The position numbers and the translations under genes were made by a program. A DNA stretch of 64,000 nt from Chitinispirillales bacterium (GTDB lineage: Bacteria; Fibrobacterota; Chitinivibrionia; Chitinivibrionales; Chitinispirillaceae), in assembly GCA_031254105.1 (NCBI GenBank), contig JAIRVB010000035.1, positions 1-64,000 of the forward strand, read 5' to 3'. The notes below the pieces were generated by a model that saw nothing but the letters and a program-made list of their open reading frames with translations, did no database searches and was not told where the DNA came from. Of the stretch, positions 1 to 64,000 are shown in pieces (positions within the stretch are counted from its first letter, which is position 1; every line of letters starts with the position of its first letter).

Positions 1-12
1 CCCCCCCTGTAC

Positions 13-32
13 GGGCGTTGCGCGCAACGCCC
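13..32. repeat. GC-rich perfect palindrome
   Basis: A 20-bp perfect inverted repeat (GGGCGTTGCG and its complement) lies just beyond the leuD stop codon. It is preceded by GTAC and followed by a C/T-rich tract with GCCCCT repeats. Similar short GC-rich palindromes with GTAC or CTAC at the edge occur at 20714, 40007, 40494 and 41341, so it looks like one copy of a dispersed family. It could also act as a transcript-end hairpin for leuD, but there is no T run. Confidence 0.5.
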
Positions 33-88
33 TCTCCTCTCTCCACCCACTGCCCCTGCCCCTGCCCCCTCTTCAAATCACATCATAA

Positions 89-616
89 TCAATATCTCGC
101 GTCCGCGAACTCAACCCACCCTCCTGCCTTAACAAGCGCGTCGTCAAACTGAGAGAGCGTAAAGTTTATGGTTTTTGATCCTCCGGGAAAAGTGAATACA
201 AGATCTTTTTTCTCTACATCAATTGAACACAGTACATCGCCTTTTCCTTTGAGAGAAAAAAGTTCCTCAATCTGAGAGGCGTTAAGCTCAATCGCGAGCA
301 TCCCCCCATTAAACATGTTCTGACGGAAAATACGCGCGTAATTTTCAGCGATGACACAGGTTATGTCGTTTACCTCAAGAGCCCACGGAGCATGTTCGCG
401 GGATGATCCGCAGCCAAAGTTTGCGCGTGTCACTACCACTTTCGCGTGCCCTCTCCAGGCACCGCCGGCATCAAAACCATCAAGCTTCAAATCCTCAAGA
501 AGATAAGGCTTGAGCGCGTCTTTTTTCACCTCGGTCAAATATTTTGCCGGAATAATTTCATCTGTATTGATATCTGATCTATCAAGAAAAAGAACCGGCC
601 CTCCAAATGTCTTCAT
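89..616 (-). CDS. leuD: 3-isopropylmalate dehydratase small subunit
   Basis: This is the small (swivel) subunit of isopropylmalate isomerase, which with LeuC converts 2-isopropylmalate to 3-isopropylmalate in cytoplasmic leucine synthesis. The protein has 175 residues, the short LeuD form that pairs with HacA-like LeuC. The N-terminal DRSDINTDEIIPAKYL stretch and the FGCGSSREHAPWAL loop that contacts substrate are both intact. The ATG start has AGGAGG six bases upstream. leuC lies 166 bp upstream on the same strand, so the two are probably one transcript despite a repeat in the gap. The homologous homoaconitase small subunit is an alternative, but the organism type favours leucine synthesis. 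Confidence 0.93.
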   Translation of the reverse strand: MKTFGGPVLFLDRSDINTDEIIPAKYLTEVKKDALKPYLLEDLKLDGFDAGGAWRGHAKVVVTRANFGCGSSREHAPWALEVNDITCVIAENYARIFRQNMFNGGMLAIELNASQIEELFSLKGKGDVLCSIDVEKKDLVFTFPGGSKTINFTLSQFDDALVKAGGWVEFADARY

Positions 617-657
617 ATATCCTCCTGAAACTCACATTAAATAATAATGGCAAGAAT

Positions 658-740
658 TACAGAATGCAAAAATAAACCAAAGAATACAAATAAAACCATC
701 CTACTTTTTTATTTCTGCATTCTGCATTATTATTTCTGCT
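658..740. repeat. Dispersed palindromic repeat, class B copy
   Basis: The gap between leuC and leuD holds an imperfect inverted repeat. The left arm includes CAGAATGCAAAAATAAA and the right arm TTTTATTTCTGCATTCTGC followed by ATTATTATTTCTGC. The same arms recur at 8689-8796, 25169-25316 and 37371-37467. It sits inside a probable operon, so a transcript through it would fold into an A/U-rich hairpin. Confidence 0.6.
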
Positions 741-782
741 TTCCTTTACAAGTTCATAATTTTACAATTAACACCAAACTTC

Positions 783-2069
783 TTACAAATATCCCTTCGG
801 ATCCGTCAGCCGCCCTGTAATCCCGCTTGCCGCAGCTGTAGCCGGAGAGGCCAAATGCACCATCCCTCCCTTACCCATTCTGCCGTTGAAATTGCGGTTT
901 GTAGTTGACACGCAAACCTCTCCTTCAGCAAGTACGCCGGTTGACATTCCCAAACACGCTCCGCATGTGGGATTAGCTATGCAATAGCCCGCGTCCATAA
1001 ATATTGCCAAAAGCCCCTCATCCATCGCCTGACGGTAGATATGAGGAGTGGCCGGACTCACGATGCCGCGCACCCCATAAGCAAGTTTTTTACCTTTAGT
1101 TACAGCCGCCGCGATCCTCAGGTCTGATATCCTGCCGTTGGTGCAGGAGCCTATATACACTTGATCAACTTTTGTATCACTAAGATCTTTTACTTTTTTT
1201 ACCTGATCAGGTTTGTAACCCACTGTAACCACAGGTTCAAGCTGAGATACATCAAGCGATATTACCTTATCGTAAGAAGCGTCTTTATCGGAATGCCATT
1301 TTTTAAAATCAGTGACAGCGGCCTCAATATCGTTATTATAATCAGATTTAATAAATTCCCAAAGATACTGCGCGGTTACTTTGTCCGGCATACACAAACC
1401 GCTCGTGCCCCCCGCCTCTATCGCCATGTTGCAGAGAGTCATTCTCTCCTCCATTGTCATGGCGTCAACCACAGGCCCGTGAAACTCAATTACGCAATCT
1501 GTAGCGCCGTTTACTGTGAGTTGATGGATCACCTCAAGGATTATGTCTTTTGCGTAGACTCCCGCGGGTATTTTTCCTGTAATGTCAACCTTTATGCTTT
1601 TTGGCGGTCTGAACGCGCAGACCCCCTTAAGAATCCCCACCTCAAGGTCTGTCGTACCAACGCCTGCCGCAAACGCGCCGAATGCGCCATGCGTGCAAGT
1701 ATGGCTGTCTCCCATGATCACTGTGTAACCGGGCCGGATAAAACCTTTTTCAGGAAACAGGGCGTGGCATACGCCGTTGTAACCGATGTCAAAAAAGTCT
1801 CTGATATTATGACGGTGCGCCCATTCGCGGATTATTTTAGCTTGTGCCGCGCTTTTAGAATCTTTTGAGGGAGTCACATGGTCGATTACAGCTTTTATTT
1901 TTGTGTTGTCAAACACTCTGTCCTTGCCGCGCCATTCAAGATCTGCGATAGCTACCGGGGTAGTTATCTCATGACACATCACTACATCAAGTGATAATAC
2001 TTTTGTGCCCTCAAACGGTTCATCCTTGTGATGGGCGTCAAAAATTTTTTCTGTAATGGTCTTTCCCAT
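783..2069 (-). CDS. leuC: 3-isopropylmalate dehydratase large subunit
   Basis: This is the large [4Fe-4S] subunit of isopropylmalate isomerase (aconitase superfamily), partner of LeuD. The cluster cysteines are visible as IGSCTNGR and the later PTCGACLGM (CxxC) motif. MGDSHTCTHGAFG is another conserved active-site segment. I chose the ATG at 2069 (428 residues) because AAAGGA lies upstream and MGKTITEKIF is the normal N-terminus of the family. An in-frame GTG at 2114 would add 15 residues but has no ribosome-binding site. The length fits the archaeal/HacA-like LeuC class (about 420). It is first in a likely leuC-leuD pair and is divergent from the hybrid kinase. Confidence 0.94.
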   Translation of the reverse strand: MGKTITEKIFDAHHKDEPFEGTKVLSLDVVMCHEITTPVAIADLEWRGKDRVFDNTKIKAVIDHVTPSKDSKSAAQAKIIREWAHRHNIRDFFDIGYNGVCHALFPEKGFIRPGYTVIMGDSHTCTHGAFGAFAAGVGTTDLEVGILKGVCAFRPPKSIKVDITGKIPAGVYAKDIILEVIHQLTVNGATDCVIEFHGPVVDAMTMEERMTLCNMAIEAGGTSGLCMPDKVTAQYLWEFIKSDYNNDIEAAVTDFKKWHSDKDASYDKVISLDVSQLEPVVTVGYKPDQVKKVKDLSDTKVDQVYIGSCTNGRISDLRIAAAVTKGKKLAYGVRGIVSPATPHIYRQAMDEGLLAIFMDAGYCIANPTCGACLGMSTGVLAEGEVCVSTTNRNFNGRMGKGGMVHLASPATAAASGITGRLTDPKGYL

Positions 2070-2270
2070 AGTTATAAAGTCCTTTCTATTTGCGAACGCG
2101 GTGTTTTCCGCCACATAAAAATAACATTTTGTTGAGGTGTAGTTGATAAAAAACGCATATTGGAAGCAATGTATCTATGAAATATTCATTAGGAGAATAC
2201 GCTTGCGGTTTTTTTGCCGCTGTAATCTGCAAAAACGTATTTTAGACAAATAACCAACCTGGAGAGTAAG

Positions 2271-5200
2271 ATGGAAAATCATACGGAAGGTTTGCGGGTC
2301 GAACTTGAGCGGCTTGCCGATGCGTGTAAGGCCGGTGATTTAAACATTTCACTTAAAGCCGACGGCTTATCCCGTGATACGGCGGAGATGGTCAGTCTGT
2401 TAAACACCGCGCTCGGTGATTACCGTAAGTTTATCGGATACCGCAAAAAATTTTATGACGCGCTCGACCTTATGGACATTATTTTTTTGTCACAAAAACA
2501 TAAATCGTTTAACGATGCTATGGGCGCCAGCCTGAGGCCTGTAGCTGATGCCGTTAATTTGGATAGTATTGACATTTACAATCTTGTTGACGCCAATGGA
2601 GAGAAACAGTTCAGACAAATTTACCTGTGGAATAGAGCTAAGGGCGGAACTGTTCCCACATATGATGAGTTAAACATCCTGCCGGATCTTCCGGTGACCG
2701 GGAATTGGAAATCTGTTTTATCAAGAGGCGGTATTGTAAACTTACATACCGGAATTATGTCTGATGATGAGAAGCTTTTTTTGAGCGCTTATGGAGTTAA
2801 ATCCATGCTGCTTGTGCCTGTTTTGGTCAGCGGTGAGTTATGGGGCTGCGTTGCCTACCGGAGCAACACCATAGAAGAGTTTTTTTGTAAAGACAGCGTT
2901 AAGTTTCTGAGTTCCGTTGCGCGTATATGCGCCAAACATGTCATGCAGGAAAAAGTGGATTGCGAGATCAGACATAAAAATAATTTTCTTGATATGGGTA
3001 ACGAAGCCTCATCGCTGCTGCTTACGATTGATGACGACGGCGTTATCGAGTCTTCTCTTTTAGCAAGTATGGAAATTGTAGGCCGCAGAATAGATGTTGA
3101 CCGTGTTCAAATCTGGCAAAACGAGCTGGTAGACGGCGATCTGCATTTTGCCCTTACTTATGAATGGCTCAGCGATATCGGAAAACAGATGCATCCGGTT
3201 CCAATGGACGTAAAATTTTCCTACAGGAATAAGCCGGAATGGGAAAGTATGTTTTTACGCGGTGAATACATTAACGGGCCGCTTTCAAAGATGCCGCCGG
3301 AAGATCAGGAGTTTTTAAGCGTTTATGGTATTAAGACTATCGTGATCATACCGCTGTTTTTAAAAGGACATTTTTGGGGATTTTTCAGTGTTGACGATTG
3401 CGAATACGAGTACACATTCACTGAAGAAGAGATCAATGTTCTTCACTCCGTAAGCCTTATGATGGCCAGCGCGATAAATCGCCGTTCTTTAAACGAGAAG
3501 ATCAAAGACGCGTACAATCGCACAAAAATTTTGCTTGATGCAACCCCGCTTTGCTGTCAGTTGTGGAACAAAAATTTTGAAAAAATAGATTGCAACGAAG
3601 AAGCGGTAAGACTTTTCGGGTTTAGAAATAAACAGGAATATATGGAAAGATCGTCCGAGTTCTATCCCGAATACCAGCCCGATGGCATGCGTTCCACTGA
3701 AAAGGCTGCAGCGTGTATTAAAAAAGCTTTTGAAGAGGGTCAATATTCTTTTGATTGGACATATAAGATGCTTGACGGTACGGTTATGCCGGCGCATGTT
3801 ACTCTTGTTCGTATCAGGCATGAAGATGATTATGTAGTTGCCAGCTATACTCGCGATATACGTGAACATAACGAGATGATTAACGCTATTGAACACAAGG
3901 ATAATCTGCTGCTGACTGTAAATCACGCGGCTGCTCTTCTGCTTGATTCTGAATTGGAATCTTTTGAGGATTCTCTGTACAAAAGTATGGGAATACTGGC
4001 TGAAGCGGTAAAAGTTGACCGTGTATATATATGGGAAAACAATATGCTTAACGGGCAGCTCTGCCATACTCAGCTTTACGAATGGTCTGAGGAAGCGGAG
4101 CCGCAGCAGAATAAAGAGTCTGCAAAAAATCTTCCATATAGTGAAGTCTGCGATGAGTGGGAAGAGATTCTGTCAAATGGAAATTGTATAAACGGTTTGT
4201 TGAGGCAGATGCCTTTTAAAGCATTTAATTATTTATCATCTCAGAGTATTGTGTCCATATTGGTGATACCTGTATTCATTAAGAACCGGTTTTGGGGTAT
4301 CATCGGTTTTGATGACTGCCACACAGAACGCGTGTTTACAAAGGAAGAAGAATCGATCCTGCGCTCCTGTGGTCTGCTGTTTGCCAATGCTTTGCTTCGC
4401 AACGAGATGGTTCTTGGCATCTGTGACACCTCCGTTAAATTAGAGGCTGCGCTTGAGCAGGCGAATGCCGCAAGCAGGGCAAAAGGCGATTTTTTGTCTA
4501 ACATGAGTCATGAAATGCGCACTCCCCTCAACGCCATTATCGGTATGACGGTTGTAGGCAAAAACGCCGGCAGCATAGAACGGAAAGATGACGCTTTAGA
4601 TAAAATCAAGAACGCGTCAGGCCATCTGCTTGGAGTCATAAACGATGTGCTTGACATGGCAAAAATAGAGGCGAACAAATTAGAACTTGTATCTGTTGAG
4701 TATGATTTTGGGAAAACGATACAGAAAATCGTAACGGTTATCAGTTTCCGGGTGAATGAAAAACTGCAAATCCTCTCTGTAAATATAGACAAAAATATAC
4801 CCCTTTTTATCAGGGGAGATGACCAGCGTCTGGCGCAGGTGATAACCAATCTATTGTCAAACGCGGTAAAGTTCACACCCAAAGGGGGTAAGATCTATCT
4901 TGGGGTGTCCTTGATTGGAGAAGATGGAGAAAATTGCGAACTGCGCATAGAGGTGACAGACAACGGAATAGGCATTTCACCGGAACAGCAAGAAAAACTG
5001 TTTCTCGCCTTTGAACAGGCTGACAGTGGGACGAGTCGTGAGTACGGAGGTACAGGGCTTGGACTTGTAATATCTAAACGTATTATCGAGCTTATGGGCG
5101 GTAAAATATGGATCGAATCAGAACTCGGCAAAGGCGCCAGGTTTATTTTCACCATAAAAGCAAAGTACGGCAAAAAAAATGAAGACCTCATAAAAGAAAG

Positions 5201-5654
5201 TTTAGAAACAGACAGCGTTACTGAAAACAACGCGGAAAATACCTGTAAGTTAGATGGTAAAAGGCTCCTGGTGGCTGAGGATATAGAGATCAATCGAGAG
5301 ATACTTACAGCGCTTCTGGAAGATACCGGACTAATAATAGACTGTGCGGGGAACGGTAAGGAAGCGCTTGACATGGTAGCCACAGATCCGGAAAAATACG
5401 ATATCGTGTTCATGGATATACAGATGCCTAAAATGGACGGCCTTGAAGCTACGCGCCAAATACGCGCCCTACCCGTCCGTCAACGCGGCAGGCTGCCGAT
5501 TATTGCGATGACCGCAAACGTTTTTAAAGATGATATAGAGGCGTGTTTAGCGGCTGGAATGGATGAACATCTCGGCAAACCGCTTGATATTGACAAGGTT
5601 TTAGAGACGCTGCGAAAATATCTTATTCTATCTACCTCATCAGGCGGTTCGTAA
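2271..5654 (+). CDS. GAF/PAS hybrid sensor histidine kinase with receiver
   Basis: This 1127-residue protein appears cytoplasmic, with no membrane segment or signal peptide. In order it shows GAF 1 (about 50-220), GAF 2 (about 240-400), a PAS (about 410-530), GAF 3 (about 545-710), a HisKA dimerisation domain with phospho-acceptor His in NMSHEMRTPLN (near 746), an HATPase domain (N box near 860, DNGIGIS, GGTGLGLVIS) and a C-terminal receiver with Asp in FMDIQMPKMDG (near 1048) and the GKPLD lysine. The GAF domains are paralogous: each carries a VIPVFxKxxFWG-like strand, which points to internal duplication. The ligand is unknown. No output protein is adjacent; the receiver may pass phosphate to a distant Hpt or regulator. 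GGAG precedes the ATG. The stop overlaps the next start (TAATG). Confidence 0.9.
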   Translation: MENHTEGLRVELERLADACKAGDLNISLKADGLSRDTAEMVSLLNTALGDYRKFIGYRKKFYDALDLMDIIFLSQKHKSFNDAMGASLRPVADAVNLDSIDIYNLVDANGEKQFRQIYLWNRAKGGTVPTYDELNILPDLPVTGNWKSVLSRGGIVNLHTGIMSDDEKLFLSAYGVKSMLLVPVLVSGELWGCVAYRSNTIEEFFCKDSVKFLSSVARICAKHVMQEKVDCEIRHKNNFLDMGNEASSLLLTIDDDGVIESSLLASMEIVGRRIDVDRVQIWQNELVDGDLHFALTYEWLSDIGKQMHPVPMDVKFSYRNKPEWESMFLRGEYINGPLSKMPPEDQEFLSVYGIKTIVIIPLFLKGHFWGFFSVDDCEYEYTFTEEEINVLHSVSLMMASAINRRSLNEKIKDAYNRTKILLDATPLCCQLWNKNFEKIDCNEEAVRLFGFRNKQEYMERSSEFYPEYQPDGMRSTEKAAACIKKAFEEGQYSFDWTYKMLDGTVMPAHVTLVRIRHEDDYVVASYTRDIREHNEMINAIEHKDNLLLTVNHAAALLLDSELESFEDSLYKSMGILAEAVKVDRVYIWENNMLNGQLCHTQLYEWSEEAEPQQNKESAKNLPYSEVCDEWEEILSNGNCINGLLRQMPFKAFNYLSSQSIVSILVIPVFIKNRFWGIIGFDDCHTERVFTKEEESILRSCGLLFANALLRNEMVLGICDTSVKLEAALEQANAASRAKGDFLSNMSHEMRTPLNAIIGMTVVGKNAGSIERKDDALDKIKNASGHLLGVINDVLDMAKIEANKLELVSVEYDFGKTIQKIVTVISFRVNEKLQILSVNIDKNIPLFIRGDDQRLAQVITNLLSNAVKFTPKGGKIYLGVSLIGEDGENCELRIEVTDNGIGISPEQQEKLFLAFEQADSGTSREYGGTGLGLVISKRIIELMGGKIWIESELGKGARFIFTIKAKYGKKNEDLIKESLETDSVTENNAENTCKLDGKRLLVAEDIEINREILTALLEDTGLIIDCAGNGKEALDMVATDPEKYDIVFMDIQMPKMDGLEATRQIRALPVRQRGRLPIIAMTANVFKDDIEACLAAGMDEHLGKPLDIDKVLETLRKYLILSTSSGGS

Positions 5655-6127
5655 TGTCACTTGTTTATTTCGGAAGTTTTGACCCTCCTCATAACGGGCA
5701 CCTGAACACATATTTGAAAGCTCAAAAAGAACTTGGAAGCGGTATTAAAGTTTGTATATGTGTCGGTGATTTAAAAAAAGGACTTTTAACTGCAGAGGAA
5801 AGGCTGCGTATTGCGCAATCGTTATTTCCTGCAGATGATATTATTGTATGCGGCAGTAGAGAGTCAATTGTTAAGACATTGACAGAGGCCGGTAAAATCG
5901 TGAGAGGATTTCGCGGCCAGCCGGATATTGACGAAACGATGAAGATCGGAAAATTTTATGGCGTTGAGTCATTAGAACATAAACTTGTGTTTGTTAAAAT
6001 AGATGATGAGTTTTATGATGTCTGCTCAAGCGGGATAAAACAGAAGTTTTATAGTGATGAGGATTATATAAAACGGGCTTTGAATAGTACTGGTATTGAG
6101 ATATTACGGAGTAAAGAGTTGTTATAG
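5654..6127 (+). CDS. coaD: CoaD-like phosphopantetheine adenylyltransferase
   Basis: A 157-residue nucleotidyltransferase of the HIGH superfamily. The N-terminal GSFDPPHNGH motif, the TAEERLRIAQ helix, the VRGFRG segment and a C-terminal VCSSGIKQ stretch line up with bacterial CoaD, which makes dephospho-CoA from 4'-phosphopantetheine. CoaD normally reads ISSS and RGLR at the last two places, so this is a divergent member and another cytidylyl- or adenylyltransferase activity is possible. Its ATG overlaps the kinase stop by one base (TAATG), which implies translational coupling to a signalling gene. Its 3' side runs into the first structured element. Confidence 0.7.
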   Translation: MSLVYFGSFDPPHNGHLNTYLKAQKELGSGIKVCICVGDLKKGLLTAEERLRIAQSLFPADDIIVCGSRESIVKTLTEAGKIVRGFRGQPDIDETMKIGKFYGVESLEHKLVFVKIDDEFYDVCSSGIKQKFYSDEDYIKRALNSTGIEILRSKELL

Positions 6128-6149
6128 CAGATATGCTTAAACATCTCTG

Positions 6150-6367
6150 CCGCGCCTTGAAGGCGCGCACAGCCGCAAGGCCGTCTCTGCAAGCCCCATG
6201 TTTTAACGCGGGGCGTTCCGGCGTGGATGCGTGTATACGTCAAAAACGATGTGTTGGGTATCGGCAATCCATGCGGTATTTTTACGCATGTATCCTGTCC
6301 CGCGCTAAAGTATGGGGCTATAAAGACAGCCTAAGCGGCTGTGCGTCCCTTCAATTTAAGAGGCGCT
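6150..6367. repeat. Structured repeat element, copy 1
   Basis: This is a 218-bp element between the convergent coaD and GH31 genes. Its ends pair: GCGCCT with AGGCGC, TTGAA with TTCAA, and CGCACAGCCGC with GCGGCTGTGCG. The interior holds a GTTTTAACGCGGGGCGTTCC block, GGTATCGGCAATCC, GCGGTATTTTTACGC and GGGGCTATAAAGACAGC. All of these recur in the same order and orientation at 9467-9648. The stem sequence differs between copies but pairing is kept. The right end overlaps the GH31 stop codon and last residues. It could be a structured RNA, a DNA hairpin repeat or a miniature mobile element. Confidence 0.75.
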
Positions 6368-8659
6368 CTCTTTAGACAACCCGGACAGATAATTGCGTTT
6401 GCTAAGAAGCGCAGGCTGATTGGTTGCAAACTCCACCGTGATTTTTTTCGTAATATCTGTTTCATCAATCAATACTTCCATACATTGTCTTGCGCCGGTA
6501 TAAGTTTTAATCAGATTAAGCCCCCTCTCATCAGCCCGTCCGCTTATTTCGCATTTGTCAGTTATGCCGAATATTTCAAGTGTCCAGGTGCGTTTTTGAG
6601 GTATAAGTGAACTTTCTCCTTTAACCGCACCTATAGTCACTTCCAAATATTTACCGGTAATATCCCATTTTTGTGTAAGAACGGTTTCACAAAATTTTCC
6701 TGAACGGCGCTCCTGGGTTTTGCCGTCATCCTCATAAAGAACAAATTCGCCGCTTGCTCCGGCAAAAATTTTAGCGTGAAAAGAGTGAGGGTTTTTATCA
6801 GCTTCAAGACATTGTTCCGCAGCGCAAACAATAATAGCTCCGGCGGGAGCGTAGACAGGAATAGTTTCTAATCCTCCGCTGACATACACTGCTTTGTCTC
6901 CGTCAATATATTCTCCTGTAAAAAAATTGTACCAAACGCCTTTTGGCAGCCATACATCGCGGTATGATAATTTTGTTTGAGAGTCAACTGGGGTTGTAAA
7001 CGGAGCTGCTATCAATCCGGTTCCAAAATAGTATTGATCCGGATATTCATATGCTTTATGCTCCTCAGGATGCTCAATGTACATATGTCTGACAAAAGGG
7101 ATAGATTCTTTTTCGGTAATACGGCAGCATGAGTAAATGTAAGGGATAAGAGAGTGACGCAGCCGCATAGAGTCGCGTATCAATCCCAAAGTAGTTTTGT
7201 CATAAACAAACGGCCTGCGGTCACGCAGGGGATCATTTGAACTGTGTATACGCAAAATAGGGCTGAATACTCCAAACTGTATCCACCGAACGTAAAGCTC
7301 AGGGTCTTCCTGTCCTTTATAATGTCCGCCAATATCATGGCTCCAGTAGCAGAATCCAACGTTTCCCGCTGCCGCGGTAAAAAATGGCTGAAACGCGAGA
7401 GTCTCCCATGTCACATGAGTATCTCCCGAAAACCCTATCGGATAACGGTGCGCCCCCGGGCCGCAGCAGCGTGAAAGTATAAGCGGACGTTTACCATTAC
7501 GGCTCATGTCCAAAAAATGCAGATGATTGAGCTGATAGAGAGGATCAAGCCCCTCAATAGAAGACTCTGTTCCTTGCTGCCAGTCGATCCACCAGAAATC
7601 AACGCCCTGTTTTTCAAGCGGATGATGCAGATGTTCAAAATATCCGGCCATGAACCTTGAATCACCAGTGTCAAACGGAACAGCTTTTTTGTGTTGAGGA
7701 TCAATTCCCATATGTTCAGCCATCAATTTATATGCGTTTTCGTGAGGGTGTATACCATCGTTTGGGTGGAGATTGAGACTTGAGCGGATTCCTTTTTTGT
7801 GAAGGAAATCAAAAAAAACGGATGGGTCGGGAAACAGATCTTTGTTCCATGTATAACCTGTCCAGCCCTTGTGGTGAGGGTTATCTACAATGTGCCAGTC
7901 CATATCCACCACGCACACCGAGAGAGGTATGCGGTGTTTTTCAAAATCCTCCACAAGTGTGGTAAGCTCTTTTTGCGTATAAGCCCAATACCTGCTCCAC
8001 CAATTGCCAAAAGCGAAACGGGGCGGCAGGGCTGCGGGACCGCTCAGAGCGCAAAACTCTTTCAGACAGCCTTTATAGTCTGCACCGTATCCAAAAAAAT
8101 ACAGATCAGTAGAGCTGCCATTACGCGGACATGGCCAAAAGTTTTCATCGTAAACAAGAGAACTTGAATCATCCAATACTGTCCAACCGCTTTTTGAAAG
8201 AAGACCATGAGGAAGCGCGGCAGATCCGTTAATTCTATCAAGTGTTCTGACCGTACCGCCAAGATTGAGCGCGTCAAAATCTCCATAAAGCCAACGATTT
8301 TTCCTTTTCAGTAAGTCAATGTACAGAATATCACGGCTGAATGGAGAATATGTGTCATTACAAACCAAATGCAAATTGCCGGTGATAATCTCCAAGCGGC
8401 TCCCTGAACGCCACACACGATATGATGTGGCCGGGCGGCGGCGGAACCACGCAAGCTGGGAAGCGCGATCTTCGAAGCATCCCGAACCGTTATGTTCGAT
8501 GCGCAAAACTGTTTTTGACAATACAGTAACGCGTACGTTATTTGAAATCACCACTGCGTTGGGATTTGCGACCGGATCGCTGTTAAAATGAAATCGTGAA
8601 AGTTTATGAGAATGTGAACTTTGCGTATCGGAGGGTTCGGAAGTCTGAGATGTAATCAT
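6356..8659 (-). CDS. Glycoside hydrolase family 31 alpha-glucosidase-like protein
   Basis: A 767-residue GH31 enzyme, probably cleaving alpha-glucosidic bonds of oligosaccharides or glycogen. The (beta/alpha)8 barrel shows VVDMDWH near the second strand and the nucleophile Asp in WWIDWQQG (near 357). The acid/base Asp lies in GFSGDTHVTWETL (near 412). The C-terminal half has the usual beta-sandwich domains (PVYAPAGAIIV, VLYEDDG). WQQG in place of WMNE marks a GH31 subgroup, so the exact substrate is uncertain. There is no signal peptide, so it is likely cytoplasmic. The ATG has AGGGA about 8 bases upstream. The last residues and stop fall inside the first structured repeat. Confidence 0.88.
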   Translation of the reverse strand: MITSQTSEPSDTQSSHSHKLSRFHFNSDPVANPNAVVISNNVRVTVLSKTVLRIEHNGSGCFEDRASQLAWFRRRPATSYRVWRSGSRLEIITGNLHLVCNDTYSPFSRDILYIDLLKRKNRWLYGDFDALNLGGTVRTLDRINGSAALPHGLLSKSGWTVLDDSSSLVYDENFWPCPRNGSSTDLYFFGYGADYKGCLKEFCALSGPAALPPRFAFGNWWSRYWAYTQKELTTLVEDFEKHRIPLSVCVVDMDWHIVDNPHHKGWTGYTWNKDLFPDPSVFFDFLHKKGIRSSLNLHPNDGIHPHENAYKLMAEHMGIDPQHKKAVPFDTGDSRFMAGYFEHLHHPLEKQGVDFWWIDWQQGTESSIEGLDPLYQLNHLHFLDMSRNGKRPLILSRCCGPGAHRYPIGFSGDTHVTWETLAFQPFFTAAAGNVGFCYWSHDIGGHYKGQEDPELYVRWIQFGVFSPILRIHSSNDPLRDRRPFVYDKTTLGLIRDSMRLRHSLIPYIYSCCRITEKESIPFVRHMYIEHPEEHKAYEYPDQYYFGTGLIAAPFTTPVDSQTKLSYRDVWLPKGVWYNFFTGEYIDGDKAVYVSGGLETIPVYAPAGAIIVCAAEQCLEADKNPHSFHAKIFAGASGEFVLYEDDGKTQERRSGKFCETVLTQKWDITGKYLEVTIGAVKGESSLIPQKRTWTLEIFGITDKCEISGRADERGLNLIKTYTGARQCMEVLIDETDITKKITVEFATNQPALLSKRNYLSGLSKESAS

Positions 8660-8688
8660 ATGATAGTCCCTGCTCTCGTGTAATGATA

Positions 8689-8796
8689 ATTCAACTTCAA
8701 AATAGATGTCTGAGTGCAGAAATAAAAGATCCGATCACCTCATTTCTGTATTTGGACATCTATTTCTGCATTAATAATATCTTTTTCAAGTTGAAT
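8689..8796. repeat. Dispersed palindromic repeat, class B copy
   Basis: A 108-bp nested inverted repeat between the divergent GH31 and hsp20 genes. The outer arms are ATTCAACTT and AAGTTGAAT, the next pair ATAGATGTC and GACATCTAT, and TGCAGAAATA pairs with TATTTCTGCA. The GCAGAAATA core links it to the copies at 658, 25169 and 37371. A 91-codon open frame across it has no ribosome-binding site and is not credible as a gene. The rest of the 8660-9014 gap shows nothing else I can name. Confidence 0.6.
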
Positions 8797-9014
8797 GGCT
8801 ATATCTGCATCTTTAAAGAGGCATATAAAAATATAGATCATTTCTTTGTTAAAATGAAACAGCGTGAAACAGTAATTGTTTCACTTATAAACGACGCTGT
8901 TTCTGATTTTGGCAATAACCATGGTCAAAAGACTTTGGCATGGCTGTTGCATAATTAGGCCGGTGAAGAAGGATGTTCAAAAATCAACTAACTAACAATA
9001 AAAGGAGGTTTCTT

Positions 9015-9434
9015 ATGAGTGCTTTTGTTATGCGTAATTATCCGGCTGCTATGTTGTCAAACTGGCTCGATGGTGTATTAGACAACCAGCTGCTCAATGC
9101 GGACCGGGAGATGCAGCGTGTAATGCAGCCAAGGATGGACTTTTCCGAAGAGGATGCTCATTATCTTATCAAGGCTGATGTTCCCGGACTCAGCAAAGAG
9201 GATATAAACATTACAGTAGAGAATGGAATTATCAAAATCGAAGGTGAAAGCAAAGAGGAGAGAAAAGGCAAATACCATCACGTTGAACGCCTCTATGGCC
9301 GCTTTTCAAGAAGTTTTTCGCTGCCGGATGAGGTTGACGCAGGAAAAATTGAAGCTAAAGTAAACAAAGGCGTTCTTGAATTGAAATTGCCTAAGACGGA
9401 GAAGACTAAGGCGATTGAAATTAAAGTTTGTTAA
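9015..9434 (+). CDS. Small heat shock protein, Hsp20/alpha-crystallin family
   Basis: A 139-residue ATP-independent holdase that binds unfolding proteins in the cytoplasm. The alpha-crystallin domain covers about residues 45-139: DAHYLIKADVPGLSKEDI, the ENGIIKIEGE strand, and GVLELKLPK near the C-terminus. The ATG at 9015 follows a strong AAAGGAGG site at a good distance. An upstream in-frame extension of 14 codons lacks any such site. The C-terminal KAIEIKVC replaces the usual IxI tail motif by IEIKV. It is convergent with the beta-lactamase-like gene, and structured element copy 2 lies between them. I see no CIRCE element upstream. Confidence 0.93.
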   Translation: MSAFVMRNYPAAMLSNWLDGVLDNQLLNADREMQRVMQPRMDFSEEDAHYLIKADVPGLSKEDINITVENGIIKIEGESKEERKGKYHHVERLYGRFSRSFSLPDEVDAGKIEAKVNKGVLELKLPKTEKTKAIEIKVC

Positions 9435-9466
9435 TGCCAAAAGTCAATTAATTCAGTTAAATCTTT

Positions 9467-9648
9467 CCGCGCCCTGAATGGGCGCACTGCCGAAAGGGCG
9501 GTCTTCGCAGCCCCGCGTTTGAACGCGGGGCGTTCCGGCGGGATGCATACATCCGGCATTGTGCTTTGGGGATCGGTAATCCGCACGGTATTTTTGCGCA
9601 TGGGGCTATAGAGACAGCTTTTCGGCAGTGCGCCCCTTCAGGGCGCGG
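9467..9648. repeat. Structured repeat element, copy 2
   Basis: This 182-bp copy starts with CCGCGCCCTGAA and ends with TTCAGGGCGCGG (12 perfect pairs). After one mismatch it continues with GGGCGCACTGCCGAAA against TTTCGGCAGTGCGCCC (16 perfect pairs). Inside are a hairpin CCCCGCG-TTTGAA-CGCGGGG, then GGGATCGGTAATCC, CGGTATTTTTGCGC and GGGGCTATAGAGACAGC. AGCCCC can also pair with GGGGCT, and GTCT with AGAC, giving a multi-branch fold. It lies between convergent hsp20 and the beta-lactamase-like gene. Compared with copy 1, two stem pairs change compensatorily (T-A to A-T, A-T to C-G). Confidence 0.8.
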
Positions 9649-9673
9649 AGAAATATTGTGCGTGAATACTTGG

Positions 9674-10711
9674 CTATTTATTGAACACAAGGTCTGCGAC
9701 TGCGGCCCTAACCTCATTTATAAGATCCCTGTTTGTTTTACGTTTCGGCCAGGTGTAGTTTGACAGAAGAGTCAATCCCGCGTTTCTGCTTCTGTCTACT
9801 ATTACAGCGCATCCTGTAAATCCGGTTTTTCCGAATGTTGTTTCTGTGCGGTTTTTCCCCATATATTCCTGATTTAGTTCCCATCCAAGTCCGGTGCGTT
9901 CACCATTTATTTGAGGGATTTGATTTGTATACATCGCTTCTAAAGTAGCGGTTCGGAAAAATGGTTTTCCACCGTCAAGCAGCATCTTTATAAATCTTAT
10001 AAGATCAGGCGCTGTTGAAAACAGACCCGCGGAACCGGGGGTCATTATTTTCCTGAGAATCCAGGCGCTTTCATCGTGAACCTCTCCCTGAATTGTCCTG
10101 CCCCGCCAGGGGTCTGTTTCGGTTGGTACGCAAACGACGTTTATTTTTTCAGGAAAAAATGTAGTGTTTTTCATTCCGAGCGGATTAAAAAAGGTATCTT
10201 GTGCAAATTTGTGCAGGGGTTTACCGCTTACCCTCTCTATAAGCATTCCAAGCAAAATACTTGTAGCGTTAGCGTAACAAAATTTTTCTCCGGGCGGGCT
10301 TTTCATTTTTACATTCAAAATTGTCCTGAACAACTCTTCGGGGGAAAGTTCCTTGCATTCCGAGAGCCGAAAATCAAAGTCAAGAGTATGGGTGAGCAAA
10401 TGTCCCAGGCAAATCTCGTTTTTGAAAGAACCATTATATACAGGAAGAAAATCGATCAGCCGGTCGGACAGTTTCAACTTTTTATGATCGATCAACCGAA
10501 GCGCAAGACTGCTTACCGGTATAGCCTTGGTGACGGATGCGCAATCAAAAATAGAATCTTCCCTCATAGGCTGCGCATCTTTATCATAAGTATAATGTCC
10601 GGCGGCAATTACAAACTCTTTCCCATCAACTATTCCCCCAAGCACGCAGCCGGGGAATATCTGACGCTCAATTGCCTGCTGTAAGTATTGACGGATTTTT
10701 TCTATGTTCAC
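9674..10711 (-). CDS. Serine beta-lactamase/esterase-fold hydrolase
   Basis: A 345-residue member of the class C beta-lactamase/DD-peptidase/esterase family (Beta-lactamase Pfam). The three active-site elements are SVTK (Ser59-Lys62), YAN (Tyr145-Asn147) and FGKTGFTG near 293, matching SxxK, YxN and KTG. GLGWELNQ before the KTG is typical of esterase-like members. There is no signal peptide, so a true secreted beta-lactamase is unlikely. A cytoplasmic esterase or peptidase is the better guess, substrate unknown. The gene lies 53 bp downstream of ispH-ubiA on the same strand and may share its transcript. Confidence 0.85.
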   Translation of the reverse strand: MNIEKIRQYLQQAIERQIFPGCVLGGIVDGKEFVIAAGHYTYDKDAQPMREDSIFDCASVTKAIPVSSLALRLIDHKKLKLSDRLIDFLPVYNGSFKNEICLGHLLTHTLDFDFRLSECKELSPEELFRTILNVKMKSPPGEKFCYANATSILLGMLIERVSGKPLHKFAQDTFFNPLGMKNTTFFPEKINVVCVPTETDPWRGRTIQGEVHDESAWILRKIMTPGSAGLFSTAPDLIRFIKMLLDGGKPFFRTATLEAMYTNQIPQINGERTGLGWELNQEYMGKNRTETTFGKTGFTGCAVIVDRSRNAGLTLLSNYTWPKRKTNRDLINEVRAAVADLVFNK

Positions 10712-10764
10712 GATTTCTCATCCTTTAGTTGGTCGATCTGTAAGAAATGAAACGGATCTCGTTT

Positions 10765-12537
10765 CTATCTGTTTATGAGTATTGTAGATATAAACGCGCC
10801 GAAGGCAGCCAAATAAAAAAGACCATCCGCAAGCAGGCTGAAGAGAGCGGAATGGTTTGAGCGTATCTTGACATTAAAGCGTACAAAAACCGCCGCGTAA
10901 AAGAGAACCGGAACTAAGAAAAGAAGACGCAGCGTTTTGGTATGACTGTAGGCTGTTAATCCCAAAACCGCGGGAGAGATAAGCAAAAGTGCGGTACTTG
11001 TCCATATCATAATAAAGATCGCCCTGCGGGCCATTTTTTCACCTATGATAGTTATAAGGGTCTCGCGGCCCATTATCCTATCGCCTTCTATATCTCTTAA
11101 GTCAAATATCAGTGATCTAAGAAAACTCAGTATAAAGATAAGTGAAAACGCGGTTATTGATGATGGGTCAATTACAAATGTATTCTTTATTGTCTGAGGC
11201 AAAAAAGTTAAAATCGTCGCCCATGCCAGAGCGACAAACAGGTCACGGGACGAGGGGATATCTTTGAGACTCTTATAAGGAAAGAATCTTTTTAGTTTTC
11301 CAGGGATAATTGTCACATGATAAGCCGAACCCGCAAGAGAGGCAAAAAGCATTAAGTAAAACGTTTGACTGTTGATAAGAAAGGAGCTTGCCAGTAAAAT
11401 CAAGATGCTTGCGCCGGACATAAAAAGCAGAAAACGCGGATATTTATTGTAGAATCTGTATTTCGAAATATCATGATGGAAAGTGTTCTCGCGGTTTGCC
11501 AGACTGTTCCAGAGGTAAACTGAGATAAAGTAAAAAAGCGTGATACCCGCTCCTGGTAAAGTAAACGGAATACCCTGCAATACGCACGAAACATAGTAAG
11601 CGGCAACAGTCCCTGTTGATACAAACAAATTTAAATTTACCATTATGTCAAAAAGCCGCATAAACGAGTTGGAGACGCTTTTACTTTTTGTCTGGCTCAT
11701 GAACTGCAGGTAATCGCAAACCCGCTTTATCATCCAGTTAGGTGTTGAGGCTCCGGCGGTTACTCCGATTGTCTTACATTTGGCAAGCAGGTCCCAGTTT
11801 ATGTCCTCCTCTGTTTCTACCGCTTGTGCAATAGTACCGCACTCCTGCGCGATTTTTGCCAGACGCTGGGTATTGGCGCTGTTTTTTCCGCCTACAACTA
11901 TTATGGCGTCAACTGAGCCCGCAAGCCGCTCTGTTTCTTCCTGACGCTGATCTGTAGCTGAACATATTGTTTTTTTAACAATTATTTCACTATTGCAAAA
12001 CCGTTTCTTGATTTTGCCGGCAATGGAATCAAAGAGAGCTCTGTCAAAAGTGGTTTGTGACACAAGGCAGATCTTTTCAAATTCTGGCAGATTGTTTACG
12101 TCATCAAGCGTTTGAATAAGATACCCGGAGGAACCTGCGTATCCTAAAAGCCCGGTCACTTCAGCGTGACCTTCATCACCTGTAATTATTATTTTGTAAC
12201 CATGATTGCGGTGCCGTTCGATTACTTTGTGTACAGTTTTTACTTTAGGGCAGGTACCGTCTACAATTTTGTATCCGGCTGTTTTATAATTGTCCATAAC
12301 TTCCGGCGCAACGCCGTGAGCTCGTATAAGAATAGTCGATGGCTTTGCAGGCAGGTTTTTCTCATCCAAAGCGCAAACGCCTCTATGGTTGAGCATCTCA
12401 ATTGTTTGCTTGTTGTGTATAAGCGGCCCCAAAGTATAAGTTGCTGATGACCTGTCATTTGACAGCTCAAGCGCCTGGTCAACAGCTCTCTTTACCCCCA
12501 TACAGAACCCTGCGGTCTGTGCAACAATTATTTTCAT
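10765..12537 (-). CDS. ispH: IspH-UbiA fusion (HMBPP reductase plus prenyltransferase-like membrane domain)
   Basis: A 590-residue two-part protein. Residues 1 to about 285 are IspH, the [4Fe-4S] enzyme that reduces HMBPP to IPP and DMAPP in the MEP pathway. The cluster cysteines are visible at Cys12 (GFCMGVKRA), near 96 (DGTCPKVKTVH) and near 192 (ICSATDQRQ). Residues about 300-590 are hydrophobic with 7-9 membrane spans. They contain DLRDIEGDRIMGRETL, the second Asp-rich motif of UbiA prenyltransferases. The first Asp-rich motif (NDxxD) is not evident; NSLANRENTFHHD occupies that place. The frame is continuous with no stop between the halves. The fusion would place an isoprenoid precursor enzyme at the membrane beside a prenyl-transferring domain. 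No clear ribosome-binding site precedes the ATG. Confidence 0.88.
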   Translation of the reverse strand: MKIIVAQTAGFCMGVKRAVDQALELSNDRSSATYTLGPLIHNKQTIEMLNHRGVCALDEKNLPAKPSTILIRAHGVAPEVMDNYKTAGYKIVDGTCPKVKTVHKVIERHRNHGYKIIITGDEGHAEVTGLLGYAGSSGYLIQTLDDVNNLPEFEKICLVSQTTFDRALFDSIAGKIKKRFCNSEIIVKKTICSATDQRQEETERLAGSVDAIIVVGGKNSANTQRLAKIAQECGTIAQAVETEEDINWDLLAKCKTIGVTAGASTPNWMIKRVCDYLQFMSQTKSKSVSNSFMRLFDIMVNLNLFVSTGTVAAYYVSCVLQGIPFTLPGAGITLFYFISVYLWNSLANRENTFHHDISKYRFYNKYPRFLLFMSGASILILLASSFLINSQTFYLMLFASLAGSAYHVTIIPGKLKRFFPYKSLKDIPSSRDLFVALAWATILTFLPQTIKNTFVIDPSSITAFSLIFILSFLRSLIFDLRDIEGDRIMGRETLITIIGEKMARRAIFIMIWTSTALLLISPAVLGLTAYSHTKTLRLLFLVPVLFYAAVFVRFNVKIRSNHSALFSLLADGLFYLAAFGAFISTILINR

Positions 12538-12646
12538 TTATAGTAAGTTTCGGAAAAGTTTTCACTGAAAATTATCACATCTATTAAAATAATTCATTTT
12601 TGATACATATCACCACAAAAAGACCCGAAAGAACAGTGGATAGAAG

Positions 12647-13546
12647 ATGCCGTTTATAGATGTAAAAAATTTGAACCGTTCGTTTGGCCATAAATCTATT
12701 CTGAAAGATGTTTCATTACAGATAGATAAGAGAAGCGTGTATGGACTTGTGGGACTCAACGGCTCCGGCAAAACTACTTTAATCCGCATATTGCTTGGAC
12801 TGCTAAATAAGGATGGCGGCAGCGTGAGCGTGGGCGGTTACGACCCGTGGAAACATCAGACGGAGTACTACCGCAAAACCGGAGTTGTACTTGAAAACGA
12901 CGGCTTTTTTGGTAATCTCAGCGTTATGGATAATTTAAAAATATTCGCCTCCGCTAAGGGCGTTTCATGGAAAGAAGCGCAAAAATATTTTGAGGATTAC
13001 TGGGGCGGCACCGAAATTTTTGCAGCGTCACGCAAAGTAAAGTTTCTCTCAAGAGGTCAGAAAGTTCAGTGCGGTTTATGCAGGGCGTTTCTTGGCTGGC
13101 CGCAAGTTTGTTTCTTTGATGAACCTGCTGTAAGCCTTGACATAAAAGCGTATGAACATTTTAAACTGATATCAAAAGAAGCTGTTTCGCGCGGAGCGGT
13201 GCAGCTTATAAGCTCTCATCAGCTTGAAACAATAGATGAACTTTGTGATCGCGCAGGCCTGCTCAAAGATGGGCAGCTTGAGGAGCTTGATAAAAAAGCG
13301 GGGCTTGAGGCGTGGGTGATAAGAGTTCTCAATAGCGGGGAGTGGGGAAAGATAGTCAGCGGCAGCGGTGGCAGTAATATTGCGGTTGATGGGGGAGTAA
13401 TAAACTTTTCGGTGAACGGCAGCCAAAAGTGTATTCCGCAAATCGTAAAAAATCTGGCGCTTGCCGGATGCGATATTTGTGAAGTGCGTCAGGTGAAGCC
13501 GGGGTTTTCAGATACTATTAAAAATATCTATAAGACAGAAATTTAA
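12647..13546 (+). CDS. ABC transporter ATP-binding protein
   Basis: A 299-residue nucleotide-binding subunit. Walker A is GLNGSGKTTL, Walker B is VCFFDEPAVSLD, and the H-loop is SSHQ. The signature reads LSRGQKVQ rather than LSGGQ. The layout matches the CcmA/DrrA/BcrA group of exporters, with a C-terminal extension (about 215-299) of unknown role. No permease lies next to it: NIF3 follows 36 bp later on the same strand, and ispH is divergent. The substrate and partner cannot be inferred. GGATAGAAG precedes the ATG as a weak ribosome-binding site. Confidence 0.88.
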   Translation: MPFIDVKNLNRSFGHKSILKDVSLQIDKRSVYGLVGLNGSGKTTLIRILLGLLNKDGGSVSVGGYDPWKHQTEYYRKTGVVLENDGFFGNLSVMDNLKIFASAKGVSWKEAQKYFEDYWGGTEIFAASRKVKFLSRGQKVQCGLCRAFLGWPQVCFFDEPAVSLDIKAYEHFKLISKEAVSRGAVQLISSHQLETIDELCDRAGLLKDGQLEELDKKAGLEAWVIRVLNSGEWGKIVSGSGGSNIAVDGGVINFSVNGSQKCIPQIVKNLALAGCDICEVRQVKPGFSDTIKNIYKTEI

Positions 13547-13582
13547 TTGCAGTAATAGAGCCTTTTACAAAGGAGGAGTCCT

Positions 13583-14371
13583 GTGAAACGTAGTAAAAGT
13601 AAACCTAAACAGAAAATTTCCAGAGACGCGGTCGTATCATTTTTAGACAAGACGCTGCGCACCTCAGAGATAGGCGACAGTTCTGTTAATGGTTTGCAAG
13701 TGGAAGGTAATCAAGAGATAACGAAAATCGGGCTTGCCGTTGACGCGTGCCTCGAAGCTTACAGGCTCGCTCAAAAAAACGGCTGTCAGATGGTTATCGC
13801 TCATCACGGAATAATTTGGAACGGAATTAAAAATATAAGAGGACCGTTATTGAGACAGCTTGACTTCCTCATAAGTAACAAAATTAATCTTTACGCCTCA
13901 CATCTTCCCCTTGACCTTCACCCAACTCTCGGCAATAATGTACATTTAGCAAAGGCGTTTGGTCTTAAAGGGCTAAAATCATTTGGCGTGTATACTAACG
14001 GAGTGCACTTAGGATTTGAGGGAACCTTTTCAAAAGCAGTCACCCTCGAATCAACAGGTAAATTGATGAAAGAGAAATTTGGAAGCCCTGTTTCATACTT
14101 ACCGTTCGGGCCGAAAAAAATACGTACAGCGGCTGTAATCTCCGGACGCGGCTCCTCCGCTCTTGCTGAAGCGGTAGAGAAAAAAATAGACCTTTTTATC
14201 ACCGGTGAACTGATACACGAGAGTTACCATATCGCTCTTGAAGGCGGCATCAATACTGTTTGCGGCGGTCATTACCACACTGAAAAAAGCGGGGTACAAG
14301 CTTTAGGTGATTTGTTGAAAGAGAAATTTGGGGTTGAGACGGTTTTTTTAGATGTGCCGACTTCGTTTTAA
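13583..14371 (+). CDS. NIF3-like dinuclear metal centre protein (YbgI family)
   Basis: A 262-residue member of the NIF3/YbgI family, hexameric proteins with a dinuclear metal site and still uncertain biochemical role, often named GTP cyclohydrolase I type 2. The metal-ligand motifs are present: VIAHHGIIW, LPLDLHPTLGNN and GGHYHTEKSG. The start is GTG with AGGAGG nine bases upstream. The protein lacks the central inserted domain found in longer NIF3 proteins. It follows the ABC ATPase after 36 bp, so they may be co-transcribed. The 3' flank contains a DUF2442 relic. Confidence 0.9.
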   Translation: MKRSKSKPKQKISRDAVVSFLDKTLRTSEIGDSSVNGLQVEGNQEITKIGLAVDACLEAYRLAQKNGCQMVIAHHGIIWNGIKNIRGPLLRQLDFLISNKINLYASHLPLDLHPTLGNNVHLAKAFGLKGLKSFGVYTNGVHLGFEGTFSKAVTLESTGKLMKEKFGSPVSYLPFGPKKIRTAAVISGRGSSALAEAVEKKIDLFITGELIHESYHIALEGGINTVCGGHYHTEKSGVQALGDLLKEKFGVETVFLDVPTSF

Positions 14372-14454
14372 CGCGTAAGAAAAAAATCTTTTGGAAGAAT
14401 AGATCCGATAGAATAACGCGGTATATGATGTAAATAGCATTTGATCAAATAGTT

Positions 14455-14714
14455 CATGTAGATAACCATACGCCTATTAAAAGCGTAGTGTCTGTCCATC
14501 CTCTTGATGATTATAAATTAAGGTTCGGTTTGACACGGGTGAAGGATAATTTTTTGATTCTAAACCATATCTGAAATATCAGCGTTTTGAGTCTCTGAAG
14601 GGTAAATAAACCTTCAATGACGTGTATCTCAGTAGTTATAGCACACCAATATGGCAGGATGGCGCTGCAGATATTGATCCTGAATGGATGTTTCAGGATG
14701 GGGTTGATGGTTGA
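14455..14714 (+). pseudogene. DUF2442 family relic
   Basis: The gap after NIF3 encodes recognisable pieces of a DUF2442 protein, a small family often paired with toxin-like DUF4160 genes. In one frame HTPIKSVVSVHPLDDYKLRF appears. After a shift in the T run near 14551 the +1 frame reads DSKPYLKYQRFESLKGK. A TAA follows, and then TFNDVYLSSYSTPIWQDG and ADIDPEWMFQDG complete the domain. One frameshift and one internal stop break it, and no start is left. The family normally has about 80-100 residues with a WPNGxDIxPE motif, which here reads IWQDGAADIDPE. No partner toxin gene is seen. Confidence 0.65.
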
Positions 14715-14726
14715 CTTTTGCATTTT

Positions 14727-15788
14727 TTAATTTGAATGATTCATCATAAAAGCAGTAAGCTGACCGCAGGCGCCCATAATATCCTGTCCGCGGCTGCGCC
14801 TGATTGTCGCTGCCAAACCGCGGCTGTGAAGTGAGGCTGAGAAACGTTCCACCAGCTTTTCGGCAGGGGAACCATACTCTTTACTTCCGGCAGGATTTAC
14901 AGGAATCAGATTTATCTTGCATGGAAATCCCCCTAGCATTTTATAAAGAGCGGATGCGGCTGCTGCGGTATCAGTAATCCCATTTATCAACACATATTCG
15001 AAAGTAACTCTGCGTCCTGTTTTGTGATAGTAGCGTTTAGCAATTTCAACAAGCTGTTCAATCGGGTATTTGCGGTTTATCGGCATGTAACTGTTTCGCA
15101 GGTCATTGTTCCATGCATTAAGAGAAATCGCAAGACCAATGGTCAGATCCTCTTTCATAAGCCTTTCAATTGAAGGTACAACTCCGGCGGTAGAAACAGT
15201 TATTCTGCGCGCTCCGATGTTAAACCCATCTTCCGCCATAATAACAGAAAGCGCTGATCTGAAGTTATCAAAGTTACTTAGAGCTTCCCCCATGCCCATA
15301 AAGACAACATTGGTTATTAGTTTATCACCTTTATTAAAAAGATAATCGTTTATCCCTATAAGCTGACCCAAAATTTCCTCTTGTGTTAAATTACGAATAA
15401 AGCCAAGTTTCGCGGTTTCGCAAAAAGCGCATCCAAGTCCGCACCCAAGCTGGCTTGAGATACAGGCGGTTCTGCGGTTATCATCTATCAGAAGTACACT
15501 TTCGGCGATATGTTTTGATTCGTAGAGTTCAAAACCGAATTTTACAGCGTCGCCAAATTTTGACTCAAGCACGCGGCGCGATTCAAGTTTACTAATTCCA
15601 GCACATGCTTCAAGCCGCGCTCTGAAACTTTTTGGCATGTCGCTCATAGTCTCAAAGCCGCTGAGCCGCTTCTGATAGATCCATTTGTAAATTTGACGGG
15701 CGTGAAATTTTTTCCCGCCCAATCCTAAAACGAACTCTTCTATTTGCGGGAGAGACAGGTTTTTCAGACGGACAGCTTTACACTGCAC
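14727..15788 (-). CDS. rlmN: Dual-specificity 23S rRNA/tRNA adenine-C2 methyltransferase
   Basis: A 353-residue radical SAM enzyme that methylates C2 of A2503 in 23S rRNA and A37 of some tRNAs. The radical SAM cysteines are in SQLGCGLGCAFCETA. The methyl-carrying C-terminal Cys is in GQDIMGACGQL, the cysteine that separates RlmN/Cfr from other radical SAM proteins. MGMGEALSNFDN and ISLNAWNNDLR are further family motifs. The length is typical for RlmN. The start is GTG without a strong ribosome-binding site, so the exact N-terminus is uncertain. Cfr is excluded in practice by the chromosomal setting and RlmN-like C-terminus. Confidence 0.93.
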   Translation of the reverse strand: MQCKAVRLKNLSLPQIEEFVLGLGGKKFHARQIYKWIYQKRLSGFETMSDMPKSFRARLEACAGISKLESRRVLESKFGDAVKFGFELYESKHIAESVLLIDDNRRTACISSQLGCGLGCAFCETAKLGFIRNLTQEEILGQLIGINDYLFNKGDKLITNVVFMGMGEALSNFDNFRSALSVIMAEDGFNIGARRITVSTAGVVPSIERLMKEDLTIGLAISLNAWNNDLRNSYMPINRKYPIEQLVEIAKRYYHKTGRRVTFEYVLINGITDTAAAASALYKMLGGFPCKINLIPVNPAGSKEYGSPAEKLVERFSASLHSRGLAATIRRSRGQDIMGACGQLTAFMMNHSN

Positions 15789-15805
15789 CGATGCAGAAGA
15801 TAACT

Positions 15806-15995
15806 TTTCTATTGTTGCCTGTCCTTTTTGAATGGTATTTGCTTCTCTAAAAAATATACTTTGGGGCAGACAAAAACACTTAATGAAGTAGCAGATGGTT
15901 TATTGTATAATAAAAGAACGTTGGCATTTTTTGATGATGTTTGCAAAAAGATTGATAACGTACACTGGAGTAAATTAATTTATATTTCTCCATAG
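15806..15995 (+). pseudogene. Possible gene-end fragment of unknown type
   Basis: Between rlmN and the next module, one + frame runs without a stop from about 15806 to the TAG at 15993-15995. It ends in protein-like text (TLNEVADGLLYNKRTLAFFD, then DVCKKIDNVHWSKLIYISP). There is no ATG with a ribosome-binding site at its front. It resembles the tail of a lost gene, but I cannot name the family and chance is a real alternative. The remaining bases up to 16088 show nothing else. Confidence 0.2.
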
Positions 15996-16088
15996 AAAAA
16001 TTCATGCCCTATCTTTTGTGTGGATAGCTGGCAGTTAGTTAAAGGCTGTAATAAGAAGTTTCTTGTTGGTGTAACAAAGGAGCCAAGT

Positions 16089-16622
16089 ATGAATCCTGTG
16101 CCGAATACCCAAGACAAAAATATTGATCCTGATATCAACGAACTTTTAGAAAAAATTGCGAAGAGTGCCGCAAATACTGATGAGGAGAGGCTCAAATATG
16201 AGTTATGGTTTAATAAGGGACACCAAAAGGGGCGTGCGCTGGGGTATAAGGAAGGGTTTGAGCAGGGGAAATTAGAAGAGCGTAAGAAGGCTCTTACGAG
16301 AGAAATGACTAACCTTAAGAGGGTTCTATCTCGTCCAGCTGCAATTTTTTATCGTGTCCTTATAGAAGTTTGTGGCATTAATGAAAGTGACCTATTACAA
16401 GTTAGGCTTGGACACGACCGCACTACTGGTGTTCCAACTGTTCTTATCATTGTATCAAAAACTGTAAAAAATAAAATGGATGTTATACATGATATTGCAA
16501 GCGCTATAGAGATATATATGTACCACCGTGAAGAACGAGACTGTCAACTTCGTGTTGTGCCTGAAATCTCCCTCAATACAGATTTAATTAACCATGATTT
16601 TCCAGTACTCGGAGAGATTTAA
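16089..16622 (+). CDS. Uncharacterised protein with coiled-coil, first gene of a two-gene module
   Basis: I do not recognise this 177-residue protein. The ATG has AAAGGAG upstream; an open frame continues 23 codons further without a site. Residues about 15-80 are charged and helical with a GHQKGRALGYKEGFEQGKLEE coiled-coil-like stretch. The C-terminal half (about 95-177) alternates strands and helices (VPTVLIIVSKTV, then a helix, then CQLRVVPEI). That layout would fit a small alpha/beta domain such as a degenerate nucleotidyltransferase, although no GSxxxG/DxD motif is visible. Its TAA overlaps the ATG of the HEPN-like gene by one base, so the two are surely coupled. A toxin-antitoxin arrangement is inferred, not shown. 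Confidence 0.7.
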   Translation: MNPVPNTQDKNIDPDINELLEKIAKSAANTDEERLKYELWFNKGHQKGRALGYKEGFEQGKLEERKKALTREMTNLKRVLSRPAAIFYRVLIEVCGINESDLLQVRLGHDRTTGVPTVLIIVSKTVKNKMDVIHDIASAIEIYMYHREERDCQLRVVPEISLNTDLINHDFPVLGEI

Positions 16623-17116
16623 TGGGAACATGTAAGGAGCATAAAAAGCAGGCGTTTCATAATGACGAGTTTCGTAAGTTTATTGTACGTCACGATAGGC
16701 CTGCAAAATATAATGACTGGTATGTAACTACATCTTTCTATTCGGCTGTGCACTACATAGAAGCGATGTTTGACGTAATAGAGCCAAGTGTAACAATCGA
16801 AGGTGTGTCGGAGACTGTAAAACACAGTGATCAGCTGAGCAATAAATTATTTACCGATGTCACGATAAAACCTCCACGAAAAACTGCCCACGCTATAAGA
16901 CTCCAAACGTTAAAAGAAAACTCTGAATTAAATGGCAAATCTGTATTTAGCAGAATATACATAGGTTATAATAGACTTTACAGAGAAGCTCAGGATGGAA
17001 TATACAATTTCATGAATCCTGAATTGTACAATCTGGTTTCTATAGGAAGCCGCTTGGACACTGTAAGCAAGTTGTGCAGCGAGTTAACTACTTTTAAGGG
17101 TGGCAGCTGTAAATAA
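16622..17116 (+). CDS. HEPN-like domain protein, second gene of a coupled pair
   Basis: A 164-residue all-helical protein. The pattern of WYVTTSFYSAVHYIEAMF, then KHSDQLS, then IYIGYNRLYREAQDG resembles HEPN-type proteins, where a Trp/Tyr-rich helix with a His is followed by a paired helix ending in SxxARY-like text. HEPN proteins are often RNA-cutting toxins or partners of nucleotidyltransferases. The RX4-6H signature is not in its usual place (FRKFIVRH near the N-terminus is the only match), so RNase activity is uncertain. It begins within the stop codon of the preceding gene (TAATG). No further gene follows on this strand before clpX converges. Confidence 0.6.
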   Translation: MGTCKEHKKQAFHNDEFRKFIVRHDRPAKYNDWYVTTSFYSAVHYIEAMFDVIEPSVTIEGVSETVKHSDQLSNKLFTDVTIKPPRKTAHAIRLQTLKENSELNGKSVFSRIYIGYNRLYREAQDGIYNFMNPELYNLVSIGSRLDTVSKLCSELTTFKGGSCK

Positions 17117-17203
17117 AACACTAACTCTGTAAAAACCCATAGCAACCCCTCTGAAACTATCTTCCGAAGGTGTCACTGCAAATCTAACATAACTCCGAGA
17201 AAC

Positions 17204-18484
17204 TCAGGCGATCTTTTTATCCTCTTCCTGCTTTAGCACATACACGGCAGGCGAATTACGCAGTATCGTTTCCCTGTTCACCATCACTTCGCTGATATCA
17301 TCCCTTGAAGGGAGCTCAAACATAATGGGAACTAAACTCGCCTCAAGCACATTTCTTAGCCCTCTGGCCCCGGTCTTTTTCTGGTAAGCGATTTTGACTA
17401 CCTCTTTTACCGCGTCCTTAGTAAAAGTGAGTCTTACTCCTTCCATCTCAAAGAGTTTTTGATACTGCTTGGTGAGGGCGTTTTTAGGTTCTGTGAGAAT
17501 TTGCAGCAATGACTCTTCATCAAGCTGATCCAAACCGAGAACCGCGGGCAAACGTCCAACTATTTCAGGTATGAGCCCGTAGCTTATAAGATCATCAGGT
17601 TCTACCTTGCGTAAAACGTCACCTATTTTGAGCTGGTTCTTGCGTCTGATCTCAGCATTCAAGCCCATGCGGCTCTCGCCGATTCTCGCCTCAATAATTT
17701 TGTCAAGACCTTCAAAAGCGCCGCCGCAGATAAACAGAATATCCCTTGTGTTAATCTGGATAAGATTCTGCTCCGGGTGTTTGCGTCCGCCTTTTGGAGG
17801 AATGCTTGCAACCGTGCCTTCAAGAATTTTAAGCATCGCCTGCTGCACCCCTTCGCCGGATACATCACGGGTAATAGAGGGGTTAGCGGACTTTCTGCTT
17901 ATTTTGTCAAACTCGTCTATATAAATAATACCTTTTTGCGCCTTCTCAACATCGTAGTTTGAAGCCTGCAGAAGCCGTACAAGCATGTTCTCTACATCCT
18001 CGCCTACGTAACCAGCTTCTGTAAAGATTGTAGCGTCTACAATCGAAAAAGGCACTTTCAATAATTTGGCTAATGTCTGGGCGATCAGGGTCTTACCAGT
18101 ACCGGTAGGCCCGATCACCAGCATGTTTGATTTGTCAATTTCAACTTCGTCGCCGCTGTTCTGTTCTCTTGACAGAATACGCTTGAAGTGGTTATAGGCC
18201 GCTACACACACACCTCTTTTAACCTCATCCTGACCAATAACGTATTGGTCAATAAACTCTTTCATCTCAAAAGGAGTCGGGAGCGTGTCAAGAGTTATGG
18301 TATCAACCGGTTCTTTATTTTTAGGTTCTTCTTTTTTTTCACGCAGCAAATCATTACACATATCCACACACTCGTTGCAGATATGCACAGAAGGGCCTGT
18401 GATGAGTTTGTGAACATCATTAGGCCCCTTGCCGCAAAACGAACACTTTATCCCCGGATAACGGGGTCTTGATGTATGATCCAA
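17204..18484 (-). CDS. clpX: ATP-dependent Clp protease ATP-binding subunit ClpX
   Basis: A 426-residue AAA+ unfoldase that feeds substrates to ClpP. The N-terminal zinc finger uses CSFCG and [10 protein letters not shown] (about 16-45). Walker A is GPTGTGKT (near 125), Walker B is [10 protein letters not shown], and sensor 2 lies in [11 protein letters not shown]. The ClpP-docking IGF loop is not in its standard form; IGDVLRK follows QLK in the corresponding area. The start is TTG, five bases after the clpP stop, with TAAGG next to it. The gene is last in the tig-clpP-clpX order that is typical of bacteria. Confidence 0.96.
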
Positions 18485-18489
18485 CCTTA

Positions 18490-19074
18490 CTATTCCCTTA
18501 CTGTAAAAATTTCGTCCACTAAACCGTAAGCTTTCGCCTCCTCAGCGGACATGTAAAAATTACGGTCCGTATCTTTAGCGATAACCTCCATGCTCTGGCC
18601 GGAGTGTTTATGAAGTATCTCAGTTAATGTCTGCTTAATCCGAACAATCTCCCTTGCGTGGATCGCAATATCCGAAGCCTGACCGCCCGCCCCGCCAAGA
18701 GGCTGATGAAGCATAACCCTTGAATGCGGCAGCGCGTAACGCTTCCCCTTTGTCCCGGCCGCAAGCAAAACCGCTCCCATGCTCGCCGCCTGCCCTATGC
18801 AGATCGTAGACACATCCGGCTTTATATACTGAATAGTATCATAAATGGCCAGTCCCGAACTCACAATCCCGCCCGGAGAGTTAATATAAATTGTAATATC
18901 TTTATCAGCATCTTCATATTCCAGAAAAATAAGCTGCGCCATAACAAGGTCAGCTGTGGAATCGTCGATATCCGATCCAAGAAAAATAATCCGTTCCTTG
19001 AGAAGCCTCGAATAGATATCGTAGGATCTCTCCCCCCGGCCTGTCTGCTCAATAACCATTGGTATAAGCGGCAT
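18490..19074 (-). CDS. clpP: ATP-dependent Clp protease proteolytic subunit
   Basis: A 194-residue serine peptidase that forms the tetradecameric ClpP chamber. Catalytic Ser98 lies in [11 protein letters not shown] and His123 in [12 protein letters not shown]; the Asp is in the following helix region (near 172). The N-terminal [19 protein letters not shown] is the usual axial-loop and processing region. It lies between tig and clpX, five bases ahead of the clpX TTG. Length and motifs are canonical, with nothing odd. Confidence 0.97.
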
Positions 19075-19302
19075 GTTTTATATCCTTTCAAGTGTTAGTG
19101 CAAGAGGTTGCAAATATTGTTCCTTTTTTGGCAATGATCACCGGTATGCGTGTTTCATCATCACCCATACAAATTCGTTATGTGAGAATTTCAGACGGGC
19201 GCTGACCGTTCATATAATCAGTGCTATTTCCGTCATCCCCGCAAAGATGAGGGAACATTGTTCCTGTTCTCAATTTTGTTTTCGAACGACTACAAATCGT
19301 CC

Positions 19303-20562
19303 CTACGGTCTGCCTTCCCCAATCAGATATTCAAGAGTATTGCGCTCTCTTATCTCAAGGCGGATACGGTTTGTTGTTCCGTTTTTGCGAAACAGCTCTT
19401 TCAAACTCGCAAATTCCTGACCATACCTCTGAGCCATAACCTCAATTTGTTTATCAACTTCTTCCTGAGTCGCCTTGATCTTCTCTTTATCGGCAATATA
19501 GTCGATAATCCTCATCCTCTTAAGCGAAAATACCGCATGTTCAGTGAAACGCTCCGCTATCTCCTCACGGGTAGGGATGGGTTCGTTGGGTTTGCGGTAA
19601 CGCATGAAATCCTCTTGCATCATGTCAAGAAACGTTTTTATCCGCGAGGGCGGCACTTCAAAAGGGTTATCCTTGATAATTTCCTCAATCACCTCTTTGT
19701 AAGCGTCAGATTTAGCTTTATCATTTTCTTCCTGCTCCATACTTTCGCGGATTTTTTCCTTGAGAGCGTCTACAGAGTCAAACTCCCCGCCAAACTTTTT
19801 GAAAAACTCCTCATTTAGCTCAGGAAGCTTCTTCTCCTGAACCGCAAGTATCGCTACAGAAAACTCACCGGTCTTTCCGGCAGCTTCCTTATCAGCATAA
19901 TCTTTGGGAAACTTAAGTGATATCTCAACCTGCTCCCCCGCGCTGACGCCGACAAGCTGTTTGTCAAAATCTTTAAGAGCGGAGTTTGAACCGACCTCGA
20001 CCGGATAAGCAGGATTTTGTATCTCAGCCTTCTCTATTCCGTCAATTACGACTTTTTTGTACTCCATGCGGACATAGTCGCCCTTTTTGGATGGACGTTC
20101 CACATTGTTAAACTCAGCGAAACGGTCTAAGAAATTTTGGAAACCCTCCTCAACCTCAGAGTCCTTGAGCTTCTTGAATTTAGGCTTTATCTTGAGTTTA
20201 TCATAACCCCTTATCTCAATAGGCGGATCGACCTCTGTTTCAATAGTAAATTTGAGCGGTTCGCCCTCGTTCTCCTTCATATCAGTGACATTAGCGCCCC
20301 CCACAGGAGCGATATTGTGCTCTTCACAAGCTTTCTTATATGATTCCTTAATAGTCTCATCAACGACAGTGGCTTTTGCCGCATCGCCAAAACGCGTGCG
20401 TACAACGTTAGCCGGCACCTTGCCTTGTCTGAAACCAGGAAGCTTCACTTCACGCCTGTACTCATTAAGCTTCTTCTCAACAGCTGCGTTTATATCAGCT
20501 TCAGGAATTTCAAACTCTATTACGCGCCTCCATGTTTCCGGTTCTGAAACAGTAGTCTTCAC
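19303..20562 (-). CDS. tig: Trigger factor chaperone
   Basis: A 419-residue ribosome-bound chaperone. The N-terminal ribosome-docking domain has the signature GFRQGKVP (about 41-48, FRxGxxP). A PPIase/FKBP-like domain spans about 150-245 (KGDYVRMEYK to VAILAVQEKKLPELNEEF). The C-terminal helical arms follow, rich in charged residues. The start is GTG with AGGAGG nine bases upstream. The stop TAG sits inside a CGTCCCTACGG sequence shared with local palindromes. clpP is 228 bp downstream; that gap contains part of a CGTCATCCCCGC-type repeat near 19235. Confidence 0.95.
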   Translation of the reverse strand: MKTTVSEPETWRRVIEFEIPEADINAAVEKKLNEYRREVKLPGFRQGKVPANVVRTRFGDAAKATVVDETIKESYKKACEEHNIAPVGGANVTDMKENEGEPLKFTIETEVDPPIEIRGYDKLKIKPKFKKLKDSEVEEGFQNFLDRFAEFNNVERPSKKGDYVRMEYKKVVIDGIEKAEIQNPAYPVEVGSNSALKDFDKQLVGVSAGEQVEISLKFPKDYADKEAAGKTGEFSVAILAVQEKKLPELNEEFFKKFGGEFDSVDALKEKIRESMEQEENDKAKSDAYKEVIEEIIKDNPFEVPPSRIKTFLDMMQEDFMRYRKPNEPIPTREEIAERFTEHAVFSLKRMRIIDYIADKEKIKATQEEVDKQIEVMAQRYGQEFASLKELFRKNGTTNRIRLEIRERNTLEYLIGEGRP

Positions 20563-20713
20563 TTGCCGTATCCTCCTCGCACCTTTTTATTTGTGATCAT
20601 CAATACGCTTGTTTTTATAATCCACACACAGACCCCGCGTACAATACAATATGCCGGAATTGCGGGCGGCAGGCTGCCGGCCCCCAACATACAATACGGT
20701 ATACAGGGAACGC

Positions 20714-20732
20714 GGACGACCGCTGGTCGTCC
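20714..20732. repeat. GC-rich short palindrome
   Basis: GGACGACC-GCT-GGTCGTCC followed by CTAC lies in the gap between tig and tRNA-Leu. It has the same form as copies at 40007 and 40494 (GC-rich arms then CCTAC). A second hairpin, GGGCGGCAGG-CTGCCGGCCC, sits about 40 bases away near 20665-20685. No promoter could be placed with confidence in this gap. Confidence 0.45.
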
Positions 20733-20801
20733 CTACCGGATCATTGCTGCGCAATTTCCCCGCAACAAAACCCCGCATATCACCTCAACCTAACTAAAAA
20801 A

Positions 20802-20883
20802 TGCGAAGGGGGGGAATCGAACCCCCATAGGTCGCCCTGCCAGATCCTAAGTCTGGTGCGTCTGCCAGTTCCGCCACCTTCGC
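20802..20883 (-). tRNA. tRNA-Leu (anticodon UAG)
   Basis: Read on the minus strand, the 82-nt sequence has a seven-pair acceptor stem (GCGAAGG with CCTTCGC) and discriminator A. The D arm is GGCGGAACTGGCAGACGC. The anticodon stem CCAGA/TCTGG holds the loop CTTAGGA with anticodon TAG. A short class II variable arm (AGG-GCGA-CCT) precedes the T arm GGGGG-TTCGAAT-CCCCC. CCA is not encoded. A TTTTTT run follows the 3' end. It reads CUA and probably other CUN codons. Confidence 0.95.
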
Positions 20884-21038
20884 GCATATCGTAAAGTTTA
20901 AAGCTGTTCCTTAAGAGAACAGTAAACATCAGAAAATAAATATTGGCAAGGTATGGTGAATAGATAATAGTGAACTTGTTTTTTTCGGCGGCTTTTAAAA
21001 CGCTTGAATCATTTGGGCTTTCACATAAATCGCGAAAA

Positions 21039-21061
21039 GGCACGGATAAAAAAACCGTGCC
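21039..21061 (-). terminator. Rho-independent terminator after the lipoprotein pair
   Basis: On the minus strand GGCACGG pairs with CCGTGCC around a T-rich loop, and TTTTCG follows. It stands about 30 bases past the stop of the 21091-21426 lipoprotein gene, the expected place for a transcript end. Confidence 0.7.
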
Positions 21062-21090
21062 ATAGAAAACAACATAACAGACGGGTCTTA

Positions 21091-21426
21091 TTACTTCCCG
21101 TTACCCTCTAATACAACTGTTCTCGTTCCTACGGTGATACTGCCCAGAACGCCGCTTATTAGCCAGTCGATAACTGTATATTTTGTACTGACCCTGACTT
21201 CTGTCAAACCGTTGTTCGAAATGGATTTCTGGACGCCATCCTCAGTCAGCGGAACCAAACCCCATAATGCAAACCATTGCCTTTGAGTGTGTTTGAATGA
21301 CGCATTGTCATTCGCAGATATAAGCCTGACCTCATTGTTGGGGTTCGCGTTCATTTTTACAGAGTAACAGCCTGTAATCATAAAACAGCAAATAATAATA
21401 ATCGCGGCAACCAAAAATTTTTTCAT
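21091..21426 (-). CDS. Small lipoprotein, paralogue of the upstream gene
   Basis: A 111-residue protein with a lipoprotein signal peptide: MKKFLVAA, a hydrophobic core and the lipobox MITGC with Cys20. The mature part carries QRQWFALWGLVPL, LTEVRVSTKYT and a C-terminal TVVLEG strand. It resembles Bor/TRL-like small lipoproteins, whose function is unknown. The gene at 21495-21827 is a tandem paralogue with the same CYSV, WFALWGLV, NGLTEVR and T-VxEGN blocks. Both should be anchored in the outer or inner membrane. The two probably share one transcript that ends at the hairpin near 21050. Confidence 0.8.
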   Translation of the reverse strand: MKKFLVAAIIIICCFMITGCYSVKMNANPNNEVRLISANDNASFKHTQRQWFALWGLVPLTEDGVQKSISNNGLTEVRVSTKYTVIDWLISGVLGSITVGTRTVVLEGNGK

Positions 21427-21494
21427 ACTGCATCCTCCTATAAAGAATTATCTTTGAATATTTAAATAGTAAATCAACTTTTATGAACGGTATT

Positions 21495-21827
21495 TTACTT
21501 GTTACCCTCAATTACGGTGGTGTTCACCCCAACAATGCCGAATATAATGCCGTTTATAATCGCGTCTAAAAATGTGGTTTTTGTTTCGGTTCTGACTTCT
21601 GTCAAACCGTTCTCTCTGATGACGTTTTCGGTTTTATCCGGAGTTAATGAAACCAGACCCCATAACGCGAACCAGTTCATCTGAGATTTTTTGAACGACG
21701 CGGATTTTGCCGGAGACATCACTTTAACGTCGCTGTTACCAGGCGCAGCCATTCGTACAGAATAACAACCCGTTGCCAAAAAACAAGTACCCACTACTGC
21801 CAAGACAACCGCAAACTTCCGAAGCAT
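21495..21827 (-). CDS. Small lipoprotein, tandem paralogue
   Basis: A 110-residue lipoprotein with signal peptide and lipobox LATGC (Cys21). The mature protein starts CYSVRMAAPG and contains MNWFALWGLVSL, ENGLTEVRTETKTT, a Gly/Ile-rich hydrophobic stretch (INGIIFGIVGV) and TTVIEGN at the end. It is clearly duplicated with the downstream gene, yet the two have diverged to about half identity by eye. AGGAGG lies a few bases before the ATG. The function is unknown. Confidence 0.8.
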   Translation of the reverse strand: MLRKFAVVLAVVGTCFLATGCYSVRMAAPGNSDVKVMSPAKSASFKKSQMNWFALWGLVSLTPDKTENVIRENGLTEVRTETKTTFLDAIINGIIFGIVGVNTTVIEGNK

Positions 21828-22652
21828 ACAACCTCCTTTTGATTAGTGAAAATATTAGGGCGTGTTGCCGCTGCCCCTGCCAAAACCGCCCGTTTTTTGG
21901 CTAATTTTCCACCATGCTTCCTGAATTTCCTTTGCGATACAGTAAGTATTACTGCGGAAATTTGCCTGGCCTGGCAAACAATCAGCTCAAAAACCGGACA
22001 ATTCGGGTAGCGGCAATACGCCCTGAACCTGTCAGGTTTATAATATTGTTTGTTGTTGAAAAGATTAAATTTTCCATAAGATTTTCTCCGCGTCCCTTCA
22101 AAGGGACACGGAGAGGATAGAGCGGAAGTTGTCCGATTGTGTGAAGTTTTAATAGCGGACAATTTTAAAATTATTAATGGAATAAGCTGACGCTTCGCGC
22201 GCTTTTTTAACGCGAAATACAAAATTGTATTGTAGAAAAAACCAGTTATTAAACGCTTATAAAATGGGGGGGGGGGGGGTAAAGCATTGATTTATAAGGA
22301 GATACAGAAGGTGACCTAAAGTGCTTTGTCAGCACAAGAGCGCGCAATCCAGATTCATTTGTCAACCGTTGAGCAAACCCGCGTATTTTCAGAGATGACG
22401 CATCCATAAGATAATTTGATTCTTATAATGTAATTAATTGATACCGGAAATTATACCTTGTATAATATATCTAACAATCAAAATAATTTGTTTTCGGACA
22501 AAGCGCAATAGTTAACGCGAAAAAAGAACCTCGTTTACCTCGGTGAAGTCAATAATTCGTATACTATTCAGTGAACGGTTTTTCCGCTTTTGGGGAGTAC
22601 GGCTGCGGAATTTTGGCCGTCTTCTCTTAAGGGCACATACTATATTTTTGAT
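21828..22652. other. 825-bp gene-poor stretch with hairpin and G14 tract
   Basis: No convincing gene is visible here. A strong hairpin at about 22087-22114 pairs CTCCGCGTCCCTT with AAGGGACACGGAG. A run of 14 G residues lies at 22266-22279. Open frames in this stretch have no ribosome-binding site and read like translated repeats. The G run is an obvious place for slippage or an assembly error. Confidence 0.6.
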
Positions 22653-22835
22653 ATGAATAACGATTATGAAAAAATTCCAATCAAGAATGACGACCCTTCC
22701 CGTTATGCTCATCTTACCCCCGCTCAGAAATGGCGTCAGGCAGTAAAACTCAGAGAGATGGCCTGGAATCTCAAATCTGCCTGTATCCGGCAAAACCATC
22801 AAAATGTTAGAGACACCGGATCTTGTTTTGAATAA
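22653..22835 (+). CDS. Short conserved-looking helical protein, probably truncated
   Basis: A possible 60-residue protein starting ATGAATAACG. The core DPSRYAHLTPAQKWRQAVKL, REMAWNLKSACIRQNH resembles a widespread family of about 80-residue helical proteins (TPEEKW...LREMAWELKAAxxRxxHP) that lie directly before a nucleotidyltransferase gene. The expected tail after RQNHP is replaced by unrelated residues, and the frame ends soon after. The next fragment looks like the tail of such a nucleotidyltransferase. I infer a deletion that joined the two. There is no strong ribosome-binding site. Confidence 0.4.
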   Translation: MNNDYEKIPIKNDDPSRYAHLTPAQKWRQAVKLREMAWNLKSACIRQNHQNVRDTGSCFE

Positions 22836-22902
22836 ACAGATTATTTCAAAGTGGATAGAGGAATTAAGCCTTCAAAATGAATGGGATAACTTTAAAACGT
22901 GA
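22804..22902 (+). pseudogene. C-terminal relic of a nucleotidyltransferase-like gene
   Basis: A 32-codon frame ending at the DTW start codon reads LVLNKQIISKWIEELSLQNE before its TGA. This DxxYIxxWAEELGL-like ending is common at the C-terminus of small nucleotidyltransferases that follow helical proteins like the 22653 gene. The catalytic N-terminal part is absent. TGA and the next ATG overlap (TGATG). Confidence 0.35.
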
Positions 22903-23651
22903 TGTTAGACGCAAAACTCAAATTTAACCGAGCCTCAGCCTGCCCAAATTGCTTTCGCGAAAAACAGATGTGCATATGCGCGTATGTAGAGAGTTTTTCC
23001 AATAAAATAAAAGTACTGATTCTGCAGCATCCGCAAGAACAGTTCAAGATGCTTAATTCAGCGCGTCTTGCTTCGCTTATCCTTAAGAACAGCGGGCTTC
23101 GGGTGGGACTTTCCTGGCCTAACCTTAAAAAAATAGCAGGCAATGATGAAATGCCGTCAAACTGGGGTATTCTTTATCTCAAAAATGAACTCCATCTATC
23201 AAATCCGGACAGCGGGGAAGGGAAGGAAGATGGGCGCGGTTGCGCGGGGAAGGGGAAAGGGCGTTATAAACCGCGCCCCAACGGTCAAAATCAACCTAAT
23301 CAGAACTCTCCGATGATTATGACTGACAGGCGGGGAGAGATCATCGAACAGACTTCGCATATAAAAGGAATAATCGCTATTGACGGATCGTGGAAACAGG
23401 CCAAAGCGATGTGGTGGCGCAACCCGTGGTTTCTGCGGCTCAATCGTGTAAGCCTTAATCCAGAACACCCAAGTTTACGAAAACAGATTAAAAAAAGCGG
23501 ACTCTCCACAATTGAAGCAGCCGCGCTCGCGCTGGAGCGGCTTGGAGAAGATGCCTGCTCCTGTCAATCAATGATACGGCAGTATAAGGAGCTGATTGTA
23601 AAGCCTGCCGGAGAATTAGCGCGGGGCAGCCCCAAAAAAGCATCCGCTTGA
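22902..23651 (+). CDS. tapT: DTW domain protein, tRNA-uridine aminocarboxypropyltransferase
   Basis: A 249-residue DTW-domain protein. Members such as E. coli TapT (YfiP) use SAM to put the acp3 group on U47 of tRNA. The N-terminal zinc-like cluster CPNCFREKQMCICAYV, the LQHPQEQFKMLNS motif, the eponymous IDGSWKQAKAM (DxxW here DGSW) and NPEHPSLRKQIKKSGLSTIE are all visible. A low-complexity Gly/Lys insert (about 107-130) separates the halves. ATG at 22902 overlaps the preceding stop; a GTG three bases earlier is an alternative. The family's methyltransferase-like SPOUT fold is assumed from known members. Confidence 0.85.
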   Translation: MLDAKLKFNRASACPNCFREKQMCICAYVESFSNKIKVLILQHPQEQFKMLNSARLASLILKNSGLRVGLSWPNLKKIAGNDEMPSNWGILYLKNELHLSNPDSGEGKEDGRGCAGKGKGRYKPRPNGQNQPNQNSPMIMTDRRGEIIEQTSHIKGIIAIDGSWKQAKAMWWRNPWFLRLNRVSLNPEHPSLRKQIKKSGLSTIEAAALALERLGEDACSCQSMIRQYKELIVKPAGELARGSPKKASA

Positions 23652-23734
23652 AATCGCAAAAGCTTGTTTGTGGAAATGAAACGCCAAAAGGTTTATTGAG
23701 TTTCTTGGCACCGCTTTTGCGCACTAAAAAATAA

Positions 23735-24751
23735 ATGAATTCTATAAAGAGATGTATTGAGGCTGCTTCCTCCGTTCTTATCTGCGGCCACAAAAACCCT
23801 GATGGTGACAGCATCGGTTCGATGCTGTCTTTAGGTCTGGGGCTTGAGAGCATGGGAAAAGAGGTTATTATGCTCTGCGGGGAAGAGATACCCCAAGCCT
23901 ACTCACACTTGCCGGGAATAAAGAGTGTGGTGAAAGGGATAGAAAAAGATGTGGACCTGGCTATAGCGGTAGACTGCGCCAGCAAGGAGATGATAGGGGT
24001 CGGCATCAGTGTTTTTGAGAGTGCGGAGCATACTCTGGAAATTGACCATCATTTTAAGCGCAGCTCTTTTGCGGAATTTTCACTTGTTGATCCGTACGCT
24101 GGCTCCGCGGGAGAGCTTGTGTACTCTTTTTTAAAAAAACTTTGTGTACCTATCAGTAAAGAGATCGCGTTTAACATTCTTACTTCTATTGTGGCAGACA
24201 GCAAATCCTTTCGCCTGCCTGACATACGTCCCCGAACTTTTGAGTTGTGCGCAAAGCTTCTGCGCACAGGAGTTGAATATTCTTCTGTGTTGAAGCCGCT
24301 TCAGGCCGCTTCAAGCATAGAGATGGAACTTTTAACATCTATTTGCCTCTTAAGATGCTCTTTTGCCTGCGCCGGACAGCTTGCATGGTCCACACTTATG
24401 ACAGAAGATTTTAAGAAGTTGAAAGCAAGGGAGTGTGACGGGGACTCCGCTTTGGAGAAAATCAGGTCTCTTGGAGGGGTAAACCTCGCGATTCTCTTTA
24501 GAGAGAAAGAGAATGCTTCTCTTAGAGTAAGTTTCAGATCTAAAGAGGGGATTAATATATCGGAACTTGCGGCTATGTTTGGCGGCGGCGGACACGCTTG
24601 CGCTGCGGGCTGCACTATACCAAACAGCCTTGATAAAAAACTTGAGGTTTTACGCGCCGGACGCACGTTGTTGAAAATCGTCCATCTAAAGCAAACAAAA
24701 ACGGACATTTATTATAAGGAGCGGAAATACTATGAGTATGACAGGTTTTGA
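23735..24751 (+). CDS. nrnA: DHH phosphoesterase, NrnA-type oligoribonuclease/pAp phosphatase
   Basis: A 338-residue DHH-DHHA1 protein. The metal motifs are CGHKNPDGDSIGS (DxD), AVDCAS, and LEIDHHFKRSSF. The DHHA1 part ends in FGGGGHACAAGC, the GGGHxxAAG signature. NrnA proteins degrade short RNA oligonucleotides and pAp, and some hydrolyse cyclic or linear dinucleotides. A diguanylate cyclase elsewhere in the window makes pGpG turnover a plausible side role, but that is inference. Its last 20 bases overlap the DUF2267 gene. Confidence 0.9.
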   Translation: MNSIKRCIEAASSVLICGHKNPDGDSIGSMLSLGLGLESMGKEVIMLCGEEIPQAYSHLPGIKSVVKGIEKDVDLAIAVDCASKEMIGVGISVFESAEHTLEIDHHFKRSSFAEFSLVDPYAGSAGELVYSFLKKLCVPISKEIAFNILTSIVADSKSFRLPDIRPRTFELCAKLLRTGVEYSSVLKPLQAASSIEMELLTSICLLRCSFACAGQLAWSTLMTEDFKKLKARECDGDSALEKIRSLGGVNLAILFREKENASLRVSFRSKEGINISELAAMFGGGGHACAAGCTIPNSLDKKLEVLRAGRTLLKIVHLKQTKTDIYYKERKYYEYDRF

Positions 24752-25157
24752 CTCATTTGATACAGCCGTACAAAAGGCCGGTATCTGGCTTAAGGAACTT
24801 ATGATGGAGCTGAACGCAGACAGCAAAAGACAAGCTTACATGGCTTTGAGAGCGGTTCTGCACACACTGCGTGACCGATTGACTGTTGATGAGGCCGCGG
24901 ACCTTGGGGCGCAGCTGCCCTTGCTTTTAAGGGGAGTATATTATGAAGAATGGGATCCTTCAAAAACGCCGGTCAAACATCGTCACCTGGATGATTTTTT
25001 AAATCATATCAGACAAAATTACAGAGGCAGCAGCGATGTGCGTCCTGACTTTATCGCAAAAGCGGTTTTCAGAGTTTTACGCCGCAGAGTAACGGAGGGC
25101 GAGATAAAAGATGTAAAAAGCATGATGCCCAAAGAGCTTCTTGAACTTTGGGAGTGA
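24732..25157 (+). CDS. DUF2267 domain protein
   Basis: A 141-residue DUF2267 protein. The family pattern appears as AYMALRAVLHTLRDRLTVDE, then ADLGAQLPLLLRGVYYEEWDP and a second half (FIAKAVFRVLRRRVTEGEI, KDVKSMMPKELLELW) that repeats the same fold. The function of the family is unknown; it is a small helical cytoplasmic protein often near stress genes. AAGGAG lies ahead of the ATG, inside the end of nrnA, so translation is likely coupled. Confidence 0.85.
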   Translation: MSMTGFDSFDTAVQKAGIWLKELMMELNADSKRQAYMALRAVLHTLRDRLTVDEAADLGAQLPLLLRGVYYEEWDPSKTPVKHRHLDDFLNHIRQNYRGSSDVRPDFIAKAVFRVLRRRVTEGEIKDVKSMMPKELLELWE

Positions 25158-25168
25158 CAGGCGCAATA

Positions 25169-25316
25169 CAGAAATAATAACGCAGAATGCGGAAATGAAA
25201 AATCCCCGCGTTCCGCGTTTTTTGTTTTGCGCTATAGCCTCTGTAAATCTGTAACTATTAACATAATATTTTATTTTTTATGTTGACCTGTTTCTGCATT
25301 CTGCATTATTATTTCT
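25169..25316. repeat. Dispersed palindromic repeat, class B copy
   Basis: The left arm (CAGAAATAATAACGCAGAATG) and right arm (GTTTCTGCATTCTGCATTA then TTATTTC) flank a core with a short CGCG-TTC-CGCG hairpin and a T6 run at about 25209-25225. The T6 run may end the nrnA-DUF2267 transcript. This is the same arm pair as at 658 and 37371. A direct repeat of CTTAATATCT lies just beyond, at 25369-25391. Confidence 0.55.
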
Positions 25317-25457
25317 TGAATTAATTTTTTTAGCCTCAATATTGATTTCTCCCCCTTTAGAGTTGTATACTTAATATCTACTTAATATCTAGGGCTTGCT
25401 TGTTTAAGCTTTAGTTCATTGTACAATTGCGGTTTAATACAAAACAAGGAGGCTTTT

Positions 25458-25961
25458 ATGGCAGAAACCGCTGAGAAAACACCTGCAAATCTGGCAGGAA
25501 AGTACCTTACATTCAGACTCATGAATGAAGAGTACGGAATCGAGATACTCAAGGTGAAAGAGATTATCGGCGTAATGGCGATAACGAGTCTTCCCCGTAC
25601 GCCGCCGTTTGTGCGCGGAGTGATAAATCTTCGCGGCAAGGTGATTCCGGTAATTGACCTGCGCAAAAAGTTTGAAATGCAGATAACGGATGACACGGAC
25701 ATGACCTGTATTATCGTCGTTGACGTCGCCGCAAGGGGCGGAAACATCCAGATCGGTATTCTCGTTGATTCAGTCTCCGAAGTTCTTGATATCGCGGGCG
25801 AAGACATTGAAAACGCGCCCGCGTTTGGAACCAATATCGACACGGCGTTTATTCTTGGGATGGCGAAAGCGAAAGGTTCCGTCAAAATCCTGCTTAACAT
25901 CGAAAAGGTGCTCTCGTCTACAGAACTGGAAAATGTAGCCGGAGCGGCAGGAATAGTATAG
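25458..25961 (+). CDS. cheW: CheW chemotaxis coupling protein
   Basis: A 167-residue CheW-fold adaptor that links chemoreceptors to CheA. Characteristic stretches are [39 protein letters not shown] and the IDLRKKF core. [12 protein letters not shown] and ILLNIEKVL follow. AAGGAGG sits at good distance before the ATG at 25458. A chemoreceptor gene starts 67 bp later on the same strand, so this is a receptor-coupler pair. No CheA or CheY is in the window. Confidence 0.95.
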
Positions 25962-26028
25962 GCAGAGCAGCGGCTTGCTATACATTCGTCAAGAAACATT
26001 ATTAAAACAAAAACATAAGGAGTTTTTC

Positions 26029-28023
26029 ATGCTTGACAACATTAAATTAGGACCAAAACTTATCGCGGGATTTTTGACTGTGTCGTTTATCGCAGTCATA
26101 ATAGGAGTCATGGGGATAAGCGGTTTGTCTCAATTAGACCGCGCGACAACGGACCTGTACGATAACAGGCTGCTTGGAGTATCTTTTGTTGATGAAGCGT
26201 ACGCTGATTTTCTGACCATTCAGCGTGACTGGCGCAACATGCTTATCTCCAATGACAAGGCGGATATAGACAGGTACGAAAGGTCGGTTCTGGAAAATGA
26301 AAAAAAATTCCAGGAATCGTTGGACAGCGTGGAGAGTCGTCTTACAACTGAAAAAGGAAAGGATGCCCTGAAACAAATAAGAGTCAATTTCGTACCTTTC
26401 ACCAAAGGAGTTGACGAACTAAGGAAGCTCTCCAGGGAGGCAAGATTGGATGTTCCTGATGGTGTCCGCAGATCTGTTTCAGAGCTTGTTCCATACGCGT
26501 CCGCAATAGATAATAATACTTCCGAATTAATAAAATTAATTGAAAGATCAGGGTTAGAAGCGAATAATAGCGCAGGAGAAACATATATACGTCTCCGCAC
26601 TATGCTTATCGTTCTGCTCATCATTGGTCTATTGATCGGAGTTTTTCTTGGATTTTCTATTTCAAGAAGCATAAGCAAGCCCGTGGGGATGCTCAAAGAG
26701 ATGATGAGTGAGTGGACTAAAGGACATTTAGGAATGAGGCTTAACATACATAACCGCAAAGACGAAATCGGCGAGATGGCCAAAACCGCGGACAGTTTCG
26801 CGGACGACTTGCAGAATATTATCGTTAAAAGTCTGACTATGATTTCAGAGGGCGATTTGAGCATGCAGCTCAGCAAGAAAGATGAAAAGGATGATATCGC
26901 TAACGCTTTCATAAATCTGGTTACCAGTCTGCGTCAAATTCTCATCGAAGACGGCGGCAAGGTTCTTCAGGCCGCGGCTAATAAAGATCTGTCGCAGAGA
27001 CTTACCGGAGAGTATAAAGGCGTATTCGCGCAGATGAAAGATAATATTAACGAAGTAGTGAGAAACCTTGACGAATCGATGAGCCAGGTATCTGAAGCCG
27101 CTTCGCAGGTATCAAGCGCGAGCGGTGAGATCTCAAGCGGAAGCCAGCAGCTGGCCGAAGGTTCAAACGAGCAGGCAAGCTCGCTTGAAGAGGTATCTTC
27201 AAGTCTTGAAGAGATGTCGTCTATGACAAAACAGAACGCCGACAACTCAAATCAGGCGAAACATCTTGCCGCCGAAGCGCGCAACTCGGCTAACGAAGGC
27301 GACTCTTCAATGAAGCGTATGGCTGAAGCTATTCAGCAAATCAAGCAATCCTCCGACAACACGGCAAAAATTGTTAAAACAATTGACGAAATCGCGTTCC
27401 AGACAAACCTCCTCGCTCTTAACGCCGCCGTTGAGGCAGCACGCGCCGGCGAAGCGGGTAAGGGATTCGCGGTTGTCGCCGAAGAGGTGCGCAATCTCGC
27501 TATGCGCAGCGCCGAAGCGGCCAAGAACACCACTGAGATGATTGAGGAATCGGTTAAAAACGCTGACGGCGGCGTTAAAATAACTGAAGAAGTCGCAAAA
27601 TCGCTTAACCAGATCGTTGACCGTGTCGGTAAAGTAGGCGACCTTATCGCCGAAATTGCCGCGGCCTCAAGTGAACAGGCTCAGGGCATTGAGCAGGTGA
27701 ACACAGCTGTAGCTCAGATGAATACGGTAACGCAGCAGAATGCCGCTAACTCAGAAGAATCCGCCAGCGCGGCAGAGGAACTCAGCAGTCAGGCTGCGGA
27801 ACTCACAAACATGGTTGCCGCGTTCAAGCTGAGCGCGGGAGGCTCATTAAGTTCAGGCGGACGGCGCAACGCTACAGCTGCATCCACGCAGCAAAGACGC
27901 TCCGCTCCTGCTATTCCTGACAAAAGGGCAAGCAAACCGAGAGCCTTGCCGCTCCCATCCGCAAAAGCGGTGAAAGCGGAACAGATTATTCCGCTGGATG
28001 ATAATGAGTTGAGCGATTTTTAA
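26029..28023 (+). CDS. Methyl-accepting chemotaxis protein
   Basis: A 664-residue chemoreceptor. The first membrane span is at about 10-32 ([19 protein letters not shown]), then a roughly 155-residue periplasmic four-helix sensor, and a second span at about 188-210. A HAMP domain covers about 211-265. A second HAMP-like helix pair ([14 protein letters not shown]) comes before the signalling rod. The hairpin tip is [20 protein letters not shown] (about 452-471). The C-terminus ends [12 protein letters not shown] without a CheR-docking pentapeptide such as NWETF. AAGGAG precedes the ATG; an in-frame upstream extension has no site. The ligand is unknown. Confidence 0.95.
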
Positions 28024-28049
28024 TGTTTTACGAGAGTTTTTGATATCTC

Positions 28050-28082
28050 CTACAGGTAACGGCCATTTGCCGTTACCTGTAG
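28050..28082. repeat. Perfect inverted repeat after the chemoreceptor
   Basis: CTACAGGTAACGGC and GCCGTTACCTGTAG form 14 perfect pairs around a five-base loop, 27 bases after the chemoreceptor stop. No T run follows, so it is more likely an RNA 3'-end protector or a copy of the GC-rich palindrome family (note CTAC at the edge) than a simple terminator. Confidence 0.6.
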
Positions 28083-28160
28083 CGGCAGCTTGTTATATCA
28101 TAGATACGCAGTACGTGATATCGCAGCAGGCCGGTTCATGAATTTTTCGCATCCCGTTAT

Positions 28161-28190
28161 AGGGCAGCCCCCGTTGGCTGCCCTTTATTA
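28161..28190 (+). terminator. Rho-independent terminator
   Basis: AGGGCAGCC and GGCTGCCCT pair around CCCGTT and are followed by TTATT on the + strand. It stands about 140 bases after the chemoreceptor, beyond the perfect inverted repeat at 28050, and should end the cheW-receptor transcript. The region from here to 28454 is AT-rich, and I see no further feature in it. Confidence 0.65.
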
Positions 28191-28454
28191 ATATGGCACA
28201 ATTCATTTATTATAAACCAGTGTTCTGTAAATCTCATTTGGCATAATATAAACGTTGTATTATTGAATAATATCCATATAAATAGCATGACCATAATATT
28301 ATGTTAAATGATTTTTACATGACAATAGCAGCCCTTGATAAGTGTTTGGTTTCTTCATGCGTATTGATTTTCTTTGCCTACTGTATCTATACTTATATGT
28401 ATATTCTTAATAGAAACTGTTATTTGTGGAAACTTATCTAAAAGAAGAAACAAC

Positions 28455-30176
28455 ATGAGTGAAATACTCCAGGAAAGTCCAGTGAGTTTTGACGAAAAGT
28501 TCGCCGATTCGCTTGAATTGTTAAGGGCTGACTCTCAGAATAAAAAGGCCGTTGTCGCGATCTGTTCCTCTTATTGGAGTTGGCTTGGCGAGAGCATTGG
28601 CGCTTTTATCCGTGCTAAGGCGGATATAGAACCCTTTTTAGAGGAATATGGTGATCTTATAAACTTTGGAGTCCACCCCAGTCTTGTGGATGCTTCTAAG
28701 GTAAAAGCTGCCATAGCGGACTGCGGTATCGATGGTTGCCGCATACAGGTACGGCTTGCGACCCAATGGATTAAAGAGCTCGTGCAGAAAACCAGAGAGG
28801 GTGAGGAGCAGGGGCGTCTGCATCAGGATATTGCAGCGGTTGAGGAAGATAACAAAAAAGTTCAAAATGAGATTTTACGCCTGCGCGGCGAACGGCGCAA
28901 ACGGATAATGGCGATGTACGCAAACGCTCCGGAGGCGGGTAAATCCGTAGACAATCTTGAGGCTGTGGATGACCGTCTGTTTGAAAGTATAAAGCAAAAA
29001 AAAGCGATCGCCGCCGGAGCGTTTCTCTCCGCGGATCAGAAACGGGAGTATGTCAAGCAGCAGATGGAGCTTCAGAAAAAGCTTGATCAGGTCACATCAT
29101 ATATTTCGATGCTGCCGGATAAAGAAGGCGGTCCCGCGGAGATAAAAAAGCTTGTCAAACAGATGGAAGAGCTTTTTAACAGATCCGCCGAGATCGGAAT
29201 GAAGCTTAACAAACTGTCGGAAAAACTGATAGAGGTGCAGAAAATGCAGACTAGGGTACCGGTCAGTGAGATAGAAAATAAGGTTACCGGCGAAATAGAT
29301 TACATGAGGGATCTTACAAGGCTTGCCGCACGGCGTATCGGTCTTGACGCTTTCCCCCTTGTGCGTTCCGAAGACAAGGTATTTTCATTGAGTTCGCTCA
29401 ACGCCAGCCTTAATCAAATCACAGAATTTGATCCTCACATTTTTCATAATGGAAGAGTGCCTCTTTTTGGCCGTCCCTATGTACTCTTAATGCCAGGCAT
29501 AGGTAACGGAGTTTTTGATTATAAAAATAACTGTATCATTCTACCGGTCATAGCCCCTGGCGGTAATTTTATGGCTTCCCTTTCTACCGGCATAATAGAT
29601 TACCGCCTTGATGCCGATGAAGACAAGACGCTTCTGACATCCTACAACCAGCTGCCTGATCTCAAAAACGTCCGCTCCATTATTCAGCTTAAAGCCAACC
29701 TGACAAAAGATTACATAACGTGGATGACTTCGGAATACAAAGGGTTCCGAATTCTCTCCAAAGAAGCGAAAAACTGGTTTGAGTATGAAGTGGGACCGTC
29801 CAAAAATGATATCTATACCCCGCTTGAGTTCCAAAGCTATGTGATGAGCAGCATAGAATTCAAAAAACTGCTCGATGGAATAGAGGAGCGGCTTAAGGAT
29901 TTGGGTGAAGATGAGGCCGGTTCGCCGGAAGATCTTTGGGCCGGAGCGCTGCTTTATTACCAGCAGGGCAAAAATGACAAATCCTGCGTACTGCTCGAAA
30001 AGCTTGTAAAGGTTCAACCCGATAACCTGATGGCCTGGTACAATCTGGGTTTTATAGCTATGAAGCTTATGAACCGCACGCTCGCAAAGGGAGCGTTTGA
30101 AGAGTTTTGCAGAAAAGACACGCAGAGCTGGTGGTCAAAGGTGGCGAGGGATCATCTTCGGACGTTAGCTAGCTGA
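28455..30176 (+). CDS. Large uncharacterised coiled-coil protein with C-terminal TPR
   Basis: I do not recognise this 573-residue protein. Residues about 115-160 and 195-285 are charged helices that should form coiled coils (EEQGRLHQDIAAVEEDNKKV; QMELQKKLDQVTSYISML). A globular, aromatic-rich part follows (about 300-470), with FGRPYVLLMPGIGNGVFDYK and DYITWMTSEYKGFRILSKEA. The last 65 residues look like TPR units (WYNLGFIAMKLMNRTLAKGA). No signal peptide or membrane span is seen. I used the ATG at 28455 because the upstream extension is hydrophobic and lacks a site; AAAAGAAG before this ATG is weak. It stands alone between a terminator and a repeat. Confidence 0.75.
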   Translation: MSEILQESPVSFDEKFADSLELLRADSQNKKAVVAICSSYWSWLGESIGAFIRAKADIEPFLEEYGDLINFGVHPSLVDASKVKAAIADCGIDGCRIQVRLATQWIKELVQKTREGEEQGRLHQDIAAVEEDNKKVQNEILRLRGERRKRIMAMYANAPEAGKSVDNLEAVDDRLFESIKQKKAIAAGAFLSADQKREYVKQQMELQKKLDQVTSYISMLPDKEGGPAEIKKLVKQMEELFNRSAEIGMKLNKLSEKLIEVQKMQTRVPVSEIENKVTGEIDYMRDLTRLAARRIGLDAFPLVRSEDKVFSLSSLNASLNQITEFDPHIFHNGRVPLFGRPYVLLMPGIGNGVFDYKNNCIILPVIAPGGNFMASLSTGIIDYRLDADEDKTLLTSYNQLPDLKNVRSIIQLKANLTKDYITWMTSEYKGFRILSKEAKNWFEYEVGPSKNDIYTPLEFQSYVMSSIEFKKLLDGIEERLKDLGEDEAGSPEDLWAGALLYYQQGKNDKSCVLLEKLVKVQPDNLMAWYNLGFIAMKLMNRTLAKGAFEEFCRKDTQSWWSKVARDHLRTLAS

Positions 30177-30178
30177 CG

Positions 30179-30298
30179 GCAAATTACTAATTTACAATGT
30201 ACAAATAAAACATTAAAATCGAAAACAAATGTCAAATAAAATTCCTGTTCCATAAATTGGTTTTATTTGTAATTTGTACATTATAAACTGTAATTTGC
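30179..30298. repeat. Dispersed palindromic repeat, class A copy
   Basis: A 120-bp imperfect palindrome with arms GCAAATTAC...TTTACAATGTACAAATAAAA and TTTTATTTGTAATTTGTACA...GTAATTTGC. It lies between two convergent genes. Its right arm supplies the last codons and TAA of the HAD gene (30281). Related copies are at 31115, 31557, 33173 and 63131, with single arms at 40048 and 42541. Confidence 0.75.
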
Positions 30299-31108
30299 TT
30301 TTATCTTTTCCCATTCCAGCGCTATCCCATCCTCATCATTTGTCATTTCAGTTACTCTGAGGGCGCTTTTTTTCGTCTCATCTGTGGAGTTCTTCATCGC
30401 TATGCCGAGGCCCGCAAGTTTTAGCATAGGGATATCGTTTTGGGCGTCACCGAATGCCGCCGCCTCAGAGATATTTACTCCGAGGTTTTCACACAACGCC
30501 TGCAGACCCAGCCCCTTATTTGCTTTTGGACTTAAGAATTCAAGATAGTGACCCCATGAGCGGCAGATATAAACGGACTCCTCATCCCAAAGAGAACGGA
30601 AATATTTTTCCTGGCTGTCAAGATACACGCTGTCCCCCACTAAAACAATTTTTGAAGGGGAGATACCGGTCATAGCGTCAAATTTATCCAAAAAGATGTA
30701 ATCGGTTTTTGTTTGTTGATAATACAAATCAATCCATTTTGCGTTATTTGCTGATTTTACGGTGTAGAGTTTTCCCTCAAAATAGTAGTTTAGAGTTACC
30801 GGTTTGTCCGCGCAGTAGTTAATCAGGAAACAGGAGTGAAGCGGGTCAAGTTGAGCGCTGTAAATGCGGCGCCCGCCATCTTTGGAACTGGTAAATACCT
30901 CTGCGCCGTTAAGGGTAAGCATAGCGGGATCCAATCCCAGAACCGGCAGGTAGCGCTCCATGCTTGAGATAAGCCGTCCGGAAGCAAGCACAACTTTTGC
31001 TCCGCAATCCCGCATCTCTCTTAAAGCATTTACATTGGCTAAGCTGATACGTTTGCGCGAATCAAGAAGCGTTCCATCAAGATCAAAAGCAAAAAGTTTT
31101 GGAATCAT
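30281..31108 (-). CDS. HAD-superfamily hydrolase, Cof type
   Basis: A 275-residue cytoplasmic phosphatase of the Cof/IIB subgroup. Motif I is FAFDLDGTLLDSR, motif II lies in VVLASGR, the Lys in PSKIVLVG, and motif IV is AFGDAQNDIPML. Cap type C2B is inferred from length. Likely substrates are sugar phosphates or flavin nucleotides; the sequence does not decide. The ATG at 31108 starts MIPKLFAFDLDG; the frame continues 39 codons upstream but only through a class A repeat. The last five residues and the stop lie in another class A repeat, so repeats bound the gene on both sides. Confidence 0.88.
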   Translation of the reverse strand: MIPKLFAFDLDGTLLDSRKRISLANVNALREMRDCGAKVVLASGRLISSMERYLPVLGLDPAMLTLNGAEVFTSSKDGGRRIYSAQLDPLHSCFLINYCADKPVTLNYYFEGKLYTVKSANNAKWIDLYYQQTKTDYIFLDKFDAMTGISPSKIVLVGDSVYLDSQEKYFRSLWDEESVYICRSWGHYLEFLSPKANKGLGLQALCENLGVNISEAAAFGDAQNDIPMLKLAGLGIAMKNSTDETKKSALRVTEMTNDEDGIALEWEKIKANYSL

Positions 31109-31114
31109 TAAATA

Positions 31115-31233
31115 GAAATTACAATGTTTAATGTATAATGTACAAATAAAAGAGGAACAAGATTTGGATTTAATCAAACATTCGTTCTTATTTTCTGTTT
31201 TTATTTGTAATTTGTACAGGTACATTGTAATTT
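31115..31233. repeat. Dispersed palindromic repeat, class A copy
   Basis: The arms AAATTACAATG...ATAATGTACAAATAAAA and TTTTATTTGTAATTTGTACA...TACATTGTAATTT enclose about 45 bp of unrelated core. It occupies the divergent gap between the HAD gene and the small gene at 31276, directly upstream of the HAD start. Confidence 0.7.
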
Positions 31234-31275
31234 GTATTAATATTCTCTTCCCAAAAAAATAAAGGAGCTGGCGCC

Positions 31276-31542
31276 ATGAAAGTTGTAATCACAGTAACCG
31301 CGGTCTATGATCTTCCAGATGACATAGAGATTGAGGAGATCACTGACGGTGAAGTCTCTTACGGCGAACATATCGTTTTTAACGGACATAAGTTGCAGCC
31401 TGTCATTGAATTTCTCGAATATGAAGGAAAAGAGGATGACACCCACGGCTGGGGCGAACCCCAGGTAGATATTGACACTGTTTACGATAGCATCCTGTCT
31501 GAGGAATATACTCTTATCGCACTGGAGGATGGGGAGGAGTAG
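31276..31542 (+). CDS. Small acidic protein of unknown function
   Basis: An 88-residue acidic protein with no recognised domain. It starts MKVVITVTAVYDLPDDIEIE, has a central FNGHKLQPVIEFLEYEG and ends ALEDGEE. The ATG has a good AAAGGAG site. The strand-rich start and many Asp/Glu residues suggest a small soluble beta/alpha fold. Class A repeats flank it on both sides (31115 and 31557). Confidence 0.7.
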   Translation: MKVVITVTAVYDLPDDIEIEEITDGEVSYGEHIVFNGHKLQPVIEFLEYEGKEDDTHGWGEPQVDIDTVYDSILSEEYTLIALEDGEE

Positions 31543-31556
31543 TGTAAATATAGATT

Positions 31557-31651
31557 TACAAATTACAATGTACAATGTGTAAATAAAACAGAAACAGAAT
31601 CAGGATTTATTCAGATAATTGCTTTTATTTGTAATTTGTACATTGTAATTT
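31557..31651. repeat. Dispersed palindromic repeat, class A copy
   Basis: ACAAATTACAATGTACAATG and GTAAATAAAAC on the left mirror GCTTTTATTTGTAATTTGTA and CATTGTAATTT on the right. It sits between the stop codons of two convergent genes (31542 and 31657), the same position as the copy at 30179. Confidence 0.75.
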
Positions 31652-31656
31652 GATAG

Positions 31657-32097
31657 TTACTTCCGTATCATCTTAATAAACAGCGGGCCCTTTGTGCGGT
31701 TTTCCTGTATCATTTTATCAAGATTGTAAATTGAATCAGAGCGGCTGATGTCAATCTCCTGAATCAGTGCGCCTTTTGCGTTGTAGAGAACCGCTTTACG
31801 GTAGCCGCTGAAATCAGCGTTAGGTCTGCTTCCCATAACAGACACAAACGCCATATCCTGACTGGGAGAATATGTCTGCGGCTTACAGGCTGGTGATTTA
31901 GCTTTTTTGGTTAGCCCTGTAATAGTATCCCCAACGGAGGTGTTGTCGTTTTTTGCTGCGTGAACGGTAAAATTTATTGATGACAAAAATAATAAAACAA
32001 AACACAATTTGGTGATTGTTGTTTTCAGGGAAAAGGATAATGGATCCCCGCTTTCACGAGGATGACGGATGTATGAAATTTTGTTGCCAAAAGCCAT
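31657..32097 (-). CDS. Small secreted protein; N-terminus runs through a repeat
   Basis: A 146-residue frame. The front part reads IRHPRESGDP, the standard translation of a widespread CGTCATCCTCGTG...GCGGGGATCC repeat (32037-32065). A signal-peptide-like stretch follows (TKLCFVLLFLSSINFTVHAA), and then a mature domain with FSGYRKAVLYNAKGALIQEI and GPLFIKMIRK, reminiscent of a type IX-like or FlgD-like C-terminal strand pattern (ALYNxxGxLV). The repeat probably inserted at the 5' end, and true translation may start later or may be damaged. The function is unknown. Confidence 0.5.
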   Translation of the reverse strand: MAFGNKISYIRHPRESGDPLSFSLKTTITKLCFVLLFLSSINFTVHAAKNDNTSVGDTITGLTKKAKSPACKPQTYSPSQDMAFVSVMGSRPNADFSGYRKAVLYNAKGALIQEIDISRSDSIYNLDKMIQENRTKGPLFIKMIRK

Positions 32098-32168
32098 AAT
32101 CAATCTCAATGATAATATTTGTTTTTCAAAAGCTTTGAATTCTGAGTTCAGAGCTTTGCGTTCTAAAG

Positions 32169-33017
32169 CTAAGAGCGGTAAGCCAGAAGTCTCTTACTGC
32201 GCGAAGAGTGCTTAAGCCGCTTCAGCGCTTTCTCCTTAATCTGACGCGCACGCTCTCTTGTCAGGTTAAAACGCACTCCTATCTCCTCCAAAGTATGCGA
32301 AGTTTCTTCACCGATACCAAAATAGAGGCGTACCACCTCTTTTTCCCGTTCGCTAAGAGTGTCGAGAGTCTTGTTGATCTCCTCATGGAGCGATATATCC
32401 ATAAGGCCGTCATCGGGCGGCAGTTGATCCTCATCCTGAATCAGGTCAAGCAGTTTGGAGTCTTCGCCGCTCTGCAGAGGCGCGTCAAGAGACATGTGGC
32501 TGTTACCGATTTTTATCGTGTCGTATACCTCATTCTCATTAATTTGCAGCTCATTTGCGATCTCTGTAGCGTTAGGTATGCGCCGCAGCTTCTGTTCAAG
32601 CCGACTTTGAGTTTTGCCTATCTTATGAATCGCTCCAACCCTGTTAAGCGGAAGCTTGATTATGCGGGACTGCTCAGCCAGAGCCTGTAAAATCGCCTGG
32701 CGGATCCACCATACGGCATAAGAGATAAATTTAAAATTTTTCTTCTCATCAAAACGTTTTGCCGCCCTTATAAGTCCCAAATTCCCCTCATTTATCAAAT
32801 CATTGAGCGGCAAACCCTGATTCTGGTAATTACGCGCCACACTGACCACAAATCTTAAGTTAGCTTTAACTAACACCTCCATAGCCTTGCGGTCACCTTT
32901 ACGAATCTTTACCGCAAGCCTCGCTTCTTCTTCTAAGGTAAGACTTCTGTTCTTACCGATTTCCTTGAGATACAGAGCCAATGACCCTTCCTCAGGAAGG
33001 AACTGAGTTCGTTCCAT
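32169..33017 (-). CDS. rpoD: RNA polymerase principal sigma factor, RpoD/SigA type
   Basis: A 282-residue sigma-70. It lacks region 1.1 and the non-conserved insert. It has region 1.2 (SLALYLKEIGKNRSLTLEEE), region 2 (RFVVSVARNYQNQGLPLNDL; FISYAVWWIRQAILQALAEQ), region 3 (IPNATEIANELQINENEVYD) and region 4 with the helix-turn-helix TLEEIGVRFNLTRERARQI. This compact form is the housekeeping sigma of Bacteroidetes and relatives, which supports an FCB-group host. I chose the ATG at 33017 (MERTQFLPEE); a longer frame to 33077 has a basic, unconserved front. GAGAGG is upstream. Confidence 0.92.
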   Translation of the reverse strand: MERTQFLPEEGSLALYLKEIGKNRSLTLEEEARLAVKIRKGDRKAMEVLVKANLRFVVSVARNYQNQGLPLNDLINEGNLGLIRAAKRFDEKKNFKFISYAVWWIRQAILQALAEQSRIIKLPLNRVGAIHKIGKTQSRLEQKLRRIPNATEIANELQINENEVYDTIKIGNSHMSLDAPLQSGEDSKLLDLIQDEDQLPPDDGLMDISLHEEINKTLDTLSEREKEVVRLYFGIGEETSHTLEEIGVRFNLTRERARQIKEKALKRLKHSSRSKRLLAYRS

Positions 33018-33172
33018 ACTGCCCTTTTTACCTCTCCTTCTATCTATCGAGATTGCAGACAAAGAGCGTGCGCACAAAAGAAATTTTATGTGAAAGTAGA
33101 AAAACGGCAGCAGCGCACGCTGTTACCGACTACCTGATCTCACTCACCGCCATAATTATACCATTGCAACTT

Positions 33173-33255
33173 ACAAATTACAATGTACAAATAAAACCAA
33201 TTCACGGAAGATCTGAATTAAATCAGACTGGTTTTATCTGTACATTGTAATTTGC
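33173..33255. repeat. Dispersed palindromic repeat, class A copy
   Basis: ACAAATTACAATGTACAAAT followed by AAAACCA mirrors TGGTTTTATCTGTACATTGTAATTTG with a core that includes AGATCT. It is the shortest complete copy (83 bp), in the gap between the sigma gene and the Trm112-like gene. Confidence 0.7.
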
Positions 33256-33257
33256 GT

Positions 33258-33512
33258 TCATTGTTCCTCAAACGGTATCGCCTCATCAATCAGCATAATA
33301 GGAATATCTTCCCGAATTTGGTAAAGATATTTGCGGTCTTCTCTGAGAAGTCCCGCATCTATTTGCTCCTTAATAACTTCGCCGCCTCTGTTCTTTAGCG
33401 TCCCCGCTTTGATTTTTTCGTTAATTTTTTTGACTGCATTCTCATCAACCAGCGTGACATTCTGCCTGGTTTCCGGGCAGCAAAGGATGTCTAACAGTTG
33501 TCTATCAACCAT
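33258..33512 (-). CDS. Trm112-like zinc-ribbon protein
   Basis: An 84-residue Trm112/YcaR-type protein. It shows LLDILCCPETRQNVTLVD at the front and YLYQIREDIPIMLIDEAIPF at the end, the usual LLxxLxCPxC...YPIxxGIPxMLxxEA pattern, with only the first Cys pair retained. Family members bind and stabilise methyltransferases; the bacterial partners are mostly unknown. AAAGGAG precedes the ATG. The sigma factor gene is downstream across a repeat. Confidence 0.85.
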   Translation of the reverse strand: MVDRQLLDILCCPETRQNVTLVDENAVKKINEKIKAGTLKNRGGEVIKEQIDAGLLREDRKYLYQIREDIPIMLIDEAIPFEEQ

Positions 33513-34018
33513 GCCGTCTCCTTTCTATAGTATTTATGATATTTGTTAGTATAACATAATTTTAGCATTTTGGCATTAAAAAAACAGGGTATTTTACGCG
33601 ATCTTCCGGAGGATAAGAAATTTTGTGTTATGAGGCGATGATATTTGGTTATACAAGTGATTGAGTTTACATATTTACTATTGTTTTTAACTGTTTTGAT
33701 TTATCATTATAAATTATTGATATAATAATAAGCATAATGACAAAAAGAACAATAACAACTCTCATGTACCCGGGTGGAGCTGCCCCATCTTCTTAAAAAT
33801 TTTAAAAATTCGTTATTTGCGGGCTTCATCTATATTGTAAAATGTTCCCGCTAAGTTAAGTTTATTATTTGAATAACATAATAATAGCCGGAAAGTTTAA
33901 TGGAAAATTTTACCTGCTGAAATTAGATATATAACCCCCAAAAGCGCTGACAAAAAAAGGTTACATTTTTGATTGCGCATCCCTCAATTTTATTATATTA
34001 TTATAATGAAGAATTGGC
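33513..34018. other. About 500-bp AT-rich intergenic stretch
   Basis: This stretch lies between divergent genes (Trm112-like and the diguanylate cyclase). It is AT-rich with one GC-rich island near 33768-33790 (ACCCGGGTGGAGCTGCCCC). I looked for a cyclic-di-GMP riboswitch because a diguanylate cyclase follows, and found no GEMM-like core. No gene is seen. Confidence 0.5.
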
Positions 34019-35260
34019 TTGTCTCAAAAAATAGCCGTACTCTTAGTAAAGGTGAGTAAGCAAGTGTTGTTCTCTAATATTCCGGAATTCAAAAAAATTT
34101 CGCGGCTGCTGAATATTGATCTTTCAAATAAAAGGTCGCTTAATGGTGCGATATTATCTGTTTTTGCAGGATTCAATATTTTAGCTGTTTGCGTTCTGGC
34201 TCTGTGTATTATGTTTTTTCAGCTATTTGAGTGGTATTCATTTGTGCCTGCCATTATTATTATGTTACTGTGGAACGGATATTTTTCCCTGTCAATCTCA
34301 AAACAGATGCAGCGCGACAACGCGGATATCGGAAAAAACCAATCTCTTTCCAGAAGATTTCAAAATACTACCAAATATTTTGAAAGTATCCTGCAGGAGA
34401 CATCCGACATTATAATATCTCTTGATAGAGACAATTTTATCTTTAAATTCAATAACGGCGCACAGCAGCATTTAGGCTACGCGCAGGATGAGATTTTGGG
34501 AAAACCGTTTGAAACCCTTTTCCTTAACCCCCGGGACAAATTGATGGTTCATTTGCCGGAAGGGAGCGAAGTTAAGTCCACAAACGCAGAAATTCCAATG
34601 AAGACTAAGGACGGCAAAAAGATAATTGTCAATATGTCAATGTCAAAAATGAAAGATGGCGGTTTTGTCATCACAGCGCAGGATATTACCGAAAAGAAAA
34701 TTCTTGAGGAGCAGCTTCAGCAGAAAAACGAACTGCTTAATAAACTTGCTATTACCGATAACCTTACAGGACTTTACAACTGCCGTCATTTCTACAATAT
34801 CATAAAAGGCGAGCTTTCGCGGCTTAAACGCTACCCTGGAAGAGTTCTTTCTTTAGTTTATATAGATGTTGATAAATTCAAGGAATATAACGATTCCGAA
34901 GGTCACCAAATGGGGGACAACGTTCTTAGAGCTTTAGGAGAGGTAATAAATATCTGCATAAGAAAAGATGTAGACGCCGGTTTCAGATATGGCGGCGATG
35001 AGTTCGTAATTATTATGCCCGACACCGATATGGATAAGGCAAAAGTAGGCGCGGAAAGAATTCAAAAACAGTTTTGTTCATTCAAATTCGGTCAAACCAG
35101 TTTGTCAATCGGGATTACCGAAGCTGAAGCGGATGATGATGAAAAAAGTTTCGTGCGCAGAGCGGATTTCGCTATGTACAGGTCTAAAAAAAGAGGGAAA
35201 AATTGTATCACCCTTTCTCACGAATACTTAGATGAGATTCAAGCTTCCGCGAACATGTAA
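34019..35260 (+). CDS. Membrane diguanylate cyclase with PAS sensor
   Basis: A 413-residue protein that should make cyclic-di-GMP from GTP. Two membrane spans (about 43-67 and 72-93) are followed by a PAS domain (about 117-230, SIILQETSD-like start, DITEKKILEEQ at the end). A GGDEF domain covers about 248-405. The catalytic loop RYGGDEFVII is intact, and DNLTGLYNCRHF and SIGITEA are present. No RxxD inhibitory site is obvious upstream of GGDEF. The frame opens with TTG at 34019; a GTG at 34052 is an alternative, and neither has a clear site. Its 3' end overlaps the convergent SpoU gene by 53 bp. Confidence 0.9.
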   Translation: MSQKIAVLLVKVSKQVLFSNIPEFKKISRLLNIDLSNKRSLNGAILSVFAGFNILAVCVLALCIMFFQLFEWYSFVPAIIIMLLWNGYFSLSISKQMQRDNADIGKNQSLSRRFQNTTKYFESILQETSDIIISLDRDNFIFKFNNGAQQHLGYAQDEILGKPFETLFLNPRDKLMVHLPEGSEVKSTNAEIPMKTKDGKKIIVNMSMSKMKDGGFVITAQDITEKKILEEQLQQKNELLNKLAITDNLTGLYNCRHFYNIIKGELSRLKRYPGRVLSLVYIDVDKFKEYNDSEGHQMGDNVLRALGEVINICIRKDVDAGFRYGGDEFVIIMPDTDMDKAKVGAERIQKQFCSFKFGQTSLSIGITEAEADDDEKSFVRRADFAMYRSKKRGKNCITLSHEYLDEIQASANM

Positions 35261-35993
35261 ACATCAATATCGCCCCGCAGGCGGCCACATTCAACGATTC
35301 CGCGCCGCTCTCCACAATATCCACGCGAACAGTACGGTCACAGAGCGTGAGTGCTTGACCGCTTAATCCCGCTCCCTCATTGCCCAAAGCCAAAATATGC
35401 GGCCCCGTATTTTTAAAGTTAAAGTTAAGCGATTCTTTACCGCTAAGATCCGCGGCAATCAACACATATCCGTCATTTTTTAATTGAGCTGCCATATCAA
35501 GATAGCCGCCGCTTCTTCTTATCCATACCGAAAGTAAAGAGCCGGCGGTTGATTGAACCGCTTTCGGCGAAAACGGATCGGCGCACTGGTCACTCATAAT
35601 AACACCGTTGTAGCCAAGAGCCGCCGCGGTACGGATAAGAGAACCCACATTGCCGGGGTCCTGAACGCGCTCAAGCAGTAAGAGGTTTTTACCTTTTTTA
35701 CCGGGGAGGTATGATGTATAGGTATCAGCGGGAATTTGTAATACCGCGGCTATGTCTTGAGGGGTACGGGATGTACATATGGATTTCATGTTTTGAGCGG
35801 AGATTATACGAACATTAACATCTGTATGCGTATAAAACGATACTGTCTCTTCCGTATAAAGCAACTCAACAACGCTGTCACGGTGAAAGGCAAGCATCTG
35901 TTCCACCGCTTTTTTCCCCTCAATAAGGAAGCATCCTTCCTGACGTCTTTCTTTCGAGGATGAAAGGGATTTGTACCATGAGACAGGCTTCAT
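35208..35993 (-). CDS. SpoU/TrmH-family RNA 2'-O-methyltransferase
   Basis: A 261-residue SPOUT enzyme. The N-terminal substrate-binding domain (GCFLIEGKKAVEQML) is followed by the knotted domain with RVQDPGNVGSLIRTAAALG, LALGNEGAGLS and ESLNVAACGAILMF, the three SpoU motifs that bind SAM. The target (rRNA or tRNA ribose) is not deducible; RlmB-like or TrmH-like roles are both possible. The ATG at 35993 lies five bases after the upstream stop, with GGTAGAT before it. Its last 53 bases overlap the diguanylate cyclase tail-to-tail. Confidence 0.9.
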   Translation of the reverse strand: MKPVSWYKSLSSSKERRQEGCFLIEGKKAVEQMLAFHRDSVVELLYTEETVSFYTHTDVNVRIISAQNMKSICTSRTPQDIAAVLQIPADTYTSYLPGKKGKNLLLLERVQDPGNVGSLIRTAAALGYNGVIMSDQCADPFSPKAVQSTAGSLLSVWIRRSGGYLDMAAQLKNDGYVLIAADLSGKESLNFNFKNTGPHILALGNEGAGLSGQALTLCDRTVRVDIVESGAESLNVAACGAILMFTCSRKLESHLSIREKG

Positions 35994-35997
35994 ATAT

Positions 35998-36780
35998 CTA
36001 CCATCTGCCGATGCTTTCCTTTTCAGGCGATATAACCTCAAGTTTCTGCTGATCCTCAAATATTTCGATTACGTACATTCCGCATTCAAGAGCTGCTTCG
36101 CGCGCTGATTTGTCAATCTTTATTCCAGCAATGGCGGCGTAGAGGATTATATCTTTAAATTTGGTTGTGGATTCATATTTTCGCAATAGTTCGAGCCGTC
36201 TAAGGTGGCGTTTTACATCATTTTCGTTGAAGTTGGTTTTTATTTCAACAGCCATAACTTCGTTTCCATTTTCCAGCAGTAAATCCACTTCAGTAATAGT
36301 TTTTCCGTCTCTGCTTAGATATTTTTTATTTGGGGAGGTGCTAAAAAACATATATCCCAGTTCATTCATTTTCTGCCTTATTCCGGGAATAATCATTCTT
36401 TCTGTGAAGTTGCCCAAAGTGATGCCCACGTCACCCATAATTTTTAAACATCTTTTAACCTCTTTATCAAGTTCAGCAGACCGTTTTTCCCATTCAACGG
36501 CTCGCTTTTCCCATTCAACGGTCCACTTTTCCCATTCCGCAGACCGCCTTTCCGTCCACTTTTCCCATTCCGCAGATTGCCTTTCCGACCACCTTTCCCA
36601 CCGCTTTTCCCACTCAGCATTTTGCTCTTTAAGAATCCGTTCGGTTTCCTTTCGGGATTCTTTAGCTTCAGCCGACAGTTTCGCTATTTTCGCGTCTGTC
36701 TTAACGCTCTGAGCGCTGAGATTAGCGATATTAATGGTAGTTTGCGCGACAATGCCTTCCAAAGTCTTCAAGTCAACCAT
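35998..36780 (-). CDS. DUF3782-like coiled-coil protein with PD-(D/E)XK nuclease fold
   Basis: A 260-residue protein. The N-terminal half is a Trp/Glu/Lys-rich coiled coil with internal repeats: EWEKWTERRSA occurs in tandem as 11-residue units, then EWEKWTV, EWEKRAV, EWEKRSA as seven-residue units. The C-terminal half looks like a PD-(D/E)XK nuclease: EVDLLLENGNEVMAVEIKT gives the VD-(x)n-EIK core, and DIILYAAIAGIKID follows. Such DUF3782-type proteins are common in Fibrobacter, cyanobacteria and archaea with no known role. The spoU gene follows after a five-base gap, so the two are likely co-transcribed. A restriction or repair role is only inferred. Confidence 0.75.
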   Translation of the reverse strand: MVDLKTLEGIVAQTTINIANLSAQSVKTDAKIAKLSAEAKESRKETERILKEQNAEWEKRWERWSERQSAEWEKWTERRSAEWEKWTVEWEKRAVEWEKRSAELDKEVKRCLKIMGDVGITLGNFTERMIIPGIRQKMNELGYMFFSTSPNKKYLSRDGKTITEVDLLLENGNEVMAVEIKTNFNENDVKRHLRRLELLRKYESTTKFKDIILYAAIAGIKIDKSAREAALECGMYVIEIFEDQQKLEVISPEKESIGRW

Positions 36781-36932
36781 AAGATTATACTCCGTTTGTG
36801 CTTACGTTAATATTACATGCTATGTAATAAGGATATTTTTTGAGAAGCAAAACGAAATGAGATGTTTATTTTAACGCTTTAGGGAAATATAATTGAAAAT
36901 ATAATGGAAACCGCGAAAAAAATATAAGAAAA

Positions 36933-37355
36933 TCATTTGCGCTGCACTCTCCGTTCAATACCCGCTAACTTTTCCTTATCAGCGTACATCGGGTTTACTA
37001 TTAAATCCGCCGTATAGTCAACCACTTTTTTTTGCCCCCGGTCATTCATCGCGGCAAACATCATTATAAGATGAACTGCCTGTTCGCCATAATGCTTTCT
37101 GATATTTTCCGCCGCCGCTCTGCTCTCCGTTACGACGGGAGTATTTACACCGTACATCTCATCCATCGTTATGCCGAATATTTCACATAGCTTAAACAGT
37201 GTCTCGGTATTGGGTAAATTCGCGCCGCGTTCCCAGTTGGATACAGTCGTAAATTTCTTAACGCCGGCTTTTTCAGCAAGCTGTTCCTGAGATAAATTGA
37301 GGCGTTTTCGGTGCGATATGATGTTGTTAACGATGTTTTCGTGTATATGCTTCAT
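36933..37355 (-). CDS. XRE-family transcriptional regulator
   Basis: A 140-residue protein with an N-terminal Cro/C1-type helix-turn-helix: RKRLNLSQEQLAEKAGV, FTTVSNWERGANLPNTETL. The C-terminal 75 residues are helical with no known ligand domain. It lies alone between the DUF3782-like gene and a class B repeat and is divergent from another small HTH gene at 37531. Such regulators often control neighbouring accessory genes. Confidence 0.85.
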   Translation of the reverse strand: MKHIHENIVNNIISHRKRLNLSQEQLAEKAGVKKFTTVSNWERGANLPNTETLFKLCEIFGITMDEMYGVNTPVVTESRAAAENIRKHYGEQAVHLIMMFAAMNDRGQKKVVDYTADLIVNPMYADKEKLAGIERRVQRK

Positions 37356-37370
37356 GAAACCCCCTCAAAA

Positions 37371-37467
37371 TAATGCAGAAATAATAATGCAAAATGCAGA
37401 AATAAAAACACGGATTTCAGAGATTCCCGCGTTAATTGATTTTGAAGATTTCTGCGTTCTCATTTAA
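37371..37467. repeat. Dispersed palindromic repeat, class B copy
   Basis: The left arm TAATGCAGAAATAATAATGC followed by AAAATGCAGAAATAAAAAC and the right arm GATTTCTGCGTTCTCATTTA surround a short core. It lies between two divergent HTH genes. The GCAGAAATAATAATGCA text is the same as in the copies at 658 and 25169. Confidence 0.6.
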
Positions 37468-37530
37468 TCCTTCATACATAAGAAAGTTACCATAACGCCG
37501 CGAAAAATTCAATGTAACAGGAGAAAAGAC

Positions 37531-37812
37531 TTGCATTCTACTGAGTTTCAGGATATAATTTTAAATAAGGTACTTAAAATAAGTAGAAAGGGATTAAGGT
37601 TGAAAATTAAAGAGTTCATCAAAGAACGCGGAATCAGTCAGACGCTTTTACAGCAGCTGTTAGGGATAAGCGCGAGTTCTTTCCGCGCTATGTTGAACGG
37701 AAAAAGAGGCATAAATGTGGATGAATATTTCATGATATGCAATTTGCTGAATGTGCCGTTGGATTATTTCAGGCCGGAGCAGCCGCAAAATGAGGAAAAT
37801 TTAGCGGTATAG
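37531..37812 (+). CDS. Small XRE-type helix-turn-helix protein
   Basis: A 93-residue DNA-binding protein. The HTH core is SQTLLQQLLGISASSFRAML followed by NGKRGINVDEYFMICNLLNV and PLDYF, a Cro/C1 layout. The start is TTG, with AGGAG eight bases upstream. It precedes the two pilin-like genes by 16 bp, so it could be in one operon with the degenerate pilin and might regulate it. Confidence 0.8.
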   Translation: MHSTEFQDIILNKVLKISRKGLRLKIKEFIKERGISQTLLQQLLGISASSFRAMLNGKRGINVDEYFMICNLLNVPLDYFRPEQPQNEENLAV

Positions 37813-37827
37813 AGGAGAGAGAAGGAT

Positions 37828-38106
37828 ATGCCGCACAACAAAAAAAACGGGTTTAGGTTGACAGGGCTTATCGGAATTGTCGGAATTCTGGCTGCTATGG
37901 CAATTCCAAGGCTCATCGAAGCATACGCGGACGCAAATTCAAAACACGCGCCCGAAGTGCTCGCGAGTTTTGAAACCGCGAATTCGATTATCGGCAGGGA
38001 CGCAAACGCAAGCGTTGATAATCTGATATTCAATAAAGCGCAAATCTGTAATTGCCGTCAGACAGACGCGGGGGGCAGATACAAATGTAATCCAATAAAA
38101 AGATAG
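37828..38106 (+). CDS. Degenerate type IV pilin-like protein
   Basis: A 92-residue paralogue of the next gene. It keeps KNGFRLTGLIGIVGILAAMA, IPRLIEAYADANSKHAPEVL and ASFETAN, which line up with the intact pilin. At position 5 of the mature form Glu is replaced by Gly, which in known pilins blocks methylation and assembly. The part after residue 55 is short, with CNCRQTDAGGRYKC in place of the pilin globular domain. GAAGGA precedes the ATG. It may be a decaying copy or a non-assembling variant. Confidence 0.6.
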   Translation: MPHNKKNGFRLTGLIGIVGILAAMAIPRLIEAYADANSKHAPEVLASFETANSIIGRDANASVDNLIFNKAQICNCRQTDAGGRYKCNPIKR

Positions 38107-38164
38107 ATAATGAGTTTTCTAAACCATTTACTTAAATACAAATAAACTTAACAAAGGAGGCAGT

Positions 38165-38656
38165 ATGGTACGAAACAGAAAAAAAGAAAGCGGATTTACA
38201 CTTATCGAACTGATGGTGGTGATTGTGATTATTGGGATTTTGGCTAGTTTGGCGATTCCGAGGTTTACGGATGCATCGGACAAGGCAAAAGCTGCAGATG
38301 CGCCGAGAGTACTTGCTTCTTTTGAGTCGGCTTTTTTAGCTTCTGCGGCAGAGCATGGGGTAGATAGTATTAAACTTGGTGGGGAGACCCACAACATAAT
38401 GTTCACATTGCCTGGGTCTAAAAAAGGGGCGGAAAATGCAAAAACCAAATGGTTTGAATACAGTTATCTTACTAATGTGGGACTTAGTGCTAAAGCTATC
38501 ACAAAAATTGGACAGTTGGAGAGTGGTGAAACTCTCGAATCTAAATATGATTCAGATGATGAGTGTTTTGAACGTAGTACCACAGCTGATGAAAAAAAAT
38601 TTACAGCATTCAAATCCTTTATCGATGGCGGCTGTCAGGAGAAATCCAGTAGTTAA
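38165..38656 (+). CDS. Type IV pilin/pseudopilin
   Basis: A 163-residue prepilin. The leader MVRNRKKESG is cut before Phe11; FTLIELMVVIVIIGILASLA is the classic N-terminal helix with Glu5. TDASDKAKAADAPRVLASFESAF is very like Fibrobacter pilins. The C-terminal part is a small globular domain with two Cys (DDECFERST, DGGCQEK) that could form the D-region disulphide. AAAGGAGG lies before the ATG. It should be exported and assembled by a type IV pilus machine encoded elsewhere. A terminator follows. Confidence 0.9.
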   Translation: MVRNRKKESGFTLIELMVVIVIIGILASLAIPRFTDASDKAKAADAPRVLASFESAFLASAAEHGVDSIKLGGETHNIMFTLPGSKKGAENAKTKWFEYSYLTNVGLSAKAITKIGQLESGETLESKYDSDDECFERSTTADEKKFTAFKSFIDGGCQEKSSS

Positions 38657-38681
38657 TTAAGGACAGTATACTTTTTTCCCA

Positions 38682-38716
38682 AAAATGGGCTCCACAAATG
38701 GAGTCCATTTTCCGTA
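38682..38716 (+). terminator. Hairpin terminator after the pilin gene
   Basis: AAAATGGGCTCCA and TGGAGTCCATTTT pair around CAAA with one mismatch, 26 bases after the pilin stop. The A-rich left and T-rich right edges make it work in both directions, as expected for an efficient intrinsic terminator. Confidence 0.65.
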
Positions 38717-38748
38717 AAAAGGGCTAATATCACAACAAAATACATATT

Positions 38749-39156
38749 ATGGCTTACGACCAAACCTTCCGCACAAAAATAGTAGAACACTTCCTTGCCG
38801 GCGTTACTAAGGAAGAATTGTCGGCATTATTCAATGTAAGTCCAAGCGCAATAAAGAAGTGGGCTGCCTCCTACCGTGCCACCGGTACAACAGGGGGCGG
38901 CTACAGGCTGAGCGCTCAGGCCAGGGCTAAAGCAAGGGTTGCTGCCGTCAATAAACCCAAAAAAGTAGACCCCGGTAAACTGGCCGCTTACATGAGCGAA
39001 CACCCGAACGCGCTTTTAAAAGAGATTGCCCAGGAGTTCTCATGCAGCATCGAAAGCGCGCGTAAAGCGCTGCTGCGTTATAAGTGTAAGATAAAAACGG
39101 ACGCGGAAAAAGCCGCTTTTCATCAAAAATATCCAAAATTTTGGTATGAGCGGTGA
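38749..39156 (+). CDS. Orphan IS630-type helix-turn-helix protein
   Basis: A 135-residue protein resembling the N-terminal DNA-binding part of IS630/Tc1 transposases: FRTKIVEHFLAGVTKEELSA, LFNVSPSAIKKWAASY, and a second HTH LLKEIAQEFSCSIESARKAL. No DDE catalytic part follows before the next gene 20 bases away on the opposite strand. It is either the remains of an insertion sequence or a domesticated DNA-binding protein. The frame is intact, ending in FHQKYPKFWYER. No terminal inverted repeats are seen. Confidence 0.7.
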   Translation: MAYDQTFRTKIVEHFLAGVTKEELSALFNVSPSAIKKWAASYRATGTTGGGYRLSAQARAKARVAAVNKPKKVDPGKLAAYMSEHPNALLKEIAQEFSCSIESARKALLRYKCKIKTDAEKAAFHQKYPKFWYER

Positions 39157-39176
39157 GAGGTTAGCGGTTTCATATT

Positions 39177-39746
39177 TTAACTTGCCTTTATTTGCCCGTC
39201 TCTATTTTTTCTATGTACCTTGTGCTTCAATTTTAACATCGCGAAATTGATTTCAATATCTGTTTCGGTGTCTGAAATATCCAAATTACTGCCTAAAATA
39301 TCGGAAATAATCTCTCCGCTTCTTTGCATAAGATAATTTTGCCGCTCTTTTCCGGGTTTTTTCGACAATTCAGCTATGCTGCGGGACAGGTCCCGCATTT
39401 TTGCGAAAGTTTCAACAATCGCTATTGTTGTTTGGGTTGCTTTAGGGCTTTTTAAGATAGTCGCAAGCATATAAAGCCCTTTTTCGGTAAATGCTTTGGG
39501 GACGGCGTGAGAAAACTTCAATTTATCGAGGTGGTCAAAATTTTTGACCACCTCGTTTTTTTCATCCTGGTTTAACTCAAATATATATCCCTCGGGGAAT
39601 TTATCCGGGTTATTTTTGACTGCCTGATTGATTTCTTTTGTTTCAACTCCGTAAGCGGCAGCTACATCGCTGTCCATAATAACACGCTCATTACGAATTG
39701 TGATAATAAGATTTTCCACCTGATTAGTTTGAATTATATCGTTCAT
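39177..39746 (-). CDS. ORF6N domain protein
   Basis: A 189-residue protein with the phage-derived ORF6N DNA-binding domain: NLIITIRNERVIMDSDVAAA, YGVETKEINQAVKNNPDKFP, then AFTEKGLYMLATILKSPKA. The C-terminal half is helical (LSRSIAELSKKPGKERQNYL). Such proteins are common as isolated accessory genes in bacterial genomes, with roles in phage antirepression or toxin-like systems. The frame is intact. It is convergent with the IS630-like gene. Confidence 0.85.
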   Translation of the reverse strand: MNDIIQTNQVENLIITIRNERVIMDSDVAAAYGVETKEINQAVKNNPDKFPEGYIFELNQDEKNEVVKNFDHLDKLKFSHAVPKAFTEKGLYMLATILKSPKATQTTIAIVETFAKMRDLSRSIAELSKKPGKERQNYLMQRSGEIISDILGSNLDISDTETDIEINFAMLKLKHKVHRKNRDGQIKAS

Positions 39747-39829
39747 AAAAAACCTCTCTGTATTTGTGTTTGTGTAATGTAAATATCGAAAAAATGTGAT
39801 TTGAGATACTACAGGGAGTTAAAACAGAA

Positions 39830-39949
39830 ATGTACCTTGAAAATACCGGCGAAATTGATCTTAGCGGGAATAGACAATATATCAAAGCGCTAAACGCATA
39901 CAAAAAAGCATATTTAAGCGCTCAGGATATTAATTTGTATCTTTTGTAA
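39830..39949 (+). CDS. Possible short peptide gene of 39 codons
   Basis: A small frame with AGGGAG before its ATG reads MYLENTGEIDLSGNRQYIKA and continues with ALNAYKKAYLSAQDI. The end of the text looks like the C-terminal tail of a longer protein, so this could be a remnant. It lies in the gap between the ORF6N gene and rplS. I cannot assign a family. Confidence 0.25.
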   Translation: MYLENTGEIDLSGNRQYIKALNAYKKAYLSAQDINLYLL

Positions 39950-40006
39950 GGTAGTCAAAATTTTCGACCGGTTTGCAAATAATAACTCAAAACGTGACGG
40001 CCAAAC

Positions 40007-40028
40007 GGGGCGGCCACTGGCCGCCCCC
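40007..40028. repeat. GC-rich short palindrome plus a class A half-repeat
   Basis: GGGGCGGCCA-CTGGCCGCCCC followed by CCTAC is almost identical to the copy at 40494 inside trmD. At 40048-40073 a lone class A right arm (CGGTTTTATTTGTACACTGT) follows, without a matching left arm. Both are downstream of rplS. Confidence 0.6.
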
Positions 40029-40079
40029 TACGAATAATTTCTTGTATCGGTTTTATTTGTACACTGTAATTCGCTTGTA

Positions 40080-40430
40080 CTATTTGCTTTTCTTTTCTTT
40101 AATGCGCGTAGCCTTGCCTGTAAGTTCGCGCAGGTAAAAGAGTTTTGCCCTACGCACACGGCCGCGCTTGAGCACCTTGATTTCAGAGATCAGGGGTGAG
40201 TGGGCGGGGAAGATACGCTCAACGTATACGTTTCCGCTTGACTTACGAACAGTAACCGTAGAACCCAGACCTGTACCGCTTGTCTGAACAACCACGCCCT
40301 GAAACTGCTGAACTCTCTCCTTGTCGCCTTCGCGAATTTTGAAGGAGACATTTATCGTGTCGCCGGGAGCGTAATCTACTTTGCGATCCGACAACTGTTT
40401 CTTTTCTACCGCCTTAATGATATCCTGCAT
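40080..40430 (-). CDS. rplS: 50S ribosomal protein L19
   Basis: A 116-residue ribosomal protein of the large subunit, at the 30S-50S interface. FQGVVVQTSGTGLGSTVTVR, KSSGNVYVERIFPAHSPLI and KLFYLRELTGKATRIKEK are typical. It ends the ffh-rpsP-rimM-trmD-rplS cluster, all read on the minus strand. TGCCTCC (GGAGGCA on the minus strand) is upstream of the ATG. Confidence 0.97.
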   Translation of the reverse strand: MQDIIKAVEKKQLSDRKVDYAPGDTINVSFKIREGDKERVQQFQGVVVQTSGTGLGSTVTVRKSSGNVYVERIFPAHSPLISEIKVLKRGRVRRAKLFYLRELTGKATRIKEKKSK

Positions 40431-40472
40431 AGGATGCCTCCATGAATTAAATATGATTATTATGAATGATTT

Positions 40473-41213
40473 CTATGAATCCAAACCCTGAGCGGGCGGC
40501 CAATGGCCGCCCCTACACGGGGATTTAATTTTTTTCAATAAATCCGGCCTTCGTTCACGCGTGATTTCTAATGACTTTTCCATGCGCCATTTTTCAATAT
40601 TCGCGTGATGACCGCTCAATAAAACTTCCGGTACGCTCATCCCTTCAAAAACTTCCGGCCTTGTGTACTGCGGGTGGCTGAGAAGGCCGTTATAAAACGA
40701 ATCTGCCTCCGCGCTGTCACGATTCCCCAGAACCCCGGGGATAAGCCTTGTTACAGCGTCAACCAGCGCCATAGCCGGAATCTCTCCGCCGGAAAGCACA
40801 TAATCGCCTGCCGATATCTCCATATCAACATAAGCGTCCTGTATCCTTTGATCGATCCCCTTGTAACGCCCGCAAAGAAGTATCAATGACCTGTTTTCCG
40901 CAAGCTCCTTTACAATTTCCTGATCAAGAAGCCTGCCTGTCGGCGTGAGGTATATGACAAGCGGTTCTTTACCGCTAAGCCGCTCCCGCGCCGCCTTGAT
41001 AGCCTTTGCAAGCGGTTCCGGTTTCATAAGCATCCCCGCGTCTCCGCCGTAAGGATAGTCATCAACCGTACCGTGACGCACATCGCCGGAATAATCCCTG
41101 ATGTTGTGCGTACTTATTGAGACGAGTCTCTTCTCCACAGCCCTTTTTATGATGCTGTCAGAAAAAGCGCCCTCAAACATCCCCGGAAAAAGCGTCAAAA
41201 TATCAAAGATCAT
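40473..41213 (-). CDS. trmD: tRNA (guanine37-N1)-methyltransferase
   Basis: A 246-residue SPOUT methyltransferase that makes m1G37 to prevent frameshifting. Motifs are [30 protein letters not shown], the knot [26 protein letters not shown] and [12 protein letters not shown]. The last residues ([15 protein letters not shown]) are encoded by a GC-rich palindrome, so the C-terminal tail was extended by a repeat. rplS follows after 42 bp. Confidence 0.96.
40494..40512. repeat. GC-rich palindrome inside the trmD 3' end
   Basis: GGGCGGCCA-A-TGGCCGCCC then CTAC, the near twin of the copy at 40007. It encodes part of the TrmD C-terminal tail on the minus strand (RGGHWPPA), which is not part of the conserved enzyme. 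Confidence 0.6.
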
Positions 41214-41235
41214 TTTTAGTAGTGATTATACCTGT

Positions 41236-41340
41236 GCATGAACCATCTGCGCCAGTACCCCTTATATGATTATATTTACGCATGAACCATCTGCGCCAGT
41301 ACCCCTTATGTGATTATATTTACGCATGAACCATCTGTAC
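41236..41340. repeat. 44-bp tandem repeat, about 2.4 units
   Basis: Units begin at 41236, 41280 and 41324 with GCATGAACCATCTG. The first two run the full 44 bp (with CGCCAGTACCCCTTAT and GATTATATTTAC) and differ by one base. The third breaks off after CTGTAC into a GGGCACCCC...GGGTGCCC hairpin (41341-41361). The array lies between trmD and rimM, inside the operon. Confidence 0.8.
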
Positions 41341-41395
41341 GGGCACCCCTTGCGGGTGCCCATGGGGTGCCCATGCGCAAGCGCCCATAACCACC

Positions 41396-41917
41396 TTAAA
41401 GAAGCTCTTCTATGTAAGAATCGCTTACAATAATCCGCTTCTCTTCAACATTAACTTTTACGACAGCCCGCTCGTTGTACGGCATTATTATCTCATGGCC
41501 ATTCATCAACGTTATTTCAAGCGCGTCCATTGACGGCAGATTAACTACATCTTTCACTAAACCGATTTTAGAGCCTGTCGATTCAGATACTACCTTCATC
41601 CCTTTTAGATGAAAGTGGTAGTGCTGACCCTCCTCCAAAGCGGGGAGTTTATCCTCACGAATGTAAACGTTACTTCCCTGAAGCTTCTCAGCTTCGGTTC
41701 GATCATGCGCGATACTGAACAGTACTATATCACCCTGATCGCGCGGTTTCACATTTTCAATCGTAACCTCGACAGCGCTGCGTTCGTCTGCTCCCAAATA
41801 TACTGAAACTGGCGGCTTTAAACGGTCAAATGTTTCACCAAACGGCAATATTCCGCAATATCCTTCAAGCCCGACAGCTCGTTTGACAATTGCAATTGCT
41901 ACCAATTCCTGCGGCAT
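41396..41917 (-). CDS. rimM: Ribosome maturation factor RimM
   Basis: A 173-residue 16S rRNA-processing factor for 30S head assembly. The N-terminal half (AIVKRAVGLEGYCGILPFGE) is the RimM barrel, and the C-terminal PRC-barrel contains GSKIGLVKDVVNLPSMDALE and IIMPYNERAVVKVNVEEKRI. The length is typical. The position between rpsP and trmD is the standard order; the trmD side carries a tandem repeat. Confidence 0.95.
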   Translation of the reverse strand: MPQELVAIAIVKRAVGLEGYCGILPFGETFDRLKPPVSVYLGADERSAVEVTIENVKPRDQGDIVLFSIAHDRTEAEKLQGSNVYIREDKLPALEEGQHYHFHLKGMKVVSESTGSKIGLVKDVVNLPSMDALEITLMNGHEIIMPYNERAVVKVNVEEKRIIVSDSYIEELL

Positions 41918-42163
41918 AACCTAATCTCCCATCCCCATGTACGGGCGAATAATCATTTGCCCTATCCCATGCGCCGCATATAATATACGGATGCTGGATA
42001 GGGGCAGCCACGCAGGGACATCCCTAAGTGCAAGCGCGCATTATCCGTAATAATTCCATTTTTACGGATGGCCGACAGGCCGCCCGTATGCGGCTTCTCG
42101 ATTATCTCTCTGCATCAGCGAATCTCATTCGCCTCTTGTACGTCAGGTGGATAATATCCGCTC

Positions 42164-42511
42164 CTACTCGCTCTTCTTTTTAAAAACCTTGGGCTTGCGC
42201 TTACGTTCAGCTTTACGTTCGATATTAAGACTCTCTTCCGCGATACCCTTTTCAAGACCCTCCATTTTTTCGAAAAAACGATCCTGCTTGAGGAGGTTTT
42301 TAACTGTGAGAGTAGGAATGGCGCCGTTCTTAATCCAGTAAGCAACCCTGTCTGTCTTAAACTCAAAAGACTTTGGGGTGGTTTGAGGATCATAAAAACC
42401 GATCGTTTCCAGGAATTCGCCGTCACGCGAAACCCTGCTGTCAGCCGCAACAACACGGTACTTTGAAATTTTTTTCCTGCCCACACGAGCCAGACGAATT
42501 TTTACCGGCAA
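42164..42511 (-). CDS. rpsP: 30S ribosomal protein S16
   Basis: A 115-residue small-subunit protein. The start MPVKIRLARVGRKKISKYRV, then VAADSRVSRDGEFLETIGFY and VAYWIKNGAIPT are canonical. The C-terminal tail is extended and Lys/Arg-rich (about 25 residues more than E. coli S16). rimM is about 245 bp downstream, a long gap with low-complexity, GTACGGGCG-type repeat text and no gene. Confidence 0.96.
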   Translation of the reverse strand: MPVKIRLARVGRKKISKYRVVAADSRVSRDGEFLETIGFYDPQTTPKSFEFKTDRVAYWIKNGAIPTLTVKNLLKQDRFFEKMEGLEKGIAEESLNIERKAERKRKPKVFKKKSE

Positions 42512-42540
42512 GATTCTCTCCTTGCACTAAGGGTGGATAA

Positions 42541-42580
42541 TACAAATTATAATGCATAATGTACAAATTACAAATAAAAC
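42541..42580. repeat. Class A repeat half (single arm)
   Basis: TACAAATTATAATGCATAAT then GTACAAATTACAAATAAAAC is a left arm of the class A family with a duplicated motif. No right arm lies within 150 bp. It sits between ffh and rpsP. Confidence 0.45.
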
Positions 42581-42714
42581 AAACGTATCCTGAGTAGGTT
42601 CTCTCAAAATAGAACAGGCGAACCTGCTGCCTTACTTAAACGTTATTATCAAATGTATGTTCAATCTCCTCATCTGTGACAAGTAAGATGGATCATGAGT
42701 ATCTATAATCACTG

Positions 42715-44049
42715 CTAAAAAGGAGACATGTTGCGGAGCGCCGCCGCCGCTCCGCGTTTGCCCGCTATTTTGTTCATTCTTTTCATCATTGTTTTCATAG
42801 TATCAAACTGCTTTAGTAATTTATTAATATCCTGTACGGTTGTACCGCTGCCCGAGGCGATTCTTTTTTTACGGCTGCCGTCTATTATCACAGGTTTTTC
42901 CCGCTCCTGCATCGTCATTGAGCAGATAATTGCTTCTATTTTTCCAAGCGCGTTGTTGTCGATATTTGCGTCCTTAATCTGACTGCCCACTCCGGGGATC
43001 ATTGCCAAAAGATCCCCAAGAGGGCCCATTTTTTTTATTTGGCGAAGCTGGTCTAAGAAATCTTGCAGCGTAAAAAGGTTACGCTTTATCTTCTTCTCAA
43101 GCTTCTTGTTCTTTTCATCATCACTGACTTCCTGGGCTCGCTCTACGAGGGAAACGATGTCTCCCATCCCAAGGATTCTTGAAGCCATGCGCTCAGGATG
43201 AAACAGCTCAAGACCATCCGGTTTTTCGCCCACACCGATGAACTGAACCGCTACTCCGGTAACATCAAGAATCGAAAGCGCGGCGCCGCCTCTTGCGTCA
43301 CCATCCATTTTTGTTAAAATAGCGCCTGTGAAACCAACCTCTTTATGAAACTCAGAGGCTACATTTACAGCATCCTGACCTGTCATAGCGTCCGCCACAA
43401 AGAAAATTTCATCCGGTTTGACAGCGGAGCAAATCTCTTTTAGCTCCGACATCATTTCTTTGTCTATGTGCAGACGTCCCGCGGTATCTACAAGAACAAG
43501 CGATGCGTCATCCCGCTGCGCGGCTTCAAGCGCTGCCTTTGCAATCGCGACCGGTTTACCGCCGCGGTCGGAATAAACCGGAATGCCAAGAGCCTTGCCA
43601 AGTGTTTCAAGCTGATCAATAGCCGCGGGCCGGTACATATCGCAGGCGGCCATTAACGGCCTGTGACCCTGCTTGCGGAAATGCAGCGCAAGCTTAGCGC
43701 ATGCTGTAGTCTTACCGGAGCCCTGAAGCCCGCTGAGCACTACAATATTCACCCTGTTAGGATGAAACTTTATCTGCCGGGCGCTGCCGCCCATAAGAGC
43801 GGTGAGCTCATCATGTACTAATTTTACAAACTGCTGTCCGGGAGTAATGCTTTGCAGAACATCGCTGCCCAAAGCTTTCTCCTGCACGGAAGCGGCGAAT
43901 TTCTTAACCACCTTATAGTTGACATCAGCTTCAAGAAGCGCCCGCTTTACATCACGAACAGCTTCCGAAATATTTTCCTCTGTCAGCTTGCCGCGGCCTC
44001 GCAGCTTCTTAAAAATCGAATCAAATCTATTTTGTAGCTCTTCAAACAT
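42715..44049 (-). CDS. ffh: Signal recognition particle protein Ffh
   Basis: A 444-residue SRP GTPase that binds 4.5S RNA and delivers membrane proteins to FtsY. Domain order is N (1-90), G (GLQGSGKTTACAKLA; DTAGRLHID; TKMDGDARGG) and M (about 320-444) with GMGDIVSLVE, IIDGSRKKRIASGSGT and the methionine-rich MKTMMKRMNKIAG. It is slightly short at the C-terminus, ending in AALRNMSPF, but all key parts are there. It heads the rpsP-trmD ribosomal cluster. Confidence 0.97.
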   Translation of the reverse strand: MFEELQNRFDSIFKKLRGRGKLTEENISEAVRDVKRALLEADVNYKVVKKFAASVQEKALGSDVLQSITPGQQFVKLVHDELTALMGGSARQIKFHPNRVNIVVLSGLQGSGKTTACAKLALHFRKQGHRPLMAACDMYRPAAIDQLETLGKALGIPVYSDRGGKPVAIAKAALEAAQRDDASLVLVDTAGRLHIDKEMMSELKEICSAVKPDEIFFVADAMTGQDAVNVASEFHKEVGFTGAILTKMDGDARGGAALSILDVTGVAVQFIGVGEKPDGLELFHPERMASRILGMGDIVSLVERAQEVSDDEKNKKLEKKIKRNLFTLQDFLDQLRQIKKMGPLGDLLAMIPGVGSQIKDANIDNNALGKIEAIICSMTMQEREKPVIIDGSRKKRIASGSGTTVQDINKLLKQFDTMKTMMKRMNKIAGKRGAAAALRNMSPF

Positions 44050-44242
44050 TTTTATTTGTAATCCTCACTGCCGCAATTCGCATATCGCGCCGTGTACTGG
44101 CGAAACGACCCCTGCAACGATATTGCCATCATCAGAATAATTTTGTTAACCCTATATATTATCTTATTGAAAGCAACTTTCCGAATCTTTTGAAATTACT
44201 TTTTGGAGCATGCCTAACACAAGAATTATACTTATTTCGATT

Positions 44243-44701
44243 ATGGATTCATACTATTTCATGGCAGCGGCATATCAGGAAGCTTTAAAGGCATTTGACG
44301 AAGGTGAGGTGCCTGTGGGCGCGGTTATTGAACGAAATGGCCGTATTATTGGCCGTGGCTACAACCGAATTGAAAAATTAGGCGATGCCACAGCCCACGC
44401 CGAGGTCATTGCGATAAGCGCGGCCTCAACCCATCTTGAGGACTGGCGGCTCACCGGATGCACCCTCTATGTAACCTTGGAACCATGCCTCATGTGCTTG
44501 GGCGCGATAATGCAATCCCGCGTAAGCGCCATCGTTTATGGCGCAAAGGATAGCCGTGCGGGAAGTGTGGACAGCTTTTTTTACCGGCAAGAAATTGAGA
44601 GATCTTACCGCACATTTCCTCAGGTGACCTCAGGGATTATGGGAGAGGAGTGCGGTGAGTTACTGAAAGCGTTCTTCAGGGTATTGAGGAATCGTCAGTG
44701 A
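44243..44701 (+). CDS. tadA: tRNA-specific adenosine deaminase TadA
   Basis: A 152-residue zinc deaminase that converts A34 of tRNA-Arg(ACG) to inosine. Zinc and proton-shuttle residues are in AHAEV (His52, Glu54) and PCLMC (Cys82, Cys85). ARAGS-like DSRAGSVDS and ECGELLKAFFRVLRNRQ are also typical. I chose the ATG at 44243 (MDSYYFMAAAYQEAL); an 11-codon extension is possible. The last 97 bases of the gene and its 3' flank recur in degraded form at 46207-46325 on the far side of dinD. Confidence 0.94.
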   Translation: MDSYYFMAAAYQEALKAFDEGEVPVGAVIERNGRIIGRGYNRIEKLGDATAHAEVIAISAASTHLEDWRLTGCTLYVTLEPCLMCLGAIMQSRVSAIVYGAKDSRAGSVDSFFYRQEIERSYRTFPQVTSGIMGEECGELLKAFFRVLRNRQ

Positions 44702-44724
44702 ACGCTAACGCACGCATCTTTTTT

Positions 44725-45000
44725 ACGATTTTGTTGAGGTCAACAAAATCGCAGATTTGTCATGACCACTTGTTTTTCAAATAATAATCGCTGTCTCATG
44801 TTTGCCTCTGCGATTTTGTTGACCTCAACAAAATCGTAAATTTTTCATGATTATTTTTCCAAACAATAATTACTGTTCCATGTTTGCCTCTGTGATTTTG
44901 TTGACCTTAACAAAATCGTAAATTTTTCAAGACTATTTTTTCAAACAATATTTGTTGTTTTATTTTTGTCTCTACGATTTTGTTGACCTCAACAAAATCG
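44725..45000. repeat. Array of four 26-bp palindromes in an 82-85 bp tandem repeat
   Basis: CGATTTTGTTGA-NN-TCAACAAAATCG occurs at 44726-44751, 44811-44836, 44893-44918 and 44975-45000. The arms are perfect 12-mers in copies 1, 2 and 4; copy 3 has two changes. The DNA between them is also related (CATGACCACTTGTTTTTCAA, ATGTTTGCCTCTG), so this is a tandem repeat, not a CRISPR. The same palindrome is part of dinD (45746-45771) and recurs at 46326-46351. The array lies between tadA and the 3' end of dinD, so in the dinD transcript it would form successive hairpins. Confidence 0.9.
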
Positions 45001-45098
45001 TAGATATGTCGTAACTGCCTTGCTTTGCAAACAGTAATCACTGTCCTCCTTGGCCGCTTATAAAAATATCTTAAATCTCTATAAAAACATATGTTAAG

Positions 45099-45959
45099 TT
45101 ACTCATCCAACATCAGTGTCTTCTTTTTGGTTTTGCGTTTTAATTTGGCGAGATGTTGTTTTTCAATTTGCGAAATGCTTTTACCAGGCGTAGCTAAATC
45201 TTCCGGCATTGTTCCGCCTGCGCGTTTGATTGCTGAACGCACTTCGCGTCCGACAGTGTGGTGGACAGAAGTTGCGTCAACTGCGTTGTTTATAGCATCC
45301 CGTTTGAGTTTTTCTTCTGTCTGTGATATACGAAAAAGGTTAGCAATAAGCTCTGTGCTCCCCATAAAGTCAAGAATTTTATCTTTGACAGAAAGACCCT
45401 TTCTTTTATGAATATCATCAACAGCCAATCCTCCGTATAACCCCATATATCCCGCGTTTTGGAAAATGGCGAATTCTTTACTTGTTATAACACCTGCGTC
45501 ACGGGCGGCTTCAGCCAACATCCGGTTCCATTGCTTAATGTCTCCGCGGACAACAAGCCGCCTTGAATCCTCATCAAGGCTATTGAATTTGTCCGCTATC
45601 TCCTGCCGGTACGTCTGAATGGCAATGTACGTTTGCCCTAGCGCTATAATCTCCTTTCGCGGATCACCGTTTTGAACGATGAGATAACAGGCATAGCGCG
45701 AAAGCTCATAATCTTTAACAGACTTTGATGCAGCGCCAGCTTCCACGATTTTGTTTACGTCAACAAAATCGCAATTTACATCGTGACCACTTGTTTCACA
45801 GGCTGTTACCGCCTTATCTATGACCTTCAAAAAATTACGCCATTCTGTATAATCCAATACAGACGCAAGCTCCCGGGCAAGCCAGTATTCACTGCCATCA
45901 GCGCGGATATGCTTGATATCTTCAAAACGCTTATACTCTATGGCTTTTAATTTGCCCAT
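45099..45959 (-). CDS. dinD: DNA damage-inducible protein D-like protein
   Basis: A 286-residue DinD/Bro-N type protein. EYWLARELASVLDYTEWRNF, LSRYACYLIVQNGDPRKEII, ALGQTYIAIQTYRQE and NAGYMGLYGGLAVDDI are the family core. E. coli DinD is LexA-controlled and inhibits RecA strand exchange; the role here is inferred by family. The ATG at 45959 has GGGAG upstream; another ATG lies 15 bases earlier. The segment CDFVDVNKIVEAG, where relatives read DHFADxxKMVxxG, is encoded by a copy of the palindrome found in the downstream array. The gene is bracketed by tadA 3'-end sequence on both sides. Confidence 0.87.
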   Translation of the reverse strand: MGKLKAIEYKRFEDIKHIRADGSEYWLARELASVLDYTEWRNFLKVIDKAVTACETSGHDVNCDFVDVNKIVEAGAASKSVKDYELSRYACYLIVQNGDPRKEIIALGQTYIAIQTYRQEIADKFNSLDEDSRRLVVRGDIKQWNRMLAEAARDAGVITSKEFAIFQNAGYMGLYGGLAVDDIHKRKGLSVKDKILDFMGSTELIANLFRISQTEEKLKRDAINNAVDATSVHHTVGREVRSAIKRAGGTMPEDLATPGKSISQIEKQHLAKLKRKTKKKTLMLDE

Positions 45960-46206
45960 TATCACTGCTCCCATATTTTTGATGTTTTTAACTTAAAAAA
46001 GAATTTTGACTTACGGCTCATTCAGTCCGGTAAATTTCGTAATCTTTGCGGAGAGAGTATTTTGCTGCCGGGAATAATTTCAGTGAAATAAATAACTGGT
46101 GGTACGGTCGTTTTTTAAAGATGTTTTAGTGTTGTATGATAAACTGGGTTGAGTTGTTATCATGTTCATAAAGTAATATTTGCCACAATGTGTGGAGGTG
46201 AAAAAG

Positions 46207-46396
46207 CTACCGCACATTTTTTCGGTGGTATCTGTGATTACGGGAAAGGAATGCGAGGAGTTGCTTAAGGTGTTTTTAAGATGGTGACGAACCACCAGTG
46301 GAAGTGAATGCTGCATCCGTTTTTACGATTTTGTTGACGTCAACAAAATCGTGGAAATGTCATGATTATTGTTATTACAGGCTGTTATTGCTTTAT
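46207..46396 (+). pseudogene. Degraded copy of tadA 3' end joined to a dinD fragment
   Basis: From 46207 to about 46325 the sequence aligns with the tadA 3' end and flank (44605-44725): CTACCGCACATTTTTTCGG and TGCGAGGAGTTGCTTAAGG match TTACCGCACATTTCCTCAG and TGCGGTGAGTTACTGAAAG. Read in two frames it still gives GKECEELLKVFLRW for GEECGELLKAFFRVL. It then enters the palindrome (46326-46351) and about 45 bases that match the interior of dinD (GGCTGTTATTGCTTTAT). By eye, identity to tadA is roughly 70%. Confidence 0.75.
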
Positions 46397-46850
46397 TTAT
46401 TGCAGCGGCAAAAATGGTCGTATTATTGCATTTTATGTCAACAGTGCTATTAAAATCGCAAAACAAAATGTAGCTTTACTTTAAGTATTACCAGACAAAA
46501 AATAAACCTTGATTTCATACATTGACTTCAATATTGAGATAGGACTTTTATCTTCACTGTCCATATTCAATTATATGAATATCCTTTGGCTGAAGCTCCT
46601 GCAATAGGAGACGCTGCAGTATTTTTGATTTGCAATGGGATAGTACCTGAGATACCAAGTTACCCTGTCTAAACTTTAAGTCGAAGTCGCACTTTATTAT
46701 CTAAGTTCTATTAATTCATCCTGCAAGCTATTATTTTCTATAATCTATACTTTTTAACTGTGAATATTAGGATGCGTGTCCCATCATTCCTGCTGTCTGG
46801 TATGATGAACACATGCACAAGCTTAATCATTACAAAAAACAGGGGAAGTT
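46397..46850. other. Intergenic stretch of about 450 bp
   Basis: AT-rich sequence between the degraded tadA/dinD copy and the sugar kinase. I see no gene, repeat or convincing promoter. AGGGGA close to 46842 is the ribosome-binding site of the kinase. Confidence 0.5.
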
Positions 46851-47786
46851 TTGATAGTTTGTACACTTCTTAATCCGGCTATAGATGTTACCTGCCGGGT
46901 AGATGGTTTTGAAGCGGGCGCAACGTTTCTTGATGCCCCTTCACGGGCGGTTCCATCCGGCAAGGGATTAAATGTAGCCCGCGTAGTTGCTACTCTTGGC
47001 GAAAAAACGGCTGTTGCCGGTTTGATTCCCAAAAGTGACCTGCCCCGTTTCAGTGGCTTTATTGATGATCTTGGGATTACACCATTTTTGTATGAGATTC
47101 CCGGAAGCGCACGTGTCAATGTAACGCTGCACGATAAACAGAATGATTGTGTCACACATGTAAACAGCATGGCGGCATCGCTTCCTGTCAGAGTTCAGGA
47201 TGAATTTTTACAGTTTCTTGAAGAGCGCGCCGAGCAGGGTGCCCACTGGTGTTTCAGCGGGAGTGTACCCCCTGGTTTTGATACGGACGTTTATTCTCGT
47301 ATCATAAATATATGCAAAAGCAGAGGCGCTGCAACTCTTCTTGATACAAGAGGCGTAGCGCTTAAAATGGGAGCAAGAGCAAGGCCGCAGATACTCAAGC
47401 CTAATCTGACAGAGCTTCAGGAGTTTTTCGGCGAAGAGATAAAGGGTGTGCGTCATATAGCTCTTTTTGGCAAGCGGTTTATTGACATGGGAATAGACTA
47501 TGTCTTTATTTCACTTGGCGCGGATGGAATGATAGCTATTCACGGAAATGATTGCCTTTTATGTTCGCCGCCGCAAAAAGATATAAAGGTTGTAGACACT
47601 GTCGGCTGCGGCGACGCGCTTGTGGCGGGGGTGTTGGTTGCGCGAAAGAGGAAGTTTTCCTTTACCGAAACATGCCGTTTGGCAATCGCCTGCGGAGTGT
47701 CAAAGAGTATGCATGAGGGACCTGGGATAGTGACTAATGATGAAGTATGGCAAATAATGGAAAATGTAAAAATAACCGCAATATGA
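46851..47786 (+). CDS. PfkB-family sugar kinase, 1-phosphofructokinase-like
   Basis: A 311-residue ribokinase-fold kinase. LNPAIDVTCRVDGFEAGATF at the front and PSGKGLNVARVVATLGEKT (sugar-binding GGKxxN region) match the FruK/LacC/PfkB branch, which phosphorylates fructose-1-P, tagatose-6-P or fructose-6-P. The C-terminal DTVGCGDALVAGVLVA carries the catalytic Asp and anion hole; the usual GAGD reads GCGD. The start is TTG with AGGGGA at good spacing. A UDP-sugar gene follows by 18 bp, so the two may be co-transcribed. No PTS gene is nearby. Confidence 0.88.
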   Translation: MIVCTLLNPAIDVTCRVDGFEAGATFLDAPSRAVPSGKGLNVARVVATLGEKTAVAGLIPKSDLPRFSGFIDDLGITPFLYEIPGSARVNVTLHDKQNDCVTHVNSMAASLPVRVQDEFLQFLEERAEQGAHWCFSGSVPPGFDTDVYSRIINICKSRGAATLLDTRGVALKMGARARPQILKPNLTELQEFFGEEIKGVRHIALFGKRFIDMGIDYVFISLGADGMIAIHGNDCLLCSPPQKDIKVVDTVGCGDALVAGVLVARKRKFSFTETCRLAIACGVSKSMHEGPGIVTNDEVWQIMENVKITAI

Positions 47787-47804
47787 AAGGCTTAGGCTAA
47801 GTAA

Positions 47805-48743
47805 ATGAAAATGAAACGAATTTTAGTTACAGGCGGCGCAGGTTTTTTGGGATCACATTTGTGCGAACGGCTTACAGAGCAGGGGCATGATGTTATCTGT
47901 CTTGACAATTATTTTACAGGCCGCAAGAAAAATGTTGAGCATCTGATAGACAAACGCAACTTTGAGCTAATGCGTCATGATGTGGCTTTTCCGATATATT
48001 TGGAGGTTGACCAGATATATAGTCTCGCCTGTCCGGCTTCACCGATTCACTATCAATATAATGCGGTAAAAACGATAAAAACATCAGTTATGGGGGCGAT
48101 TAATGTGCTTGGACTCGCAAAGCGGGTAAAAGCCCGCGTGTTGCAGGCCTCCACATCGGAAGTTTATGGAGACCCTCAGGAACATCCCCAAAAAGAGACC
48201 TATTGGGGGAATGTAAATCCTATCGGTTTGAGGTCATGTTATGATGAGGGAAAGAGAGTTGCCGAAACCCTGTTTTTCGATTATCACCGTATGAATAATG
48301 TTGACATAAGAGTTATCCGGATATTTAATACCTACGGCCCGCGTATGCACCCTAACGATGGCCGCGTAGTATCAAACTTTATTGTGCAGGCTTTAAGAGG
48401 AAATGATATTACAATCTACGGAGACGGAGAGCAGACCCGTTCTTTCTGTTATGTAGATGACCTTATAGAGGGAATGATGCGGCTTATGAATACGGATAGC
48501 GTTATCGGGCCTGTAAACGTGGGCAACCCGGGAGAATTTACAATTAAGCAATTAGCCGAGCAGGTGATCTATTTTACCGGAAGTAAGTCAAAAATTATTT
48601 ACAAACCGCTGCCTTCAGATGACCCAAGACAGCGCAGGCCGGATATAAGTCTGGCAAAAGAGAAACTTGGCTGGGAGCCGGTTGTACCTCTCAATGAGGG
48701 GTTGATTAAGACGATTGAGTATTTTAGGGATAATTTGGAATAG
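47805..48743 (+). CDS. UDP-glucuronate decarboxylase (UDP-xylose synthase)
   Basis: A 312-residue short-chain dehydrogenase-like enzyme that makes UDP-xylose from UDP-glucuronate for cell-surface glycans. The Rossmann motif is [15 protein letters not shown] and the catalytic pair lies in RSCYDEGKR (YxxxK), with STSEVYGDP before it. [36 protein letters not shown] and [10 protein letters not shown] are typical of UXS. Closely related dTDP-glucose dehydratases lack the last patterns. It lies between the PfkB kinase and leuS. Confidence 0.93.
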
Positions 48744-48769
48744 AAGAACAAATTTCCTGCGGTAGCGAC

Positions 48770-49021
48770 TCTATAACTTTCGGAGGCGGCAAGAAATATT
48801 AATCCGTAAATCTTAATATCGAAAACGGAGCCGGATGAGTTTTTTGTTTGTGTTCGTTTTGTTTGATGCAATATAAACAGCTTATCGCCATCTATGAAAG
48901 GTTTCAAAGTACCCTTTACGAAGTTTTGAGCATAAATCGATGCTTCTTTACGCGTTTTTATGTATTTTTTGTGTTTGGAAACATTGTAGCTTCGCATCGG
49001 CTCAAATAAAATTAACTGCAT
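48770..49021 (-). CDS. Possible small protein (doubtful)
   Basis: On the minus strand a frame from the ATG at 49021 reads like a short basic protein (MQLILFEPMRSYNVSKHKKY, NFVKGTLKPFIDGDKLFILH). It then continues without a stop into the antisense of the UDP-xylose synthase gene, which is not plausible for the second half. There is no ribosome-binding site. It fills a gap of about 280 bp that otherwise shows nothing. Kept only as a doubtful candidate. Confidence 0.2.
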
Positions 49022-49037
49022 TAATTTGGAGGAATTC

Positions 49038-51560
49038 GTGTCCGGTAAATATATACCATCAGAAATAGAACAAAAATGGCAGGCTCGCTGGCAGGAGAAA
49101 AATATCCATAAAATGGAGTTTGATCCATCGAAGCCAAAGTATTATGTGCTTGATATGTTTCCTTACCCCTCCGGTTCCGGCCTTCATGTGGGGCATTGCG
49201 AGGGGTATACGGCTACTGATATTATATACCGGGCTAAACGGATGCAGGGTTACAATGTTTTGCACCCGATGGGGTGGGACGCGTTCGGTTTGCCAGCTGA
49301 AAATTTCGCGATCAAGACAGGCGTCCATCCGCGAGTTACAACTGAGAGAGCTGTAGCCAGTTTTAAACGGCAGATAAATTCTATCGGTTTTGGTTATGAT
49401 TGGAGTCGTGAAATTGATACTACCGATCCTGCTTATTACAAATGGACGCAGTGGATATTTTTGCAGCTTTATAAAAAGGGTCTTGCTTACGAAGGTGTGA
49501 TGCCTATAAACTGGTGTTCATCCTGTAAAACCGGTTTGGCTAATGAAGAGGTTATAGGAGGAAAATGCGAGAGGTGCGGGACTCTTGTCGAACGTAAAGA
49601 CCTCAGGCAGTGGATTCTTAAGATAACAGCGTATGCCGACAGGCTGCTTGAAGATTTAGTTGAGGTCGATTGGCCGGAATCCACACTTACTATGCAGCGT
49701 AACTGGATAGGCCGCTCTGAGGGAGCTGAGGTGGTATTTCGAGTGTCAGGCGGCAGCGCGGATGGTAAGGAGATAAAAGTTTTTACCACAAGACCGGATA
49801 CTCTTTTTGGCGCGACCTATATGGTGCTTTCACCCGAACATCCGCTTGTTTCTGAGATAACCTCACAAGCGCAGATGATCACAGTTAAAAAATATCAGGA
49901 TGCCGCGCGTATGAAAAGTGATCTTGAGCGCGCTGAATTGTCTAAAGAAAAGAGTGGAGTATTCACCGGAGCCTGTGCAATAAATCCTGTTAACAATGAA
50001 CATATTCCGATATGGATTGCTGATTATGTGCTTGCGGGCTACGGTACCGGAGCGATCATGGCGGTTCCGGCTCATGATGATAGAGATTATGAGTTTGCTG
50101 AGAAGTTTAGGCTGCCCATAAAACAGGTTGTAGCTCCCGCTGACGGAAGCAAAATCGCCGCGGGGACAGCTTTTACCGCAAAAGGTACAAGTGTGAATTC
50201 CGGTCTCATTAGCGGCTTTCCTACGGATGAAGCGAAGAAAAAAATTAGCGCTTGGCTTCAGGAGAAGGGGTTCGGAAAAGCAGCTGTAAGTTATAAGTTG
50301 CGGGATTGGATTTTTTCGCGTCAAAGGTATTGGGGTGAGCCTATACCTATTATTCATTGCTCCGCTTGCGGAATTGTACCTGTACCGGAAGAAAGCTTGC
50401 CGGTTACGCTCCCGGAAGTTGATAAATACGAACCATCCGGCACAGGAGAGTCGCCTCTTGCCAATATAGACTCATGGGTCAATACCGAATGCCCGAAATG
50501 CAAGGGGGCGGCAAAGCGGGAGACCAACACAATGCCTCAGTGGGCAGGCTCCTGCTGGTATTATTTGCGTTATCTTGATCCGCATAATGAAAAAGAACCA
50601 TGGAGCAAATTAGCTGAATCTCAGTGGATGAACGTTGACTTATACGTTGGCGGCGCGGAGCATGCGGTGCTCCATCTTTTGTACTCCCGTTTCTGGCATA
50701 AGGTTCTTTATGATTTGGGATATGTTTCCACAAAAGAGCCGTTTAAAAAATTGCGCCATCAGGGTATTGTGCTTTCTTCAACATATACCGACAGCGCCGG
50801 AAAGTATCATGAGTTTTCTGAAGTTGACTTATCGGATAAGGGAGCTTTTCTTAAGGCTACCGGAGAGAAGCTGACAGTTGAAATAGAAAAAATGGCCAAG
50901 TCAAAACTCAACGGCGTAAATCCTGACGAGGTTGTTACAAAGTATGGCGCTGATGTGCTTCGCATTTACGAGATGTTTATGGGAGAGTTTGAACTGCCCA
51001 AGCCGTGGGATCCGCGGGCGATTGAGGGGTGTAACCGGTTCCTGCGTAAGCTCTGCCGTATGGTTGATGACTTTCTTGAGAAAGGCGGAACTGATGGAGA
51101 TCCCAATTGCCGCATTCGTCACAAAACAATAAAAAAAGTAAGTAATGACCTTGAGGCGATGAAGTTCAATACTGCCGTTGCCGCTATGATGGAGTTTATT
51201 AATGAGCTAAGTTCTAAAGGTGCGGCAAAAGAGGATTTAATTGTTTTTGTAAAACTTCTCAGCCCCTATGCTCCCCATTTGTCGGATGAACTTTGGGAGA
51301 AGCTTGGGGGCAGTGGATTTCTTATTGACGCGCCCTGGCCTGTGTGGGATGAAACTATGGTTCAGGATTCGGTGGTCACTGTAGTTGTGCAGGTAAATGG
51401 TAAGCTTCGGGGGGAATTTCAAGCGCCGCGTGACGCAGATCAGGATGCTTTAAAAGCATTGGCCCTTGATCTTGACAAAGTAAAGTCTCATGTCAGCGGT
51501 AAAACTGTGCGCAAAGTTATTGTGATTCAGGGCAAGCTTGTAAACATCGTGGTTGGTTAA
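49038..51560 (+). CDS. leuS: Leucine-tRNA ligase
   Basis: An 840-residue class I synthetase. The HIGH motif is in YPSGSGLHVGHCEGYTA, the zinc-like insert in NWCSSCKTGLANEEV and CERCGTLV, and the editing domain in TTRPDTLFGATYMVLSPEHP and GTGAIMAVPAHDDRDYEFA. The KMSKS loop reads KMAKSKLNGVNP. The C-terminal anticodon and LSI domains follow. I chose the GTG at 49038 with GGAGG just before; a TTG 12 bases earlier overlaps that site. tRNA-Leu(UAG) is one substrate present in this window. Confidence 0.96.
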   Translation: MSGKYIPSEIEQKWQARWQEKNIHKMEFDPSKPKYYVLDMFPYPSGSGLHVGHCEGYTATDIIYRAKRMQGYNVLHPMGWDAFGLPAENFAIKTGVHPRVTTERAVASFKRQINSIGFGYDWSREIDTTDPAYYKWTQWIFLQLYKKGLAYEGVMPINWCSSCKTGLANEEVIGGKCERCGTLVERKDLRQWILKITAYADRLLEDLVEVDWPESTLTMQRNWIGRSEGAEVVFRVSGGSADGKEIKVFTTRPDTLFGATYMVLSPEHPLVSEITSQAQMITVKKYQDAARMKSDLERAELSKEKSGVFTGACAINPVNNEHIPIWIADYVLAGYGTGAIMAVPAHDDRDYEFAEKFRLPIKQVVAPADGSKIAAGTAFTAKGTSVNSGLISGFPTDEAKKKISAWLQEKGFGKAAVSYKLRDWIFSRQRYWGEPIPIIHCSACGIVPVPEESLPVTLPEVDKYEPSGTGESPLANIDSWVNTECPKCKGAAKRETNTMPQWAGSCWYYLRYLDPHNEKEPWSKLAESQWMNVDLYVGGAEHAVLHLLYSRFWHKVLYDLGYVSTKEPFKKLRHQGIVLSSTYTDSAGKYHEFSEVDLSDKGAFLKATGEKLTVEIEKMAKSKLNGVNPDEVVTKYGADVLRIYEMFMGEFELPKPWDPRAIEGCNRFLRKLCRMVDDFLEKGGTDGDPNCRIRHKTIKKVSNDLEAMKFNTAVAAMMEFINELSSKGAAKEDLIVFVKLLSPYAPHLSDELWEKLGGSGFLIDAPWPVWDETMVQDSVVTVVVQVNGKLRGEFQAPRDADQDALKALALDLDKVKSHVSGKTVRKVIVIQGKLVNIVVG

Positions 51561-51572
51561 TACAGGTTGATA

Positions 51573-52181
51573 ATGATGACAAGAGAAATTATTATCGCTA
51601 CCGGCAATAAAGGTAAAATGAAGGAATTCAGAGAGCTGCTCTCAGGTATTAATGTGTCTTTGAGCAGTTTAACCGACCACTGGGATCCAATGCCTGAAAT
51701 AGAGGAAAATGGTTCTACTTTTTACGAAAACGCAAGAATAAAAGCGGACTGGGTATTTGAGCGCAGCGGCGGAGTTTGGGCGTTGGCCGATGATTCCGGG
51801 CTTGAGGTTGACGCGCTTGGCGGTGCTCCGGGCGTGTTAAGCGCTCGCTTTAGCGGCCGCGGCGCTACTTCAGACAGCAATAATAAAAAACTTGTTGACT
51901 CGCTTCACGGCGTACCGGATAATCTTAGAAGCGCGCGCTTTAAATGCGTATTGGTGCTCAAAACCGCACCTGATACTTATCTGAGCGCGGAGGGCTGCTG
52001 CGAAGGCAGAATCATAAGTGAGGCTCATGGAACAAAAGGTTTTGGGTATGATCCCCTGTTTGTTCCTGAGGGTTTCGATTTAACTTTCGGTCAGATCTCT
52101 TCAGAAGAGAAACACCGTATCAGTCATAGAGGAGCGGCTATCGCCGCTCTCTACGGGAAGTTGCATGAACTTATCAACTAA
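51573..52181 (+). CDS. rdgB: XTP/dITP pyrophosphatase (Ham1/RdgB)
   Basis: A 202-residue house-cleaning enzyme that removes ITP and XTP from the nucleotide pool. IIIATGNKGKMKEFRELL at the front, WALADDSGLEVDALGGAPGV and the EAHGTKGFGYDPLFVPEGFD segment are canonical, as is KHRISHRGAA. An in-frame TTG at 51567 precedes two ATG codons; I use the first ATG (51573). Its stop lies 17 bases inside the next gene, so the two are coupled. Confidence 0.94.
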   Translation: MMTREIIIATGNKGKMKEFRELLSGINVSLSSLTDHWDPMPEIEENGSTFYENARIKADWVFERSGGVWALADDSGLEVDALGGAPGVLSARFSGRGATSDSNNKKLVDSLHGVPDNLRSARFKCVLVLKTAPDTYLSAEGCCEGRIISEAHGTKGFGYDPLFVPEGFDLTFGQISSEEKHRISHRGAAIAALYGKLHELIN

Positions 52182-52455
52182 TGAACAAAATACAGCCGGT
52201 GAACCATGCGTTAATCAGCAATTGCTTTTAAGGAAATTGACTTCAAGTTTGGTTCATGAGATGAGTAATCCGCTCACAGCTATTCTTGGTTTTTCCGATG
52301 CTATCATTGATAGATTACGCAACAATGAAGATATCGCCCAGGAAGAGTTAATGGAATATATGCAAATAATATCTCAGGAAACTTTTCGCTGCAGAAGTAT
52401 CATGGAAAATTTTTCAAAAGCTTTACGTAAAGAAATCACCGCTTGTCATGAGTAA
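52165..52455 (+). CDS. Stand-alone HisKA (DHp) domain protein without ATPase
   Basis: A 96-residue protein made of little more than a histidine kinase dimerisation and phospho-acceptor domain: SLVHEMSNPLTAILGFSDAI with His31, then MEYMQIISQETFRCRSIMEN. There is no HATPase domain, and the frame ends cleanly in KEITACHE. It overlaps rdgB by 17 bases and the NtrC-type gene by 8, so it is a genuine operon member rather than a truncated tail. It could act as a phosphotransfer protein for the following receiver or pair with a separate ATPase. That role is inferred. Confidence 0.75.
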   Translation: MNLSTNEQNTAGEPCVNQQLLLRKLTSSLVHEMSNPLTAILGFSDAIIDRLRNNEDIAQEELMEYMQIISQETFRCRSIMENFSKALRKEITACHE

Positions 52456-53842
52456 GGGTAAGATATTAATAGTTGATGATGAAGCTTCCCTGAGGCTGCT
52501 TCTTTCCGATGAACTTTCCAGAGCCGGTTATTCTGTTGATGCTGTTAGTGATGGGGAGTTAATTTTTGAAAGACTTAGTGAAGATAATTATCACGTTGTG
52601 CTTCTTGATATTGTCATGCCAAAAATGAATGGTTTTGACGCCCTGCGGCTTTTGAAACAGAAGAATGTACCGTCTGAAGTGATAATTCTTACCGGTAACG
52701 CCACGGTTGAAAGTGCGCTTGAGTGTATGAAGCTTGGCGCATTCGATTACGTAAGTAAACCTTACTCTTTAAACGAACTTATTATTTGTATTGAACGCGC
52801 TATAGAGCGTTATCAGGCAAAAATAAAAATCAGTGTACTCAGTGACGAACTGAAAAGGAGCGGGGTAAGTAATACTTTGCTTGGTAAAAGTAAAGTGATG
52901 CTTGATCTTAAGAGTATTTTGGAAAGAATCGCTCCTACGCATTCAACGGTACTTATTTTAGGTGACAGCGGAAGCGGAAAAGAGGTTGTCGCGCGAGCTA
53001 TACATACTCAGAGCCACAGGCATGAGAAGCCTTTTGTTCCTGTAAACTGCGCCACATTTTCGGAAACTCTTTTGGAGAGTGAACTTTTCGGATATGAGAA
53101 AGGCGCTTTCACAGATGCCAAGGTACAAAAACGCGGACTTGCCGAAATAGCGGATGGAGGCACTCTTTTTTTAGATGAAATCGGAGAAATACCGCTGCAT
53201 TTTCAGGCTAAACTTTTACGGTTTTTGGAAACAGGTGATATCCGGCGTGTAGGCGGCACTAAAGATATTACTCTTAACGTGCGCATTATTTGCGCGACTA
53301 ACCAACCGCTTGAGCAGTTGGTAAAGGAAAACAAGTTCAGAGAGGATCTGTTTTACCGGCTCAATGTTTTGTCTGTTGTTGTTCCTCCTCTAAAAGATCG
53401 TATTGATGATATACCTCTTCTGGTAAATCATTTTATTTTACAGCAGGGTTTTCAAAAACAGTTTGATAATAGCGCAATGGATGCCCTTAAGGCTTATACC
53501 TGGCGTGGCAACGTAAGAGAACTAAAAAATGTGGTGGAGAGAACCTGTATTCTCACACAAGGTAAAATTATTGGCTGCAATGAACTTTCATTTTTGCGTA
53601 CTAGTGGTACGTTTGCCAAAGGAACAATTGTTCTCAACGATGTGGTAAATAATCCCGCTGTCAATGAACAGATTGCCGATGCCAACGCCTTTACCCTTAA
53701 AGGTATGGAACGCAAACACATAATTCATGTTTTGGGTCTTGTTAATGGTCATAAAGCTAAAGCCGCGAAGGTTCTTGATATAAGCCAGAAAACTTTATAC
53801 CTTAAAATGAAATCGTATAATATTACTTCAGTTTATGAGTGA
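52448..53842 (+). CDS. NtrC-family sigma-54-dependent response regulator
   Basis: A 464-residue regulator. The receiver (1-125) has Asp54 in LLDIVMPKMNG, Thr in ILTGNATVESA and Lys in YVSKPYS. The AAA+ domain has Walker A GDSGSGKE (173-179), Walker B GGTLFLDEIGE and the sigma-54 loop written GAFTDA (219-224) instead of GAFTGA. A Fis-type HTH ends the protein (KAAKVLDISQKTLYLKMKSY). It should activate sigma-54 promoters after phosphorylation; the likely phosphate source is the DHp-only protein encoded just upstream or a kinase elsewhere. Targets are unknown. Confidence 0.92.
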   Translation: MSKGKILIVDDEASLRLLLSDELSRAGYSVDAVSDGELIFERLSEDNYHVVLLDIVMPKMNGFDALRLLKQKNVPSEVIILTGNATVESALECMKLGAFDYVSKPYSLNELIICIERAIERYQAKIKISVLSDELKRSGVSNTLLGKSKVMLDLKSILERIAPTHSTVLILGDSGSGKEVVARAIHTQSHRHEKPFVPVNCATFSETLLESELFGYEKGAFTDAKVQKRGLAEIADGGTLFLDEIGEIPLHFQAKLLRFLETGDIRRVGGTKDITLNVRIICATNQPLEQLVKENKFREDLFYRLNVLSVVVPPLKDRIDDIPLLVNHFILQQGFQKQFDNSAMDALKAYTWRGNVRELKNVVERTCILTQGKIIGCNELSFLRTSGTFAKGTIVLNDVVNNPAVNEQIADANAFTLKGMERKHIIHVLGLVNGHKAKAAKVLDISQKTLYLKMKSYNITSVYE

Positions 53843-53890
53843 ATAAAAAGATCTCTTTATATTACCCCGCGGAAAGTTGTTAGCCTGCTG

Positions 53891-55531
53891 TTAAGCAGAG
53901 TTTTTGACCGCCCGTCTTCTCAGTAATCCTCCTATGGAATCTTTGAACTTTTGCAGCTTTAATATTTCATATAGCAGGAAAACTATCATTAAAGATGGCA
54001 GAGATGCCGCTAAGCAGATAAATATCGCCTGTACCCTTTTTAAGTCACTAATAATAAAACTTTCAAGCTGCTGGCGGATAGCAAAACAGAGCGCCGCGCC
54101 CACTGCTGAAATCAAAAATATTTTAGCAAGTTTAACAGCCTCTTTTTTTACCGCCCCGAGCCCTCCGTAACGCTTTCCCCAGATTGTGTACAGGATGAGG
54201 AACTGCGAGGTCATTGCAGCGCTTGCCGCAAGACCAAGACCCGCGGCTCCTATCTGTCTACTAAACAGATAATACAAAGGAATACTAAGCAGCGACACCG
54301 AAGTACTTATGATCATAGGTAAAAGTGTTTTTTGCATTGCGTAAAACGGTCTTGCTGCAAGAATGCAAACGGAACTCGCGAAAGCACCCAGTAAATATGT
54401 TGTGAATACGGAAACTGTTTCTGCTGTTGATTCTTCGGTAAAGCGCCCATGTTCATAGAGAATGAGAATGATCTGGGGGGCAAGCGCCATCATTATTCCT
54501 GTGAGCGGCAGCAGATAGAGCGCGATACGGTTTATCATGTTGTTAAGCAGTTCGGTCATTTTACCATAAGCTTTTTCTGCCGCCAGGCGGGAGAGGTAAG
54601 GATAGAAAGCCACACCGGACGCCTGACCGAATATTCCCACAAGAATCATCATCGTGCGCAGCGCATAGTTTGCGCTTGCGACAGAACCGCTTTCTAAAAA
54701 GGAAGCGAAAAATCTAAAAAATATCTCATTGGAAAATGTCATCCCAAGTCCCGCGACCAGGGGTATTGTAATTTTGACATAGTGGATGAACTCCGGGTCG
54801 CGAAGCGAAAAACGAAAACGGTATTCCAGACCGACTTTTAAAGCCCCCGGTAGCTGCACCGCAACGTTTCCGATAAACGCGCCTCCCAATACTCCCCACG
54901 CAAATCCCTCTATGCCAAAGCGGGGGCCAAGTACAATCCCACCGGCAATGATGCCGAGATTGTAACACAAAGGAGAAAGCGCGGGCAAAAAGAACCGCTG
55001 GTTGGCGTACTGAACAGCCATTAAAAATGCCCCCCAGTAAAAGAACATCTGAGCAGGCAATATGATTCGCGTGAGGCGCACGGTCAGTTCAAAAGTTTGG
55101 GGATCCTGAGTTTTAAGACCGGTAAATGACAGAAAGTATGGCGCAAGATAAACTGACAACGGCAGAAACAGGGCGAAGCCGGCCGAACCGATGGTAATAA
55201 GATTTGAAAAGGTCTTCCAGGCCTCTTCATGATCATTTTTAGCAAGATATTTCTGAAAAATCGGTATGAATGTAACTGATAAAAAACCACCGGCAAGGAA
55301 ATGGTTGAGAAGCTCTGGTATGAGAAACGCGGCGACATAGGCATCCATCTCGCCTGAAGTTCCTCCAAGGTTTGCAAGTGTAACCTCTCTAAGCGTTCCC
55401 GTAAGGCGGCTGAGAAAAACCGATCCCATCATTATAATGGTTGCTATGGATATGGAGCGGCTGAGCGAATGTTGCTCCTGAGAAGAATTTTTCTGGTTTG
55501 TGTCAGTGTCTTTTTGAGATTGTTTTGCCAT
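53891..55531 (-). CDS. murJ: Lipid II flippase MurJ
   Basis: A 546-residue membrane protein of the MOP exporter superfamily with about 14 membrane spans, which moves lipid II across the inner membrane for peptidoglycan synthesis. The N-terminal GSVFLSRLTGTLREVTLANL with its Arg, GEMDAYVAAFLIPELLNHFL and AGGFLSVTFIPIFQKYL are family hallmarks. The NH2-terminal tail (about 25 residues, Gln/Ser-rich) is a cytoplasmic extension. It is convergent with the NtrC-type gene. Confidence 0.95.
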   Translation of the reverse strand: MAKQSQKDTDTNQKNSSQEQHSLSRSISIATIIMMGSVFLSRLTGTLREVTLANLGGTSGEMDAYVAAFLIPELLNHFLAGGFLSVTFIPIFQKYLAKNDHEEAWKTFSNLITIGSAGFALFLPLSVYLAPYFLSFTGLKTQDPQTFELTVRLTRIILPAQMFFYWGAFLMAVQYANQRFFLPALSPLCYNLGIIAGGIVLGPRFGIEGFAWGVLGGAFIGNVAVQLPGALKVGLEYRFRFSLRDPEFIHYVKITIPLVAGLGMTFSNEIFFRFFASFLESGSVASANYALRTMMILVGIFGQASGVAFYPYLSRLAAEKAYGKMTELLNNMINRIALYLLPLTGIMMALAPQIILILYEHGRFTEESTAETVSVFTTYLLGAFASSVCILAARPFYAMQKTLLPMIISTSVSLLSIPLYYLFSRQIGAAGLGLAASAAMTSQFLILYTIWGKRYGGLGAVKKEAVKLAKIFLISAVGAALCFAIRQQLESFIISDLKRVQAIFICLAASLPSLMIVFLLYEILKLQKFKDSIGGLLRRRAVKNSA

Positions 55532-55685
55532 AGAAGATAAAACTACACCTTGCGGGACAGATAAGGCAACTTATTATACGCTGTCAATAAAAACGGAAAA
55601 CTTAAGAACCCGCTCCTTGCTTTCGCGGAGATGACAGATGATATAACAACTGTTGATCTTTGTAAGAAGGCGCACAACCGTTGGT

Positions 55686-55715
55686 ATAAAAAAGGCCCTC
55701 AACAGGAGAGCCTTT
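55686..55715 (-). terminator. Rho-independent terminator
   Basis: On the minus strand AAAGGCTCTC and GAGGGCCTTT pair around CTGTT, then TTTATACC follows with six T in all. It lies 20 bases past the stop of the Lys-rich HTH gene. Confidence 0.75.
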
Positions 55716-55733
55716 ACATACAAAAGTAAGTAG

Positions 55734-56057
55734 TTACTTCCTTTTCTTCTTTGCGGTTTTCTTACCGGCAGCTTTTTTAACTTTGATTTTGCCTTTCGCT
55801 TCGTTAATAATTCGATAGGTCTGAGAAACAGACAGGTCAAATTTTTTAGCCAGGGAAGTTCCTGATTCCCCGGAGTCGTAAGCCTCAACAATTTCGGCAT
55901 TTCTCTCGGGATTGCTAACAATTGATGAATCAATACCGTACTTCTTGCGCATCTGATGAACAGCCTGGCGTGTAATCCCGAACAACTCACCAATGGCAGC
56001 GTCAGTTTTGTGTTTCTTCTGCAATTTAGCAAGCTGAGCTTTTGTGATTCTAGCCAT
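55734..56057 (-). CDS. Small HTH protein with Lys-rich tail
   Basis: A 107-residue DNA-binding protein. Two helix-turn-helix-like segments appear: TDAAIGELFGITRQAVHQMR and GTSLAKKFDLSVSQTYRIIN. The last 20 residues are almost all Lys, Ala and Arg (AAGKKTAKKKRK), like histone H1-type tails. This points to a nucleoid-associated or general DNA-binding role, although a specific regulator is possible. It has its own terminator and a roughly 430-bp upstream region. The start ATG is preceded by GGGGAG. Confidence 0.8.
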   Translation of the reverse strand: MARITKAQLAKLQKKHKTDAAIGELFGITRQAVHQMRKKYGIDSSIVSNPERNAEIVEAYDSGESGTSLAKKFDLSVSQTYRIINEAKGKIKVKKAAGKKTAKKKRK

Positions 56058-56551
56058 AGTAACTACTCCCCTTTTAGAAAAAAGTGACGGTTGTAAAAAG
56101 TTTTATTTTTGCAAGTGATATTACAATTTTGTAGAGCTGCGCACTCATGGACGATGAGATATAAATATCTTTGTTACTATAAGTATACAATGTTTTTTCC
56201 CTAAATGCAAGTGTTTGCAACAAGGAATCTCATTATTTGAACGTAAACAATACAATTTATAATCCGGCATATGGTATTTTATAACTTTACCGATAATACG
56301 AGTTGATTTCTATTAAATAATGTCAATCCGAATTATACGGATGCAATTTACGGCGTTCATTACTGATGCCTGTTTTATTGAGTGAAGGCAAATTATCCGC
56401 AGAGGAAAAATTTTGATTACTATTATATCTTCCACGCTTTCCTTGCGTTTTTCTATATTATATAGTTTCAAAGACAACTCTCCTGTTTGGGAGGGTGATG
56501 TTCTTTCCGAATAAAAATATCGTAAACGGCAGCATATACAAAGGAGCAAGC
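56058..56551. other. About 490-bp divergent intergenic region
   Basis: AT-rich DNA between the Lys-rich HTH gene (minus) and gpmI (plus). A small hairpin CTCTCCTGTTTGGGAGGG lies near 56480-56498, shortly before gpmI. I see no gene or named regulatory element. Confidence 0.45.
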
Positions 56552-58075
56552 ATGAAAAAAAGACCTGTGTGTCTGATTCTGAGGGACGGCTGGGGTAAGG
56601 GTAAAGATGTCCCCGCAAACGCAATTTATATGGCGAAAACTCCATTTACCGACGCGTATGAAAAGGAAAACCCGACAACGCTGCTTCAAACTTCCGGTCT
56701 TAGTGTAGGGCTTCCTAAGGGTTATCAGGGTAACAGCGAAGTAGGACATCTGAACATAGGCGCCGGACGCACAATTTATCAGAGCCTCACAAAAATTGAT
56801 AAAAGTATTGAAGATGGAGATTTTTTTACTAATGAGGCTTTTTTGAAGGCCATCAGTTTTGCGAAGGAGAACGGCGGGAATTTGCATCTGATAGGGTTGA
56901 TTCAAGAGGAGGGCGTTCACGCGGTTACACGCCACTGCATATCGCTGCTCGAACTCTGTCGTGATAAGGGACTCTCAAATGTCCTCATACACGCAATAAC
57001 CGATGGACGTGACACTCCTCCGCAGTCAGCAATGAAGCACATGGACTTTTTGCAAAAAGGAATTGATGAAGCTGGTGTGGGACGGGTGGCGACAGTAATC
57101 GGCCGCTACTTCGCGATGGACCGCGACAACCGCTGGGACAGAACGGAACTTGCGTACAGAGCTATTATGGAAGGTAAGGGTGTTGAGGCTGGCAGTTGGA
57201 AGGAAGCTATAGAGCGGTCTTACGCTGAAGGTATAAACGATGAGTTTATAAAGCCGCATATCTTAAATTATAAAGGTATCTCCTCCAAAGATTCTGTCAT
57301 ATTTTTTAACTTTAGATTCGACCGCACTCGTCAACTTACAAAAGCAATGGTTGAACCGTCATTTAACGAGTTTAAACGCGGTGAGTTAGTTAAATGCTTT
57401 GTAGCCATGACCCATTATTATGATAATGGAAATTTTATTGAGGCTTTTCCTGAAATGAAAAATACAAATCTCCTTGGTGAAGTACTTTCAAATAACGGTT
57501 TAAAGCAGCTGCGTTGCGCTGAAACGGAAAAGTATGCGCATGTCACTTTTTTCTTTAATGGTCAGCGTAATGACCCTTTTCCGAATGAGGAGAGAATTTT
57601 AGTTGAAAGTCCTAAAGTCGCCACATATGATTTGAAGCCTGAGATGAGCGTTATTGAGGTTAAAGATAAGCTTGTTGAAGCGATAAGCAGCGGTAAATAC
57701 GATGCGGTGATCTGCAACCTTGCCAATTGCGATATGGTTGGTCATACGGGAGTTTATGACGCTATTATTAAAGCTGTGGAAACTGTTGACACATGCGTTC
57801 ACGATATAGTCGAAGCCGCCTTAAAGCAGGGCGGGGCGTGTATTCTTTCCGCTGATCACGGAAACGCTGAACAGACCAAACTTGACGACGGCGTAACGCC
57901 GATGACTTCGCATACTACAAATCCTGTGCAGTTGACAATTATAGGCGCGGGTAGTCTGAAACTGCGTGAAGGCGGTACCCTTGCTGACATTGCTCCAACA
58001 ATGTTGCGGATTATGGGAATAGAAGCTCCTGCGGAGATGACGGGAAAATCGCTGATTGAATCAGGGCTTGCATGA
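56552..58075 (+). CDS. gpmI: 2,3-bisphosphoglycerate-independent phosphoglycerate mutase
   Basis: A 507-residue metalloenzyme of glycolysis that interconverts 3- and 2-phosphoglycerate. The phosphoserine is Ser62 in GNSEVGHLNIGAGR. Metal and substrate residues are in RDGWG, ITDGRDTPP, RYFAMDRDNRWDR, FFNFRFDR, NCDMVGHTG and SADHGNAEQ. AAAGGAG lies before the ATG at 56552; a frame 19 codons longer has no site. The nadE start overlaps its TGA by four bases (ATGA), so the two are translationally coupled. Confidence 0.96.
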   Translation: MKKRPVCLILRDGWGKGKDVPANAIYMAKTPFTDAYEKENPTTLLQTSGLSVGLPKGYQGNSEVGHLNIGAGRTIYQSLTKIDKSIEDGDFFTNEAFLKAISFAKENGGNLHLIGLIQEEGVHAVTRHCISLLELCRDKGLSNVLIHAITDGRDTPPQSAMKHMDFLQKGIDEAGVGRVATVIGRYFAMDRDNRWDRTELAYRAIMEGKGVEAGSWKEAIERSYAEGINDEFIKPHILNYKGISSKDSVIFFNFRFDRTRQLTKAMVEPSFNEFKRGELVKCFVAMTHYYDNGNFIEAFPEMKNTNLLGEVLSNNGLKQLRCAETEKYAHVTFFFNGQRNDPFPNEERILVESPKVATYDLKPEMSVIEVKDKLVEAISSGKYDAVICNLANCDMVGHTGVYDAIIKAVETVDTCVHDIVEAALKQGGACILSADHGNAEQTKLDDGVTPMTSHTTNPVQLTIIGAGSLKLREGGTLADIAPTMLRIMGIEAPAEMTGKSLIESGLA

Positions 58076-59718
58076 AAATAGCTCTATGCCAGCTCAATCC
58101 ACTGGTCGGGGATCTCTTTGGCAATGCGGATACTGTTATCCGTGTACTTCATGAGACATCCCCAAAGAAACCGGATCTGCTGGTATTCCCGGAGCTTTTT
58201 TTATCGGGCTATCCTCCGCGTGATTTACTTGAAGAAAAATGGTTTATTGACAAAAATTTAGCGGCTGTTGATAAAATAAAAGAAGTTACCCGTTCCTTCT
58301 CTGATACAGGAATTATCGTGGGAAGCGTTATGCTTTCTAATACTGTAAATGGGAAAGGGCTCTTTAATTCGGCGCTGCTTATATATGCGGGAGAGATTCT
58401 GTTTCAGCAGAATAAATCGTTGCTGCCGTTTTATGATGTTTTCGATGAGAATAGATATTTTGATCCTTCGCCATCAGTTTCAATTGTAAAATTTAAAGGT
58501 GAAACGCTTGGCATAAGTATCTGCGAAGATGCCTGGAATGATGAAGAACTGTTCATATACAGACGTTACACCAGTGATCCCATCGGGGAGATGGTTGCGG
58601 CTGGAGCAACGCTTCTTATTAATATTTCCGCCTCGCCTTTTTTTTTAAGAAAACAAAATTTACGCAAAGGGGTGATGCGTAATCACGCGGTTAAGCATGG
58701 CCTGCCTTTTGTTTTTGTAAATCAAATCGGCGGAAACGATGAACTTGTTTTTGACGGTTTTAGTAAAGTTTTTGATTCATATGGAAATGTGTGTTGTCAA
58801 TTGCCGGCTTTTCGTGAAGAGGTAGTGGTCTTCAATACTTCGGAGGTTGTCAGTCCGATCAAAACTGCAAAGAGTGATGAAATGGAGTCGCTGCATGATG
58901 CTCTGACGCTTGGGCTTTTTGATTATGTAAAAAAATGCGGTCTTTCGAAAGTGGTTATCGGTCTTTCAGGTGGTATAGACTGCGCGGTTGTGTGCGCTTT
59001 GGCTGTTGGAGCGTTTGGAAAGGAAAATGTTTGGGGTATAGCCATGCCGTCGCGCTACTCTTCTGAGGAGAGCGTTATTGACGCCCGTGAGTTAGCTTCC
59101 AATCTTGAGATAAAATTTTCTATTATCAATATAGAGGAATCGTTCAGTGCTTTCCTCAATACATTGCAACCATTATTTAAAGACACTCAATGCGGTATTG
59201 CCGAAGAAAACCTTCAGGCACGTATACGCGGCACACTGCTGATGGCTTTATCAAACAAATTCGGCCATATGGTGCTTGTGACAAGTAACAAAAGTGAAAC
59301 CGCAATGGGTTACAGCACGTTATATGGCGATATGAACGGAGGTTTGGGGGTCATTTCGGATCTCTACAAAGGCATGGTTTACAAACTTGCCGCATATATC
59401 AACAGAAACAGGGAGATCATCCCTCGCCGGACAATTGATAAAGCGCCATCAGCCGAACTGCGGCCAAATCAGAAAGATGAGGATTCACTTCCCCCATACC
59501 CAGTATTAGACTCGGTTTTAGAAATGATTATCGAAAAGGGCAAATCGGCGGCTGAGATAGCGGCAGCCGGATATGACGCGGATATGGTAAAATGGATCGC
59601 CAAAATGGTTGCCGCAAATGAATACAAGCGCCGTCAGTCAGCTCCCGGATTGAAAGTAACCGGTAAAGCTTTCGGGTCGGGAAGACGTTTCCCGCTTGCC
59701 GCGAAATATAATTGGTAA
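58072..59718 (+). CDS. nadE: Glutamine-dependent NAD(+) synthetase
   Basis: A 548-residue two-domain enzyme that amidates nicotinate adenine dinucleotide with ATP. The N-terminal nitrilase-like glutaminase holds Glu (FPELFLSGYPPRD), Lys and the nucleophile Cys in ISICEDAWND (near 151). The C-terminal synthetase starts near 290 with the PP-loop LSGGIDCAVVCALA; the usual SGGIDS reads SGGIDC. TSNKSETAMGYSTLYGD and ELRPNQKDEDSLP are canonical. It overlaps gpmI by four bases and is followed nine bases later by a glycosyltransferase. Confidence 0.95.
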   Translation: MKIALCQLNPLVGDLFGNADTVIRVLHETSPKKPDLLVFPELFLSGYPPRDLLEEKWFIDKNLAAVDKIKEVTRSFSDTGIIVGSVMLSNTVNGKGLFNSALLIYAGEILFQQNKSLLPFYDVFDENRYFDPSPSVSIVKFKGETLGISICEDAWNDEELFIYRRYTSDPIGEMVAAGATLLINISASPFFLRKQNLRKGVMRNHAVKHGLPFVFVNQIGGNDELVFDGFSKVFDSYGNVCCQLPAFREEVVVFNTSEVVSPIKTAKSDEMESLHDALTLGLFDYVKKCGLSKVVIGLSGGIDCAVVCALAVGAFGKENVWGIAMPSRYSSEESVIDARELASNLEIKFSIINIEESFSAFLNTLQPLFKDTQCGIAEENLQARIRGTLLMALSNKFGHMVLVTSNKSETAMGYSTLYGDMNGGLGVISDLYKGMVYKLAAYINRNREIIPRRTIDKAPSAELRPNQKDEDSLPPYPVLDSVLEMIIEKGKSAAEIAAAGYDADMVKWIAKMVAANEYKRRQSAPGLKVTGKAFGSGRRFPLAAKYNW

Positions 59719-59727
59719 AGGTAATTT

Positions 59728-60864
59728 ATGACGTTCATTATAGTAATCTCAACACTCGGGTTTACCGCTGTTATATTCTTTTTACGCAACGGTTTGTACC
59801 GTCTTGATTCCGCTTCAGGTGAAGAAAACAATCTCTCTTTTTCTGTAGTGGTAGCTGCACGTAATGAAGAACGCAATATCGAAAAATGTTTACAAACGAT
59901 ATTTACTCAGAACCTATCAGACGATCGTTATGAGGTGATAGTTATTAATGACAGATCTCAAGACACAACACCGGAGATTTTGTGTAATTTGCAAAAACGT
60001 TTTCAAAATTTAAAAGTCATAACCATTACTGAGACTCCTGCGGGGATATCACCCAAAAAATACGCGGTATCAAAGGGCATAGAAACCGCGGTAAACGAGA
60101 TAATAGTTTTTACAGATGCGGATTGTGTTGTACAGCCTGAGTGGCTCTCCACAATCGGCAGATACTTTAAACCGGACACCGGACTTGTTCAGGGGATAAC
60201 ATCTTACGAATATATAGACGGGATGAACAAATTATTTTTCGGACTTCAGGCGATTGACTTTCTCTCCCATGGAGTAATAGCCGCCGCCGCAATCGGTTGC
60301 GGTCTTCCCATTAATTCCAACGCGAACAACCTTGCTTTTCGTAAATCAGCGTTTGAAGAGATAGGCGGTTATGGAGCTGATAATAAGGTCGTGTTGGGTG
60401 ATGATGACCATCTCCTGCAGAGAGTTTGGAAAAGTAAACGGTGGAAAGTGCGCTTTATGGCTGACAATCGGGCAAATGTAGAAACAGCTCCAACTCCAAC
60501 GGTTGGCGCTGTTTTTGAACAACGCAGACGCTGGGGGTCGGTAACAGTGCATTACAGGCCCAGTCAAGTTTTATTATTATCGGCTGTTTTTCTGTTTTAT
60601 CTTACCATTGCGTTTACGGCGGTCGCTTCTTTTTTTGACGCTTCTTATTTATCGGTCACAATTTCTCTGCTTTTTGTCAAATTAGCCGGAGAGTTGGTTT
60701 TACTTATCCCTGGTACCAGGATTTTCGGTAAAAAAAATTTAAGAATATTCATACCGCCAGCTTCACTCATTCAACTTCCAATGGTTCTTGCGGCAGTACT
60801 GCTTGGGGTATTTTGCAGATTTGAATGGAAGGGGCAGAAGCTTGCGAGAACAATGCGGAAATAA
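59728..60864 (+). CDS. Membrane-bound family 2 glycosyltransferase
   Basis: A 378-residue GT2 enzyme. An N-terminal membrane span (about 1-20) leads to a GT-A domain: VVVAARNEERNIEKCLQTIF, VIVINDRSQDTT, VFTDADCVVQPEW (DxD-like) and GDDDHLLQRV, with QRRRWGSV at the end. Two to three membrane spans follow (about 285-370). QxxRW marks processive-type or polyprenyl-sugar transferases, but the product is unknown; lipid or surface glycan assembly is likely. It ends the gpmI-nadE-GT2 transcription unit. GGTAA precedes the ATG. Confidence 0.88.
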   Translation: MTFIIVISTLGFTAVIFFLRNGLYRLDSASGEENNLSFSVVVAARNEERNIEKCLQTIFTQNLSDDRYEVIVINDRSQDTTPEILCNLQKRFQNLKVITITETPAGISPKKYAVSKGIETAVNEIIVFTDADCVVQPEWLSTIGRYFKPDTGLVQGITSYEYIDGMNKLFFGLQAIDFLSHGVIAAAAIGCGLPINSNANNLAFRKSAFEEIGGYGADNKVVLGDDDHLLQRVWKSKRWKVRFMADNRANVETAPTPTVGAVFEQRRRWGSVTVHYRPSQVLLLSAVFLFYLTIAFTAVASFFDASYLSVTISLLFVKLAGELVLLIPGTRIFGKKNLRIFIPPASLIQLPMVLAAVLLGVFCRFEWKGQKLARTMRK

Positions 60865-60950
60865 AAATCATAAGAATTGGATTCATCGAGATAAAAAACT
60901 CCAAAGTCTTATTTTTATTTTTGCGTTTGAGAATTTTCTTTCCGCATTGC

Positions 60951-61748
60951 TTACTGCCTCGGCAAAGAACATCCTCTGAGATTGGCGTCAACCAGGCTTA
61001 CTTTTTGCAAAAGTGAATCACTAAAAAAAACAAGCGACAAATTGGCTTGATTCATTAAGACGTTTGTAAATGCGGAGCGGGCGAAATTGCTGCCGCGAAG
61101 ATCCGCGCCGGAGAAGTCGCTGTTTTCGACAATAATAAAACGGCCGTCTACACCGCTGAAATCGGCATTCTTAAAATCACAGTCACACAGCTTAGCCTCA
61201 TTCATATGAGCTCCCTTGAATGTAGCGCCATGACCTTTTATGCCTGACATTTTGACTTTTCTGAGATCGGTTCGCGTAAAGTCAGCTTCGCTGAGATCAC
61301 TTGCTGTTAAATCCGCGCCCCCCAGATTTGCGGTAGTAAGTTTGGCGCCTCGCAGATTAACGTTAGTTATCAACGCACGGGCCATTCTGGCTCCGTAAAG
61401 AAGAGTGTCAGAGAGATCAGCGCCGGAAAGATCAGCATCGCTCATGTTTACGCCGGTCAGATCAGCGCTTCTGAAATTTACATCCTGTAGATTGCTTCCG
61501 GTAAATGTTGAGTTAATTACATTTACACCTTCAAGACTCCAGCCGCTTAAATCATAGCCGGAAAGAAGCATTCCACGCAGATTTACCCTGTTTTCTTCAG
61601 AGCTGCGGATGTACTGCTCCCAACCATCTCTGTCCTCATGGGTCAACGCATCCTGAAATCGTCCAAGGTCATCTACACTACCCTGAAAACGATCCGTTAA
61701 CCGTATGTCTATCATTTGCTCACCCATTAATCCAAAACTCCCCATCAT
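60951..61748 (-). CDS. Pentapeptide-repeat protein
   Basis: A 265-residue right-handed beta-helix protein made of A(D/N)LXX repeats: LTGVNMSDADLSGADLSDTL, GANMARALITNVNLRGAKL and TTANLGGADLTASDLSEADF. The first 60 residues lack repeats (DLGRFQDALTHEDRDGWEQ). Pentapeptide proteins can mimic DNA (as in gyrase protection) or act as scaffolds; nothing here decides. Several ATG codons lie at the front (61748, 61727, 61715); the last has GGGTGAG before it and may be the true start. Confidence 0.85.
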   Translation of the reverse strand: MMGSFGLMGEQMIDIRLTDRFQGSVDDLGRFQDALTHEDRDGWEQYIRSSEENRVNLRGMLLSGYDLSGWSLEGVNVINSTFTGSNLQDVNFRSADLTGVNMSDADLSGADLSDTLLYGARMARALITNVNLRGAKLTTANLGGADLTASDLSEADFTRTDLRKVKMSGIKGHGATFKGAHMNEAKLCDCDFKNADFSGVDGRFIIVENSDFSGADLRGSNFARSAFTNVLMNQANLSLVFFSDSLLQKVSLVDANLRGCSLPRQ

Positions 61749-61866
61749 ATATAAGTATGGTTTAATCGCACTAGAATGTCAAGCAAAGCAAATGGAATTC
61801 CAAAAAAACAGAAAATATGAACCCCTGCGCGCTTCAACAGAATGTCATCCTGTCTTTATTTGTACA

Positions 61867-63051
61867 TTATCTTTGATAAGCTTTCAATCCAAATTCCGGT
61901 AAAATTGAAAGTAAATGGTCGAATATATCTGACTGGATATCTTCATAAACCGTCCATTTTGTATCATTGGTAAATACATACAACTCCAGCGGCAACCCGA
62001 ATTCCGTCACATCAAGCTGCCGAACCATAATTATCAGATCCTTGTGTATGCCAGGGTGTCCGCGCAGATAAGCGTTGCAATAAGCTCTGAAAGTACCTAT
62101 GTTAGTTAGTCGTCTTCCATTTACCAAAACAGAAAGATCCACATCAGAAAAACATGCGGTATTGGATTTTTCAATCTCAGAGAGTTTATTCTCGAGATAA
62201 GGTTTCAGCAGCTTAATTTTACGCAGATACTCAAGATCCTGTTCAGTGAGAAAGCGGATGCTGTTTATGTCAAAACGCAGAGAGCGTTTTATGCGCCGGC
62301 CGCCGCACTCTTTCATCCCTCTCCAGTTTTTAAATGATGATGAGATAAGTTCATAAGCTGGGATAGCTGTAATAGTCTTGTCCCAATTACGTACCTGTAC
62401 TGTTGTAAGCGATATGTCGATTACCTCTCCGTCAGCCCCGTGTTTTGGAATTTCGATCCAGTCTTCTTTGCGGACAAGATCCATGGTAGAAAGCTGAATT
62501 CCGGCGACAAGCCCTAAAATCGAATCTCTGAATATTAAAAGCAGTATTGCGGTAAAAGCCCCAAGCCCTGAAAGGAAATACACCGGACTTTTTTCCGCAA
62601 GAAAACTTACAGCTATAATAAAACCAAAAAAAATGCCGATCACCTTAAGAGCTTGAATAATTCCTGTGATACTTACTTTTTTAGACCGGTCACGCAAGCT
62701 GTAAAAGTCAAGGACAACACTCAATAAACTATCATAAATGGTTATGCTCGCAATAACAAAATACAGATTAACCGCTTTCTCAAGCATATTAAAAACTTCC
62801 GCGGCAACACCGGGGATCAGCGGCAGACCAAATGAAATAATAATTGCCGGAAGCAGCATAAACGCGCGGCTGATAACTTTTCTTCGCAGAATAATACCAT
62901 GAAGCTTAGATTCGGTTTTTCTGCCCACTGCTGTAAACACAAGTAAAAAAATCCGCAAGGCAACCTGATGCATCGCCAGCGCAATACCAACTAAAATAAA
63001 TATGTTTATGGCATATGGCGGAAGGGGGAGGGATGAAAGATGCGGCATCAT
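61867..63051 (-). CDS. MscS-family mechanosensitive channel (YbdG-like)
   Basis: A 394-residue membrane protein. Five hydrophobic spans are followed by the pore helix region GLGAFTAILLLIFRDSILGL with AGIQLSTMDLVRKEDWIEIP, the MscS beta domain start, and a large C-terminal cytoplasmic domain with RIKRSLRFDINSIRFLTEQD. YbdG/MscM proteins open under osmotic downshock. The ATG at 63051 has AGGA six bases upstream; the frame continues 53 codons further, but that part crosses a palindromic repeat. Spans and length agree with YbdG (about 415). Confidence 0.88.
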   Translation of the reverse strand: MMPHLSSLPLPPYAINIFILVGIALAMHQVALRIFLLVFTAVGRKTESKLHGIILRRKVISRAFMLLPAIIISFGLPLIPGVAAEVFNMLEKAVNLYFVIASITIYDSLLSVVLDFYSLRDRSKKVSITGIIQALKVIGIFFGFIIAVSFLAEKSPVYFLSGLGAFTAILLLIFRDSILGLVAGIQLSTMDLVRKEDWIEIPKHGADGEVIDISLTTVQVRNWDKTITAIPAYELISSSFKNWRGMKECGGRRIKRSLRFDINSIRFLTEQDLEYLRKIKLLKPYLENKLSEIEKSNTACFSDVDLSVLVNGRRLTNIGTFRAYCNAYLRGHPGIHKDLIIMVRQLDVTEFGLPLELYVFTNDTKWTVYEDIQSDIFDHLLSILPEFGLKAYQR

Positions 63052-63130
63052 TGTTTTCCTGTTTGATTTTCGGGAGCGGGATAGGCGTGTAGCGCCCGTA
63101 CATAGCTGATAAATATAATAAAATATAGAT

Positions 63131-63241
63131 TGCAATGTACAATGTAGAAATAATTGCAGAAGAAATAGAGGGTTAGTTATCGTTCCATTCTTCTGCAGTA
63201 AGTCAATCATTACTCTATTATTTGTACATTCTACATTTGTA
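63131..63241. repeat. Dispersed palindromic repeat, class A/B hybrid copy
   Basis: TGCAATGTACAATGTAGAAA and TAAT on the left mirror ATTATTTGTACATTCTACAT on the right; inside, TTGCAGAAGAA pairs with TTCTTCTGCA. It mixes class A (GTACAAT) and class B (GCAGAA) words. It lies upstream of the mechanosensitive channel and downstream of the lectin gene. Confidence 0.6.
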
Positions 63242-63256
63242 ACCTGCTCCTGTACG

Positions 63257-64000
63257 TCACCAGGCTCGGATGAATGTGAGAGGGGAGCGGTGGAGCACTT
63301 CTCTTATAAAACTCTGAAACGTCCTGCGGCTTGCCTGCTGTCTTGGCGGTCCAAATTCTACTATATAACCCCGAAGCCTATCAATCTGGTCGTTCCATGT
63401 TCCTGCATAGGCCCACATCGTGAGCCAGATTTCATCATTTCCATTACGGTCATTAGGTTCATCCCGCTTCCAGTTTGTGTATCCCCACGATTCACCTGTG
63501 ACCCAATTCCAATTTAAATCAGGGATACTGGTTTTAGGGTACTGGTAACCTCCGATAAACAGCTGGGTAACGCCTGACTGAGCGGCCAAGTAACGCCAGA
63601 CAAAATCATTCTCTTCGGCGCTTGTTATTGCGACTAAATGTCCCTGCATTCCTTTGTAGGAGAGCGCTTCCGCATAAACTTTGGCATCGTCCCATGTTAT
63701 ATTTCTGTTAAATGTTACAACATCGTAATAATGCCCTGTTCCGCTAAAATAGATTGGTTGCCCGATTCTTCCTGCGTGTGTATTACCGCCTTCGGGAAGA
63801 AGCCATACAGACATCGTTTCAGATCCCTGACCAGGGTGAGCCGCTTCCCGTAGAAGCGTAAAAATTACTGTGTTGTCATCATACCATGGCAGCGTAACAG
63901 TTGTGTCTCCTGCGTAAAGCAGAACTTCCGCCCCATTGTACATACCGTAAACAATACCTTTTACATAGTATTGACTTTTAAGAGGAATGTAGTCTATATC
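63257..64000 (-). CDS. C-type lectin domain surface protein, truncated by the window edge
   Basis: The frame stays open to the right edge, so the start is missing; at least 248 codons are visible. Residues upstream of the first ATG (63943) continue in frame (YIPLKSQYYVKGIVYG). After a beta-rich part comes a C-type lectin fold: GHYYDVVTFNRNITWDDAKV, YEALSYKGMQGHLVAITSAE, NWVTGESWGYTNWKRDEPND and GNDEIWLTMWAYAGTWND before RGYIVEFG. The WND and EPND motifs suggest Ca-dependent sugar binding. The last 28 residues (RQQASRRTFQSFIREVLHRS) are unlike the domain. A secreted adhesin or matrix protein is likely. Confidence 0.8.
   Translation of the reverse strand, partial: DIDYIPLKSQYYVKGIVYGMYNGAEVLLYAGDTTVTLPWYDDNTVIFTLLREAAHPGQGSETMSVWLLPEGGNTHAGRIGQPIYFSGTGHYYDVVTFNRNITWDDAKVYAEALSYKGMQGHLVAITSAEENDFVWRYLAAQSGVTQLFIGGYQYPKTSIPDLNWNWVTGESWGYTNWKRDEPNDRNGNDEIWLTMWAYAGTWNDQIDRLRGYIVEFGPPRQQASRRTFQSFIREVLHRSPLTFIRAW

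Follow-up and report, generated by a model that had tools for sequence, protein, structure and literature searches.

A REPIN-like repeat with inverted three-hairpin arms in a Chitinispirillales bacterium and its probable link to subclass-1.2 Y1 transposases

Introduction

What are the two similar stem-loop elements that lie between convergent genes in a Chitinispirillales bacterium? We analysed positions 1 to 64,000 of contig JAIRVB010000035.1 (GenBank assembly GCA_031254105.1), a 64,000-nucleotide stretch referred to here as the window. A first-pass annotation had described the elements as two copies of a large stem-loop with compensatory changes in its closing stem, and had offered three readings: a new structured RNA, a two-way transcript-end element or a non-autonomous mobile element. 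REPs and REPINs, which rank among the most frequent small bacterial repeats, are ascribed to RAYT transposases. We conclude that both sites are probably decayed copies of a REPIN-like non-autonomous DNA element, moved in trans by a Y1 transposase of subclass 1.2. This element appears to be old and is decaying; at each end it carries an arm made up of three small GC-rich hairpins, one arm inverted relative to the other.

Results

Two sites with shared blocks and stable folds

Both elements are present (6150–6367 and 9467–9648), and each occupies a convergent gap. Copy 1 lies between the genes for a cytidylyltransferase-like protein (CTP_transf_like, + strand) and a GH31 glycosidase (− strand), copy 2 between those for HSP20 (+) and a beta-lactamase-family protein (−). 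The conserved blocks follow in identical order in the two copies, with a mean column identity of 78%, and long closing stems were confirmed (35 nt at 91% and 20 nt at 90%). Folding was far better than for shuffled sequences (z = −11.3 and −8.4 for the two elements), none of which folded equally well. The right end of copy 1 has decayed and overlaps the stop codon of the GH31 gene (6356–6358); copy 2 has lost most of the right H3 hairpin and part of the core (Table 1).

Table 1. Parts of the two elements and a collapsed relative in the window. R1 is the covariance model built from the arm; primes mark hairpins of the inverted arm.
Feature	Position	Strand	Basis
Copy 1, left arm: H1 (6152–6168), H2 (about 6169–6184), linker, H3 (6194–6213)	6147–6213	+	Alignment with 46 other arms; R1 match, E = 2.2e-14
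Copy 1, type-A core with blocks GTTCCGGCG, ATCGGCAATCC and CGGTATTTTTACGCATG	6214–6298	+	Common to other type-A copies
Copy 1, inverted right arm: H3' (6299–6317), linker, H2' (6326–6342), decayed H1' (6343–6367) over the GH31 stop codon	6299–6367	−	R1 match 6298–6366, minus strand, E = 2.7e-9
Copy 2, left arm (H1, H2, H3)	9464–9530	+	R1 match, E = 1.4e-17
Copy 2, type-A core, shortened	9531–9598	+	Alignment to copy 1: gaps of 24 and 5 columns
Copy 2, inverted right arm: complete H2' and H1', H3' mostly gone	9599–9651	−	R1 match 9581–9651, minus strand, E = 4.5e-13; nhmmer 9599–9651
Collapsed relative: one H1 hairpin (CTCCGTGTCCCTTTGAAGGGACGCGGAG) between AT-rich outer sequences, without H2, H3 or core	22068–22164	−	DNA match, E = 2.8e-15

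A dispersed, decaying family in the host genome

The two sites proved to be members of a larger family. Searched at the DNA level, the host genome (3.68 Mb, 56 contigs) yielded 58 matching pieces, the arm alone as query gave 50 matches, and a profile search of the fetched regions placed arms at at least 35 separate loci, a copy number below the hundreds typical of REPINs. Full copies measure ~200–280 bp and form an inverted repeat: one arm, then the core, then the second arm in inverted orientation. The cores fall into two or more types: type A, which is found in nine copies including copies 1 and 2, and others with GGGCGTTGCGCGCAACGCCC or a similar sequence. Collapsed forms were also seen, either as H1-H2-H3-H2'-H1' (contig C4, position 2236) or as the solo H1 of Table 1; such forms would be expected if the stretch between similar hairpins of opposite arms were deleted.

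When 32 copies were classified by position, 30 sat in gaps between ORFs. The other two fell within ORFs, though probably not genuine ones. The gaps were tandem in 20 cases, convergent in 8 and divergent in 2, so the convergent setting of copies 1 and 2 is not a special feature of the family. Avoidance of divergent gaps is a pattern reported for REPs (PMC3733652).

Copies decay freely, dropping hairpins or whole halves. Arm identity between copies has a median of 68% and reaches 88% in the best pair, which suggests that the family is old and probably inactive; with no two copies nearly identical, there is no sign of recent movement. The single-arm loci were inspected for a longer, autonomous form in which these arms enclose a gene, and none was found.

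The arm hairpins covary, the long stem does not

Each arm is built in the order H1 (CGCGCCCTGAAGGGGCGC), H2 (ACAGCCG..GGCTGT), a short, conserved linker that mostly ends in ATAA or ATAG, and, innermost, H3 (CCCCGTGTTTYAACGCGGGG). In a scan of all within-arm column pairs with no structure supplied, the pairs belonging to H1, H2 and H3 ranked at the top. Across 47 arms, 85.6% of hairpin cells were paired and 64 cells showed double changes, compared with 21.3 ± 3.8 in shuffled alignments. The hairpin covariation score was 0.293 against 0.189 ± 0.009 for shuffles and 0.171 for the best slid control. The small hairpins are thus kept via paired changes.

The long stem behaved differently. The two arms of one copy were no more alike (65.8% identical) than arms taken across copies (65.3%; permutation p = 0.28), and covariation along the stem did not exceed that obtained by re-pairing arms among copies (p = 0.14–0.21), whereas the local hairpins of the same copies exceeded shuffles (0 of 1000 as high). 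Compensatory changes in the long stem, on which the first-pass annotation had built its case, are therefore not a property of the family; they appeared because just two copies had been compared. The covariation that the annotation had expected in further copies does exist, in the three local hairpins of each arm.

The arms also distinguish left from right. Orienting the type-A copies by their core shows that the pair closing the H3 loop is always T-A on the left (7/7 arms) and always C-G on the right (7/7), with copy 1 in agreement. By our own arithmetic, random assignment of sides to the 14 arms would give such a split with a chance of 1/3,432. Since left and right arms differ consistently, the element spread as one unit with a fixed left and a fixed right end.

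Little sign of an RNA or transcript-end function

The very stable folds, and the location of most copies downstream of genes, could suggest a new structured RNA family, or 3'-end elements (terminators or mRNA-stability elements) kept for an RNA function. Selection on an RNA strand is expected to spare G-U pairs. Stem mismatches were about equally A-C (66) and G-U (56; p = 0.42), and such a lack of G-U bias is expected for DNA. No Rfam family (Rfam 15) reached its gathering score for either element, which bears out the annotation's statement that no named RNA fits. The best weak match overlapping a copy was Acido-Lenti-1 RNA (RF01687; 20.4 bits, below the gathering score of 37), whose GC-rich hairpin followed by GGCTA resembles H3 and the linker, although the remainder of the element is unrelated to it. 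We found no terminator-like site (a GC-rich hairpin followed by a T run) inside 6147–6368 or 9464–9651, and most copies of the family lie outside convergent gaps, which argues against two-way transcript ends as the reason for the element's existence. Together with the free loss of hairpins and halves, these results make an RNA function highly improbable.

Relatives in the sister species have the solo arm as their repeat unit

R1 was run over 168 genomes of the phylum. Matches were restricted to the host species (at least 31), its sister species and congener G001 (at least 31) and two further genomes of the same family, G005 (one match) and G015 (two). Other genera lack the family, except for related hairpin modules. 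An exact motif scan of public genomes gave no match. One exact-motif match in viral contigs lay inside coding DNA and looks like chance. Dispersed R1 matches in seven named genomes with subclass-1.2-like genes amounted to a single weak one, so R1 does not extend to other phyla.

In the sister species the repeat unit is the solo arm. It occurs there in a three-hairpin form, in which H2 is fully rebuilt (CGCGGC..GCCGCG), and in a two-hairpin form, H3-linker-H1 (e.g. CCCCGGGTTGAAACCCGGGGCTACAAATATTGCACCCCTCCGGGGTGC). Two-hairpin modules differ by one base in the loop, a difference that automatic alignments misplaced to the end. A GTAG foot of H3 was found in 8/20 related two-hairpin modules from G001 and G015 and in 0/46 arms of the host species. 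The GH31 orthologue of the sister species has different neighbours, and synteny was kept around neither the GH31 nor the HSP20 gene, so an empty-site comparison was uninformative.

These data bear on whether the element could instead be a MITE of a classical DDE insertion sequence, with AT-rich outer sequences (TTATCCCCAATT...) as the real ends and the three-hairpin arms as internal cargo. In about ten copies, outer sequences that match one another and end in TTATYCCMAATT are indeed kept on at least one side, at a constant position relative to H1. However, many copies, including copies 1 and 2, have no recognisable outer part, the sister species repeats just the arm, and we saw no transposase that has such ends. 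No target-site duplication was visible by eye in the flanks, where the ends of decayed copies are uncertain. We consider a MITE unlikely.

Related modules flank subclass-1.2 Y1 genes

A Y1 transposase match (PF01797) is situated 177 bases away from the single R1 match in G005 (E = 9e-7), and several modules are present at this locus, on both sides of the gene and in inverted order. In the host genome, a two-hairpin module (E = 1.4e-7) lies alongside a frameshifted Y1 gene (contig C19, position 22688; G000:C19:22688). The subclass-1.2 loci with R1 matches are L108 and L058. The modules at Y1 genes are of the two-hairpin form, without H2. In 200 kb of control DNA, R1 matched two dispersed places in G005 and, weakly, two in the host genome; given the G005 matches away from Y1 genes, proximity alone is modest evidence. 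We found no Y1 gene flanked by the exact three-hairpin arm. The repeat flanking the intact subclass-1.2 gene of the host genome (C53:39418) is a different one. Arms of the family were also sought next to the host genome's intact Y1 genes, where different repeats occur.

All 13 short Y1 proteins that we aligned contain Y-I--Q--HH. The motif Y---Q--HH is the signature of TnpA_Y1 subclass 1.2, a group of low copy number and, according to its authors, generally without terminal structures (PMC6006769). GC-rich hairpins within 250 bp on both sides were found at 7/16 Y1 loci of the family and at 1/155 control ORFs (Fisher p = 1.2e-7). The signature was present in 74/80 proteins fetched from named genomes of Bacteroidetes, Planctomycetes, Verrucomicrobia, Acidobacteria, Fibrobacteres and others, and two-sided hairpins occurred at 29/75 loci from many phyla compared with 2/142 control window pairs (p = 1.5e-13). 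The controls for these hairpin counts include coding DNA, which is probably poorer in hairpins than the DNA between genes; the enrichment is to that extent somewhat exaggerated. Some loci carry inverted double-hairpin modules, e.g. in the Fibrobacteres MAG fen_1185 (L246) and Haloferula (L286). R1 itself barely matches the Y1 loci of distant phyla, and the likeness there is therefore one of architecture, not of sequence.

The same type of element might have been moved by a class-2 RAYT (TnpA-REP), as classical REPINs are. The host genome has a Y1 gene (C27:34344) with a Y---NP motif and an internal REP-like insertion, as in subclass 2.4, and GTAG, the RAYT guide, ends many two-hairpin modules of the sister species and G015. 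Yet the REP-like sequence at this gene (GTAGGGGCGACC...) is unlike the arms, R1 has no match at the host genome's class-2 Y1 gene (L059), and the host-species arms lack GTAG throughout. A RAYT is an improbable partner.

Discussion

The first-pass annotation's third reading, a non-autonomous mobile element, is supported by the dispersed copies, the fixed left and right ends and the match to Y1-flanking modules, and other genera are without the element except as related hairpin modules. The closest relatives among described repeats are REPINs, hairpin-forming REP doublets (Bertels and Rainey 2011, PMC3116915): both consist of two inverted palindromic ends and a spacer, lie dispersed between genes, are non-autonomous and spread as a unit. 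REPINs are tied to a Y1 HUH transposase, as the present element probably is. In the host species we indeed find inverted palindromes with a spacer that form a unit and repeat outside genes through the genome. The arms differ in having three hairpins per end where a REPIN has one, in their low conservation, and in the absence of both a GTAG foot in the host species and an association with a RAYT: no repeat of the family flanks a RAYT (Y---NP) gene of the host genome, and the transposase to which the element is linked belongs to subclass 1.2 (Y---Q--HH). The unpaired GTAG at the hairpin foot that marks the GTAG REP superfamily is likewise missing in the host species. The element would operate in the manner of a REPIN. 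Without the GTAG foot and the RAYT partner, it is by membership neither a classical REPIN nor a GTAG REP. Related modules do flank subclass-1.2 genes, as expected of a subclass-1.2 repeat family, though they lack H2 there.

The GTAG-tagged REPs and TIR repeats of REPtrons and TIRtrons (Di Nocera et al. 2013, PMC3733652) also have hairpins that flank tyrosine transposase genes and are repeated elsewhere in the genome. Both they and the present family include double palindromes and lie mostly downstream of genes, and the sister-species modules often have GTAG at the foot of H3. Those TIR and REP families are nevertheless of RAYT type, whereas the modules described here are two or three separate hairpins at subclass-1.2 genes. 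Our Y1 proteins share Y---Q--HH, a length of ~150 aa and a low copy number with subclass 1.2 as described by Quentin et al. (2018, PMC6006769), where the genes are generally without terminal IS200-type structures and no repeat family is assigned to them; in our sample two-sided hairpins are common. An IS200/IS605 derivative (PATE-like) would be expected to have subterminal hairpins in the same strand orientation, but the arms are mutually inverted.

We infer a link between the element and subclass-1.2 Y1 transposases from these loci. In the mechanism that we propose, the arm would become single-stranded, e.g. on the lagging-strand template, and its hairpins would fold. A subclass-1.2 transposase supplied in trans would then recognise hairpin and linker. 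Cutting and rejoining of single-stranded DNA is established for IS200/IS605 and TnpA-REP systems, and the same activity of the Y1 protein could copy or move the element into intergenic DNA. The transposase gene would later have been lost in the host species. The frameshifted Y1 remnant at G000:C19:22688 is probably the host genome's cognate gene, and the family is thus probably no longer active there.

The broader pattern allows a more general proposal, which we hold at about even chances: subclass-1.2 Y1 transposases may form a transposase-repeat partnership of their own across many phyla. Their genes would be flanked by inverted hairpin modules, amplified as solo modules in the sister species or, in the host species, as REPIN-like doublets that include a core and have a third hairpin added. 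If this is true, a second Y1 group has arrived at a system of this type, with multi-hairpin ends, and IS200-like enzymes have been tamed more than once as partners that spread repeats. Subclass 1.2, to which its 2018 description gave no role, would gain testable substrates. The doublets of the host species and the solo arms of its sister would make the step from a solo REP to a doublet directly comparable.

Further repeats in the window, at Y1 genes and around the three-hairpin element

The intact subclass 1.2 Y1 transposase gene of this genome is bordered on one flank by a tandem array of ~99-bp hairpin units and on the other by one such unit; these units form a repeat family different from the three-hairpin element. 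Another Y1 gene has the Y---NP motif, and a REP-like palindrome (GTAGGGGCGACC...GGTCGCCCCTAC) is inserted in frame within its coding sequence; in this the gene resembles TnpA-REP subclass 2.4, which has been described with such an insertion.

Two further dispersed or local repeats were observed in the window: a second dispersed family of AT-rich, MITE-like inverted repeats (CAAATTACAATGTACAAATAAAA...TTTGTACATTGTAATTTG), and four almost identical palindromic units (TACGATTTTGTTGAGGTCAACAAAATCG) of 32-34 nt, one per ~82 bp. Directly upstream of the GH31 gene lies a separate inverted-repeat element, TTCAACTTCAAAATAGATGTC...CAAGTTGAAT, parts of which were found again close to three-hairpin copies in four fetched regions (L035, L047, L052 and L092).

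An additional repeat, GACTGTGTCAAAAGTA...TTGACAAATA, adjoins or sits within three-hairpin copies, which suggests nested insertions involving the two. Some, but not all, of the copies have additional AT-rich outer sequences (TTATCCCCAATTGTCC...GGACAATTG / AATGGAAAATTGGGGATAA); the three-hairpin element may have a longer form whose real ends are these sequences.

Locations of the repeats and Y1 genes (positions in L regions are local)
Feature	Region	Positions
AT-rich MITE-like inverted repeats	window	30188-30287, 31132-31218, 31559-31652, 33174-33254
Palindromic units	window	44722-45004
Inverted repeat upstream of GH31 gene	window	8689-8796
~99-bp hairpin units around intact subclass 1.2 Y1 gene	L057 (G000:C53)	1300-1380 and 1990-2510
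Y---NP Y1 gene with REP-like insertion	L059 (G000:C27:34344)	1117-1788
GACTGTGTCAAAAGTA...TTGACAAATA repeat	L055	about 1340-1480
GACTGTGTCAAAAGTA...TTGACAAATA repeat	L095	about 2080-2240
Three-hairpin copies with AT-rich outer sequences in flanks	L032, L047, L050, L052, L053, L054, L090, L092, L094
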